Source of the DNA: a virus
Length of the DNA stretch: 38,390 nucleotides
Reading direction: 5' to 3' (one strand)
Virus record (IMG/VR): IMGVR_UViG_3300045911_000580
Coordinates: 1-38,390 of that record
Shown: piece by piece, positions 1 to 38,390 of the stretch
How the letters are laid out: each line of letters begins with the position of its first letter
How positions within the stretch are numbered: the stretch's first letter is position 1
Notes under the pieces: model-generated
Told to the model about the DNA's origin: nothing
The model's database searches: none
The model's input: only the letters and a program-made list of their open reading frames with translations
Made by a program: the position numbers and the translations under genes

Positions 1-127
1 CGCGATCCCCGCAAAGCGAGACGAGCGCGCCGTGCGGTGGCTCGGAGACCGCGGGCTGAGCGCGCTACGCATCACGCAGCTGGACTTGTGCCGCGTGCTG
101 CCGTGGGGGCTGCCGTGTCCGGCGTGG
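1..127. repeat. Terminal direct repeat, left copy (circular join)
   Basis: Bases 1-127 are identical to 38264-38390. An exact repeat of 127 bp at the two ends is what a short-read assembler leaves when it closes a circular or circularly permuted molecule with k=127, so the unit genome is 38,263 bp. The repeat lies inside the primase coding sequence, whose frame is preserved across the join, which supports circularity over a real terminal repeat. Confidence 0.93.
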
Positions 128-673
128 GCTGGCCGGCCCGCGCTCGAGGCCACCGAGGACAAGGCGGCCGTCGAAGCGCGACCGTGGTCGCGGTCCGCGT
201 ACCGATGCGTGTTCCCGATGTTCGACGCGTCGGGGGAGATGCGGTCGCTCCTCGCGCGCTACGTCGGTCGACCTCCATCGAACGAGCCGAGGCCCCACAA
301 GCGCGCTGCGCTCAAGAGCCGCGCCCCGCATGGCTTCGAGCGCCGGGGTCTGGTACTCGCGTGCCCGGCCGGAGTACGCCTCCTGCGCGGCGAAGCCCTG
401 GGTCCCGTGCGTGTCGTGATCAGCGAGGGCGAGATGGACCTGTGCTCCTGGGCGACCGCGGCGAAAGCGCCCGCGGGAGAGACGCTCGCGACGCTCGGCG
501 TGTTCGCGGGCGGGTGGACGGCTGCGCACGCGGCGCGGGTGCCGGACGGCGCGACGGTGGTGATCGCCACCCACCACGATGCGGGCGGCGAGGCCTACGC
601 GCGGCAGATCGTCGAGACGCTCGAGGCGCGGCGCGCGGCGGGCGTCCTTCGCATCAAGCGGTGGCAGCCATGA
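1..673 (+). CDS. DNA primase, C-terminal Toprim part (gene continues from 37827 across the join)
   Basis: This is the 3' part of a 369-residue primase that starts at GTG 37827 and crosses the circular join; base 1 is the third base of a codon. It carries a Toprim-like core: a glutamate motif SEGEMD, a glycine turn GVFAGG and a metal motif ATHHDAGGEAYA, where the first Asp of the usual DxD is replaced by His. The N-terminal part has a zinc ribbon. Together these fit a phage primase that lays RNA primers for genome replication. It ends with an ATGA overlap into the helicase-like gene, suggesting translational coupling and a primase-helicase pair. The family assignment rests on motifs and context; the exact subfamily is unknown. 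Confidence 0.8.
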   Translation, partial: AIPAKRDERAVRWLGDRGLSALRITQLDLCRVLPWGLPCPAWAGRPALEATEDKAAVEARPWSRSAYRCVFPMFDASGEMRSLLARYVGRPPSNEPRPHKRAALKSRAPHGFERRGLVLACPAGVRLLRGEALGPVRVVISEGEMDLCSWATAAKAPAGETLATLGVFAGGWTAAHAARVPDGATVVIATHHDAGGEAYARQIVETLEARRAAGVLRIKRWQP

Positions 674-2562
674 GCTCTCTCGACGCGAACGACCTGCTGA
701 TCGCAGGCAAGGACCTCGCCCCTGACGGCGCCGAGCTCGGCGAGCCGGCCAGCGCCATCGAGCTCGGGGAGCGGCCCACCATCGCAGTCACGACCGAGGA
801 GGGCGAGGTCAACGCCCAGGCCGCGCTGGCGCTCGCGCGCGACCGCACCCTCTTCGCCCGCTCGGGGGCCATCGTCCGCGTGCAGCTCGGTGGTGAGGCA
901 CCGACGATCGGCACGGTGCCAGAGGCGATCGTGCAAGAGCGCCTGGCGGTCAACGCGCGGTGGATCAAGCGCGTGGCGCGCACGACGAAGACAGGCGAGG
1001 TCGAGTGGACGGACGTGCCCGTGCACCCGCCCAGCTGGTGCGTGAAGGCCGTGGCTGCGCGCGGGCAGTGGGAGGGGATGCGGCAGCTGCACGGCATCGT
1101 CGAGACCGCGGTGCTGCGCCCCGACGGGACCGTGCTTTCCGCGCCCGGCTACGACGCGCGGAGCGGGCTGATGATGGTCGCCTCCACAAGCAGCTCGCCG
1201 GTGCCCGACCGGCCGACGGCGGCAGATGTCCGCGCTGCGCTCGAGCTGCTCCAAGACGTCGTGTGCGACGTGTGCTGGGCACGCCCGGCGCATCGCTCGA
1301 CGTGGCTCGCCGCGGTCCTCACCCCGCTCGCGAGGGCCGCCTTCGATGGCCCCGCGCCCCTCTTTCTCTTCGAGGCGACCGTCGCGGGATCGGGCAAGGG
1401 TCTGGCCCTCGACTGCGCTGTCCGGATCGCGACCGGTCGGCCGGCCGCGTTCGAGTCGTTCACGACCGACGAGCCCGAGCTGAAGAAGCAGATCGTGACC
1501 TGGGCGAGCTCGGGGCGGAGCGTCGTGGTCTTCGACGAGGTGAGCGGCCGGCTCGATGGCGCTGCGCTTCGGTCGGTGCTCACGGCGCCCTACATCACGG
1601 GCCGGCTGCTCGGTCAGTCGCGCGAGTGGGTAGGGCGCAACGCGATCACCTGGTACGCCACGGGCAACAACGTGGCGATCGGGCCGGAGATGTTCCGCCG
1701 CATCCTGCCGGCGCGCATCATCTCACCCGTCGAGAACCCCGAGACGCGGACCGGGTTCCGACACGCCGACCTGCGCGGCTACGTGAGCCAGCAGGCGCAC
1801 CGGCTGCGAGCCGCGGCGCTGACCATCCTGCGCGGGTACTGCGTCGCGGGGCGGCCCTCCATGGGGCTCTCGACGATGGGCTCGTTCGAGTCGTGGTCGG
1901 GGCTCGTGCGTGAGGCGATCGTCTGGGCGGGCTGGGAAGACCCGGCACTCGCGGTCGAAGCGCTCAAGGAGTCCGACGACCGGACGCCGAAGCTGCGCGC
2001 GCTCGCTGCTCAGTGGCTGCGCCTGCAGACCCAGCTCTACGCCCACGACAAGGGCGTCACGGCGAAGCAGGCCATCGACCACGTCGTCAAGGGGGGAGAC
2101 CCCGGACCCCTCCCCGAGATGCGCGAGCTGCTGCTCGACATCGCAAGCGACAAGAGCGGGACGGTCACGACGAAGACCCTCGGGTACCTCCTGCGAGGCC
2201 TGCACGAGCGCGTCTTCCTCACCGAGAGAGGCGAGGTACGTGTCGCGAGCTCGGGCACGGACCGGGTCGGCGCGAAGCTGTGGAGGGCAACGGTGCTCGG
2301 TGCAGGGGATGCAGGTGATGCAGGTGATGCAGGTGATGTTTCCTACGCGCGCGCGCACGCAACGGTGCTCGGTGCAGGTGATGCAGGGGATGCAGGTGAT
2401 GTTTCCTACGCGCGCGCGCACGCGAGCGGCGCTTCCTCTTCTTCCTCCTCTTCTTCTCTCTCTCACACGGACATAGAACATCCCCTGCATCACCTGCATC
2501 ACCTGCAGGGTGGAGGGGCGAAAGGTGACGACCCGTGGGCGGACGACGAGGGGCCGTTCTGA
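670..2562 (+). CDS. AAA+/SF3-like replicative helicase (ATPase)
   Basis: 630-residue protein starting at ATG 670, overlapping the primase stop (ATGA). A P-loop AGSGKG (Lys243), a Walker B VVVFDEV (Asp289, Glu290), a sensor-like ATGNN near residue 333 and a following RRILPAR arginine stretch mark an ATPase of the type found in phage and plasmid primase-helicases. The residue after the P-loop lysine is Gly, not Ser/Thr. Residues 1-200 are unrecognised; residues 360-530 are helical. The last 90 residues are low complexity: two copies of a GDAGDAGD...VSYARAHA repeat, a poly-Ser run and a His/Leu-rich segment, all produced by the DNA repeats of the candidate origin rather than by an evident protein fold. 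It probably unwinds the origin or fork. Other possibility: a plasmid-type Rep ATPase. Confidence 0.75.
   Translation: MSSLDANDLLIAGKDLAPDGAELGEPASAIELGERPTIAVTTEEGEVNAQAALALARDRTLFARSGAIVRVQLGGEAPTIGTVPEAIVQERLAVNARWIKRVARTTKTGEVEWTDVPVHPPSWCVKAVAARGQWEGMRQLHGIVETAVLRPDGTVLSAPGYDARSGLMMVASTSSSPVPDRPTAADVRAALELLQDVVCDVCWARPAHRSTWLAAVLTPLARAAFDGPAPLFLFEATVAGSGKGLALDCAVRIATGRPAAFESFTTDEPELKKQIVTWASSGRSVVVFDEVSGRLDGAALRSVLTAPYITGRLLGQSREWVGRNAITWYATGNNVAIGPEMFRRILPARIISPVENPETRTGFRHADLRGYVSQQAHRLRAAALTILRGYCVAGRPSMGLSTMGSFESWSGLVREAIVWAGWEDPALAVEALKESDDRTPKLRALAAQWLRLQTQLYAHDKGVTAKQAIDHVVKGGDPGPLPEMRELLLDIASDKSGTVTTKTLGYLLRGLHERVFLTERGEVRVASSGTDRVGAKLWRATVLGAGDAGDAGDAGDVSYARAHATVLGAGDAGDAGDVSYARAHASGASSSSSSSSLSHTDIEHPLHHLHHLQGGGAKGDDPWADDEGPF
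2287..2421 (+). repeat. Tandem 72/63-bp direct repeat containing 9-bp iterons
   Basis: Copy 1 (2287-2358, 72 bp) and copy 2 (2359-2421, 63 bp) begin with the same 18 bases (GCAACGGTGCTCGGTGCA) and end with the same TTTCCTACGCGCGCGCGCAC block. They differ by exactly one 9-bp unit. The middle of each is an array of GGKGATGCA: copy 1 has units at 2305-2313, 2314-2322, 2323-2331 and a partial at 2332-2338; copy 2 has 2377-2385, 2386-2394 and a partial at 2395-2401. The array is in frame with the helicase-like gene, and 9-bp gain or loss preserves the frame. Confidence 0.9.
2287..2508 (+). other. Candidate replication origin with direct and inverted iterons
   Basis: Seven direct copies or partial copies of the 9-mer GGKGATGCA lie at 2305-2401. 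The reverse-complement array is at 2479-2507 (CATCCCC, then TGCATCACC twice, then TGCA). Between them is an almost pure pyrimidine tract (2432-2463) that codes for a Ser run. Iterons inside the 3' half of a replication gene next to a strand-asymmetric tract is the design of the lambda origin inside gene O. Function is inferred from position and architecture. Confidence 0.5.
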
Positions 2563-3332
2563 TGGACCCGCGCAGACCGCACCATCCGTCTTCGAATGGC
2601 CAGCGCCGGGAGGATCCCGGTGAAGCCCCCCCCTCCAACAGTGTTCGAAGGGCCGATGGCCGCGAAGCCCCCCGAAAAGGTGGGGGTCCGTCGGCCAAAA
2701 CCCTGCAAAAAGAGGAAAAGCCCCGCGGTCGGCCCCGGATCGCTCCGCCAGAGATCGCGTCCGAGGGTCAGCGGCTGCTGCTGGAGCGTCCGGAGCCGGT
2801 TGGAGCCCTCGCGCGCCTCGTCGGGGTCGCGGAACAGCGCATCACGGACTGGCGATCGGGCAAGCGACCGCGGCCGGAGGCGGCGCGGAGGCTCCTCTCC
2901 GCCCTGAGCATCCCCGTGGAGGCGTGGACCAGGCCACCTGGGTCCCTCAGTGCGGCTTCGCGGGTCGTCGTGGAGCCGCCAGGGCGGCCGGCGGGACGCC
3001 CGTCGTCGCTCGAGGAGGTCGAGAGCATGCTCGACGAGCTCCGGACGCCCCGGCTGGGCCTCACGGACCGCGAGCAGCAGGACCGGCTAGCGCAGCGGGT
3101 GCGCCTCCTCGGTCTCAAGGCGAAGATCGAGTACCAGGAACGCCTCGTCGAGGACTCGATCGTGCGGTCTCACCCCCGGTGGGCGGAGATCCGGAGCGCC
3201 CTCCGGGAGGCGCTCGCCCCGCATCCGGCCGCGCTCGAGGCCGTGCGCACGCGGTTGGGTGCGCTGAAGGCGTGGGAGGACGCCTCGGCCCAGCTAGAGG
3301 CGCAGGAGGGCGACGAGGAGGGCGCACCGTGA
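2562..3332 (+). CDS. Terminase small subunit-like DNA-binding protein
   Basis: 256 residues from ATG 2562, which shares its A with the stop of the upstream gene (TGATG). Residues 1-65 are basic, Pro/Gly-rich and disordered-looking, with an AT-hook-like PRGRPR. Residues 78-121 look like a helix-turn-helix (ARLVGVAEQRITDWRSGKR followed by a helix). Residues 140-250 are charged and helical, consistent with oligomerisation. It overlaps the start of the large terminase (GTGA), so its role as the packaging-site recognition subunit is inferred mainly from position and the HTH. No in-frame ATG or GTG was seen between 2562 and the HTH, so the long N-terminus appears genuine. Alternative: a transcriptional regulator of late genes. 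Confidence 0.6.
   Translation: MDPRRPHHPSSNGQRREDPGEAPPSNSVRRADGREAPRKGGGPSAKTLQKEEKPRGRPRIAPPEIASEGQRLLLERPEPVGALARLVGVAEQRITDWRSGKRPRPEAARRLLSALSIPVEAWTRPPGSLSAASRVVVEPPGRPAGRPSSLEEVESMLDELRTPRLGLTDREQQDRLAQRVRLLGLKAKIEYQERLVEDSIVRSHPRWAEIRSALREALAPHPAALEAVRTRLGALKAWEDASAQLEAQEGDEEGAP
2651..2696 (+). other. Nested stem-loop in the 5' part of the small terminase gene
   Basis: GGCCGA (2651-2656) pairs with TCGGCC (2691-2696). Inside it CCCCC (2669-2673) pairs with GGGGG (2682-2686) around a CGAAAAGG-type loop. An A-rich stretch follows. Packaging (pac) sites often lie in or near the small terminase gene, so this is a candidate; an RNA structure affecting translation is equally possible. Confidence 0.3.
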
Positions 3333-5065
3333 CGCTGCGCGCGGAGGATCGGTTCGCGCGCCTGGCTCGTCGTGGCCCGAGCTCGCCAGGGGCGCGCCGG
3401 ACGATGGTCGCGGACCTCCACGAGCTTTTCGGCGCGCTGCTCGAGGAGGCTCGCGCCGTGCGGTGGCCCTCCGCACGGTACGCCCACGAGCCCGTGCGGT
3501 TCTGCGAGGAGGTCCTGGGCTTCGAGCCGTGGTCCCGACAGATCGAGATCCTGCGTGCGTTGGCCGGGCACCAGCGCGTGGCGGTCCTCTCCGGCCAGAA
3601 GACCGGCAAGACCAGGATCGCCGCGGCCGCGGCGCTGTGGTTCTACGCGACGGTCCCCGGTGGACGCGTCTTCCTGAGCGCTCCGCGAGCCCCGCAGATA
3701 CAGGACATCATCTGGCCCGAGGTGTCGGTCCTCCACAGGCAGAGCGGGCGGTGCCTGGTCTGCCGCACGGAGGTGTCCGATGGGCCACGCCCGTGCCAGC
3801 ACAGCGCACCCCTCGACGGCGAGCTCTCGACGCTCGCCACCACGGGTCTCCGCGGCACCGACGACGGGCGCGTCATCCACGCGATCACCGCGAAGACGCT
3901 CGAGGCGCTGGCCGGCTACTCGGGGCCGCAGCTCTGGATCGTCGACGAGTGCTCGGGCGTCGACGATCACGTCTTCGACGTCATCGACGGCAACGGCCTG
4001 GGCGGCGGGCTGAAGGTCCTCATGCTCGGCAACCCGACACGCAACCGCGGCAGGATGTTCGAGATCTTCAACAGCCCCAAGCGCGCGAAGGCGTACGCCC
4101 GCGTGCAGATGTCGTCGGAGGAGGCCGCCGCCGCCCGCGACCGCCGCGGCGAGCCCTTCGGGCACCTCGCGAAGCAGGCTGAGATCGAGGAGCGGCGCGA
4201 GCTCTGGGGCGAGGACAGCGCGCTGTATCTCGTACGCGTGAAGGGCCAGTACGCGCTGAACGAGGACGGCGCGGTCTTCTCCGTCGTCGCCATCTCCGAG
4301 GCCATCGAGCGCTGGGCGGACGACCTCGGTGACGGTCGGCTGTTCATCGGCGTCGACCCGGCAGGCGGCTCGGGATTCGGCGACGAGAGCGTCTTCGCCC
4401 TGCGCCGCGGGACGAAGTGCCTCGGGCTCGTCGCGCGTCGCGGGCTCTCCGAGGACGCCCACCTCCGCGAGATCCTCGACCTGGTCGAAGAGTACAAGCG
4501 AGACCGCGAGCAGCCGGTCGTCGTCGTGGACCGCGAGGGCTCGATTGGCTCGGTGCTCCACGCGCGAATCGTCGAGTACCTGGATCGATTCCGCGGCCCA
4601 GGTCAGCGCGCCCCATTCGAGTACGTGCCCGTCAAGGCGAGCGCGCAGGCCGAGCGGATGCCTCAGGCGTACCCACGCGTCCGCGACGAGCTCATCGCGA
4701 ACCTCGAGCGATGGTTCCGCACTGGGTCGATTCCCGACGACGACCGGCTCGCGAAGGAGCTCTCCGCGGTGTCGTGGGTCGAGCAGGTCGATCAGCGGCT
4801 CAAGGCCACGCCAAAGGACGAGCTCAGGAAGCAGCTCGACCGATCGCCTGACCGGATGGACGCGCTCGCGCTGGCCTGCTGGGAGTCGATCTCCTTGCGC
4901 CTGCAGCCCGGGGACGCGCTACCGCCGAGCGCGCAGCGTGCGCTCGAGCGCGACCGCAGGACGCTGGCGGCGCGGCACGCTGTTGCCGGCGACCCGGTCG
5001 ACGCCAGACTATCCCCCGCGGAGCGTCGCACGATCGAGAGGGAGATCTATCGGAGGGGTCGATGA
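3329..5065 (+). CDS. Terminase large subunit (packaging ATPase-nuclease)
   Basis: 578 residues from GTG 3329 (GTGA overlap with the previous stop); the open frame extends further upstream but the overlap and protein start favour this codon. ATPase domain: Walker A SGQKTGKT (Lys94), Walker B LWIVDE (Asp206, Glu207), and a motif near LMLGNPTRNRG that resembles the coupling motif. Nuclease domain of RNase H fold: first Asp in IGVDPAGG (Asp343), second acidic cluster in VVVVDREG, last in SPDRMDALA. It translocates phage DNA into proheads at the portal and cuts it. It resembles the Mu gp28-type large terminases in its neighbourhood (DUF935-like portal follows after one gene). Full length, no defect seen. 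Confidence 0.92.
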   Translation: MTLRAEDRFARLARRGPSSPGARRTMVADLHELFGALLEEARAVRWPSARYAHEPVRFCEEVLGFEPWSRQIEILRALAGHQRVAVLSGQKTGKTRIAAAAALWFYATVPGGRVFLSAPRAPQIQDIIWPEVSVLHRQSGRCLVCRTEVSDGPRPCQHSAPLDGELSTLATTGLRGTDDGRVIHAITAKTLEALAGYSGPQLWIVDECSGVDDHVFDVIDGNGLGGGLKVLMLGNPTRNRGRMFEIFNSPKRAKAYARVQMSSEEAAAARDRRGEPFGHLAKQAEIEERRELWGEDSALYLVRVKGQYALNEDGAVFSVVAISEAIERWADDLGDGRLFIGVDPAGGSGFGDESVFALRRGTKCLGLVARRGLSEDAHLREILDLVEEYKRDREQPVVVVDREGSIGSVLHARIVEYLDRFRGPGQRAPFEYVPVKASAQAERMPQAYPRVRDELIANLERWFRTGSIPDDDRLAKELSAVSWVEQVDQRLKATPKDELRKQLDRSPDRMDALALACWESISLRLQPGDALPPSAQRALERDRRTLAARHAVAGDPVDARLSPAERRTIEREIYRRGR

Positions 5066-5676
5066 TCATCACGCCGGCGATGCAGAGGGCACGCACCGAG
5101 GGCCGCCGAGCGCTCCTGGCGGTCGTCTACGCCAGGAGCGAGCGCGAGGTCGCCGAGCGAATCGGGGTCGCGCCCTCTACCGTGTCCGGGTGGTGCGCGG
5201 GGAAGTGGCGGCCGGCGGACCGGATGCGTCTCGCGCTCGAGGCCGCGTTCGGAGTGCCGGCCGAGTCGTGGGGCCCCCGAGCGAAGCACTGGCGCCGCCG
5301 CCCTGCGCAGCGTCGCGCCGAGCTCGGGCACGTGACGATGGCGCGACTGGCGGCCGTGTCGCGCACGCACGCGCACGCGCTCCGGAGCTATCTCGCCGGT
5401 CGCACCGACCGGATCCTGCCGTCCACCTGCGAGCGGATCGAGCTGGCGCTCATCGTGTGTGGTCTCACCCACCTGCTCGTGACGCACGCGGACCACGCGG
5501 TCGCCGAGGTGGCCCGCCGCGCACGCGTCGAGCCGGACGTCGTACGTCGGTACCTCCGCCACGGCTCCGTTCGGGCGCTCGAGCGCCGCCGCATCTTCCG
5601 CGCGCTGGAGGCTCACGCGCGGTCCGTGCAGTACGCGAGAAGCGGCGGCCCGCGCCACGTCACGATGCGCGGGTGA
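5062..5676 (+). CDS. Protein of three tandem helix-turn-helix units
   Basis: 204 residues from ATG 5062 (ATGA overlap with terminase). Three HTH-like segments follow each other: residues about 28-64 (EVAERIGVAPSTVSGWCAGK, classic Cro/CI type), 90-130 (MARLAAVSRTHAHALRSYLAG) and 146-182 (VAEVARRARVEPDVVRRYLR). No other domain is visible. It sits between terminase and portal, where a structural gene would be expected, and its stop overlaps the portal start (GTGA). It could control late genes, or help terminase recognise DNA. Family not recognised. Confidence 0.8.
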   Translation: MIITPAMQRARTEGRRALLAVVYARSEREVAERIGVAPSTVSGWCAGKWRPADRMRLALEAAFGVPAESWGPRAKHWRRRPAQRRAELGHVTMARLAAVSRTHAHALRSYLAGRTDRILPSTCERIELALIVCGLTHLLVTHADHAVAEVARRARVEPDVVRRYLRHGSVRALERRRIFRALEAHARSVQYARSGGPRHVTMRG

Positions 5677-6995
5677 GCCTGCTGGATCGACTCTTCGCGC
5701 TGATCGGCCTCTCGGCCTACGACCGTCCCAGCGGTCGTGCGGCGAGGTTGCCGTCGCTCGGGTCGCCGGAGGTCGAAGAGCGCCGCCGTGAGCGCGGAGG
5801 CCAACTCGCAGCGCAGCCATCGAGCAAGAGCGAGTGGTACCAGGCCGACATCGAAGAGGCCGAGCGTGCCGCCGATTGCGGAGACCTGGGACCCGCCGCC
5901 CGGCTGATGCGCGCGGCGCGCCGCGACGGCGTGCTCGTGGGCGTGCTCTCGACCCGCACCGACGGTCTCGTCAGGCTTCCGAAGACCTTCGCTGGCGACG
6001 CCCGGATCGTGCGTGACCTGACGTCGCAGGTCGGGGCGGTGCGGTCGACCTTCGACGAGATGTTTCCGCCGAGCGAGCTCGCGCTGCTGGCTGCCGACGG
6101 CATCCTGCTTGGCGTCGGGGTCGGCGAACTGCGCCCCGTCCCGGGCCGCGAGCATCCCGTGTTCATCCGGCTTGAGCCCGAGTGGCTTCGCTACAGCTGG
6201 TCTGAGGGCCAGTGGTACTACACGTCGGTCCACGGCGATCTGCCGATCACCCCCGGAGACGGCCGCTGGGTGCTGCATACGCCGGGTGGGCGTGTCGCAC
6301 CGTGGAACGCGGGCGTGTGGAAGGCGATCGCGCGCGCGTTCGTGCGACGCGAGATGGCGAGCATGGCCAAGGACAACTACGAGGCGACCCTGGCGAACGC
6401 AGCGCTCGTCGCGGAGGCGCCCGGTGGCGCCACCGAGGCTGCGGCCAGCAACTTCTTCCAGAAGATCGCCAACGCGTGGGGCTTCAACACCCTCTTCGGC
6501 CTCCGGCCGGGGTACAAGCTGTCGCTGCTCGAGAGCAACGGTCGCGGCCACGAGTGCTTCCAGAAGACGATCACCGACACCGGCACCGAGATCATGATCT
6601 GCATCGCGGGGCAGACCGTGACGACGGACGGGGGCACTGGATTCGCGAACGCTGACGTGCACAAGTCCGTTCGCGCCGACTTGATCCAGGCGACCGCGGA
6701 TTCGGTCGCCTACACGATCAACAGCCAGGGGCTGCCGACCTGGGTGGCCCGGAAGTGGGGAATCGGAGCGCTCACGAATCCGGCGGTGGTTGGATGGGAC
6801 GTCACGCCCCCGCGGGACGTCGCGCAGAAGGCCACGGCGCTCGCGCAGGTGGCAAGCGCGATCAAGATGCTGCGTGAGGTGTTCGGAGATCGTCTCGACG
6901 AGCACGCCGTCGCGAAGGAGTTCGGGATACCACTACGCTCGGGCGCCGTTCCAGCACTGCCCGCTCAGGCTAGGGCGGAGGGGGGGCTCAACTGA
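5673..6995 (+). CDS. Portal protein (DUF935 / Mu gp29-like)
   Basis: 440 residues from GTG 5673, overlapping the previous stop (GTGA). The central region (GVGVGELRPVPG, then PEWLRYSW, GRWVLHTPGG, PWNAGVWKAIARAF) and the C-terminal part with a long helical run match the pattern of the DUF935 portal family known from Mu gp29. The dodecameric portal forms the DNA entry/exit ring at one prohead vertex and docks terminase. Next gene starts within its stop codon (TGATG). No Mu gp30/gpF-like head morphogenesis gene follows; the protease comes directly after. Confidence 0.85.
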   Translation: MSLLDRLFALIGLSAYDRPSGRAARLPSLGSPEVEERRRERGGQLAAQPSSKSEWYQADIEEAERAADCGDLGPAARLMRAARRDGVLVGVLSTRTDGLVRLPKTFAGDARIVRDLTSQVGAVRSTFDEMFPPSELALLAADGILLGVGVGELRPVPGREHPVFIRLEPEWLRYSWSEGQWYYTSVHGDLPITPGDGRWVLHTPGGRVAPWNAGVWKAIARAFVRREMASMAKDNYEATLANAALVAEAPGGATEAAASNFFQKIANAWGFNTLFGLRPGYKLSLLESNGRGHECFQKTITDTGTEIMICIAGQTVTTDGGTGFANADVHKSVRADLIQATADSVAYTINSQGLPTWVARKWGIGALTNPAVVGWDVTPPRDVAQKATALAQVASAIKMLREVFGDRLDEHAVAKEFGIPLRSGAVPALPAQARAEGGLN

Positions 6996-8332
6996 TGACC
7001 GTCATGCGTCAGTTCGCGCCTCGTGGCCCCCTCGCGCTCGACCCGCGCGCGTACGGGGTCATGTTCGCGGCAGAGGAGGCGCCGGAGACTCGCATCGTCG
7101 ATGGGGTGGCGTTCGTCTACGTGCGCGGGCCCCTCGCCGCGCGCTCCGGCGGCTGGTGCGATTCGTACGAGGCGATCCTCGAGCGCGTCGCGTCGGCCCT
7201 CGCCAAGGCGCCGCGCCGGGTCGTGCTCGATCTCGACTCTCCTGGGGGCGCTGCGCAGGGGTGCTTCGAGGCCGCGCGACAGCTACGTGCCGCGTGCCGT
7301 GCCGCCGCCGTGCCGCTGCATGCGTACGTCTCGGGCGCCGCCTGCTCCGCCGCGTACGCGCTCGCGTGCGCAGCCGACGACGTCTTCGTGACGCCCACGG
7401 CAGTCGTGGGGAGCATCGGCGTGTACGAGATGCTCGCGTCGCAAGCTGATGCTGATGCAGCGCTCGGGCTCGCATACCGCATCGTCGCGACCGGCGAACG
7501 CAAGGCGGACGGCAATCCCCACGTGCCGATCAGCGACAGCGCGGTCGCGGCCGCCCAGGCCGCGGTGGACTCTCTGGGCGAGCTCTTCTTCGCCCTGGTG
7601 GAGGAGATGCGGGGCGTGCCCGCCTCGCAGGTGCGCGCCCTGGACGGGGCCATCGCGATCGGGCGTGCGGCGGTGGCGCGGGGCCTGGCCGACCGCGAAG
7701 TCCTCTCGGTGTCCCAGCTGCTCGAGATGGCGGCTGCACGCACGAACAACGACACCACGACGAAGGAGCAGACGATGGACGAGATCAAGAAGGCGCTCCA
7801 GGCCGTCATCGACGACCCGGAGAAGAGCGACGACGAGAAGGACAAGGCCAAGCGCGCGCTCGCGGCGCTCTCCGCCAGCGACAACGAGGGAGACGACGGC
7901 GAGGACGACGACAAGGACGACGACAAGGGCAACAGCCCCGACGCCCAGGCGCTCGCCGCGCGGGCCCTCGCCGAGGTGCACAAGATGCGCGCCGAGATGG
8001 CGCGGCGCGACGAGGAGGTCGAGCGCGCCACGCTGCTGGCCTCTCGCCCGGACTTCGCGCCGGAGCTCGTCGCGACCCTGCGCAAGGCGCCGATGGCGAC
8101 CGTGCGCGAGATGGTCGAGCAGTTGCCGCGCGTCGTGGCGCCGCCGGCGGCCGCCGCGAGCGTCCAGCCGACCCTCGGCGAGGGCCAGACCGGCAAGGCG
8201 GGCTCCCGACTGCCCCCCGAGGCGAAGGCGAAGCTCGACGCGCAGATGGGACTCGCGAAGCCGACCTTCGGGGTCGTGGACCTCGGGTCGACCCAGCTCT
8301 TCGGCGCGCCGGTTCCCGTCAAGAGGGCCTGA
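6995..8332 (+). CDS. Head maturation protease (S49/SppA-like) with C-terminal scaffold domain
   Basis: 445 residues from ATG 6995 (TGATG overlap with portal). Residues 30-235 are an S49/ClpP-fold serine protease: DLDSPGGAA oxyanion region, catalytic Ser118 in SGAACSAAY, and general-base Lys170 in TGERKADG. Residues 261-445 are highly charged (Glu/Asp/Lys-rich 265-310), helical and end in a basic tail, typical of a scaffold. As in lambda gpC/Nu3, the enzyme would process scaffold and head proteins inside the prohead. An internal in-frame start gives the scaffold alone (7775-8332). Mu gpI is the positional counterpart. Confidence 0.88.
   Translation: MTVMRQFAPRGPLALDPRAYGVMFAAEEAPETRIVDGVAFVYVRGPLAARSGGWCDSYEAILERVASALAKAPRRVVLDLDSPGGAAQGCFEAARQLRAACRAAAVPLHAYVSGAACSAAYALACAADDVFVTPTAVVGSIGVYEMLASQADADAALGLAYRIVATGERKADGNPHVPISDSAVAAAQAAVDSLGELFFALVEEMRGVPASQVRALDGAIAIGRAAVARGLADREVLSVSQLLEMAAARTNNDTTTKEQTMDEIKKALQAVIDDPEKSDDEKDKAKRALAALSASDNEGDDGEDDDKDDDKGNSPDAQALAARALAEVHKMRAEMARRDEEVERATLLASRPDFAPELVATLRKAPMATVREMVEQLPRVVAPPAAAASVQPTLGEGQTGKAGSRLPPEAKAKLDAQMGLAKPTFGVVDLGSTQLFGAPVPVKRA
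7763..7768 (+). promoter_or_regulatory. Internal Shine-Dalgarno site for the nested scaffold start
   Basis: AAGGAG at 7763-7768 stands six bases before an in-frame ATG (7775-7777). Most genes here start by overlap with weak or no Shine-Dalgarno, so this near-perfect site inside a coding region stands out. Confidence 0.7.
7775..8332 (+). CDS. Nested scaffold protein (in-frame internal start)
   Basis: 185 residues sharing frame and stop with the protease gene, starting at codon 261 of that gene behind the AAGGAG site. It begins MDEIKKALQAVIDD and has an acidic Asp/Lys tract, a helical middle and a terminal segment rich in Pro/Ala before a basic end. This reproduces the lambda C/Nu3 and Mu gpI/gpZ plan, in which the same DNA gives a protease-scaffold fusion and a more abundant free scaffold. 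Inferred from the start signals; product not demonstrated. Confidence 0.65.
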   Translation: MDEIKKALQAVIDDPEKSDDEKDKAKRALAALSASDNEGDDGEDDDKDDDKGNSPDAQALAARALAEVHKMRAEMARRDEEVERATLLASRPDFAPELVATLRKAPMATVREMVEQLPRVVAPPAAAASVQPTLGEGQTGKAGSRLPPEAKAKLDAQMGLAKPTFGVVDLGSTQLFGAPVPVKRA

Positions 8333-8374
8333 CGCGGTCGACACCGCCAACGCAACCGACGAAGGACGACGAAC

Positions 8375-8812
8375 ATGCACATGAAGACGATCCACCGAAT
8401 CAAGGCGGTCCTGCAGAACGGCGAAGTCGCTGTCGAGGGCGCCACGGCCTGCATCGACCGCGCATCGGGTGCCGGACAGGGACACGCCGTCGCGTCGCAG
8501 GTCGCGACCGATCTCATCCCCATCGGCCGCTTCGCCGAGGACGCGACCGGCAACGGAACGCGTCTCGTCGAGATCGAGCTGTTCAACCCGCGGCGGATCC
8601 ACTGGTTCGCGAACGACACCGGCGCTCCGGTGGACGCGAGCGACATGCTGGGTCCCGCCTACTTCACGGCTCCCGACGAGGTCGGCGTGCCCGTCGATCC
8701 GTCGGGTCACTCGCTCGCCGGTCGCGTCTGGGTGATCGAGGCCACCCGCGTCGGCATCGAGACCGCGGACTCGATCGGTCTCCAGGGCCCCGAGGGCCCG
8801 CCGGGCCCCTGA
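8375..8812 (+). CDS. Head decoration-like protein
   Basis: 145 residues from ATG 8375. It lies between protease/scaffold and major capsid, the usual place of a lambda gpD-like decoration protein. The body is beta-rich (VLQNGEVAVEGA, RLVEIELFNPRRIHWF, GRVWVIEATRVGIE). The C-terminus ends in collagen-like Gly-x-y triplets (GLQGPEGPPGP). No family is recognised with certainty; the function is by position. A separate leader (8333-8374) suggests independent, probably strong translation. Confidence 0.5.
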   Translation: MHMKTIHRIKAVLQNGEVAVEGATACIDRASGAGQGHAVASQVATDLIPIGRFAEDATGNGTRLVEIELFNPRRIHWFANDTGAPVDASDMLGPAYFTAPDEVGVPVDPSGHSLAGRVWVIEATRVGIETADSIGLQGPEGPPGP

Positions 8813-8859
8813 GCGCGTTCGCCCACCCCTGATCGATCACACCCTGCCCGAGGCTCACC

Positions 8860-9843
8860 ATGGAATTGAATCCCGCCTTCGTTTCGGATCTCACCACCAA
8901 CCTCAAGGTGATCGCGGCGCGGTCCTATGAGGCGCGCAACAAGGACCTCTGGTGGCAGAAGGTCGCCGCGCAGAAGCGCAGCGAGAGCAAGCGCCAGGTG
9001 CTTGCGTGGCTGCTCGACCATTGGAAGATGCACATCGAGACCACCGACGGTCAGATCGAGTGGGAGAAGGCGATCACGCGCCTCCACGAGTTCACGCACG
9101 GCTTCGAGGCCGTGGGCCTCGAGCTGCAGGAGAGCGACTTCGAGGACCTCGACGGGCAGGGGGTCCATGTCGCGTCCGAGTTCGTGCGCAAGATCGGCGC
9201 GGACTTCGCGTACAGCCCGCAGCGCCAGCTGGCGGACGCCATCAAGGCGAACCCCATCGCGTACGACGGTCAGCCGTTCTTCTCGACCACGCACCCGGTG
9301 TCGGGCAAGGCGGGCGACCTGTCTCTCGGGACGTATGCGAACCTCATCGCGGCGAAGCCGATCGACGACTCGGTCACCATCGACGTCGCGAAGCAGAACC
9401 TGGGCGCGGCCATCAGCCTCGCTCGAGCCATCAAGGCGCCGGACGGCGCGCCGCGCGCGCTGCGGCCCGTGGGCCTACTCGTGCCCGGAGAGATGCAGAC
9501 CCGCGCGACGGATCTGCTGGGCGCGAAGTTCATCGGCGCGTCCGGGTCCACCGACCACACGGCGGTGATCTCCAACTGGAACCTCGGCACCCCCCTGTGC
9601 GCCGACGAGCTCGGCGCCGCCTACGGCGGCAGCGCGACCTCGTACTACCTCGTCATGGCCGACGCGACGAGCGACGACCTGGGCGCTTTCGTCTGGTCGG
9701 TGCGCAAGGACTACTCGATTCAGTACCCCTCGCTCACCGACGCGTTCTACCAGGAGAGCGGCAAGCTCCGGTGGACCGCCAAGGGACGGACCGCGCTGGT
9801 GCCCGGCCATCCCTTCCTGCTGGTGAAGGTCACCGCGACCTGA
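8860..9843 (+). CDS. Major capsid protein (Mu gpT-like)
   Basis: 327 residues from ATG 8860. The start (LNPAFVSDLTTNLKVIAARSY) and the segments YSPQRQLADAIKANP, FFSTTHPVSG and the C-terminal PFLLVKVTAT are characteristic of the Mu gpT major head protein family (Mu-like prophage major head subunit). It builds the icosahedral shell. Length is close to gpT (about 300). Unlike HK97 capsids it shows no long N-terminal scaffold; the separate scaffold above fills that role. Confidence 0.9.
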   Translation: MELNPAFVSDLTTNLKVIAARSYEARNKDLWWQKVAAQKRSESKRQVLAWLLDHWKMHIETTDGQIEWEKAITRLHEFTHGFEAVGLELQESDFEDLDGQGVHVASEFVRKIGADFAYSPQRQLADAIKANPIAYDGQPFFSTTHPVSGKAGDLSLGTYANLIAAKPIDDSVTIDVAKQNLGAAISLARAIKAPDGAPRALRPVGLLVPGEMQTRATDLLGAKFIGASGSTDHTAVISNWNLGTPLCADELGAAYGGSATSYYLVMADATSDDLGAFVWSVRKDYSIQYPSLTDAFYQESGKLRWTAKGRTALVPGHPFLLVKVTAT

Positions 9844-10002
9844 TCTCCGAGGTCCCGGCCTCGCGGGCTCGCCTCGCGATGTACCTCGCCGATCGTCCGG
9901 GGACAGGTGCCCAGCGCGCAGGGCCAGCGGTCTGACGACGGACCGTAGCGCGCTCGTCGTGACAGCCGGGAGAGACCGGCGCCCGCTCTGCCTCGTCGCG
10001 CC
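9844..10002. other. 159-bp intergenic gap after the capsid gene
   Basis: This is one of the longer non-coding gaps in the late region. A short stem CGAGG (9848-9852)/CCTCG (9859-9863) follows the capsid stop, but no T-run follows, so it is at most a weak or factor-dependent terminator or an mRNA 3' stabiliser. I see no promoter and only an 18-codon frame at 9879, which I do not call. Confidence 0.3.
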
Positions 10003-10494
10003 ATGTCCACCCCGTATCTCAGCATCGATCGCTTCAAGACGCTCACGGCGATGCCGAGCGTCATGGTCGATCGCCTGGAGTCCGTGGCGCCCGGCTGGCT
10101 CGCCGCCAAGCTCACAGCCCGCTCGAGGTGGATCGACGCCCGCCTGTCGAAGAGGTACGCGACCCCGTTCGCGGCTCCGGTGCCGGAGGCCATCGAGGAC
10201 TGGCTGGCTCGCATCGTCACACACGCCGCCTATCTGCGTCACGGCGTCGACCAGATGGATGAGCAGTTCGCCGAGATCAAGGCCGACGCCGCGCGCGCCG
10301 AGGACGAGATCAAGGAGGCCGCGGAGGCCAAAGACGGGCTGTACGACCTCCCGCTCCGCGCCGACACGGCGGCCTCGGGGGTGACGAAGGGCGCGCCCTA
10401 CGTCTACTCCGAGCGGAGCCCGTCCGTCTGGACGCAGATCCAGGCACGCCGAGGCCGCGAGGAGCGAGCCAGGGGACGAGGCACCGATGGGTGA
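10003..10494 (+). CDS. Head-tail connector / gp36-like (DUF1320-type)
   Basis: 163 residues from ATG 10003. The start YLSIDRFKTLTAMPS, a helical body with WIDARLSKRYATPF and a second helix bundle (HAAYLRHGVDQMDEQFAEIK), fit the Mu gp36/DUF1320 and other head-completion proteins placed just after the capsid. It probably sits at the neck on the portal. The C-terminal 20 residues are Arg-rich. Overlaps the next gene by 8 bp. Confidence 0.65.
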   Translation: MSTPYLSIDRFKTLTAMPSVMVDRLESVAPGWLAAKLTARSRWIDARLSKRYATPFAAPVPEAIEDWLARIVTHAAYLRHGVDQMDEQFAEIKADAARAEDEIKEAAEAKDGLYDLPLRADTAASGVTKGAPYVYSERSPSVWTQIQARRGREERARGRGTDG

Positions 10495-10903
10495 GCGGGG
10501 CGTCAGCGAGATGGACGCGATGCTCGCGAAGCTCCGCGCGCTCCGCGGGATGGTCACGCGCAGCGCGCCCGGGGTCGCCGAGGCGCTCGACGGCGAGATC
10601 CGGCGCAACATCGCGGCCGGTGTCGGGCCCGACGGTCAGCCGTGGGTGCCCACGGTCGATGGGCGCAAGCCGCTGCGGGACGCGGGTAAGGCGCTCAGCA
10701 CGCGGGCGATCGGCACTGTGGTCCTGACGAAGCTCGAGGGAGTCGAGGCGCGGCACCACCTGGGCGCCGTGCGCGGCAGCTCCAAGGCGCGCTGGCTCGC
10801 TCGCCGCATCCTCCCGAACAACCGGATCCCGGCCCCGGTCGCGGCCGCGATCCGCACCGTGCTCGCTCGCGAGTTCACGGAGACGATGGGCGGCGGCCGA
10901 TGA
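10487..10903 (+). CDS. Virion morphogenesis / tail completion protein (Mu gpG / P2 gpS-like)
   Basis: 138 residues from ATG 10487. The segment EIRRNIAAGVGPDGQPWVP followed by LSTRAIGTVV and the RWLARRILPNN region match the general pattern of the phage virion morphogenesis family (P2 gpS, Mu gpG), in which a short helix precedes a GxDGxPW motif. Such proteins act in tail completion and joining. Order (after gp36-like, before tail terminator and sheath) agrees with Mu. Confidence 0.65.
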   Translation: MGERGVSEMDAMLAKLRALRGMVTRSAPGVAEALDGEIRRNIAAGVGPDGQPWVPTVDGRKPLRDAGKALSTRAIGTVVLTKLEGVEARHHLGAVRGSSKARWLARRILPNNRIPAPVAAAIRTVLAREFTETMGGGR

Positions 10904-11469
10904 CGCTGACGCTCGCGCTCCCGGAGCTCGTGCGGCGCGTGCGCGATCGCTTCGTCGCCGACGCGGGCGTCGACGGGGTTCCCGTACCCGTCACGTTCGG
11001 CTGGCGCGAGCCATCACTCCAGCGGCAGACCTCCCACCGCATCGTCTTCGTCCCTGGCGACGACAGCGGATGGTCGCTCGGGTCGCTCGGGGCGCCAGAG
11101 TCGCCGCACGTCAGCCTGGCCAGGCCCCTCGCGCGCCTCGACGAGGTCTTCACGGCCTACCTCGAGGCCGAGGACGTCTCGGCGCCCGACGACGAGCTTG
11201 CGCAGTACACGGCGGCGCGCGCCCTTTACGACGCTTGGTATCGCGCCGTCTGGCATGCGCGGATCCCGCACACGATCCTCACCCAGCGCTGGGTCGTCGA
11301 TCGCACGGTCCGCTACGCCGGCGCCGCGTTGCGCGTCACGGGCACCGTCAGCGCGGTCGTGCCGGACGTGCCCAGCACCATCGCTCCCAGCGACACGAGC
11401 GCGACGGTGGCCGTCGAGCAGCTCGGCCTCACGCAGGTTCTCTCCATCCCGGCTCCCCCGGCTCCCTGA
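10900..11469 (+). CDS. Tail terminator / neck protein
   Basis: 189 residues from ATG 10900 (ATGA overlap). It lies just before the sheath gene, the position of tail terminator proteins (Mu gp37/gp38 region). The N-terminus ELVRRVRDRFVAD, the strand VPVTFGWREP, and a C-terminal beta-rich part are compatible with that alpha/beta fold. Residues 95-130 hold a helix (AQYTAARALYDAWYRAVW). I assign function by position; sequence similarity alone would not suffice. Confidence 0.5.
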   Translation: MTLTLALPELVRRVRDRFVADAGVDGVPVPVTFGWREPSLQRQTSHRIVFVPGDDSGWSLGSLGAPESPHVSLARPLARLDEVFTAYLEAEDVSAPDDELAQYTAARALYDAWYRAVWHARIPHTILTQRWVVDRTVRYAGAALRVTGTVSAVVPDVPSTIAPSDTSATVAVEQLGLTQVLSIPAPPAP

Positions 11470-11480
11470 ACGAGGAAGAC

Positions 11481-12935
11481 ATGACGACCCCCTTCGTATC
11501 GATCACGCAGCAGGACAACGCGCTCGGCGTGCTGCCGCCCAGTCAGGGGCGGGTGCTCGCCATCGTGGGCGCGAGCTCGGCGGGCCCAGTCGGCGTGCCG
11601 GCCGCGTTCGGCCGCGTGCGCGACGTGACGACCGCCTTCGGCGTGGGCCCGCTGGTCGAGGCTGCCGCGCACGCGATCGAGCGGTATGGGCGTCCCGTGC
11701 TGCTCGTGCGCACGGGCGACACGGTCGACGGCGCCGCGAGCGCGGTCGACGACGACGACGTGGACGGCACCAGCGTCATCACCGCGGACGTCGTGGCGAC
11801 CGAGCCGCTCGACGACTACGAGGTGGTCTTCCGCGTGGTCACGGGAGGCACGATCGGCACCGCGGGCATCACGTTCAAGTGGTCGCTCGACGGCGGGCGC
11901 ACGATGAGCCCGACGACGGCCCTGGGCACGGCGAACACGTTCACCATCCCCGGCTCCGGCGTGACCATCGACTTCGCGGCGGGCACGCTCGTCGCCGGGG
12001 ACGAGGCGACGTTCCGGACGACGGCTCCGCAGTGGAACGCCGCCGAGCTCGGCGCAGCGCTCGACGCGCTCAAGGTCACGGCCACCGATTGGGGCCTCGT
12101 CGAGATCGTGGGCGCCATCGACGCGACGGCGTTCGACACCATCGAGACGAAGATCGCGAGCATCGTCGCCTCCGGGAAAGACGTCGCCTGGATCGGTTCG
12201 GTGCGCATCCCCGGGATCGGGGAGTCGGATGCGACGTACCAGAGCGCGATCGCCTCCGCCTTCGCGTCGAAGGCGAGCACGTACGGCGTGCTCACGGCCG
12301 GCGCGCACGAGATGACGTCGAGCGTGTCCGCGCGACGCTACCTCCGTCCGGTGTCGTTCACGGCAGCGCCACGCGAGAACAGCCTCTCGGAAGAGCAGAA
12401 CAGCGCGGACATCAAGCTGGGCCCCATCCTCGGCGTGTCGATCGTCGACGAGCTCGGCAACCCGAAGCACCACGACGAGGCCAAGTCGCCGGGACTCGAC
12501 GACGCTCGCTTCTACGTCCTGCGCACGTGGGAGCGACGCGCCGGCGTGTTCGTGAACCGGCCTCGGCTCTTCTCTCCGACCGGGAGCGACTTCCAGCTCC
12601 TCGTGCACCGCCGGGTGATGAACATCGCGCTGACCGTGCTGCGCGCGTACTTCGAGGAGCGTCTCAACTCGCCGGTCCTCGTCGACCGAACGAGCGGCTT
12701 CATCCTGGAGTCCGAGGCGCTCGCGATCGAGAGCGGCGCCAACGGCCGCCTGGCCGCCGCGCTGCTGGCGAAGCCCAAGGCGTCGGACGCGTACTGCGTG
12801 GTGGCGCGCAACGAGAACATCCTGTCCACGCGGAACCTGAGCGCAGACGCTCGCGTCGTGCCGCTCGCGTACGCCGAGAGCGTGACGCTCACCGTCGGCT
12901 TCGCGAACCCGGCGCTCAACGTCGTGGCCGTCTGA
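11481..12935 (+). CDS. Contractile tail sheath protein
   Basis: 484 residues from ATG 11481, preceded by GAGGAAG. The N-terminus (VLAIVGASSAGPVGVP, then AAFGRVRDVTTAFGVGPLVEAAAHAI and PVLLVRTG) and the C-terminal domain (FLxPTGSDFQLLVHRRVMNIAL, YFEERLNSPVLVDRTSGFI) fit the sheath family of myoviruses (DUF2586/FI-like). It polymerises around the tube and contracts on infection. It establishes the virion as myovirus-like. The counterpart in Mu is gpL. Confidence 0.85.
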   Translation: MTTPFVSITQQDNALGVLPPSQGRVLAIVGASSAGPVGVPAAFGRVRDVTTAFGVGPLVEAAAHAIERYGRPVLLVRTGDTVDGAASAVDDDDVDGTSVITADVVATEPLDDYEVVFRVVTGGTIGTAGITFKWSLDGGRTMSPTTALGTANTFTIPGSGVTIDFAAGTLVAGDEATFRTTAPQWNAAELGAALDALKVTATDWGLVEIVGAIDATAFDTIETKIASIVASGKDVAWIGSVRIPGIGESDATYQSAIASAFASKASTYGVLTAGAHEMTSSVSARRYLRPVSFTAAPRENSLSEEQNSADIKLGPILGVSIVDELGNPKHHDEAKSPGLDDARFYVLRTWERRAGVFVNRPRLFSPTGSDFQLLVHRRVMNIALTVLRAYFEERLNSPVLVDRTSGFILESEALAIESGANGRLAAALLAKPKASDAYCVVARNENILSTRNLSADARVVPLAYAESVTLTVGFANPALNVVAV

Positions 12936-12983
12936 GCGGCCGCCTGAGCTCTCCACCTCCACCGACGACGAAGGGACCTACCC

Positions 12984-13454
12984 ATGGCGGCAGACGACAT
13001 CCGGATCAACGGCTTCACCCACTCGTGGGCCTCGACGAAGGTCACGATCGACGGCGAGCAGTACGCCGGCCTCAGCAAGATTTCGTGGGACCACGCGATC
13101 GAGGAGAGCATGGTGCGCGGCCAGGGCGGGGCTCCGCTCGGACGCACCCGCGGTCAGTACACGCCCGGCACCGTCACGATCACCATGCGGAAGTCGAGCG
13201 CGCTCGAGCTGAAGAAGCGCCTGGCCGCGAAGTCCCCCGACGGCAAGACGTTCGGGGCGCCGACGTTCCCGATCGTCGTGCAGTACCTTGAGCCGGACGA
13301 CACGCCGATCACCGTCGAGCTCAACAGGTGCCGCGTGCTCAAGTCGAGCACCGCGAACGAGCAGGGGCCCGATGCGACCGCCGACGAGCTCGAGATCTCC
13401 TGTCTCGAGGTGGTGGAGAACGAGGTGCGTCTCTTCAGCGACATCGTGATCTGA
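12984..13454 (+). CDS. Tail tube protein
   Basis: 156 residues from ATG 12984, with AAGGGA upstream. It directly follows the sheath, has the size of Mu gpM / P2 FII-type tube proteins, and is a beta-rich small protein (GFTHSWASTKVTIDGEQYAGL, TPGTVTITMRKSS, TPITVELNRCRVLKSS). It forms the inner tube inside the sheath that carries DNA into the host cell. Confidence 0.8.
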   Translation: MAADDIRINGFTHSWASTKVTIDGEQYAGLSKISWDHAIEESMVRGQGGAPLGRTRGQYTPGTVTITMRKSSALELKKRLAAKSPDGKTFGAPTFPIVVQYLEPDDTPITVELNRCRVLKSSTANEQGPDATADELEISCLEVVENEVRLFSDIVI

Positions 13455-13495
13455 GGCGGGCCCGCGAGCAGCCGACGAGGAAGACGAGGAAGACC

Positions 13496-13945
13496 ATGGA
13501 GCAGGACGACGAGATCAGGGCGCTCGAGCAGCGCATCGAGAAGGCTCGCGCGGCGCGCGCGCAGGCCGAGGCCGAGGCCGAGCGGGCGGCGAAAGTGGCC
13601 GCCCTCGAGCGCCAGGCGCGCCTGGCCGAGCAGGCGCTGGTGGACGAGCCCCACATTGCGGCCGCGCGCCAGACGTACGGCGTCGACGGGATCGCGGTCG
13701 TGGACTCCGACCTCGGCGCCTTCGTGGTGCGCGCGCCCAACCACCTCAAGTGGAACGCGCTCGCGGCCAAGGCGGACAAGGTCGGGCACGCGGACCTCGT
13801 GAGCATGGTGCGCTCGTGCCTCGTCTACCCGGACTGGCCGCGCGCCGACAAGATGCTCGAGGAGGCCCCCGCCGCGCTCGGCGTGATCGTCGATGCGATC
13901 GTGCAGCTCGCACAGCACCGGGCGACGATCCGCGCGGGAAAGTAG
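13496..13945 (+). CDS. Tail assembly chaperone (short, unshifted form)
   Basis: 149 residues from ATG 13496 (AGGAAGA upstream). Residues 1-45 are a charged coiled coil (Glu/Ala/Arg-rich); the rest is a compact domain (GAFVVRAPNHLKWNALAAKAD, SMVRSCLVYPDW). It lies between the tube and tape-measure genes, the conserved place of lambda gpG and Mu gp41-like chaperones that bind the tape measure. The frame closes at TAG 13943-13945, immediately after a canonical slippery heptamer. Confidence 0.8.
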   Translation: MEQDDEIRALEQRIEKARAARAQAEAEAERAAKVAALERQARLAEQALVDEPHIAAARQTYGVDGIAVVDSDLGAFVVRAPNHLKWNALAAKADKVGHADLVSMVRSCLVYPDWPRADKMLEEAPAALGVIVDAIVQLAQHRATIRAGK

Positions 13946-14151
13946 ACGGGCTGCTGCGCGAGGCCCGCACGCGTCCCGGACGTGCGGCCGAATGCCTGCG
14001 CGCAGCCCTGACCAGCAGCCGGACCGATCTCGAAGCCGACGAGGACCGCGAGGTGGAGTCGATCGCCGGGTTCTTGCTCCTCGCGGAGGGCCTGATGCGG
14101 CTCGAGAAGATCCAGGCGCTCCTCACGCCACTCATCAACCCGAAAGCCTGA
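13496..14151 (+). CDS. Tail assembly chaperone, -1 frameshift fusion (GT-like, 218 aa)
   Basis: Ribosomes slipping -1 at G-GGA-AAG (13936-13942) read on as GGG AAA GTA GAC, joining the first 149 codons to 69 codons of the overlapping frame that ends at TGA 14149-14151. The added domain is helical (RTDLEADEDREVESIAGFLL, GLMRLEKIQALLTPLI) and has no plausible start of its own. This is the two-product plan conserved in tailed phages, where the longer form links the tape measure to tube protein. The slippery heptamer is the one used by lambda. Confidence 0.85.
13936..13942 (+). promoter_or_regulatory. Programmed -1 frameshift slippery site GGGAAAG
   Basis: Heptamer G-GGA-AAG in the zero frame fits X-XXY-YYZ exactly and is followed at once by the zero-frame stop TAG. 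The alternative frame stays open for 69 codons up to the tape-measure gene. Confidence 0.88.
13965..13987 (+). promoter_or_regulatory. Stem-loop downstream of the frameshift site
   Basis: CCGCACG (13965-13971) and CGTGCGG (13981-13987) form a 7-bp stem with a 9-base loop, beginning 22 bases after the slippery site. It could stimulate slippage; the spacing is longer than the usual 5-9 bases, so the role is uncertain. Confidence 0.4.
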
Positions 14152-14155
14152 GGTC

Positions 14156-16093
14156 ATGGACGAGAACCGCGCCATGTTCGCCGTCGAGCTCCAGGACGGC
14201 GTGTCCTCCCCCGCCGCGGGCGGCGAGGAGGCGCTGGCGCGGCTCAAGCGCGCGATCGTGGGCGGGAGCGCGGAGCTGAGGAATATCAACGGCGCCATGG
14301 CCCGCCTGCGGGCCGGCGGCGAGAGCGGGTCGGCGGTGTTCCGGGAGCTGAAGGATCGCGCGGACGCGGTGAGGAAGTCGATCGGCCGGAGCCAACGCTC
14401 GTTCCTCGAGCTCGGCGGCTCGCTGGCCGAGCTCAACGCGCCGCTCGCGCCGCTGTCGACCTCGATCCCGCGCACCATAGGGTCGTTCGGAGGCGGGGTG
14501 TGGGAGCAAGCGCAAGAGGGGCCGAAGCGGCTCGCGGATGGCCTGGCGCAGACGCTGGGGCAGGCATCGAGGCTGCCTGGACCGCTGGGCGCGATCGCCG
14601 GACAGCTCGGACGGGTGCTCTCGGTCGGCTCGCCAGCAGCGCTTGCGGTCGCCGGCCTCGCTGCGGTGTCCCTCGCGCTCGTGGCTGCGCTCGCCGCCAT
14701 GTACACCGCGGTCATCAACGCCACCGTCGCTCTCGTGCGCTACGGGCTCGCGGCGGCCGACGCGCGGCGAGCTGAGCGCCTGCATCTCGAGGGCGTCGTC
14801 GCGCTCCACGAGCAGCTCACACACACCGCTGGGAGCGCGTCGGCGCTCGGCGCGGCCATCGACCGCGTGTCTGCGACGTCGGCCATCTCTCGATCGCGTG
14901 TCACGAGCCTGGCGGAGCAACTCCACCGCGCTGGCCTCCGCGGATCCGCGCTCGAGGACGCCCTGCGCGGTGTTGCCACGGTGTCTGCGGTGCAGGGCGA
15001 GCAGGCGGCGGATCGCTTCCGCGCGATGGCCGTCAGCGCCTACCGGACGCGCGGCTCGGTGCGAGCGCTCGTCGGCGACGTCGAGCGTCGCCTCGGGGGC
15101 ACCGCCCGGGGCATGGCGATCTCGTGGGACCGACAGATGGAGCGCCTGCAGGAGTCCTGGCAGGGCCTCTTCGCCGGCATCGAGCTCGACGGTGCCCTCG
15201 CCGCGCTCGACGAGGTGCTGTCCATGTTCTCGGCGACGACGGTGACCGGGCGGGCGCTCAGGACGATCTTCACCTCCATGTTCCAGCCTCTCGTCGACGG
15301 CGTGTCGGGGGCGGGCGGCCCTGCGCGTCAGCTCTTCGAGGGGATGCTGATCGGCGCGCTGAGCATCACGCTGGCGGTGCTCCGCGTGCGCAACGCGCTC
15401 GTGCGGACGTTCGGCGGCAGCGCGTCGGGCCTGGCAAGCTTTGTCGACTGGACCAGCGTGGGCATCGAGGCGGCGACGCACCTCGGCGCGGCGCTGCTGA
15501 CGCTCGCGGCGCCGTTCCTCGCGCTCGCCGCGGTGGTGGGCACGATCGCGTACGGCACGTACCGGATGATCGTCGCCTTCCGCGCCGCCGAGGAGCGCTG
15601 GGCCACCTTCCGCGAGAGCGTAGGTGGAGCTCTCGACGGGCTTGTGCAGGAGTGGCGCACCATCGGCCAGCGCGCCATCGACGGGCTCGTGCGTGGACTG
15701 CTCGGCGGGATCACGTCTGCTCGCCAGGCCGTGACACGCATCGGAGACGGCATGACGCAGGCGCTGCGCGACGCGTTGCAGATCCGCTCCCCGTCACGCG
15801 TGTTCGCCGAGCTCGGCAGGGCGATCCCGCAGGGCCTCGCCGCCGGGGTCCAGGCCGACGCGGGCATCTCCAGCCGCGCGGTCGAAGACCTCGCGACCGT
15901 GCCGTTCGGGCTCGGCTCGACCGCTACCCGCTCGCCGCGCGGCGGCGATGTGTACGTCTCCATCGACGGGATCCAGGTAGTGGTCGGATCCCCGTCCGAC
16001 GTGCCGACGCAGCTCGGCGACCGCATCCGCGAGGCGCTCGAGCAGGCCCTCATCGGCGTTCTGGTCGAGACCGGAGGGACGACCGATGCCTGA
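14156..16093 (+). CDS. Tape measure protein
   Basis: 645 residues from ATG 14156, four bases after the chaperone stop. It is the longest tail protein. It has long amphipathic helices (30-90), several hydrophobic segments (about 155-195, 400-420, 440-475) and the C-terminal signature IRSPSRVFAELGRAIPQGLA seen in many tape measures before a Gly/Ala tail. It sets tail length and is ejected into the host envelope. At about 0.15 nm per residue a tail near 95-100 nm would be expected (inference). Counterpart: Mu gp42. Confidence 0.88.
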   Translation: MDENRAMFAVELQDGVSSPAAGGEEALARLKRAIVGGSAELRNINGAMARLRAGGESGSAVFRELKDRADAVRKSIGRSQRSFLELGGSLAELNAPLAPLSTSIPRTIGSFGGGVWEQAQEGPKRLADGLAQTLGQASRLPGPLGAIAGQLGRVLSVGSPAALAVAGLAAVSLALVAALAAMYTAVINATVALVRYGLAAADARRAERLHLEGVVALHEQLTHTAGSASALGAAIDRVSATSAISRSRVTSLAEQLHRAGLRGSALEDALRGVATVSAVQGEQAADRFRAMAVSAYRTRGSVRALVGDVERRLGGTARGMAISWDRQMERLQESWQGLFAGIELDGALAALDEVLSMFSATTVTGRALRTIFTSMFQPLVDGVSGAGGPARQLFEGMLIGALSITLAVLRVRNALVRTFGGSASGLASFVDWTSVGIEAATHLGAALLTLAAPFLALAAVVGTIAYGTYRMIVAFRAAEERWATFRESVGGALDGLVQEWRTIGQRAIDGLVRGLLGGITSARQAVTRIGDGMTQALRDALQIRSPSRVFAELGRAIPQGLAAGVQADAGISSRAVEDLATVPFGLGSTATRSPRGGDVYVSIDGIQVVVGSPSDVPTQLGDRIREALEQALIGVLVETGGTTDA

Positions 16094-16649
16094 CGCCGTC
16101 AGACCCGTCACCAGCGGCGCGTGGAGCCCGCTCATCGCGCCGCAGGACTACGCGACGATCGCGGGCCAGCGCACGCCCGGGATCTGCCGCGTCGAGGGAT
16201 TCCGCACGCGCGCGCGATGGGACATTCGCCAAGGGCCCGCACTCACCGGCGCGCGCCTCCGCTACCGCGGCTTCGAGCCGGCCCAGGGGAAGCTCATCCT
16301 TACGCTGACGACGGCGGAGGACTGGGCGGCCTGGTGGTCGTTCGCGCCCATCGTGCGGCGGGCCCCGCTCGGGGAGAGGGCGACGCACCTCGAGATCGAG
16401 CATCCGATCCTCGCCGCGATGGACATCCGGGCGGTGGCCGTCGCCAGCGTCGGCCAGCCCACGCCCGTCGACGATCGGGGGACCTGGTCGATCGAGATCG
16501 AGCTGATCGAGTACCTCGAGCCGCTCCCCGCGGTGAGCACGCCGGACGGGGCCGACACGGGCGAGGCCGAGGCCATGACCGAGAACCAGGCGCGGATCGC
16601 CGCGCTGACGGCCGCTGTGTCTCGTGCGGCCGCGGGGGAGGATCCGTGA
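16086..16649 (+). CDS. Baseplate hub-associated protein (Mu gpN position)
   Basis: 187 residues from ATG 16086, overlapping the tape-measure end by 8 bp. It is beta-rich (RTPGICRVEGFRTRARWDIR, QGKLILTLTTAEDWAAWW, THLEIEHPILAAMDI, DRGTWSIEIELIEYLEP). Such a protein between tape measure and hub is usually the tube-baseplate connector or tail/DNA circulation protein; the Mu counterpart by order is gpN (gp43), though this is much shorter. Its C-terminal 30 residues are acidic and helical. Function inferred from position. Confidence 0.5.
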   Translation: MPDAVRPVTSGAWSPLIAPQDYATIAGQRTPGICRVEGFRTRARWDIRQGPALTGARLRYRGFEPAQGKLILTLTTAEDWAAWWSFAPIVRRAPLGERATHLEIEHPILAAMDIRAVAVASVGQPTPVDDRGTWSIEIELIEYLEPLPAVSTPDGADTGEAEAMTENQARIAALTAAVSRAAAGEDP

Positions 16650-17851
16650 CGACGCCGTGGGCCACGCTGGGTGGTGAGCGGATCCGGAGCGGGCGCGTCC
16701 ACGTGCCGGGCGTCGGCGTCTGGCACGCCGAGATCGAGATGGAGGGAGATCCCGCACTCTCCGGCGCACACACACTCGCGCTCGGCACGCTGAGGCTGGC
16801 CGGCACGGTCGACGACGCGAGAAGCGGCAGGAACGCCCAGGTGGCGCGGTACACGCTCGTCGGTGGCGGGGGCGGGTGGTCGCGCATCCTCCCAGCCCGG
16901 TCCTACCACTCGGACGCTGGCGTGCGTGCGGCGACCGTCGCGCAGGACGCAGCTCGCGAGGCAGGCGAGACGCTCGCGGACGTGCGGCCATCGGCCGAGA
17001 TGGTCGGTGTCGACTACGTGCGCTCGCGCGGGCCGGCGAGCGTCGCCCTCGCGGACGTGGCGGCCGGCGTGCCGTGGTGGGTGGACTTCGAGGGCCGGAC
17101 GCACGTGGCCCCGCGAGCCGAGGCCGACGCGGATCCCGACGCCTACGAGGTCCTCGAAGTCGATCCCGCGGAGCGCGTCGTGACGCTCGCGGTCGACGAC
17201 CTACGGCGCGTAGGCATCGGGTCGGTCCTGCGCGAGCGACTCGACGAGCCTCTCACGGTGCGATCGATGGAGATCGAGATCGACGACGGCGGCAGCGTGC
17301 GCGTGCGTGCCTGGTGCGGAGCACCGTCCACCTCGAGATCGCGCCTCGCCAGCGCCCTCCGAGGCATCGTCGACCGTGTGCGCGCAGAGCGACTGCTCGG
17401 CGTCTGGACCTACCAGGTCGTGCGGCAGACCGCTGACGGCCGGCTCGAGTTGCGCGCCACCGAGCGCGGTGCGGGCCTGCCGGACGTGGGGCCCGTGAGC
17501 GTGTGGCCCGGCGTCGCGGGAGCATCGAGCGAGGTGACCGGTGGCGCGGAGGTACTCGTCGAGTTCGTCAACGGCGATCGTCGACGCCCTCTCGTGAGAG
17601 GGTTTGCCTCGAGCGTCACGCCGACGTCGACGACGCTCGAGGCGTCCGGGACCATCAAGCTCGGCGGTGGCGCGACGAAGGAGCTCGCGTTTGCAGCGGA
17701 GGTGCGCGCCGAGCTCGCCAAAATCGCCACCGCGCTCGCGTCGGCGGTCGCGCCATCGGGCGGAGGGACCGTCACGTATCCGCCCTCCACAGCGTACACG
17801 GCGCCGCTCGTCGACAGCGCGATCGGAACAGCGAAGGTGAAAGCGGAATGA
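16646..17851 (+). CDS. Baseplate hub fused to gpV-like spike
   Basis: 401 residues from GTG 16646 (GTGA overlap). Residues 1-225 are beta-rich and resemble a hub (GRVHVPGVGVWHAEIEMEGD, VALADVAAGVPWWVDFEGRT), while residues 245-325 look like the OB-fold of gpV/gp45 baseplate spikes (GRLELRATERGAG, PVSVWPGVAG, EVLVEFVNGDRRRPLVRGFA). The end (ASGTIKLGGGATKELAFAAE) is the beginning of a spike-tip-like repeat followed by a helix. In Mu, hub (gpP) and spike (gp45) are separate genes; here one protein seems to do both. It pierces the outer membrane at the tail tip. Confidence 0.65.
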   Translation: MTTPWATLGGERIRSGRVHVPGVGVWHAEIEMEGDPALSGAHTLALGTLRLAGTVDDARSGRNAQVARYTLVGGGGGWSRILPARSYHSDAGVRAATVAQDAAREAGETLADVRPSAEMVGVDYVRSRGPASVALADVAAGVPWWVDFEGRTHVAPRAEADADPDAYEVLEVDPAERVVTLAVDDLRRVGIGSVLRERLDEPLTVRSMEIEIDDGGSVRVRAWCGAPSTSRSRLASALRGIVDRVRAERLLGVWTYQVVRQTADGRLELRATERGAGLPDVGPVSVWPGVAGASSEVTGGAEVLVEFVNGDRRRPLVRGFASSVTPTSTTLEASGTIKLGGGATKELAFAAEVRAELAKIATALASAVAPSGGGTVTYPPSTAYTAPLVDSAIGTAKVKAE

Positions 17852-18345
17852 GCCAAGTCGTACTCGAGGTCATCGACGCGGAGATCGCGCGCGTGCGGCG
17901 TGTAGTCCATCCGCCGCGAGGCGAGCTCGGGTGGGGGCGCGACGTCGCGTGCGCGGTGGATCTCACGCCGAGCATGGACGAGGTGTCCGGCGACCGGCTG
18001 CTCGCCGACGCGATCGTGCGCCGCCTCACCACGCGCCGGGGTTCGCTGCCCGATGCGCGCGCGCCATTCCTCCGGAACCTGACCTACGGGCTCGACGTCA
18101 CGAGCTACCTGAACCGAGGTGTCACATCGCAAGAGATCCGCGCGCTCGCAACGAAGGTGAGAAGCGAAGTGACGAAGGACGACAGGATCGCGACGGTGAG
18201 CGTCACGGTCACACCGAGTCCCAACGGCGATCGCCTCGACATCGACCTGCGCGTGACCCCTCGCGACGCGCGCGATGCGTTCCGTCTCGTCCTCGCGGTC
18301 ACATCGGCCGGCGTTCTCGTGGCTGACCTCCGAGGTGCCCGGTGA
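17848..18345 (+). CDS. Baseplate wedge protein gp46 / GPW-gp25-like
   Basis: 165 residues from ATG 17848 (ATGA overlap). Order hub-gp46-gp47-gp48 as in Mu. The N-terminus includes the pattern DVACAVDLTPSMDEVSGDRLLADAIVRRLTTRRGSLP, typical of Mu gp46 baseplate proteins, and the C-terminus alternates strands. It joins the wedge to the hub and starts sheath assembly. Confidence 0.75.
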   Translation: MSQVVLEVIDAEIARVRRVVHPPRGELGWGRDVACAVDLTPSMDEVSGDRLLADAIVRRLTTRRGSLPDARAPFLRNLTYGLDVTSYLNRGVTSQEIRALATKVRSEVTKDDRIATVSVTVTPSPNGDRLDIDLRVTPRDARDAFRLVLAVTSAGVLVADLRGAR

Positions 18346-19556
18346 CGCTGGACGAGCTGACACGACCACTGACCCCGGCGCAGGTCGAGGAAGCGATCTA
18401 CGCGGGGATGGCGGCCCGAGGGCTCGCGGTGACCGACTGGGCCGAGGGCGCCGTCGTGCGCACCATCGTCGCGGCGCTCGCCATCGTGCTCAGCGCGCTG
18501 ACCACGCTGATCGCGCTCGTCGCGCGTGGCGGGTTCCTCGAGTTGGCCGAGGGCCCGTGGCTCGAGCTCGTCGCGCGTCACGTGTACGGCACGGAGCGCA
18601 TCCCGGAGGCGTTCGCCACCGGTGTCGTGCGCGTCACGAACGTCACCGGGGCCGGGTCGTTCATCGCCGTGCAGCCAGGCGACCTGGTCGTCAAGGTGGG
18701 GGCACCGGAGCATGCGTCGCTGGCTTCCTTCGGGAAGACCTATCGGTCGACGGCGGTGTTCAGCCTGCCGGCGGTCGCGGGTGCATGGGTGGACGTGCCG
18801 GTGCAGGCCGACGAGGCCGGGTCCGGTAGCACCACAGGCGCGGGCACAATCACGACATTCGTCACCACGTTCGTGGGATGCAGCGTCACGAACCCCGCGG
18901 CGCTCGTCGGTGCCGACGAGGAGCGTGAAGAGGATCTCCGCGCTCGAGCCCGCGCCAGGACGGGAGTACTGTCCCCGAACGGGCCGCGCGACGCGTACAG
19001 CTATCTCGCGACCAGCGCGAAGCGTGCGGACGGCACCTCGATAGGCGTCACACGCGTGCGCTGCATCCCCGACGGCACCGGCGGGATCGACGTGTACGTC
19101 GCGGACGCAGACGGCGTGGTGACTGGCGACGCCGACGATGCCACCACCGATCTCGGGATCGTGAACCGCGACATCCAAGAGCAGGCCGTCCCGCTGTGCA
19201 TCACCGCCACGGTCGCGAGCGCGACGCCCACAGCCATCGGCGTCGGCTACGAGCTCTGGGTCGACTCGGCGATCGGGCTGACGGACGCGGAGATCGAAGA
19301 GCGCGTGGAGCTCGCGCTCGCGGAGTACCTCTCCACCGTGCCGATTGGCGGAGAGCTCCTGCCGGCGGTGGTGGGCGGCTACGTCTACCGGTCTGCCCTG
19401 GCCGCGGTCATCGCGTCGACCGTGGGCACCAGGTACCTCCTGCGCCTCGAGCTGTCGGGGCCCGCGGGGAACACAGCCGTCGCGACGACCGCTGCGCCGC
19501 TCCTCGGGACCGTGACCGCGACGATCCATCAGGTGTCCTCGTTGGGGGTCACCTGA
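18342..19556 (+). CDS. Baseplate J-like protein (gp47 family)
   Basis: 404 residues from GTG 18342 (GTGA overlap). Features of the baseplate J family: N-terminal helices with GGFLELAEGPWLELVARHVYG, the strand VVRVTNVTGAGSFIAVQPGD, and DEEREEDLRARARARTG followed by GPRDAYSYLATSA, then a C-terminal domain with VELALAEYLSTVPIGGELLPA. It forms the wedge arms of the baseplate together with gp46- and gp48-like proteins. Confidence 0.88.
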   Translation: MTLDELTRPLTPAQVEEAIYAGMAARGLAVTDWAEGAVVRTIVAALAIVLSALTTLIALVARGGFLELAEGPWLELVARHVYGTERIPEAFATGVVRVTNVTGAGSFIAVQPGDLVVKVGAPEHASLASFGKTYRSTAVFSLPAVAGAWVDVPVQADEAGSGSTTGAGTITTFVTTFVGCSVTNPAALVGADEEREEDLRARARARTGVLSPNGPRDAYSYLATSAKRADGTSIGVTRVRCIPDGTGGIDVYVADADGVVTGDADDATTDLGIVNRDIQEQAVPLCITATVASATPTAIGVGYELWVDSAIGLTDAEIEERVELALAEYLSTVPIGGELLPAVVGGYVYRSALAAVIASTVGTRYLLRLELSGPAGNTAVATTAAPLLGTVTATIHQVSSLGVT

Positions 19557-20371
19557 TGATCCCGCCGCTGTTCACCCGCGAACTGATCTCCACCGTGCCC
19601 GCGTGGCTCACGCGGGCCGTGGGCGAGGCGACGATGCGGTCGTTCGGCGATCAGCTCGATGCGCTCGCGCGGAGGGTGGCGCACGCGGTCCGGCAGCGGT
19701 TCCCCGCCGACATCGACGACAGCTCCCTCGCGCGGATCGGGCGCGAGCGTCGCATCCGCCGCGGTCCCGGCGAGGACGCGCAGACGTACGCGAGACGCCT
19801 GCGGATCTGGTGGGACATGCACCGGATCCGAGGCGGGCCGTACGCGCTGCTGTGGAACCTCCACCACTTCTTCCTGGACTGGCTCCCCGGGCGGAAGGAC
19901 GTGCTCGACTACCGCGGCAAACTGGTGTGGATCGACGCGGGCGGGACCATCACGCGGGACGCGATCACGTGGACCGCGGACGGATCCGCCGAGTGGGCGC
20001 AGTTCTGGGTCTTCTTCTACGTCCCCGACGTCATCTCCCTGCCGGACGACCTCCTCGCCACGCTCGCGGGAGAGATCCTCACGACGCTGGACGGAGACCC
20101 TCTTGCCACCACGTCCACCATTTTGCCCGGGTCGATCTCACCCGTGGAGGCGGAGATCTTCTGCGCCATCCCGCGCGAGTGGTCCGCTGCGCACGTGAAG
20201 AGGATCCATGTCGTCCTCCTCTGGGACATCGCACACCTCTGGGAGTACCCGGACCCGGCGGGCACCTGGGCGACCTGGGACGCCCGCGACACAGCGGTCG
20301 CCGCGATGACGTGGAGCGACTGGGACGCTGCCATGCCGACACCGATCGTCCTCACCAGCGAAGGACTCTGA
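19556..20371 (+). CDS. Tail protein I / Mu gp48-like baseplate protein
   Basis: 271 residues from ATG 19556 (TGATG overlap). It follows the J-like gene, where Mu gp48/P2 gpI stands. The N-terminal helices (LTRAVGEATMRSFGDQLDALARR, VAHAVRQRFPADIDDSSLARIGRERRI) carry the sort of pattern used to anchor fibres to the baseplate, and RRIRRGPGEDAQTYARRLR is a common segment in these proteins. The C-terminus is rich in Trp and Asp and repeats WAxWDA/WxDWDA. It probably holds the fibre-like proteins encoded next. Confidence 0.6.
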   Translation: MIPPLFTRELISTVPAWLTRAVGEATMRSFGDQLDALARRVAHAVRQRFPADIDDSSLARIGRERRIRRGPGEDAQTYARRLRIWWDMHRIRGGPYALLWNLHHFFLDWLPGRKDVLDYRGKLVWIDAGGTITRDAITWTADGSAEWAQFWVFFYVPDVISLPDDLLATLAGEILTTLDGDPLATTSTILPGSISPVEAEIFCAIPREWSAAHVKRIHVVLLWDIAHLWEYPDPAGTWATWDARDTAVAAMTWSDWDAAMPTPIVLTSEGL

Positions 20372-20372
20372 C

Positions 20373-21053
20373 ATGCCGATCCCCACGCCCGGTGCTCCGA
20401 TCTTTCACCCGACCGTCGCGCTCCCCGCCGGCGCGGACCCGCCCACGCGCTCGAGCATCGCCACTCCGCTCGAGCAACTCGCGGACCGCACCGCGGCGCT
20501 CGGCGAGTTTGTCGACTTCACGTTGGGGGAGTTCCGCTACCCGGGGCTCAAGGTGCGCACGAAGTTCTTCGGCGTCTCCCGCGCCATCCTCGGGTTCAAG
20601 GAGACGGATGGCGCGCCGGAGTGGAAGATGCTCGACCAGGGCATCGGAGCCCCGCTGCTCCTCGCAGTGCCGGTCGCGGGCGCGCAGCGGGCGCGCATGT
20701 GGATCCCGCTCGATCTGCCCGAGGGCGCAGTGATCAAGGCCTACACGGCCTACCTGGAAAAGGGGGCCAACAACGCGGTCGCCGCCGATCAGTGGGGCGC
20801 GCGGCTGTCTGCCCGCGGCGGCTTCCTGCTCTTCCCCGGGTCCGCCTCTGTGGGGCTGACGGGCCTCGGAGCAGGCATCCAGCGGGCGGGCAGCGGCACC
20901 GGGCGCGCGACGGTGGGCGAGTCGGGGCTGAGCCACCCCGTGCAGGGAATGGCCGACTACTACGCGTACATCGAAGGCCCGGCGACCGAGCACGCGAACG
21001 ACCGCGTGTGGGGTGTCGCCATCACCTTCGAAGACCCGGGCCCGCGCCCCTGA
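20373..21053 (+). CDS. Tail fibre / baseplate appendage protein
   Basis: 226 residues from ATG 20373, one base after the previous stop. The N-terminal third is Pro-rich (PIPTPGAPIFHP) then helical, the remainder is beta-rich (RYPGLKVRTKFFGVSRAILGF, AGAQRARMWIPLDLPEGAVI, DRVWGVAITFEDP). I do not recognise a family; placement right after the gp48-like gene suggests a tail-tip appendage. Confidence 0.45.
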   Translation: MPIPTPGAPIFHPTVALPAGADPPTRSSIATPLEQLADRTAALGEFVDFTLGEFRYPGLKVRTKFFGVSRAILGFKETDGAPEWKMLDQGIGAPLLLAVPVAGAQRARMWIPLDLPEGAVIKAYTAYLEKGANNAVAADQWGARLSARGGFLLFPGSASVGLTGLGAGIQRAGSGTGRATVGESGLSHPVQGMADYYAYIEGPATEHANDRVWGVAITFEDPGPRP

Positions 21054-21063
21054 GGGGATCTCC

Positions 21064-21927
21064 ATGCCGACGTCGATCAGCGCACTGGACACCGAGGCCA
21101 CTGGGCTCGCCGACGACGACCTGATGGTCGCCGACGACGTGTCCGAGGTCGAGACCGTGAAGGTCAGCATCGCGACGCTGCGCGCCGCGCTGGGTGGCCG
21201 CTGGCCCGTGGTCGAGGTGCCGGGCACGAGCGCCACGCTGCTGAAGCGGTCGCAGGTCGTCCGGTGCTCCGGCTCAGGCCCGGTCACTCTGACGCTCCCC
21301 GAACCGGAAAACGGGCTGTGGATCGTCGTCAAGGCGGGAGGCGACACGATCATCGAGCTCGTTCCTCACGACGGCGTCACGGCTATCGAGGACAGCGACC
21401 CCGGCGACACCTACGTCCTCGGCTTCGGCGCCAACGCCTGGGCCATCTTCAGCGACGGCACGAACTGGTTCCGGGCCGACCACGAGACCCCGCTGATCAC
21501 GAGCGCGCGCGTGTGGACGATCGAAGAAGGCGTGTCGCCGCCATCTGCGGCCGCCGGGCTGGCGTACCTCTACGCCACCGAGGTCGGCGGCCGCACGGAG
21601 CCGAGCGTACGGCTCGGCGACGGCACGGTCGTGCCGCTGACACGCGTCCCGACGGATCTGCAATCGTCGAGCTTCACGATCAGCGATCGCGACCAGATCA
21701 TCGAGATCGACGACGGCCCGCTGACCGCCACCCTGCCCAGCCCGACCGACGGGCGTCAGATCCAGCTTGTCAAGACGACGTCGGACCAAAAGGCGATCAC
21801 GCTCGCCCCAGCGGGTTCAGAGCAGATCCAGGGAGTCGCCAGCAGCTACGAGCTGCCCGGATCCGGCGACGCGAGGGTCGGCATGTGGACCGTCCGCTGT
21901 CTCAGCGGCAACTGGTGGGTGTTCTGA
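21064..21927 (+). CDS. Tail fibre-like protein with repeated beta domains
   Basis: 287 residues from ATG 21064. It starts with PTSISALDTEATGLADDDLMVADD, a pattern seen at the N-terminus of many tail-spike and fibre proteins (hub-attachment segment). Two similar beta units follow: PVTLTLPEPENGLWIVVKAGG/ANAWAIFSDGTNWF and the second with LTATLPSPTDGRQIQLVKTT/VGMWTVRCLSGNWW. The terminal NWWVF closure is common in such trimeric fibre domains. Likely an adhesin or fibre adapter. Confidence 0.6.
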   Translation: MPTSISALDTEATGLADDDLMVADDVSEVETVKVSIATLRAALGGRWPVVEVPGTSATLLKRSQVVRCSGSGPVTLTLPEPENGLWIVVKAGGDTIIELVPHDGVTAIEDSDPGDTYVLGFGANAWAIFSDGTNWFRADHETPLITSARVWTIEEGVSPPSAAAGLAYLYATEVGGRTEPSVRLGDGTVVPLTRVPTDLQSSSFTISDRDQIIEIDDGPLTATLPSPTDGRQIQLVKTTSDQKAITLAPAGSEQIQGVASSYELPGSGDARVGMWTVRCLSGNWWVF

Positions 21928-21928
21928 C

Positions 21929-22663
21929 GTGCCGGCTCCCTCCTCCATGATGCTCGGCACGTCGGCATCGGGCCCCTCGGCGCCCCCGGAGCCCGACGTA
22001 ATCTTCGGTGCGAAGCTCATGTCGTGGCACCGCGGCGACCTCGGCGTGACGCTCTCGGGCGCCGACGTGGTGACGTGGGAAGATCAGAGCGGCAACGGGA
22101 GGACGTTCACGGCACCGTTTGGGCTGAGGCCGACCATGGGCACGCTCGCGGGACAGGCAGCGCTGTCCTTCGCTGCGCCGTCCATGCAATACCTCGAGCT
22201 CACCGGCACGAGCTACGGCTCGCCGTCCGCACTCCACGTCATCCGCGTGTTCCAGCGCTTAGCGGATCCACCCAGCACATCCGGCCGATCGGGTCTCGAC
22301 AACTGGGGCACCAGCGCCGCGCGCAGTCACGTCCCCTTCACCGACGGCGTGATCTACGACTCCACGGGCGCCGTCTCGCGCGCGACCGTGGGCGACCCCA
22401 CGCCGTCGCTGGCCGCGCCGCGGGTGTACGAGTCGATCTCGACTGCCAGCAAGTGGGAGGCGAGGCTGGACGGAGCGGTGCTCTACACGACGAGCGCCCT
22501 CGGCGTGGCCGTGACTGGCGCACCGTGGATCGGCGGCATGCCCAGCGGCGCATACATGGACGGCCAGATCGCCGAAGTGATCGTGCTCTCCGCGGAGGCC
22601 TCCGCGGGCGAAAGGACCGACCTCGCTGCCTACATGCTCGACCGCTACGGGATCACGATGTAA
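21929..22663 (+). CDS. LamG/concanavalin-like tail fibre (receptor-binding candidate)
   Basis: 244 residues from GTG 21929; ATG codons at 21947 and 21950 are also possible. Residues 25-240 have the jelly-roll lectin pattern seen in phage fibres: SWHRGDLGVTL, VVTWEDQSGNGRTF, PTMGTLAGQAALSF and the C-terminal signature QIAEVIVLSAEASAGERTDL followed by AAYMLDRYGI. Such domains bind surface sugars, so this is the best receptor-binding candidate. The start is Pro/Ser-rich, like a linker. Confidence 0.65.
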   Translation: MPAPSSMMLGTSASGPSAPPEPDVIFGAKLMSWHRGDLGVTLSGADVVTWEDQSGNGRTFTAPFGLRPTMGTLAGQAALSFAAPSMQYLELTGTSYGSPSALHVIRVFQRLADPPSTSGRSGLDNWGTSAARSHVPFTDGVIYDSTGAVSRATVGDPTPSLAAPRVYESISTASKWEARLDGAVLYTTSALGVAVTGAPWIGGMPSGAYMDGQIAEVIVLSAEASAGERTDLAAYMLDRYGITM

Positions 22664-22702
22664 CGCGAGAAGCGATGCCGACGGCCTGGCCATCATGACC
22701 GC

Positions 22703-23167
22703 ATGGGCAATCTGCTCGAGGCCATGAGCAACCTGCTCGAGGCCATCACCAGCGGCTCCGCGATGGAGGTCGGCGGCGTGGCCCTGGCCATCGCCGCGGT
22801 GCTGTACTCGATCGCGCGACTGATCGACGCGGTCGCGCATGCGATGCGCCGACGCGCCGACGCGGCCGCGCACGCCACGCGGACCCAAGCGGATGCGAGC
22901 GCGGCGCTGACGCGGTCGCTGCTCGACCGCGTCGACACGCTGGAGCGCCGCGTCGCCGAGCTCGAGGCCCAGGTGCAGCAGCTGACCTCGCATCGCGACG
23001 CGCTCATCGAGGAAGCAGAGGGCCTCCGGGACGCGATCTCGTCCTCACGCGGCGTCATTCCAGCTCCGCCTCGCCTCCCGCGCCGAGAAGTGACCGGGAG
23101 GCGCATGACCCTGACCCAAGAGCCGCTCGCCGCGCGCGAGCACCACCACGACGGAGACCAGCGATGA
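22703..23167 (+). CDS. Single-span membrane protein with coiled coil (spanin/holin-like)
   Basis: 154 residues from ATG 22703. A hydrophobic segment (GGVALAIAAVLYSIARLIDAV, about residues 23-44) is followed by a basic helix and a long heptad-like coiled coil (DRVDTLERRVAELEAQVQQL, about 80-110) and a polar tail. The location after the fibres and before an amidase fits a lysis module. It could be an i-spanin-type protein, a holin, or an antiholin; none of these is proven. It overlaps the next gene (ATGA). Confidence 0.5.
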   Translation: MGNLLEAMSNLLEAITSGSAMEVGGVALAIAAVLYSIARLIDAVAHAMRRRADAAAHATRTQADASAALTRSLLDRVDTLERRVAELEAQVQQLTSHRDALIEEAEGLRDAISSSRGVIPAPPRLPRREVTGRRMTLTQEPLAAREHHHDGDQR

Positions 23168-23889
23168 CCGCGACCGCGATGCCCACACCTCCCTCGTTGC
23201 CGCCGCGGTGGCCGCACATCGAGTGGCCGACGGCCATCGTCCTCTGCGTCGTCCTGGGCTCCATGGTGGCCGTGTGGGCGCTCGCCGATGCCGGCGAGCG
23301 TGCTGACATCCTCGGCGGCATCGGCGCCGCGGGCTCGGTGCTGCTCGCGGCGATGCGCGCGATGCTGTCGCGGCAGGGCCCACCTCCGCCTGGCCACGCG
23401 AACGGGCTCGACCGCGAGGCCCCCCTCGAGGACGGCCGACGCTCGCATCTGCCTACGTCGCTGCGCGTGGTGGCGCTCGCGGCTCTCGTCGTGCTGCCCG
23501 CGTGCGGTGCCTCTGCTCTGCGAACGCACGCGACGGTGGGAACCGTGGCGTCGGTGACAGTCGCCTCGACGGCGCCGCTCGTGCCCGCCGCGTGCGACGT
23601 CGCGCTCGCCGGGTGTCGCGGCGACTCCGCGTGCATCGACGCGCGCGCCGAGGACTGCCGCGTGGCCGCTGCTGCGCACGATGCCACGCGCGTCGCGGTG
23701 CGCTCGTACCTCGACGCGATCGAGATCGCGTCGCTCGCCGACGAGGGCCTCGTCCTCGACGCGCTCCGCGCCGGCCTCGTTGCGCTCGCTGCGCGCTGGA
23801 CCGAGGCGGTCGCTGCGCTCGCCCGCGTTGGCCTCGAGCTGCCTGCCCTTCCTGCGCTCGTGCAGAGCCTGCTCGGAGGCGCGTCGTGA
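23164..23889 (+). CDS. Two-span membrane protein continuous with a lipobox segment (holin plus lipoprotein)
   Basis: 241 residues from ATG 23164. Residues 23-41 (AIVLCVVLGSMVAVWALAD) and 49-65 are hydrophobic, like a small class II holin. After a Pro/Arg linker, residues 98-114 are hydrophobic and end in a lipobox LPAC (Cys114), followed by a Cys-rich segment and Ala-rich helices. Normally a lipobox follows the N-terminus, so either this is a fusion of holin and outer-membrane spanin functions, or the lipoprotein is made from an in-frame internal start (GTG at 23467 or 23470). Overlaps the next gene (GTGA). The lipobox implies a Gram-negative host. Confidence 0.5.
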   Translation: MTATAMPTPPSLPPRWPHIEWPTAIVLCVVLGSMVAVWALADAGERADILGGIGAAGSVLLAAMRAMLSRQGPPPPGHANGLDREAPLEDGRRSHLPTSLRVVALAALVVLPACGASALRTHATVGTVASVTVASTAPLVPAACDVALAGCRGDSACIDARAEDCRVAAAAHDATRVAVRSYLDAIEIASLADEGLVLDALRAGLVALAARWTEAVAALARVGLELPALPALVQSLLGGAS

Positions 23890-24182
23890 GCGCGCCGATC
23901 GACCCGGCCCTCGTGCAGCTCTTCGCCGTGCTCGTGCAGTTCGTCGGCCCGACCGTGCTCGAGGCGCTCACCGAGCCCGCGCGCGAGGCGGTCCGCAAGC
24001 AGCTCGCGCGCGACCGGGCGCGCCTCGACGCTGCGCCCCTCGCGGGCCCGCCGACCGAGGCCGTGATCGCGCGTTACCAGGCGCGCCCCGCGCCCGCGCG
24101 CATCTCCGCCGACACCGACCTCCCGCCCGTCCTGCGCACGCACGAGGGTGCGTGGAGCGACGGGGAGAGCGAAGAGGGGTGA
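23886..24182 (+). CDS. Small conserved-looking protein in the lysis region
   Basis: 98 residues from GTG 23886 (GTGA overlap). The first 45 residues form an amphipathic helix (PALVQLFAVLVQFVGPTVLEA), the rest is polar, Pro-rich (PTEAVIARYQARPAPARI) and acidic. No family recognised. The hydrophobic helix might associate with membrane; placement suggests lysis or tail-tip accessory function. Confidence 0.45.
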   Translation: MSAPIDPALVQLFAVLVQFVGPTVLEALTEPAREAVRKQLARDRARLDAAPLAGPPTEAVIARYQARPAPARISADTDLPPVLRTHEGAWSDGESEEG

Positions 24183-24186
24183 CCCG

Positions 24187-24594
24187 ATGACGATCCAGTT
24201 CAGCGTCGCCTCGCGCACCGCGCAGGCTCAAGCGCACGAGACCACGATTGGGCCAGGGGCGGTCCTGCGCATCCGCACGGGCTCGCCTCCCGCCACCTGC
24301 GCTGCCGCTCGCACGGGCACGGTCCTGGCGTCGATGACGCTGCCCTCCGACTGGGCCACGGCGAGCAGTGGATCTCTCACCAGGCTCGGCACGTGGGAGG
24401 ACCTGACGGCGGATGCGTCGGGCCCCGCGGGCTACTACGAGATCACGGACAGCGCGGGGACCTGCCACGAGCAGGGCACCGTGACCGCGAGCGGCGGCGG
24501 CGGCGACATGGAGATGCAGCAGGCCACCGCCGACATCGTCGCGGGCCAGCGCGTCTACATCGGCACGTACAACCGCACCTGGCCGGGGGCGTGA
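24187..24594 (+). CDS. Phage structural-accessory protein
   Basis: 135 residues from ATG 24187. The pattern TIQFSVASRTAQAQAHETTIG, VLRIRTGSPPATCAAARTGTVLA and DSAGTCHEQGTVTASGGGG belongs, as I recall, to a widespread family of small phage proteins usually next to tail-fibre genes. It is beta-rich with two Cys. It probably forms part of the virion. Its partner genes below fit the same cluster. The assignment rests on memory, so it is tentative. Confidence 0.5.
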   Translation: MTIQFSVASRTAQAQAHETTIGPGAVLRIRTGSPPATCAAARTGTVLASMTLPSDWATASSGSLTRLGTWEDLTADASGPAGYYEITDSAGTCHEQGTVTASGGGGDMEMQQATADIVAGQRVYIGTYNRTWPGA

Positions 24595-24597
24595 GCC

Positions 24598-25077
24598 GTG
24601 GCGGGCATCGTCACGCGCGATGAGATCGTCGCCGCGCTCGCCGCGTCGGGCGAGGCGACGTACTTGATCAACAAGGCCTCGATCGCGAACCAAGCCGCGG
24701 GCGGATGGTCCTCACTCTGGCGCGCGACGGGCACGCCGGCGCAGGGCGCGATCCCGGGCGCGGCGGAAGTGTGCACCGATGATCTGACGGGCGCGATCGG
24801 CGCGATCCCGACGCCGGCCGCCGGCCAGCGGAACGCGCTCCTCGCCGCCGCGCTGGCAAGCTCGAACGCTGGAACGACCGTGCAGATCGTCGATCGACTG
24901 GCTCACATGGGCGGGCTCTCTGGCACTGTCGCGACCGCGCAAACGGCAAACGTGTCGGTCGTCTCGCTCGCGGGCGCGCGCTGCGCGTCGGACTATCACG
25001 ACGTGAGCTGGTGGCTCGAGATCTTCCGCGTGCCGGCCGACACGCGGCGCTCGAGCGCCGGGCGGGAGGCAGCATGA
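24598..25077 (+). CDS. Phage structural-accessory protein, apparently short form
   Basis: 159 residues from GTG 24598. The segments VNKASIANQAAGGW-like (here INKASIANQAAGGWSSLWRA), GTPAQGAIPGAAEVCTDDL, LASSNAGTTVQIVDRLAHMG and SDYHDVSWWLEIF are typical of a phage protein that I recall as about twice this length with a C-terminal beta domain. Here it ends soon after the SWWLE strand with a basic tail, suggesting loss of the C-terminal half. No frame-shifted remainder was seen in the next gene. The family memory could not be checked. Confidence 0.45.
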   Translation: MAGIVTRDEIVAALAASGEATYLINKASIANQAAGGWSSLWRATGTPAQGAIPGAAEVCTDDLTGAIGAIPTPAAGQRNALLAAALASSNAGTTVQIVDRLAHMGGLSGTVATAQTANVSVVSLAGARCASDYHDVSWWLEIFRVPADTRRSSAGREAA

Positions 25078-25385
25078 CGCGCAGTGTCATCGGAGCGGGC
25101 GACGTTGACATCTGGGTCTTCGACTGGTCGGACTGGCTGGCCCGCAAGACGGAAGAGCAGGGCATGCCCGTGACGATCGCGAGCGCCACCTGGACCGGAT
25201 CGGATGGCCTGATCGTCCGCCCCTCGCCGCCGCCGGCCATCTTCGACTCGGGAAGGCAGGCGCGCGCGTGGTGGGACGCGGGCGCATGCGTGCCGGGCGT
25301 TACGGTGCGCCTGGCGTGCAGGGTGGTGACCTCGGCTGGGCACGAGCGCACGGCCACGGTGCTGTTGGAGGTGAGGTCGCGATGA
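25074..25385 (+). CDS. Small beta-rich tail-accessory protein
   Basis: 103 residues from ATG 25074 (ATGA overlap). One immunoglobulin-like beta domain is suggested by VDIWVFDWSDWL, PVTIASATWTGSDGL and GVTVRLACRVVTSAGHERTA, a pattern of small proteins beside phage fibre genes that add a domain to the virion surface. Its stop overlaps the amidase start by four bases (ATGA). Confidence 0.45.
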   Translation: MTRSVIGAGDVDIWVFDWSDWLARKTEEQGMPVTIASATWTGSDGLIVRPSPPPAIFDSGRQARAWWDAGACVPGVTVRLACRVVTSAGHERTATVLLEVRSR

Positions 25386-26044
25386 GATGCTTCGATCTCC
25401 GATCCGAGCAGCCCGACCCGCCGCCGGTGCGAAAGCATCGGCTCGCCAGGGGCCGCGTGGTGCGCCGGGACATGCGGCGCATCATCGGCGTGACCATCCA
25501 TCAGACCGCCACGCCGTTCTCGGTGGCGCCGTTCCAGATCCAGGCGGCGGGCGGGGATGAGGACCTGGCCCTGGCGCGCCGCGCGCTGGGTGTGGCATGC
25601 CACGGCATGGCGTTCCGGCGGGGGTTCTACGCGCTGGCGAACCCTCTCGAGTGGTACGTCCACCACGGAAACGCGTTCAACCCTGATCATCTCGGGATTG
25701 AGATCGAAGGCCGGTTCCCGGGGCTGTTATCGGATCCGGTGCGGACCACCTGGGGCGGCCCCCCCACCGAGTTCACCACGGCGCTCCTGGAGGCGGCGAA
25801 AGCGTGCCTCCGCCACGTGGTCGACGAGGCACGGGCGGCCGGCGCCCCACTCGAGTGGGTGACCGCGCACCGGCAGTCCAGCGCCACCCGACGCAGCGAT
25901 CCTGGCGAGGAGCCGTGGCGCGAGCTCGTCTTGAACTACGCCGTGCCCGTCCTCGGCCTCAAGGTGAACAACGCCCTCGTCCGCGGCACAGGGAGACCGA
26001 TCCCCATGGCATGGGACCCTGCGGCTGGCGTGGGCCGGTACTAG
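25382..26044 (+). CDS. Endolysin: N-acetylmuramoyl-L-alanine amidase
   Basis: 220 residues from ATG 25382. Amidase_2 fold: zinc ligands His40 (VTIHQT) and His163 (TAHRQSS), with Asp173 in SDPG as the third, and His74 in ACHGMAF in the usual early position. The middle (HLGIEIEGRFPG) is the beta strand typical of this family. It cuts the amide bond between N-acetylmuramic acid and L-alanine of peptidoglycan at lysis, crossing the inner membrane with help of the preceding membrane proteins. There is no signal peptide and no separate wall-binding domain. It overlaps the integrase stop by four bases (26041-26044). Confidence 0.85.
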   Translation: MRCFDLRSEQPDPPPVRKHRLARGRVVRRDMRRIIGVTIHQTATPFSVAPFQIQAAGGDEDLALARRALGVACHGMAFRRGFYALANPLEWYVHHGNAFNPDHLGIEIEGRFPGLLSDPVRTTWGGPPTEFTTALLEAAKACLRHVVDEARAAGAPLEWVTAHRQSSATRRSDPGEEPWRELVLNYAVPVLGLKVNNALVRGTGRPIPMAWDPAAGVGRY

Positions 26045-26061
26045 CTCGCCCGCGAGGCTAG
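26041..26061. terminator. Stem-loop at the convergent end of late and integrase operons
   Basis: CTAGCTCG (26041-26048) pairs with CGAGGCTAG (26053-26061) with one bulged base and a 4-base loop. It stands exactly at the overlap of the two convergent stop codons, so it could end both transcripts. There is no T-run on either side, so it is not a standard intrinsic terminator. Confidence 0.35.
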
Positions 26062-27681
26062 CTGCACCTCGCCCACCGCTTCCAGCGTGACCAGGTCGGC
26101 CGTGCGCGCCCCCGCAATTCCCACCCGGCCACGGCCGCCGCTGACTCCTACCAGGGCAGCGGGCAGCAGGCCGGCCCGGACCTCGGCCACGCCGCCCTGC
26201 GGCGTGACCCGAACCTCGGAGACGACGCCGCGCAGCGCGTCCCGGGCGGTCGTCACGTCCGCGCTGGCCAGCAGCGTCTCGAGCTGCCGCACGCGCGCCT
26301 CGAGCTCGGCCACCGAGGGGAGGGCGCGCGGCGCCTGCGGCAGCGCCGCGAGCGCGGCGCGGTGGGTCGCGATCTCGGACTCCAGCTCGCGCAGCCGGGC
26401 GACGAGCGCGGAGGGCGCCGCGCCGCCGGCGACGGCGTCGACCAGCCGCTCAGCCTGGGCCTGGGCTCGGGCGATCCGGGCCTCGAGCTCGTCGCGCTCC
26501 CGGCTCGCGCCTCGCCCGCGCGCTGCGATGCGCTCGGCCAGCACCGCCCGCAGCGCCACGAGCCGCTCGGGCGCGAAGAGGTGGTCGCGCACCAGGCGCA
26601 GCACGAGCGCCCGAAGATCCTCCTCGCGCACGCTGCTCCGCGATGCGCACGTGCCCCGCGCTCGCGCGTCGGCGCACCGGTAGTACCGGCGGCCCTCGGT
26701 CCCGCCGTGCACCGTCAGAAGCCCCCCGCAGACCCCGCACCGCGCCAGGCCGGACAGGAGGTAGCTCCGTCGCGCGGATCCTCGCCGCTCGTCCGCGGTC
26801 ATCGTGGCCGGCCGGGGCTCGGCGCTCGACGCGCTCTGCGCGGCCGCGAAGAGGGCGTGGTCGACGATCGCCAGCTCGGGTCGCTCGAGGCGCACGAGCG
26901 CACCCACGCGCGCGCGCGGGCGGCGGACGTTCGTGCCGGGCAGCTTCCGCCATTCGCGAGCGCCGAAGGTCCACTCGCCCAGATACCGGCGGTTCGCGAG
27001 GATCGCTCGGAGCGTCGTGTGCTGCCACGACGGCGCGCGGGCCCGGCGCGAGCTCCGCGGCGGGGGCACGCCCTCGGCGTTCAGGGCGGCCGCGATGTCG
27101 CCCCGCGAGCGCCCCGCCGCGTACTGCGCGAAGACCCGGCGCACGATCGCGGCCTGGTCGGGGTCGATCTCGATCACTCGCCCGCCCTCGGGCCGCGGGC
27201 TCGAGCGGTAGCCGTAGGGGAGGCCGCCCGTCGAAAGGCCGGCGCGGGCGCGCGCCTCGAGTCCGCGCAGGGTCTTGTCCCGCAGGTCGTCGAGGTAGGC
27301 ATCGGCGAGCAGCGCCCGCACGCCCACGAGCAGCTTGCTGCCGCGCGCCGACGTGTCGACGCCGTCGGCCACGCCCACCAAAGCTACGTCGTGGTGGCGC
27401 AGCGCGCGGGTGACCGTGTGCGCGTCCGCCGCGTCGCGCGACACGCGAGACAGGTCCTCGACGAGGACAGCCTCCACCTCGCGCCGTTCCACCGAGCGCA
27501 TGCAGGCCAGCCATCCCGGCCGGTCGAGGCTCGCGCCGCTCACGGCGTAGTCCGCGTGGACGGCGGCCACGGTCCACCCGCGCTCGGTCGCGTGCCGGCG
27601 GCACCGCTCGACCTGCGCCTCGATCGAGCTCTCGCTCTGGCGGTCGGACGAGTAGCGAGCGTAGATCGCGACGCGGGTCAT
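26041..27681 (-). CDS. Large serine recombinase (phage integrase)
   Basis: 546 residues from ATG 27681; the open frame continues 72 codons upstream but the conserved start MTRVAIYARYSSDRQ fixes this start. Catalytic N-terminal domain: Ser11 in YARYSSDRQ, QVERCRRHATERGW, SRVSRDAADAH; then the recombinase domain (RGLEARARAGLSTGGLPYGY; IDPDQAAIVRRVFAQYAAG) and the zinc beta ribbon (CGVCGG...CADARARGTC), followed by the C-terminal coiled coil. It would integrate the phage at a host attachment site and, with an accessory factor, excise it. It is the last gene of the PL operon and overlaps the previous gene (ATGA). Confidence 0.88.
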   Translation of the reverse strand: MTRVAIYARYSSDRQSESSIEAQVERCRRHATERGWTVAAVHADYAVSGASLDRPGWLACMRSVERREVEAVLVEDLSRVSRDAADAHTVTRALRHHDVALVGVADGVDTSARGSKLLVGVRALLADAYLDDLRDKTLRGLEARARAGLSTGGLPYGYRSSPRPEGGRVIEIDPDQAAIVRRVFAQYAAGRSRGDIAAALNAEGVPPPRSSRRARAPSWQHTTLRAILANRRYLGEWTFGAREWRKLPGTNVRRPRARVGALVRLERPELAIVDHALFAAAQSASSAEPRPATMTADERRGSARRSYLLSGLARCGVCGGLLTVHGGTEGRRYYRCADARARGTCASRSSVREEDLRALVLRLVRDHLFAPERLVALRAVLAERIAARGRGASRERDELEARIARAQAQAERLVDAVAGGAAPSALVARLRELESEIATHRAALAALPQAPRALPSVAELEARVRQLETLLASADVTTARDALRGVVSEVRVTPQGGVAEVRAGLLPAALVGVSGGRGRVGIAGARTADLVTLEAVGEVQLASRAS

Positions 27682-27887
27682 GCAGTGCGCTCGAGGTCGT
27701 CGGGGGGGTCGTTGGCGGGCCGATCGCGGTCCCACGCGTCCAACGCGAGATCCGCAAGGAGCTCGAGCAGGCGCCGCTCGGCGTCGGTCAGGGCCACGGG
27801 GGTAGGGTGCGCGCCCTGCTCCGAACCGTGCAAGGTGCGGCGCCTCCCATGGTCCTCGTGCTGCCTCGGCTCCTCGTCCCAGGTCAT
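27678..27887 (-). CDS. Small acidic protein coupled to the integrase
   Basis: 69 residues from ATG 27887, overlapping the integrase start (ATGA). The C-terminal half holds a short amphipathic helix (TDAERRLLELLADLALDAWD) and acidic tail; the N-terminal half is His/Arg-rich. No family recognised. Translational coupling makes it a natural candidate for an integrase partner such as a recombination directionality factor, although no signature proves it. Confidence 0.5.
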   Translation of the reverse strand: MTWDEEPRQHEDHGRRRTLHGSEQGAHPTPVALTDAERRLLELLADLALDAWDRDRPANDPPDDLERTA

Positions 27888-27893
27888 CGCCCT

Positions 27894-28466
27894 TCACTCG
27901 ACGCCCGCTTCTCCACGCACGACGATCAGCTGACCGGCCGGCACGGTACCAGCGTCCTCTGCGGGGTACCCGAGCCGCTGCAGCAGCTCGACGGCCGGGA
28001 GCGCGGTGAGCGCGTCACGCACGCGGGCGACGAGCGGCGCGTCGCGACCGCCGACCCCCTCGTCCTTCTTCCTGCGAATCTTCCCCTTCGCCTTCGGCGC
28101 GAGAGCCGCGGAGATGTCCATCCCCGTGCGCAGGCGGCTCTTGATGGTCGAGATCGGCAGCCCGTGCTTGTTGTCCGCGCTCGCGGCCCACTCCTTGATC
28201 GTCTTCCCGTCGTACGTCTTCGCAGGCATCGGCATCGCAGCACCTCCTTCACGGCGCACCAGCGCCGCCACATCGACGTCGGGCTGCTCTCCGCGCGCAT
28301 GCGCGGCCCCGATCGCGCAGCCGCGGCACTGCATGAACTGCAGCCGCGCGGATCCCCTCTCACCAGTGCTCCACGGCGCCGACGCCGCCGCGTGCCGCTG
28401 CGCGCACGCCGAGCGCGTGAGCCGGCACGAGTAGACGGCGCAGCTGAACAGCTCGAGCGCGGTCAC
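27894..28466 (-). CDS. Cys-containing protein with basic HTH-like segment
   Basis: 190 residues from GTG 28466 (GTGA overlap with the sigma-like gene). Cysteines 9, 14, 21, 47 and 50 (FSCAVYSC, MQCRGCAIG) might bind zinc. Residues 85-130 (KTIKEWAASADNKHGLPIST, IKSRLRTGMDISAAL) resemble a DNA-binding helix-turn-helix followed by a basic tail. No family recognised. A shorter version could start at ATG codons near residue 78. Position after the sigma-like gene suggests a regulatory role. Confidence 0.55.
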   Translation of the reverse strand: MTALELFSCAVYSCRLTRSACAQRHAAASAPWSTGERGSARLQFMQCRGCAIGAAHARGEQPDVDVAALVRREGGAAMPMPAKTYDGKTIKEWAASADNKHGLPISTIKSRLRTGMDISAALAPKAKGKIRRKKDEGVGGRDAPLVARVRDALTALPAVELLQRLGYPAEDAGTVPAGQLIVVRGEAGVE

Positions 28467-28903
28467 GGCTCGCCTCCGCCGTACGCCCGCAGGCGTCCGA
28501 TGGCCTCGCGCTCGATCTGCCGCACCCGCTCCGGGTCGATGTTCATCGCCCACGCCACGCGCTCGAGGCTCGCCCCGCCCTCGTCTGCTACGTCGAGAGA
28601 GCACGTGTCGTCCATCGCGTCCCACGCGACGCCGTCGTCGTACTGCGGTTCGCCGGACTTCCCGCCGGGCACGGCGAATCGGATCGTCAGCGACCCGGAG
28701 TGGCCGACTTCCGTCGCGAGATGGTAACGGCACGACACCCACGGGCACGGCCGCGGCCCGTCGGCGCAGTCCGCGCGGGTCCTCGGCCGCGCCTCGACTG
28801 CTGCCTCAGGCTCGAGCCGGAGGCGCGAGCGCGACCACCGCGACTCGGTGCGCTTTCCCACTCCGATCCTGAGCTGGACGAGCTCCGTGTCGCCACGTGC
28901 CAT
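28463..28903 (-). CDS. Sigma-70 region 4-like DNA-binding protein
   Basis: 146 residues from ATG 28903 (TGATG); a GTG six bases earlier is possible. Residues 111-139 are a sigma-70 region 4-type HTH: ASLERVAWAMNIDPERVRQI then EREAIGRL, the hallmark of the -35-binding helix. Before it comes a Cys-containing part (CADGPRPCPWVSCRYHL) and CSLDVADEGG. There are no regions 1-3 of a true sigma factor, so it more likely acts as an activator or antagonist at promoters, e.g. for late genes. This split Cys + region 4 plan resembles proteins I recall in other high-GC phages. Confidence 0.65.
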   Translation of the reverse strand: MARGDTELVQLRIGVGKRTESRWSRSRLRLEPEAAVEARPRTRADCADGPRPCPWVSCRYHLATEVGHSGSLTIRFAVPGGKSGEPQYDDGVAWDAMDDTCSLDVADEGGASLERVAWAMNIDPERVRQIEREAIGRLRAYGGGEP

Positions 28904-29328
28904 CACCACACCTCGCCCGCGAGCGCCACATGCCGCGCGACGCGAGCAAGCGCCTCGAGCGCCGCCTGGTCGTCGGTCGTCTCGATCGTCCCGGCGCAGA
29001 AAACGCTCCGCTCGGTGTCTCCGCTGGCGACGATCGCGATCCGTGGCCCCGCCTCGAGAGCGACGCCCAGCTCGACCCAGCAGCCCGCGCTGGGTACGTC
29101 CTCGCCGGGGACGAGCAGCCAGAGCGCGTCAGCCTGGCGAACGCCGTGCAGGCACGACACGGCGGCCCCCCGCCGCTCGGCCAGGGACAGGCCGCGGTTC
29201 GCCCGACCCGCGCGGTCGATCTCGGCCGGCCAGTCTCCGGTGACCTGCCATCCGCGCGCTCGACACGCCGCGATCGCGGCTCGCGCTCGGTCGAGCTCAC
29301 GCGAGCTCCCTGCGACGTAGATCTTCAC
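28903..29328 (-). CDS. Nucleoside 2-deoxyribosyltransferase-like protein
   Basis: 141 residues from GTG 29328 (GTGA overlap with ParB-like gene). Rossmann-like: N-terminal MKIYVAGSSRELDRARAAI, then DALWLLVPGE, and GCWVELGVAL with the Glu in the position of the catalytic nucleophile of deoxyribosyltransferases (YtoQ/DUF4406-type group). Such enzymes cleave or transfer the base of a nucleotide, or bind nucleotides as sensors. The presence in a phage early operon suggests nucleotide salvage, modification or counter-defence. Catalysis is not demonstrated. Confidence 0.6.
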   Translation of the reverse strand: MKIYVAGSSRELDRARAAIAACRARGWQVTGDWPAEIDRAGRANRGLSLAERRGAAVSCLHGVRQADALWLLVPGEDVPSAGCWVELGVALEAGPRIAIVASGDTERSVFCAGTIETTDDQAALEALARVARHVALAGEVW

Positions 29329-30938
29329 GTCGCCCGAGCCTTGTGCGCTGCGCGCACCGTCTTCGTCGTGTGCCGCGCGATGGCCTGCCAGTCGACGCCG
29401 AGCGCGGCCAGCAGCGCGGACTCCGTGTCGCCCGGCTTGGCGGACTGCATGAGGCCGGTGCCGTCGAGCACGAGGTCGACGATGAGCGCCAGACGACCCG
29501 CGTCGGTCATCGCGGCCGCGGCGTCACGGAGCTTGGCCAGCTCGTCGCCGTCCCCACCCTTTTCCTCGCCGCGCGCGCGCACCTTCAGGCCGTGGCGATC
29601 GCGCATCTCGGCGTCGACCGGGGCGGTGTCCCACCAGTCGATGATGATCGCCGCGAACGCCGTCCAGAACGCCGACTTGTTCCACGCCCCGCCACGCAGT
29701 TGGGTGGCGATCGCGTCGCGCACACGCCTGCTGACGAGCCTGCGGATCTCCGCGTCCTGCCGCGCCGCGGCGATCGCCGCGTCGTCGCGAGCCCTGTCCG
29801 CCTCGGACTCGGCGCGGCGCAGCGTGCGCAGCGAGGCCACCTCCATCGGTCGCCCGTCCGGGGCGCGCACCAGCATCACCTCGACGTGCTCGCAGCCTGC
29901 GAGTTGCTCGCGCCACGTCTTCGTGGGGTCCTCGTCAGACCAGGCGTCGAGGTCGACGTAGCCGTTGCTGAGCCCGTACGTGGTCGGGAAGACCTTCCGC
30001 GCCGTCTCTTCGTCCGCCACCTTGAGGCCGCGCTCCGCCGCGCGTGCGGAGACGGCCCGCCAGTGGTCCTCCACCTTGCCGTCCCAGCACTCCGGGTCCG
30101 TGCAGCGGTTTCCGTCGAGCAGCTCGCGGAACAGCGCCTGCTGAGCGTCGCTACGCTTCGGGCAGCTCGTGCACGAGCCTCCTCGGGCATGCTCGTCGTG
30201 CACGTCGAACGGCGCGTCCTCGATCACCATCAGCCGCTGCTTCACGAGCTCGCGCGCCGCGCTGACCGGCACCTCCCCGTCGCCGTACAGCGTGAGCAGC
30301 TTCCGAAGCGCCGCGTCCTGGGCGCTCGGGGTGGCGACCCGCGCAATCAGCAGGGCGACACCGAGGGAGATCCGGCCCTCCACGAACGCCGCCCGCCCTT
30401 CGGCCGTGAGCTGCTCGAGACGGAGCCGGTCATACACATACTGCTCGGTCCGCCCCATCATCGCGGCGATCCGCGCGACCGACGCATGCTGCTCGTCTCG
30501 GAGCCGGACGAACGCGTCGCACTGATCGATCGGGTGCATGTCCTCGCGCTGATCGTTCTCGGCGACGGCGATCCGGAACGCCACGTCGTCGGGCACGTCG
30601 ACCACCTCGACGACGTCGAGCCACGCTCGCGCCGGGACTTGCTCCGCCGCGAGCACGCTCGCACGCCAGCGTCGCTCGCCAGCGAGGACCTCGTACCGCA
30701 GGCGGCCGTCGTCGGTCTCACCCGACTGGCGGACGACCGGCGCCTCGATCACGCCCAGCTGCGCGATCGAGTCCGCGAGCTCGCGCAGCCGCAGCTCGTA
30801 GTCCGCAGCCTTGACGCGACGCGGGTTCAGCGGGCTCGCGCAGAGCTGGCCCACGTGCACCTCGAGGTGGCGTCGCTCGTAGATCGCCGGCGTGTTCCCG
30901 GCCGGCTGCTCGGTCTTCTTGCTCTTCCTCTTCGACAT
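29325..30938 (-). CDS. ParB/KorB-like DNA-binding protein
   Basis: 537 residues from ATG 30938, with GGAGAT upstream (nine bases from the previous stop). N-terminal ParB nuclease-like fold: LCASPLNPRRVKA, LADSIAQLGVIEAPVV, YEVLAGERRWRASVLA. HTH: RIAAMMGRTEQYVYDRLRLE. A Cys cluster CTSCPKRSD...CTDPEC lies near residue 255 and suggests a metal-binding site. The C-terminal 300 residues are helical and charged. ParB-like proteins in phages can organise DNA, partition plasmid-like prophages, or regulate genes. No ParA is encoded here. Confidence 0.82.
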   Translation of the reverse strand: MSKRKSKKTEQPAGNTPAIYERRHLEVHVGQLCASPLNPRRVKAADYELRLRELADSIAQLGVIEAPVVRQSGETDDGRLRYEVLAGERRWRASVLAAEQVPARAWLDVVEVVDVPDDVAFRIAVAENDQREDMHPIDQCDAFVRLRDEQHASVARIAAMMGRTEQYVYDRLRLEQLTAEGRAAFVEGRISLGVALLIARVATPSAQDAALRKLLTLYGDGEVPVSAARELVKQRLMVIEDAPFDVHDEHARGGSCTSCPKRSDAQQALFRELLDGNRCTDPECWDGKVEDHWRAVSARAAERGLKVADEETARKVFPTTYGLSNGYVDLDAWSDEDPTKTWREQLAGCEHVEVMLVRAPDGRPMEVASLRTLRRAESEADRARDDAAIAAARQDAEIRRLVSRRVRDAIATQLRGGAWNKSAFWTAFAAIIIDWWDTAPVDAEMRDRHGLKVRARGEEKGGDGDELAKLRDAAAAMTDAGRLALIVDLVLDGTGLMQSAKPGDTESALLAALGVDWQAIARHTTKTVRAAHKARAT

Positions 30939-30947
30939 GGCATCTCC

Positions 30948-31202
30948 TCACGCGCTCTCGCGCATCGCATCCACGGCCGGCCGCACCCGCGGCCCTGGCG
31001 TCCACGGACCGCCCACGACGGAGCGGCTGAGCACCCTCCACGACTCGTCGGGCCACACAACGCGCGCCTGCACGAGCGGCGGCGACGCGTCCTCGATCGC
31101 GGCCCTCGCGGCCGCGGCGCTCGGGCACCACGACACCCGCGCGAGCCGACCCGCCGTGTCGTGGAAGTAGATCCGCAGGCTAGAGTCGCCCGGGTCAGCC
31201 AT
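30948..31202 (-). CDS. Small phage protein of unknown function (84 aa)
   Basis: 84 residues from ATG 31202, overlapping the next upstream gene by 8 bp. A beta-rich segment (SSLRIYFHDTAGRLARVSWC) is followed by a helix (AAAARAAIEDA) and a further strand (QARVVWPDESWRVLSR). Not recognised. It belongs to the PL operon, whose closely spaced small genes probably modify host functions. Confidence 0.55.
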   Translation of the reverse strand: MADPGDSSLRIYFHDTAGRLARVSWCPSAAAARAAIEDASPPLVQARVVWPDESWRVLSRSVVGGPWTPGPRVRPAVDAMRESA

Positions 31203-31443
31203 GCCCGGTCTCCGGCGCGGCGTGAGAGAGCCCGGCGATCACCTCGCGGATCTCGCGCTGCCGCAGCGTGACGCGACGCCGGCAGACCCAGCCTCCGAAG
31301 TGGAGGCGCTCGTACACGGCCACGCTCACGAGCCGGCGAGGGCGACCGTCGAGACCGACGAACGAGGTCCGCTCGACCCGCACCGAGCGATCCCCGTCGT
31401 CGACCCGCGCGAGCACGTCGGGCTCGTCTGCCTCCCGCCTCAT
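31195..31443 (-). CDS. Small phage protein of unknown function (82 aa)
   Basis: 82 residues from ATG 31443 (ATGA overlap with the gene before it). Beta-rich and basic: DRSVRVERTSFVGLDGRPRR, LVSVAVYERLHFGGWVCRRR, VTLRQREIREVIAGLSHAA. No family recognised. It is in the PL operon and may be a small inhibitor or DNA mimic-type early protein; nothing proves that. Confidence 0.55.
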   Translation of the reverse strand: MRREADEPDVLARVDDGDRSVRVERTSFVGLDGRPRRLVSVAVYERLHFGGWVCRRRVTLRQREIREVIAGLSHAAPETGHG

Positions 31444-31652
31444 CCCTCGACCTCACCGAGCTCGCGGGAGGCGTCCCGCGCGTCCAGCTCACGCTTCACC
31501 TCGCACGCCGAGCGGGCAAGCTCCGAGCCGCGAGCGCGCCACCACGTGGAGGCATCGCGATCGCCGCGTTCGTCTGCCCGCGCCGCCGCCTGGTCGCAGC
31601 GCTCCGCAAGGGCGCGGAGGCCCGCCACCAGTCCGGACTCGTCCCAGGTCAC
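31440..31652 (-). CDS. Small helical protein (70 aa)
   Basis: 70 residues from GTG 31652 (GTGA overlap). A helix-rich protein (AGLRALAERCDQAAARADER, WWRARGSELARSACEVKREL) with a Trp pair. No recognised family. The open frame extends further upstream, but that segment is Arg-rich and lies on the neighbouring gene, so the coupled GTG is preferred. Confidence 0.5.
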   Translation of the reverse strand: MTWDESGLVAGLRALAERCDQAAARADERGDRDASTWWRARGSELARSACEVKRELDARDASRELGEVEG

Positions 31653-31843
31653 GCCTGCGTCTCCCGCCGCACGTGCTCGACCGCGCGGCGCACGTCCTCG
31701 AACTCGACCCGCTCGGCGCGCCGCTCCGCGGCGAAGTGCGCGGCGACGAGGACGGTGCGCGCGAACTGCGTCGAAGCCGCCTCGCGGTCGCGACGTGCGC
31801 GCTCGGCGCACACGGTGCAGTGCTGGATCTTGGGGGCCGGCAT
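31649..31843 (-). CDS. Small protein with CxxC motif (64 aa)
   Basis: 64 residues from ATG 31843 (TGATG with the previous stop; a GTG three bases earlier is possible). The start HCTVCAERARRDREAAST contains a CxxC that could bind zinc; the rest is a helix with many Arg and Glu. Unknown function. Confidence 0.5.
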   Translation of the reverse strand: MPAPKIQHCTVCAERARRDREAASTQFARTVLVAAHFAAERRAERVEFEDVRRAVEHVRRETQA

Positions 31844-32136
31844 CACGCGGCCTCGCAGAGGCCGCGGCCGTCACGGAGCGCGCGCACGCCCTCGTCGAGC
31901 GCGGCGCGCAGCGCGGCGCGGAGCTCGACGCTCGCGCTGCGGTCGAGGATGGTCGTGGAGCGGCCGAGCGTCTCCCGGTCGGTGCGAGAGACGACGCGCT
32001 CCGCGACCGCCTCCCCGAGACGGTAGGCGCGCAGGAGGCGGGCGCTGGAGCTCGCGCTGCGCTCGAGCCGAACCTCGATGCCGAGGCGATTGCAGTGCGA
32101 GCTGACGACGACGGTGCAGCGAGCGGTGGGCTTCAT
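31843..32136 (-). CDS. Small phage protein of unknown function (97 aa)
   Basis: 97 residues from ATG 32136 with AAAGGA upstream and an ATGA overlap. The N-terminal half is beta-rich (TARCTVVVSSHCNRLGIEVR), the C-terminal half helical (ASVELRAALRAALDEGVRAL). No family recognised. An upstream ATG would add 12 residues but the Shine-Dalgarno favours this start. Confidence 0.55.
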   Translation of the reverse strand: MKPTARCTVVVSSHCNRLGIEVRLERSASSSARLLRAYRLGEAVAERVVSRTDRETLGRSTTILDRSASVELRAALRAALDEGVRALRDGRGLCEAA

Positions 32137-32336
32137 GACGGTCGGTCCTTTCCGGTGGTGGAGAGCAGCCACGCGCCTCCCAGCGCGCGGCGAGAGAGGT
32201 CGGGGTCAGGCGTGGTCGAGCGCGCTCGCTCCGCGGGCGCGCACTGGCAGGCGCGCCGACCGTGCTCGTCGAGGTCGACGCCGCAGTGGGCGCAGAACGA
32301 CCTCACGACGCGAGCCCTCGGCCGAGCGGGACTCAC
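32133..32336 (-). CDS. Small zinc-ribbon-like protein (67 aa)
   Basis: 67 residues from GTG 32336 (GTGA overlap with the preceding gene). Residues 15-32 (FCAHCGVDLDEHGRRACQC) hold Cys-x2-Cys...Cys-x-Cys, a minimal zinc ribbon; a Pro/Asp linker and an ALGGAWLLSTTG end follow. Such short ribbons occur in phage regulators and anti-host factors. No more precise assignment is possible. Confidence 0.5.
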   Translation of the reverse strand: MSPARPRARVVRSFCAHCGVDLDEHGRRACQCAPAERARSTTPDPDLSRRALGGAWLLSTTGKDRPS

Positions 32337-33010
32337 GACTCCCCTCGCTCCACGACGCGCCCGACGCCGAGGGCGCACCGGTCCGTCGTGGCGATGGCTT
32401 CGCCCGCGAGCACCCGCTCGACGGCCTCCATCGCGAGCTGCAAGGTCCTCCACCCGAGCCCGTTGTGCGTGGTGATGCAGAGGCGAGGGCGGTCAGGGTC
32501 GGTCGCGTAGTACGGCCAGTTCGCCGTCATGTGGCCGCAGTGCGCGACACGCCACCCGCTCGCATCGTGCACGTACACCGTGCGCGTCTTCGATGCGCCG
32601 CGGGGGTGGAGCGGGGTCCAACCGACGCGCGCGGACCGTCGAACGGTCGAAGACGGCAAGTCGTAGATCCAATCGTAGTCGGTCCCAGATAGCCACCCGA
32701 GGAAGCGGCCGAGCGCGGCGAGCGCCTCGAGGTCGTGGCGCTCGACCACCATCGGCGCACCATCCACGCCGTTGCACGGGCCGCAGTAGGCGACCGCGGC
32801 GACGCGTGCGCCGTGGTCCGTGAGCCCCGAGTAGTGCTCCGCGGCGAGCGCGTCCTCGGCGAGACGACGCACGCGAGCGAGGATCTCTTCTGCGTGGATG
32901 CCGCCCCGGCCACGCATGACGAACTCGTCGCCCTCGGTGATGCAGTCCCAGCCACCATGGCGCGTGACGGCCACTGCCGTTGCCACCGACCCCCTGCGCG
33001 TCTTCGTCAT
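32333..33010 (-). CDS. First gene of the PL operon, unknown protein (225 aa)
   Basis: 225 residues from ATG 33010. The frame extends back to 33046, but the -10 element at 33018-33023 lies inside that extension, so ATG 33010 at the predicted transcription start is preferred. It is a soluble alpha/beta-looking protein with several Cys and His (AYCGPCNG, GWRVAHCGHM, RPRLCITTHNGLG). No family recognised. It would be the first protein made when PL is derepressed, so it may be an early regulator or host-takeover protein. Confidence 0.65.
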   Translation of the reverse strand: MTKTRRGSVATAVAVTRHGGWDCITEGDEFVMRGRGGIHAEEILARVRRLAEDALAAEHYSGLTDHGARVAAVAYCGPCNGVDGAPMVVERHDLEALAALGRFLGWLSGTDYDWIYDLPSSTVRRSARVGWTPLHPRGASKTRTVYVHDASGWRVAHCGHMTANWPYYATDPDRPRLCITTHNGLGWRTLQLAMEAVERVLAGEAIATTDRCALGVGRVVERGES

Positions 33011-33017
33011 GGGAGTC

Positions 33018-33060
33018 GTTATGGACGACTGTCCACATCGCGTCAAGGACGACTGTCCAC
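33018..33060 (-). promoter_or_regulatory. PL: leftward promoter with two GGAC-N4-GTCC operators
   Basis: On the minus strand: -35 TTGACG (33041-33046), 17-bp spacer, -10 CATAAC (33018-33023), then 7 bases to ATG 33010. Operator sites GGACGACTGTCC lie at 33023-33034 (in the spacer) and 33047-33058 (just upstream of the -35), centres 24 bp apart. The block is nearly the same as that at PR. Repressor binding to the first site would block RNA polymerase. Confidence 0.82.
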
Positions 33061-33134
33061 GTTGCTCGTGAGATCACGCACGGGCGGTTGCCGAGGGGAC
33101 GTCCGCACGGGTCGAGCGGTGGCAGCATCGGGGC

Positions 33135-33833
33135 ATGGCGAGGGCCCCGAAAGGCCGGATCGAGATCCCGAGGCGGTCAGCGAAGGCCGCGCTCGCCGGG
33201 TCATTCGACCCACATGTTCGCGTCCCGACCATCACCGCTGTGGACATCGAGACCACGGGGCTCGATCCGGAGACCGAGCGCATCGTCGAGATCGCCTTCG
33301 TCAGCACGACCGGACAGAGCTTCTCGTCGTTCGTGAATCCTGGTCGTTCGATCCCACGGGCGTCGACCGCGCGGCACGGCCTGTCCACGCGCGACGTTGC
33401 AGACTCCCCGACGTTCCCCGAAGTGTGGGATGCGGCGCAGCGGTGCGGCGCGCTCCTGGGGTATCCGCTCGCGTACTACGCCGCCTTCGAGCAGCGCTTC
33501 ATCGCGGCCGAACTCATGCGCGCTGGCCGCGGCAACGCTGCACAGGCCGTGATCGACATGGAGTGGATCGACGCGATGGTGCTGGCGAAGGCCATCGACG
33601 GCGCGCTGACGTTGAAGCTCGTCGACGCCTGCCACCGCTTCGGCGTCCCGATGCCTGGGCAGCGATCGCTCTCGCAGGCCCACACGAGGCTCGCGCTATT
33701 CCTCGAGCTCGAGCGCCGCGCCCCCCTCTTCTCTGTGCACCCCCTTGGGGTCGCGCTCCAAGCCCAGATGGCGGCGAGCGAGCAGCACGAGCGGATGTGG
33801 GCAGCGGCCACCGCCGCGCGGCGCGGGGGCTGA
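33135..33833 (+). CDS. DnaQ-like 3'-5' exonuclease fold, probably altered active site
   Basis: 232 residues from ATG 33135, diverging from PL. Exo I motif is complete (VDIETTGLD, Asp37/Glu39). In the Exo II position the normal Asp of the NxxFD motif is Glu119 (YYAAFEQRFI). In Exo III, the expected His-x4-Asp is replaced (RSLSQAHT, Gln181), so the usual fourth acidic residue is missing. The fold is clear, but activity is doubtful. Possible roles: proofreading or DNA-end processing, or a binding protein that has lost catalysis. It is a separate rightward gene in the immunity region. Confidence 0.7.
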   Translation: MARAPKGRIEIPRRSAKAALAGSFDPHVRVPTITAVDIETTGLDPETERIVEIAFVSTTGQSFSSFVNPGRSIPRASTARHGLSTRDVADSPTFPEVWDAAQRCGALLGYPLAYYAAFEQRFIAAELMRAGRGNAAQAVIDMEWIDAMVLAKAIDGALTLKLVDACHRFGVPMPGQRSLSQAHTRLALFLELERRAPLFSVHPLGVALQAQMAASEQHERMWAAATAARRGG

Positions 33834-34020
33834 CTCACCCGGTTGGGCCCTACCGCCTCGCGCTGCACGCCTGCCGCTGGGTCCGCTCGGGGCCGGCGTC
33901 GTGGCGTTGCACGGTCTACTGTGCGCCCGCGGTCGTGCTCCGCGCGTAGCAGCAGGCCGCCCGTCGACCGGCCAGCGGCTGACGTCAGTCCGCCGTCCCC
34001 GCCCCCGTCGATCCGCGGGC
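33834..34020. other. 187-bp non-coding gap before the ImmA-like gene
   Basis: No convincing frame, promoter or terminator is seen. It is the longest unexplained gap in the immunity region and therefore one of few places where an attachment site could lie without cutting a gene. Confidence 0.3.
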
Positions 34021-34629
34021 ATGGGACCGGACGGGACTGGAATCTCGCCGCGCCTCGAGGGCATCGCGGCAGAGCTGCTCGAGGCGTCGCTCGCCGCGCT
34101 GCCTGTCGACGCGCTCGAGCTCGCGGCATGCTGCGGGCTCGAGGTGCGGCTCTCGGAGGTCCGCGACGCCATCCTCTACGACGGCACCATCTACGTCTCG
34201 CGCCGGGTCCGGGTCTCGCGCGTGCACCTCCTCGTGGCGCACGAGCTCGGGCACTGGGCGCTGAGGCGGGCGGGGCAAGCCGACCTCGAGCGCGACGCGG
34301 ACTACCTCGCGGGCGCGCTCCTCGTCCCGCGGCTCGCGCTCGAGCGCGACCTCCGCGCCGGCTGGGACCTGGACGCGCTCAGAGCCGTGCACGCGCACGC
34401 GCCGGCCTCGACGATTGCGACGCGCATCGCCCAGCTCCGGGGGGCGACCGCGGCGGTCTACGACGAGGGGCGTCTGCGCCGTCGCGTCGGGCCCGAGCTG
34501 GCGCTCGAGCGTGAGCTCGTCGACCAGGTGCTCGTCCATGAGCGCGCGGTCCGCGTGGACGCGACCACCGGCGCGTGGCCCGTCATCGACGGGAGGTGCA
34601 GGCGGGTGATCGTGGTGGGGGCGGCGTGA
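34021..34629 (+). CDS. ImmA/IrrE-type metallopeptidase (anti-repressor protease)
   Basis: 202 residues from ATG 34021. Zinc-protease motif HELGH (His74, Glu75, His78) in LVAHELGHWAL, followed by the conserved ERDADYLAGALLVP segment with the third ligand (Glu90/Asp92 region), typical of ImmA/IrrE. Family members cleave phage or element repressors (ICEBs1 ImmA) or stress regulators. The phage repressor 1.0 kb away has no self-cleavage domain, which fits this partner. Not part of either operon; upstream signals are weak. A terminator follows. Confidence 0.78.
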   Translation: MGPDGTGISPRLEGIAAELLEASLAALPVDALELAACCGLEVRLSEVRDAILYDGTIYVSRRVRVSRVHLLVAHELGHWALRRAGQADLERDADYLAGALLVPRLALERDLRAGWDLDALRAVHAHAPASTIATRIAQLRGATAAVYDEGRLRRRVGPELALERELVDQVLVHERAVRVDATTGAWPVIDGRCRRVIVVGAA

Positions 34630-34654
34630 CGCCCCGGCGGGAGGCGGGTCTGCG

Positions 34655-35089
34655 TCAGCCTCGAGGCTGGTTTTGCTGCCGGTCCCAGGCCTCTACCTTG
34701 GGCTTCCACGTCTTGAGGATCCGGTCTGCATGCTTGCGGATCTCGTCGTAGTCAGCCCACGTGAACTGCTTGTCGAGGTAGTACCGCCACTTCTCGCTCT
34801 GCTGCTTGAGGTTCTGGTAGCTGGGGTGGGTCGACTTCAGCTCGGGGCGAGCATGGATGAGGGACCGCATGTCCTCGTGCGACGTGATGACGTCGCCCTT
34901 CGTCGCCGCGTAGGCGCGCACGACGTGGAGGGCGCTGTAGAAGAGAGCCGTGATCGCCCACCCCACCGCCGCTGGATCGGACGCGCCGGCCTTCCGCAGA
35001 GCGTCCCCGAAGGCGAGGTTGACCTCGGCGCCCTCGAGATGCCGAAGAGGCGGAAGTTGCTGCTCAATGGATGACAGAAACCGCTGCAT
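34655..35089 (-). CDS. HEPN-like protein, last gene of the cargo cassette
   Basis: 144 residues from ATG 35089. The order of helices (AITALFYSALHVVRAYAATK, then SHEDMRSLIHARPELKSTH, YQNLKQQSEKWRYYLDKQF, DYDEIRKHADRIL) has the HEPN-family pattern of F/Y-rich helices and a His/Arg segment; an Arg81-x6-His88 motif might correspond to the RNase motif R-x4-6-H, although it may be coincidental. HEPN proteins are often RNases or toxin-linked partners in abortive infection. It overlaps the 107-aa gene by 26 bp. Composition is lower in GC than the rest (34 of 60 bases in 34741-34800). Confidence 0.6.
   Translation of the reverse strand: MQRFLSSIEQQLPPLRHLEGAEVNLAFGDALRKAGASDPAAVGWAITALFYSALHVVRAYAATKGDVITSHEDMRSLIHARPELKSTHPSYQNLKQQSEKWRYYLDKQFTWADYDEIRKHADRILKTWKPKVEAWDRQQNQPRG
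34656..34674 (+). terminator. Intrinsic terminator after the ImmA-like gene
   Basis: CAGCC (34656-34660), loop TCGA, GGCTG (34665-34669), then G and TTTT (34671-34674): a perfect 5-bp GC stem with a T run on the plus strand, 26 bases after the ImmA-like stop. It lies inside the last codons of the convergent HEPN-like gene, so both functions share this DNA. Confidence 0.6.
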
Positions 35090-35387
35090 CCGGGACCAGT
35101 TCGATCGCCGCCTTCGGGACCAGGTCCATGTCCACGTCGTCGATCTGAGCAAGGACGTTCACGATCTGGAAGTCCCTCTTCACGTCGTGCGTGTTGAGGA
35201 TGACGAAGACCTTGTCCCGAGCCCCGATGCCGTGACGCTCGTCCTTGGGGAGAACGCGGATGTCCTGCACTCCCTCGAACCTCTGAAGGATGCCCGTGAG
35301 CACCTCAGCCGTGCTCAGCGCCCATGTTCCAACGCGACCCTGTCCGGTCCACGTGACATCGATCGTCGTCTTCTCAGAGGCTGCCAT
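35064..35387 (-). CDS. Cargo cassette protein of unknown function (107 aa)
   Basis: 107 residues from ATG 35387, with GGGGAGGG 10 to 15 bases upstream. It looks like a small alpha/beta domain (TIDVTWTGQGRVGTWAL; RFEGVQDIRVLPKDERHG; DKVFVILNTHDVKRDFQIVN; IDDVDMDLVPKAAIEL). An Asp-rich D-x-D-x-D near residues 84-88 might bind metal; this would be compatible with, but does not show, a nucleotidyltransferase partner of the HEPN protein. It overlaps the neighbouring genes by 14 and 26 bp, indicating coupled expression. Confidence 0.6.
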   Translation of the reverse strand: MAASEKTTIDVTWTGQGRVGTWALSTAEVLTGILQRFEGVQDIRVLPKDERHGIGARDKVFVILNTHDVKRDFQIVNVLAQIDDVDMDLVPKAAIELVPDAAVSVIH

Positions 35388-35634
35388 CGCCACCCTCCCC
35401 ACTCGGCTCGGGCTCAACCACGGACACGTGCACGAACGACAGAACGCCGTACACCGGGCGTCCCCCTTCGGTCTCTGGGGGCCGTCGCATCACATCGACG
35501 ATGACCGGGCGCACTCGAAGCCGCGCCCCCTGCTCGGTGCGGATCACGACCGCCGCGTCCTCTTCGATCGAGAACACGACACTCTTTCCTTCCGTGGTCA
35601 TCCCGGCGCTTTGGTAGTCGGTCCGATCCGGCAT
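35374..35634 (-). CDS. Cargo cassette protein of unknown function (86 aa)
   Basis: 86 residues from ATG 35634, with GGGGA upstream; an internal ATG (residue 12) is possible. Beta-rich: GKSVVFSIEEDAAVVIRTEQ, ARLRVRPVIVDVMRRPPE, PVYGVLSFVHVSVVEPEP. It begins only 31 bp after the repressor stop and runs in the same direction, so it is probably co-transcribed with the repressor. No family recognised. Its neighbours suggest a role in the exclusion/toxin-like cassette. Confidence 0.6.
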   Translation of the reverse strand: MPDRTDYQSAGMTTEGKSVVFSIEEDAAVVIRTEQGARLRVRPVIVDVMRRPPETEGGRPVYGVLSFVHVSVVEPEPSGEGGDGSL

Positions 35635-35665
35635 TGCAAGGTCCCCGTGCCCGGCACCCTCACCA

Positions 35666-36208
35666 CTACCGCCCCTGTTTCCCGCCCGTGACCCGCCGCC
35701 TGCCCTCGGGCACCGGCGGGAGCTCGCGGGGCGCCGTCGGCTCGCCGGCCGCCTCGGCCTTGAGCCGGGCGGCCCGCATGCGGATGGCCGGCAGGAGCAA
35801 GAGCAGCTCGTCGCGCACGAAGCGGCCGCCCCACGCGCGCACCTGGCGCCGCAGGTCGTCGGCCTCGGTCTGGTCGAGGCGCTGCTCCGTGATGAAGGCC
35901 TCGACCACCGGGTGGCGCTCGTCTTCCCGCTCCACGCGCGTCTCGCGCCGCCCCACGAAATCACGGTAGTCCGGCGCGTCGCCGAGCGTGGGGTCGGTGA
36001 AGAACGCCGCAGGCAGCCCCACCTTCGCGCAAACCTTGGAAATCTGATCGAGCCCAGGCTGCGTGACGCCCTCTCGTAGCCGCTGCGCGTAGCTAGGATC
36101 GAGCCCGACGGCCATCGCAACCTGACGGTCGGACTGCAGGTCGTGCTCCTCACGAAGCGCCTCCATCAAGAGAATCAGACGCGACCGCGCAAGCGACTTG
36201 AGGTCCAC
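35666..36208 (-). CDS. Lysogeny repressor (HTH, CI-like)
   Basis: 180 residues from GTG 36208. Residues 26-52 are an HTH (DRQVAMAVGLDPSYAQRLRE), typical of phage repressors, followed by VTQPGLDQISKVCAKVGLPAAFF, the helix that closes the XRE fold. Residues 80-180 are charged (VEREDERHPVVEAFITEQR) and helical, probably for dimerisation; there is no LexA-like peptidase domain. Divergent from the Cro-like gene around the operator pair. An ATG 42 bases downstream (36166) is an alternative start but would remove the first helix. Shine-Dalgarno is weak. Confidence 0.82.
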   Translation of the reverse strand: MDLKSLARSRLILLMEALREEHDLQSDRQVAMAVGLDPSYAQRLREGVTQPGLDQISKVCAKVGLPAAFFTDPTLGDAPDYRDFVGRRETRVEREDERHPVVEAFITEQRLDQTEADDLRRQVRAWGGRFVRDELLLLLPAIRMRAARLKAEAAGEPTAPRELPPVPEGRRRVTGGKQGR

Positions 36209-36230
36209 CGCGGAAGGTTCGCAGGAGCGG

Positions 36231-36274
36231 CGTGGACAGTCGTCCTTGACTCGGTGTGGACGACCGTCCATATT
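36231..36274 (+). promoter_or_regulatory. PR: rightward promoter with two operator palindromes
   Basis: -35 TTGACT (36246-36251), 17-bp spacer, -10 CATATT (36269-36274), 8 bases to ATG 36283. Operators GGACAGTCGTCC (36234-36245) directly before the -35 and GGACGACCGTCC (36258-36269) inside the spacer; centres 24 bp apart. The same arrangement occurs at PL. No equally clear promoter for the repressor was seen on the other strand. Confidence 0.82.
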
Positions 36275-36282
36275 CGTCCGCC

Positions 36283-36552
36283 ATGGATCCTCGCGACCGA
36301 TTTCTGCGGTGGGTGGCATGGCTGGGTGCCTCAGAAGCGGAGGTGGCCCGTCGGATCGGATGCGACGCCAGCTACCCGCGGCGCATCCGGCTCGGTGAGC
36401 GGCGACCCGGCCTCGACGTCGCCATCGCGATCGAGCGCGAGAGCGCTCTGCCCCGTCACGACGGTGAAGTCTGGCCCGAAGGTCCGATCCGAACGACGGA
36501 GTGGGCTGGACACCCCTCGACCGTGACGGTGGACGCGGCGGGAGGGGAGTGA
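36283..36552 (+). CDS. Cro-like HTH protein, first gene of the PR transcript
   Basis: 89 residues from ATG 36283, eight bases after the PR -10 element, so the mRNA should begin at or next to this ATG. HTH at residues 18-44 (SEAEVARRIGCDASYPRRIR, LGERRPG) like Cro/CI proteins; the remaining 40 residues are acidic and Pro-rich. A GTG-initiated form would start at 36256 inside the promoter and is unlikely. It is the counterpart of Cro and would oppose the repressor. Confidence 0.75.
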   Translation: MDPRDRFLRWVAWLGASEAEVARRIGCDASYPRRIRLGERRPGLDVAIAIERESALPRHDGEVWPEGPIRTTEWAGHPSTVTVDAAGGE

Positions 36553-36554
36553 CG

Positions 36555-37082
36555 ATGCGCCCCGGTCACACCACTGCACCGCCGTACAGCGCGGCCGCGC
36601 ACCTCGACGCGCTGCGCGCGCAGGCCGCACGTGCGACCGCCCGCGCGTTCGCGCTGTTGCCCGAGACGCAGCAGCAGCTCGCGGGCCGGCTCGACTGCGC
36701 GCGCTCGCGCATATCCGCACTCGCCGACCCGCGCAGCGACCAGCGCATCCGCCTGCACGAAGCTGCGGCTCTGCCGCCCGTCGCCGCGGTGGTCCTCGCG
36801 GAGTTCGTGGCGGGGCCGGCGTACGCGGTGGTCGAGCTGCCTGCGGAGGACGACCTGGGCGACGACATGGCTGCGGCCATCGAGGCGCACCGCGAGTCGA
36901 ACGAGGCTGTGCACGAGGCGCTCGTGGCGTGCGCGGACGGGCGCATCACGGCCGCCGAGGGCGAGCGCCTCGAGCGCGAGGGGCTCGAGGCCGTGCGTGC
37001 GCTCATGCGCCTCGTCGAGCTCGGCCGACTCGCGCAGCGCGAGCGCGTGATCGCGGCCCGTCGCATCCGAGGCGCGCGATGA
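36555..37082 (+). CDS. Second early HTH regulator (CII/ Cro-like position)
   Basis: 175 residues from ATG 36555, behind GGAGGGG, eight bases away; a GTG at 36549 overlapping the previous stop is an alternative. Residues 30-65 (ALLPETQQQLAGRLDCARSRI then SALADPRSDQRIRLHEAAAL) look like an HTH with a dyad-like turn. Residues 90-175 are helical with many Ala/Glu (AIEAHRESNEAVHEALVACA). It occupies the position of lambda CII/O-control proteins. No exact family. Confidence 0.6.
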   Translation: MRPGHTTAPPYSAAAHLDALRAQAARATARAFALLPETQQQLAGRLDCARSRISALADPRSDQRIRLHEAAALPPVAAVVLAEFVAGPAYAVVELPAEDDLGDDMAAAIEAHRESNEAVHEALVACADGRITAAEGERLEREGLEAVRALMRLVELGRLAQRERVIAARRIRGAR

Positions 37083-37219
37083 TGGACGACGTCCGCGCGC
37101 TCGTGCGCGCCACCACCGACGCGATCGAAGCGGTGCTCGAGCTGCTCGCGGCGCTCGCCGAGCTCGCGGCCATCCTCCTCGCGAGTTACGCGAGCCCGGA
37201 GGTCGCGTGGTACGCATGA
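37079..37219 (+). CDS. Tiny hydrophobic protein (46 aa)
   Basis: 46 residues from ATG 37079 (ATGA overlap). One amphipathic to hydrophobic helix (AIEAVLELLAALAELAAILL) ending in SYASPEVAWYA. It could be membrane-associated or an early regulatory peptide. No family. Stop overlaps the methyltransferase start (ATGA). Confidence 0.45.
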   Translation: MMDDVRALVRATTDAIEAVLELLAALAELAAILLASYASPEVAWYA

Positions 37220-37830
37220 CGCTGTCCCGCGGCAAGGTCGTGGGCCCCGGCGGGCGCGTGGGGCAGTTCTGGACCCCGCCGGCCGTGGCGCGGCAGTTCG
37301 CCCGCTGGGCGGGCATCCGCCCCGGCCTGCGCGTCGTGGACGTGGGCGCGGGCATGGGCGCGCTCTCGTACGCAGCCCTCGAGCTCGGCGCGCGCGTGGT
37401 GTCGGTCGAGGTCGATGAGGCCCTGGTCGAGCGCATCCGCGCGCAGCTCGAGCGTCGGGGAGCGACGGTCGTGCATCGCGACGTGCTCGCCCCGCTCGAC
37501 CGCCGGCAGGTCACGATCGGCTGCGGCTACTCGCACGACCTGGCGATCTCGAACCCGCCGTGGGAGCAAGACCTCCCTGAGCTGTTCGTCGAGCGTGCCC
37601 TCGCCCAGCTCGCGCCCCGCGTCGCCGCCATCGTCCCTGTGAACATGCTGGCAGGCGTGAGGCGCTCGCGGTTCTGGCGCAGCGTCCAGATCCTCCGGTT
37701 GAAGGTCCTCCCCCGCCGCCCGCACTTCGCTGGTCGGAAGGCGGGCATGCGCGACGTGATGTTCGTCGAGGTCGTCGCCAGGCGCGTCTGCGGCGAGGCG
37801 GATCACGTGGCGCTCGAGGTGGGCGAGTGA
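37216..37830 (+). CDS. SAM-dependent DNA N6-adenine methyltransferase-like
   Basis: 204 residues from ATG 37216; GTG 37207 is possible. FWTPPAVARQFARWAGI precedes motif I DVGAGMGALS (Asp42 region) and motif IV NPPW (Asn113-Trp116), which marks amino-methyltransferases acting on adenine. No target-recognition domain is attached, so it may be a solitary methyltransferase protecting phage DNA, or modify RNA or protein. It overlaps the primase start (GTGA) and belongs to the early replication operon. Confidence 0.78.
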   Translation: MTLSRGKVVGPGGRVGQFWTPPAVARQFARWAGIRPGLRVVDVGAGMGALSYAALELGARVVSVEVDEALVERIRAQLERRGATVVHRDVLAPLDRRQVTIGCGYSHDLAISNPPWEQDLPELFVERALAQLAPRVAAIVPVNMLAGVRRSRFWRSVQILRLKVLPRRPHFAGRKAGMRDVMFVEVVARRVCGEADHVALEVGE

Positions 37831-38390
37831 CGCGAGCGAAGTGGCTCGACGCGCTCGGTAGAGAGCACGTCCTCGAGGTCGCGCGCGCGCTCCGGCTCGA
37901 GACGCGTCCGCCTCGCGGTGCGTCCGGCGGATCGTGCGCGTGCCCTGCGTGCGCGGCCGTGCGCCGGCACCCGTCGAGGCACGACCGGCGGCTCGCGATC
38001 GGCGTGAGGCGCGAGGGGCGCGGGTGGCGCTGTTACGAGTGCGACGCTCACGGCGATCAGCTGCACCTCGTGGCGATCGCGCTCGAGGGGCGGCGGTGGA
38101 ACGAGCTCGCCCCCGACGCCAAGGCGCGGGTGCGCGCCTGGGTGGTGGAGTGGCTGCGCATCGGCGAGGCGCCCACCCCGGAGCCGCGCCGCATGGAGCT
38201 CCGGCCTGCCGACGCGCCGCCAGAGTATCCGCCGGTCGAAGAGGTGCGCTCGCTCTGGGAGCACGCGATCCCCGCAAAGCGAGACGAGCGCGCCGTGCGG
38301 TGGCTCGGAGACCGCGGGCTGAGCGCGCTACGCATCACGCAGCTGGACTTGTGCCGCGTGCTGCCGTGGGGGCTGCCGTGTCCGGCGTGG
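37827..38390 (+). CDS. DNA primase, N-terminal zinc-ribbon part (continues at base 1)
   Basis: Starts at GTG 37827 (GTGA overlap). The protein begins MTRAKWLDALGREHVLEV; a zinc ribbon follows with CACPAC (Cys39, Cys42) and GWRCYECDAHGD. After residue 145 the coding sequence passes through the join and ends at 673. The last 127 bases of the window (38264-38390) are the repeat of bases 1-127 and should not be counted twice. Circular length 1,110 bp, 369 residues. This zinc site normally recognises the priming sequence. Confidence 0.82.
   Translation, partial: MTRAKWLDALGREHVLEVARALRLETRPPRGASGGSCACPACAAVRRHPSRHDRRLAIGVRREGRGWRCYECDAHGDQLHLVAIALEGRRWNELAPDAKARVRAWVVEWLRIGEAPTPEPRRMELRPADAPPEYPPVEEVRSLWEHAIPAKRDERAVRWLGDRGLSALRITQLDLCRVLPWGLPCPAW
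38264..38390. repeat. Terminal direct repeat, right copy (circular join)
   Basis: Exact copy of bases 1-127. It contains the region of the primase just after codon 145 and is the assembly overlap marking the circular junction. Confidence 0.93.

Follow-up and report, generated by a model that had tools for sequence, protein, structure and literature searches.

In the Streptomyces plasmid pWTY27, replication in S. lividans was lost when the 300 bp directly downstream of repA were deleted, and it returned once this fragment was added back (PMC3583192). RepA binds the downstream element in gel shifts and footprints; its repeats consist of GTGGGAAC facing TTCCCAC, and the authors also proposed a hairpin (PMC3583192). 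Similarly, SaPI Rep and SCCmec Cch2 use their C-terminal domain on iterons just downstream of their own genes (PMC7581432), and pRN1 requires a 100-nt inverted-repeat stem-loop downstream of orf904, with a similar one present in the BIP-1 phage (PMC4234260).

We analyzed an IMG/VR virus record, a linear contig of 38,390 bases that is referred to as a whole as the window. It encodes Mu-like portal and head genes as well as a terminase, and it starts near a Toprim ORF, so that other replication genes may be missing from it. An earlier note, made from the sequence alone, had proposed an iteron-type origin within a helicase-like gene, and the ORF in question (670–2562, +) indeed contains a repeat element near its 3′ end. 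Two observations support the proposal, namely the layout retained among relatives and the cis-required, initiator-bound locus of the pWTY27 homologue, whose RepA shares 29% identity with the window helicase over 450 aa (E 2e-44). Given this homology and the downstream origins of SaPI, SCC and pRN1, the element is most simply read as an origin serving its own helicase. As judged from sequence, it is very probably the phage's replication origin, with the surrounding D5/SF3-type helicase as the initiator. This reading is supported here by the anatomy of the element, the family-wide conservation of its layout and position and the predicted protein fold, and by the initiator binding and cis-requirement that others reported for the homologue.

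The left half of the element is made up of a tandem duplication of 72/63 bp (Table 1). This repeat and its GGKGATGCA 9-mers had been pointed out in the earlier note; we mapped seven direct copies of the 9-mer versus three inverted ones, the two sets facing each other. Across the window, the GGKGATGCA pattern occurs 11 times (0.53 expected), with seven of these occurrences falling within the element, and a GGGGATG variant occupies copies at positions that do not mirror each other. With a score of 28, the facing arrays form the top-scoring inverted pair anywhere in the 38 kb; the best score in ten Markov shuffles of the full window was 17. The pyrimidine-rich tract between them, which was likewise noted before, spans 33 nt (2432–2464), whereas the runner-up homopurine/homopyrimidine run in the window is 15 nt long. 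The spacer also holds the lowest-GC 40-bp segments of the entire 38 kb (0.475 versus a mean of 0.72). Two iteron sets surround a low-GC spacer directly 3′ of the helicase fold, but they do so inside the ORF and not past its stop codon.

Table 1. Features of the repeat element and its gene neighbourhood (window coordinates), with array sequences from three relatives
Feature	Position or source	Strand	Basis or remark
Toprim-domain ORF (probable primase partner) that is truncated by the contig end or begins close to it	32–673	+	PF13155, E 3.1e-05
Putative initiator helicase proper: N-terminal region, AAA+/SF3 (D5-type) core, C-terminal winged helix	670–2298	+	model, PDB fold matches, relatives' ends
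First CAACGGTGCTCGG copy	2288–2300	+	precedes left array 1
Extra coding tail made by the putative origin DNA	2299–2562	+	no counterpart where the element of relatives is intergenic
Left iteron array 1, four TGCAGGKGA 9-mers	2301–2336	+	sequence
GTTTCC plus alternating purine/pyrimidine TACGCGCGCGCGCACG core, copy 1	2338–2361	+	GTTTCCTACGCGCGCGCGCACGC at 2338–2360
Second CAACGGTGCTCGG copy, start of the 63-bp repeat (left half-site duplicated)	2360–2372	+	sequence
Left iteron array 2, three 9-mers	2373–2399	+	sequence
GTTTCC plus alternating core, copy 2	2401–2424	+	GTTTCCTACGCGCGCGCGCACGC at 2401–2423
Spacer: pyrimidine tract plus ACACGGACATAGAA	2432–2480	.	proposed unwinding region
Right iteron array, three inverted 9-mers toward the left arrays	2481–2507	-	sequence
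Next gene (HTH protein), with the terminase large subunit just after it	2562–3332	+	ATG overlaps helicase stop (TGATG)
Relative's array AGTGGGTTT	Azospirillum megaplasmid prophage		just past stop
Relative's array AGGGGTTTC	Methylobacterium		just past stop
Relative's array GCGGGGTTT	Nonomuraea		just past stop

The helicase ORF had no match in a Pfam search, and its PHROGs matches were families of unknown function plus one DNA polymerase/primase family. From 33 sequences we built an AlphaFold2 model (pLDDT 89.3), which was compared to the PDB by fold; no useful sequence relative was found there. The top matches were D5/E5-type helicases, AsfvPrimPol and the SaPI5 primase-helicase; with TM-scores of about 0.3–0.5, the predicted D5/SF3-type assignment applies at the superfamily level only, and a hexamer is putative. 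The modelled C-terminal helix-helix-three-strand unit (residues 482–542, pLDDT about 84–91) can be read as a winged helix, that is, a predicted DNA-binding domain. It ends at residue 543, corresponding to base 2298, three bases ahead of the first 9-mer. In the alignment, the relatives' proteins stop at or within about 25 residues of this point. The last 87 residues of the window protein, on the other hand, are the translated repeat element and a short stretch beyond it, and the translation matches the low-complexity tail described earlier (GDAGDAGD..., poly-Ser). The ORF closes with the acidic peptide GDDPWADDEGPF (2526–2559), which is not conserved in the other relatives with the element in the ORF.

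A scan with the window helicase as a single protein found no close relative. Since an alignment of eight sequences was too diverged as a query, we used one of three sequences, and the scans yielded 53 viral and 35 genome loci. Pooling the scans with plasmid and phage records gave a tested set of 53 non-redundant loci (70% clusters) of ∼6 kb each, for which we asked whether the top ungapped inverted pair anywhere in the locus had its centre no more than 400 bp from the helicase stop. This was the case for 41 of 53 relatives, compared to 7.3 expected. For the remaining 12, the best pair was not at the annotated stop, and about a quarter of the loci were without a clear facing array there. In one of the 12 (L113), the best pair is located just beyond the end of the helicase match, and the reading frame is interrupted in the record. 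The giant-phage and TPWB-08 homologues (L017, L018) showed no facing arrays at the gene end. At three loci, facing arrays were present 0.7–1.9 kb downstream of the helicase stop (L087:4961–5079, L104:4711–4840, L111:5923–6040), as if genes had been inserted in between. A Methylobacterium contig (L106:886–1227) carries a near-perfect inverted repeat with 120-bp arms (score 111) that is unrelated to the element.

Because the selection of arrays favours high-scoring pairs, the periodicity and symmetry figures apply to the detected elements only; among these, the commonest period was 9 (28 of 39 arrays), with arms mostly consisting of three 9-mers. Spacer GC was below that of the locus in 32 of 37 elements, and ACGCG came after the left array in 18 of 37 elements, against 3.2 in shuffles. 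A nested TGTCAG/TGACAG pair was found in 8–10 elements, with <1 expected; the spacers of L022, L023, L049, L079, L097, L103, L107 and L114 contain (A)CTGTCAG ... CTGACAGT(T) as an inverted pair, or one half of it. This pair is common to relatives with different 9-mers and may be the site of another protein. A further intergenic element was observed in the Streptomyces phage Henoccus (L021:1880–2150), where GGATAC direct repeats are followed by GGGTTCCTACGCGCGCGCGCAC and then by inverted GTATCC. Its GGGTTCCTACGCGCGCGCGCAC is nearly identical to the window core, with the same match in JackieB and Araceli, and no helicase gene adjoins it; possibly, this is an origin that shares the layout but uses a different initiator.

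The sequence of the 9-mers varies between relatives while the facing layout persists. In plasmid relatives, facing arrays of other sequences lie just past the stop codon (examples in Table 1). In L034, which is among the closest relatives, GATGCAGG-type 9-mers as in the window begin right at the stop, and the right array is not recognisable. Overall, 9-mer similarity tracks helicase similarity (ρ = 0.50 for the core, 0.43 for the C-terminal domain). Once core similarity was accounted for, similarity of the C-terminal domain added no link to the 9-mers (partial 0.08, permutation p 0.07); covariation thus does not show that this domain recognises them. A search of IMG/VR for 9-mer triplets returned only unrelated coding repeats (Gly-Asp-Ala runs), indicating that the sequence of the 9-mer cannot by itself serve as a marker, and scanning for the pattern of GTGATGTTTCCTAC combined with an alternating tract gave zero matches. 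The earlier note had suggested that related phages would keep the DNA repeats while the protein tail diverged. The tails do diverge and the facing layout is kept, but the 9-mer sequence changes too.

At seven loci, namely the window and six relatives (L028, L059, L080, L081, L083, L084), the helicase ORF spans the element completely. In each of them, the start of another ORF (at least 60 aa) is no more than 14 bases away from the helicase stop, and stop and start overlap in the window (TGATG) as well as in L028, L080 and L084 (ATGA). We infer that the frame is probably kept open by translational coupling of the next gene through the origin, in which case the low-complexity tail would probably be a by-product of the DNA element. 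As starts close to the stop are also found at some loci with an intergenic element, the evidence for coupling is suggestive only. The idea that selection acts on DNA does not on its own explain why the ORF is open, for which coupling is the likelier reason. In L083 (4101–4240) and L084 (1820–1959), the ORF continues past the element into a shared Cys-containing segment (TFDG..N..C.DCG..L.C), which places the origin there between two coding stretches.

How such an element might fire can be outlined from its layout. By analogy with the described systems, the helicase that binds it is most likely the product of its own gene. The C-terminal winged helix would bind the 9-mers, and helicase rings could assemble on both facing arrays, pointing inward. 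The low-GC, pyrimidine-rich spacer would then melt and the rings would depart in opposite directions, giving bidirectional firing, with priming possibly supplied by the upstream Toprim primase or that of the host. The origin would lie directly 3′ of the sequence that encodes the folded protein, which is why it would normally follow the stop codon.

An alternative explanation is that a long hairpin is the essential feature, with the helicase assembling on extruded DNA and the repeats being incidental. The window strand can indeed fold into a long hairpin (z −5.6), and copies at mirror positions across the arms are slightly more alike than shuffled ones (0.929 versus 0.870), although this partly reflects shared array edges. 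A stem-loop origin has been proposed for pRN1, which needs the 100-nt stem-loop downstream of orf904; BIP-1 has a similar one (PMC4234260), and a hairpin was also suggested by the authors of the pWTY27 study (PMC3583192). Nevertheless, we consider this unlikely, since most relatives have arms composed of 9-mers in tandem, whereas a plain stem needs none. Moreover, variants of internal copies are mostly uncompensated across the arms, and the duplication of the left array in the window leaves one copy that cannot pair. Iterons are preferred, and a hairpin may contribute.

That the element is an operator for autoregulation or a partition site instead of an origin is very unlikely. Iterons often double in copy control, but the element is located at the 3′ end of the gene, away from the promoter, with a low-GC spacer between its arrays, and that of the pWTY27 homologue is required for replication. 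A secondary control role could still accompany the origin function. It is hardly credible that the repeats exist for the protein, as a low-complexity C-terminal linker or tail. The ORF is open across the element, all repeat units (9, 63 and 72 bp) are multiples of 3, and the acidic end DDPWADDEGPF is reminiscent of SSB C-terminal tips. However, relatives with the same DNA layout stop ahead of the element, the tails of those with the element in the ORF are unrelated, and protein selection cannot explain arrays that face each other, so this reading was rejected. A packaging site (pac/cos) for the terminase whose gene lies directly downstream would fit the next two genes, which encode an HTH protein, where a small terminase is usually found, and the terminase large subunit. 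This reading is extremely improbable and was likewise rejected, because the same element lies behind the helicase gene in Psychrobacter pA32H2 (6.5 kb, four genes) and M. nodulans pMNOD06, that of pWTY27 is a replication locus, and no terminase is annotated in the examined stretches of these three plasmids, nor are packaging genes in those of the first two.

Taking the element as an origin, we show that a class known from a few plasmids recurs in dozens of unannotated phages and plasmids. Tentatively, these loci could represent a broad class of phage and plasmid origins, so far unannotated within the open-licence literature, which spans planctomycete-, alphaproteobacterial-, actinobacterial- and gammaproteobacterial-associated loci. 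Its members would share facing 9-mer triplets that drift with the helicase and a semi-conserved core (GTTTC, ACGCG, often a nested TGTCAG/TGACAG) that a second factor may recognise. One subgroup would have an initiator ORF that stays open through the origin, keeping the next gene translationally coupled. As a rule, facing 9-mer arrays just 3′ of the winged helix of a D5/SF3-type helicase would predict origins in uncultivated phages and cryptic plasmids. The loci also provide a natural set for studying the joint divergence of initiator helicases and iterons, and origins that double as coding sequence offer a test of DNA-level versus protein-level constraints on the same bases.

Among the known systems, pWTY27 resembles the window in its homologous helicase-type initiator and in facing arrays (8-mers) directly downstream of the gene. 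It differs in that its element lies past the stop codon and not inside the ORF, that it encodes a separate prim-pol RepB where the window has a Toprim primase, and that its repeats are unlike the window 9-mers in sequence and length. SaPI Rep and SCCmec Cch2 are also initiator helicases with a C-terminal domain, and the SaPI5 primase-helicase is a fold match of the window protein, but they belong to another helicase branch and their origin is not inside the ORF. pRN1 orf904 and BIP-1 combine an SF3 helicase carrying a winged helix with a downstream inverted-repeat origin of ∼100 bp that is variable in sequence and conserved in structure; however, this origin was described as a stem-loop and not as tandem iterons, and the prim-pol is fused to the helicase. 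The earlier note had likened the element to lambda ori, where iterons lie inside the initiator gene O beside an easily opened tract. The likeness holds for the position of the iterons within the coding sequence of the candidate initiator. It does not extend to the type of initiator, as lambda O is not a helicase whereas the window candidate is itself of the SF3 type, nor to the layout, as the tract in lambda is not flanked by two iteron arrays that face each other, and the two origins are not homologous. The real counterparts of the window element are the downstream origins of SF3 initiator helicases, as in pWTY27, SaPI, SCC and pRN1, and not lambda ori.

Follow-up and report, generated by a model that had tools for sequence, protein, structure and literature searches.

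The three overlapping genes A, B and C at positions 34655-35634 of the phage DNA analysed here (the window, the 38,390 bases of IMG/VR record IMGVR_UViG_3300045911_000580) most likely make up a variant of the HEPN-MNT toxin-antitoxin pair, supplemented by an exchangeable third gene. Gene C is predicted to encode a HEPN-fold protein and gene B a degenerate MNT-fold protein without the catalytic motif of its relatives. The cassette lies directly behind the lysogeny repressor and is probably expressed with it as a defence of the lysogen.

The phage and its lysogeny switch

PHROGs matches in the window include a portal, a head protease, a capsid, a tail sheath, a tape measure, a baseplate, an integrase and a ParB-like protein, and by this gene content the source is a temperate, contractile-tailed phage. 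The integrase gene (26041-27897, minus strand; PHROGs), which also matches DNA invertases, lies near the gene of the ParB-like partition protein (29325-30938, minus strand; PHROGs). The latter may point to a plasmid-like state or to a role in regulation.

The lysogeny repressor, an XRE protein recognised by its HTH_3 match (E = 4e-4), is encoded at 35666-36208 on the minus strand within an ORF that extends up to 36319. The GTG at 36208 is probably the start codon, because initiation at 36319 would place the operators within the repressor gene. A palindrome search located these operators at 36232-36247 (GTGGACAGTCGTCCTT) and 36256-36271 (GTGGACGACCGTCCAT) on the plus strand, two 16-bp palindromes (GTGGACRRYCGTCCAY) with a spacing of 24 bp, between the repressor and a divergent gene for a small Cro-like HTH protein (36283-36552, plus strand, identified by its HTH match; the listed ORF begins at 36256). 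A CII-like gene comes after the Cro-like gene. A pR-like, rightward promoter motif, TTGACT-17-CATATT (36246-36274, plus strand), overlaps the operators. A second pair of the same palindromes is found at 33021-33036 and 33045-33060, upstream of the exonuclease-peptidase genes; the chance expectation for palindrome matches is ~ 0.5. Judging from these sites, the exonuclease-M78 peptidase operon, and with it the repressor's putative anti-repressor, is probably under repressor control as well. The two operator pairs (33021-33060 and 36232-36271) are 3.2 kb apart and in inverted relative orientation.

The M78 metallopeptidase of this operon is ImmA/IrrE-like and is encoded at 34021-34629 on the plus strand, convergent with the cassette (Pfam and PADLOC matches). 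It resembles CapP (PADLOC E 1e-9), and the similarity of the repressor to CapH is weak (PADLOC E 2e-3). CapH and CapP are regulators of CBASS-type defence. M78 peptidases commonly partner repressors and inactivate them, as in the ImmR/ImmA pair, and by analogy the phage peptidase is likely to be a repressor-cleaving anti-repressor.

Layout and composition of the cassette

Genes A (35374-35634), B (35064-35387) and C (34655-35089) follow the repressor on the minus strand after a gap of 31 bp and encode predicted proteins of 86, 107 and 144 amino acids, respectively. A and B overlap by 14 nt, B and C by 26 nt. These coordinates agree with the arrangement of overlapping, same-strand genes described in an earlier, sequence-only reading of the window. 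The Shine-Dalgarno context is good for A (GGGGA) and B (GGGGAGG) and weak for C. The layout suggests that the cassette is positioned for transcription with the repressor in the lysogen; searches of the sequence for a promoter of the leftward transcript and for an intrinsic terminator found none.

The GC content of the cassette is 0.640, compared with 0.718 for the whole window. The lowest-GC 980-nt stretch (0.639) is at 34660, and only 0.05% of the window's 980-nt stretches are as GC-poor as the cassette. The hand counts behind the GC drop reported earlier (34/60 and 33/60 against 47/60) were confirmed exactly, and the GC content of the window reaches its minimum at the cassette. That A, B and C might be chance ORFs of a GC-rich genome was considered and rejected, as homologues occur in the same order in two bacterial genomes.

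Gene C is predicted to encode a HEPN-fold protein

The C protein falls under the threshold of the Pfam HEPN family PF05168 (E = 0.02), and 11 of the 23 members of the C family match that model, the best with an E value of 6e-6. The AlphaFold model of C (mean pLDDT 92.9) comprises five helices. The best five PDB matches to the model are all HEPN proteins, the first being AF_0298 (PDB accession number 2hsb), which aligns with TM scores of 0.71/0.80 and an rmsd of 2.1 and is ~ 17% identical in sequence. Structure prediction thus bears out the HEPN-like character that had been attributed to the last protein of the cassette, and C as modelled is a HEPN-fold protein.

W44, F50, Y51, H71, Y91, R102 and Y103 are invariant across the 23 family members. 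R102 lies where the third main helix (residues 82-104) ends, and H71 in the insert between this helix and the second (residues 39-63). The Rx4-6H RNase motif at the end of helix 3 occurs in 0/23 C proteins, as does the RX4HXY motif; on inspection, the regular-expression matches to Rx4-6H proved to be out of register. HEPN proteins of the AF0298 type have the arginine without the Rx4-6H histidine together with a conserved histidine in the insert, and these two residues have been proposed to form an alternative active site (PMC3710099). Because the R102/H71 pattern matches that proposal, RNase activity of C is plausible by analogy; with the canonical HEPN RNase motif absent, C may instead be non-catalytic.

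The C copy at one locus (L018/L068, 5778-6053) lacks the middle of the HEPN domain, including the W..FY..H core, next to intact A and B, and as read from its sequence is probably a decayed toxin.

Gene B is predicted to encode a degenerate MNT-fold protein

The sequence-only reading had left the middle gene unrecognised, and a fold can now be assigned to it. The model of B (pLDDT 80.5) has an alpha-beta-beta-alpha-beta topology; the input for structure prediction excluded the L003 row (a phage-collection record). Its top PDB matches are nucleotidyltransferases and MNT antitoxins, namely 2rff (putative nucleotidyltransferase), 8xeo, 6m6u (MntA) and 1no5 (HI0073), with probabilities of 0.99-1.00, TM scores of 0.47-0.58 (~ 0.55) and Foldseek E values of 2e-3 to 2e-2, none below 1e-3. 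A profile of B aligned to 21 true MNTs in the same register as the fold match and scored above 400/400 column/block shuffles. In hhalign comparisons with real MNTs the probability was only 4-8% (E 0.005-0.01), so the assignment relies mainly on the fold search. The Pfam families NTP_transf_2/Polbeta left B unmatched, and the Polbeta model was blind to the B genes in genomes where it detected true MNTs by the dozen.

The loop between β1 and β2, which bears the GSX10DXD motif in MNTs, is shortened in B and the G-loop is missing. A genuine GSX10DXD motif is present in 0/23 B proteins; matches of the regular expression G[ST]..DxD in four of them are due to chance, none being in the β1/β2 register. 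In MNTs, the GS and DXD residues are required for modification of the HEPN partner (PMC7641770, PMC11586414). We regard B, with moderate confidence, as a degenerate MNT-fold protein whose likeness to MNTs is at the level of the fold.

A, B and C form a conserved unit

When bacterial genomes were searched with a small C alignment, the matches included a deltaproteobacterial MAG (L005) and a proteobacterial MAG (L006) with A, B and C in the order seen in the window, each protein 38-51% identical to its counterpart there. The A and B profiles independently retrieved A, B and C together at two further loci (L017 and L018), and at another (L028) A and C were retrieved by profile with B between them. 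When the B and C profiles were searched separately through the class/phylum of genome G001, their matches were adjacent on the same contigs (G096:C20 and G233:C27). A B-type ORF lies directly upstream of C at 25/25 C loci, overlapping it or at most ~ 100 bases away. In a leave-one-out test of 23 of these 25 loci (Tsatsa and L019 left out), the B profile ranked the upstream frame first in 23/23, with E values of 1e-18 to 2e-3, and the best non-B frame never reached an E value below 0.09. The homologues are thus linked rather than dispersed, as had been anticipated for a functional system: the B-C pair is found at essentially every locus, and A at six or more loci, the window among them.

Searched against 301 genomes of the phylum to which G005 belongs, the B profile retrieved all nine B-C loci, the nine having been part of the model, and in addition a decayed B-C pair (G338), an orphan B (G410) and weaker or contig-end matches. 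A few B-like sequences without a detectable C were also found (L088, perhaps L085). The family is sparse (5/237, 8/301 and 2/247 genomes), as expected for accessory modules. Viral contigs gave no match to the single-sequence queries P0001/P0002, scans with the profiles A6, A5 and A9 were equally unproductive, and a tblastn search of plasmids was likewise without match. Sequence-profile searches of the PDB returned chance matches only, and A, B and C had no useful match in PADLOC, NCBIfam or PHROGs.

The first gene is variable

Gene A, a predicted accessory protein or modulator, has homologues in at least five loci other than the window (L005, L006, L017, L018 and L028), and by eye the same layout is probably present at L019. 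The latter copy shares its contig with a canonical MNT-HEPN pair (L067, 4000-4780; LFGSQARGDADERSDFD). Elsewhere the position of A is taken by a DUF3467-like protein (L035; E 0.03, under the curated cut-off) or by proteins of 103 to 232 residues (Tsatsa, L009, L010, L021 and L025), and at other loci it holds nothing recognisable. We infer a constant B-C core with a first gene that looks like an interchangeable modulator or sensor. At L036 (121-1014), a proteasome-like protein (MTIVVAVKVNDGLVLAADSAV) precedes B-C in the place of A, which is possibly another exchangeable partner or a chance arrangement.

Genomic neighbourhoods

The A-B-C copy on contig 27 of G233 (L065, 40-9466) is flanked by DISARM DrmD/DrmMI with a 257-aa gene and by an RmrA-like XRE-M78 regulator, and a SoFic/PDC-S04-like gene lies nearby; judged by these genes, the region is a defence island. 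The fused XRE-M78 protein adjoining the cassette there is comparable to the separate repressor and M78 peptidase of the window. A named multi-gene defence system was present at only this one of the neighbourhoods examined and at several there was none. Integrases neighbour the copies at L003 and L006, the L006 copy lying directly behind a tyrosine integrase, and the surroundings of several relatives contain no lysogeny repressor.

A published parallel comes from the Thermus phage Tsatsa, in which a homologue of C is encoded between a LexA-like repressor and the integrase. The HEPN protein is proposed there to be a defence effector of the lysogenic state, the counterpart of the region in IN93 is presumed to be transcribed from the prophage, and in unrelated Thermus phages the repressor-integrase interval is used to carry genes for defence (PMC11437467). 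The genome of Thermus composti, a cultivable source, contains a prophage similar to Tsatsa in which B, C and the 103-aa first gene are identical (L008 and L002).

Comparison with known systems

The first gene of an MNT-HEPN pair is that of the MNT, which acts as the antitoxin, and the HEPN protein is an RNase toxin (PMC3710099, PMC7641770). Like the type VII HEPN-MNT (HepT/MntA) modules of S. oneidensis (SO_3166/SO_3165) and L. pneumophila, the cassette has an upstream MNT-fold gene that overlaps the HEPN gene, and the folds match. It differs in that B is devoid of GSX10DXD and the G-loop, C is devoid of RX4HXY, and an extra gene A is present. With these motifs missing, AMPylation-based neutralisation is not expected, and since two defining motifs are absent the cassette is not filed as a type VII member. 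A module that works most like the type VII ones but differs in this way is accurately called 'HEPN with pseudo-MNT'. The AF0298-type HEPN-T proteins (2hsb, PF05168) are the best structural match to C, which shares with them the retained arginine, the lost motif histidine and the alternative histidine in the helix-2/3 insert; C differs in its low sequence identity, its sub-threshold Pfam score and its pairing with a dead MNT.

The Tsatsa region resembles the cassette in its homologous C, its prophage position, its small overlapping upstream gene and its proposed role in lysogen defence (PMC11437467), whereas its first genes encode a WD40 protein and a 103-aa protein in place of A. The MNT-like partner and the wider family go unmentioned in the section of that account cited here (PMC11437467). 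Tha of S. aureus prophages is likewise a prophage-encoded HEPN effector that protects lysogens, but its architecture differs from that of C and it is restrained by Ith, the product of an overlapping antisense gene, rather than by an MNT-fold partner (PMC11087260). None of the PADLOC system models matched A, B or C. No description of the B-C pair was found in the open-licence literature, which, for a search of open-licence papers, is weak evidence.

Proposed mechanism and alternative explanations

We favour, as rather probable, the interpretation that the cassette is a prophage-borne defence module of the toxin-antitoxin type, with C as the HEPN effector, B as a dead, sequestering MNT and A as an accessory protein. 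In the lysogen, A, B and C would be transcribed by read-through from the promoter of the repressor itself. C would be an AF0298-type (HEPN-T) effector and most probably an RNase in which R102 and H71 replace the lost Rx4-6H histidine. B, made before C from the same transcript, would keep C inactive by direct binding, because it has lost the MNT motifs and is not expected to AMPylate its partner. A would be a small protein that tunes the B-C complex or senses on its behalf. C would be freed when another phage infects the cell, or when B or transcription of the repressor is lost, and would then cut RNA and stop growth before the invader spreads.

A plain addiction pair of a plasmid or prophage, in which C is the toxin and B the antitoxin, the site merely gives lysogenic expression and no anti-phage role exists, is unlikely but is the best of the alternatives. 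It would account for the antitoxin-first, overlapping order of two genes and for the patchy, TA-like distribution, and a HigB-type (Gp49) + HTH toxin-antitoxin pair does adjoin the L018/L068 copy. It fits poorly with a third gene conserved across loci, with the DISARM neighbour and with the use of the repressor-integrase position as a defence-cargo site in unrelated Thermus phages (PMC11437467).

Less probable again is a domesticated, non-toxic complex in which the HEPN protein and the dead MNT have a regulatory function through binding of RNA or protein, such as tuning of the repressor/peptidase switch between whose genes the cassette sits. The canonical active motifs are indeed missing from both B and C, and fused HEPNs are often motif-less and have turned regulatory (PMC3710099). 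However, R102 and H71 are invariant in 23/23 proteins and correspond to the alternative active site proposed for AF0298-like HEPNs (PMC3710099), and at several related loci no lysogeny repressor is close by.

It is highly improbable that the cassette is a canonical type VII pair, in which the MNT would AMPylate C, e.g., on Y103, through an unrecognised site. The MNT-like fold, the gene order and an invariant Y103 next to R102 are compatible with it, as is the retention of the tyrosine without RX4H in class II HEPN-MNT pairs (PMC7641770), but GSX10DXD is found in none of the 23 B proteins, the β1/β2 G-loop is gone, and modification requires the GS/DXD residues (PMC7641770, PMC11586414). A genuine RexAB-like, membrane-acting exclusion system is scarcely credible: the cistrons of lambda rexAB also lie behind the repressor on the same strand, but no sequence or fold relation to the cassette was found, A, B and C have no Pfam or PHROG match to RexA or RexB, and the predicted folds, a soluble HEPN bundle for C and an MNT fold for B, largely refute it. 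The earlier reading of the site behind the repressor as that of an exclusion system therefore gains a parallel in the account of Tsatsa (PMC11437467), while the core of the cassette is most likely a HEPN-MNT-like pair and not a Rex-like one.

Beyond the toxin-antitoxin-type defence module favoured for the window, the cassette may, on a more tentative view, represent a family of tripartite defence modules, as yet unnamed, that occurs in phages, prophages and defence islands. In such a family a pseudoenzyme MNT would hold the HEPN RNase by binding alone, and the exchangeable first gene (A, a DUF3467-like protein or larger proteins) would be a sensor that releases the HEPN protein on infection. 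A coherent family in which an MNT without its chemistry is still linked to HEPN would demonstrate that neutralisation can be achieved by binding only. A profile of the family would cover many gene pairs that are at present unannotated, and it would account for the neglected partner gene of Thermus prophage regions that have already been proposed to function in defence.
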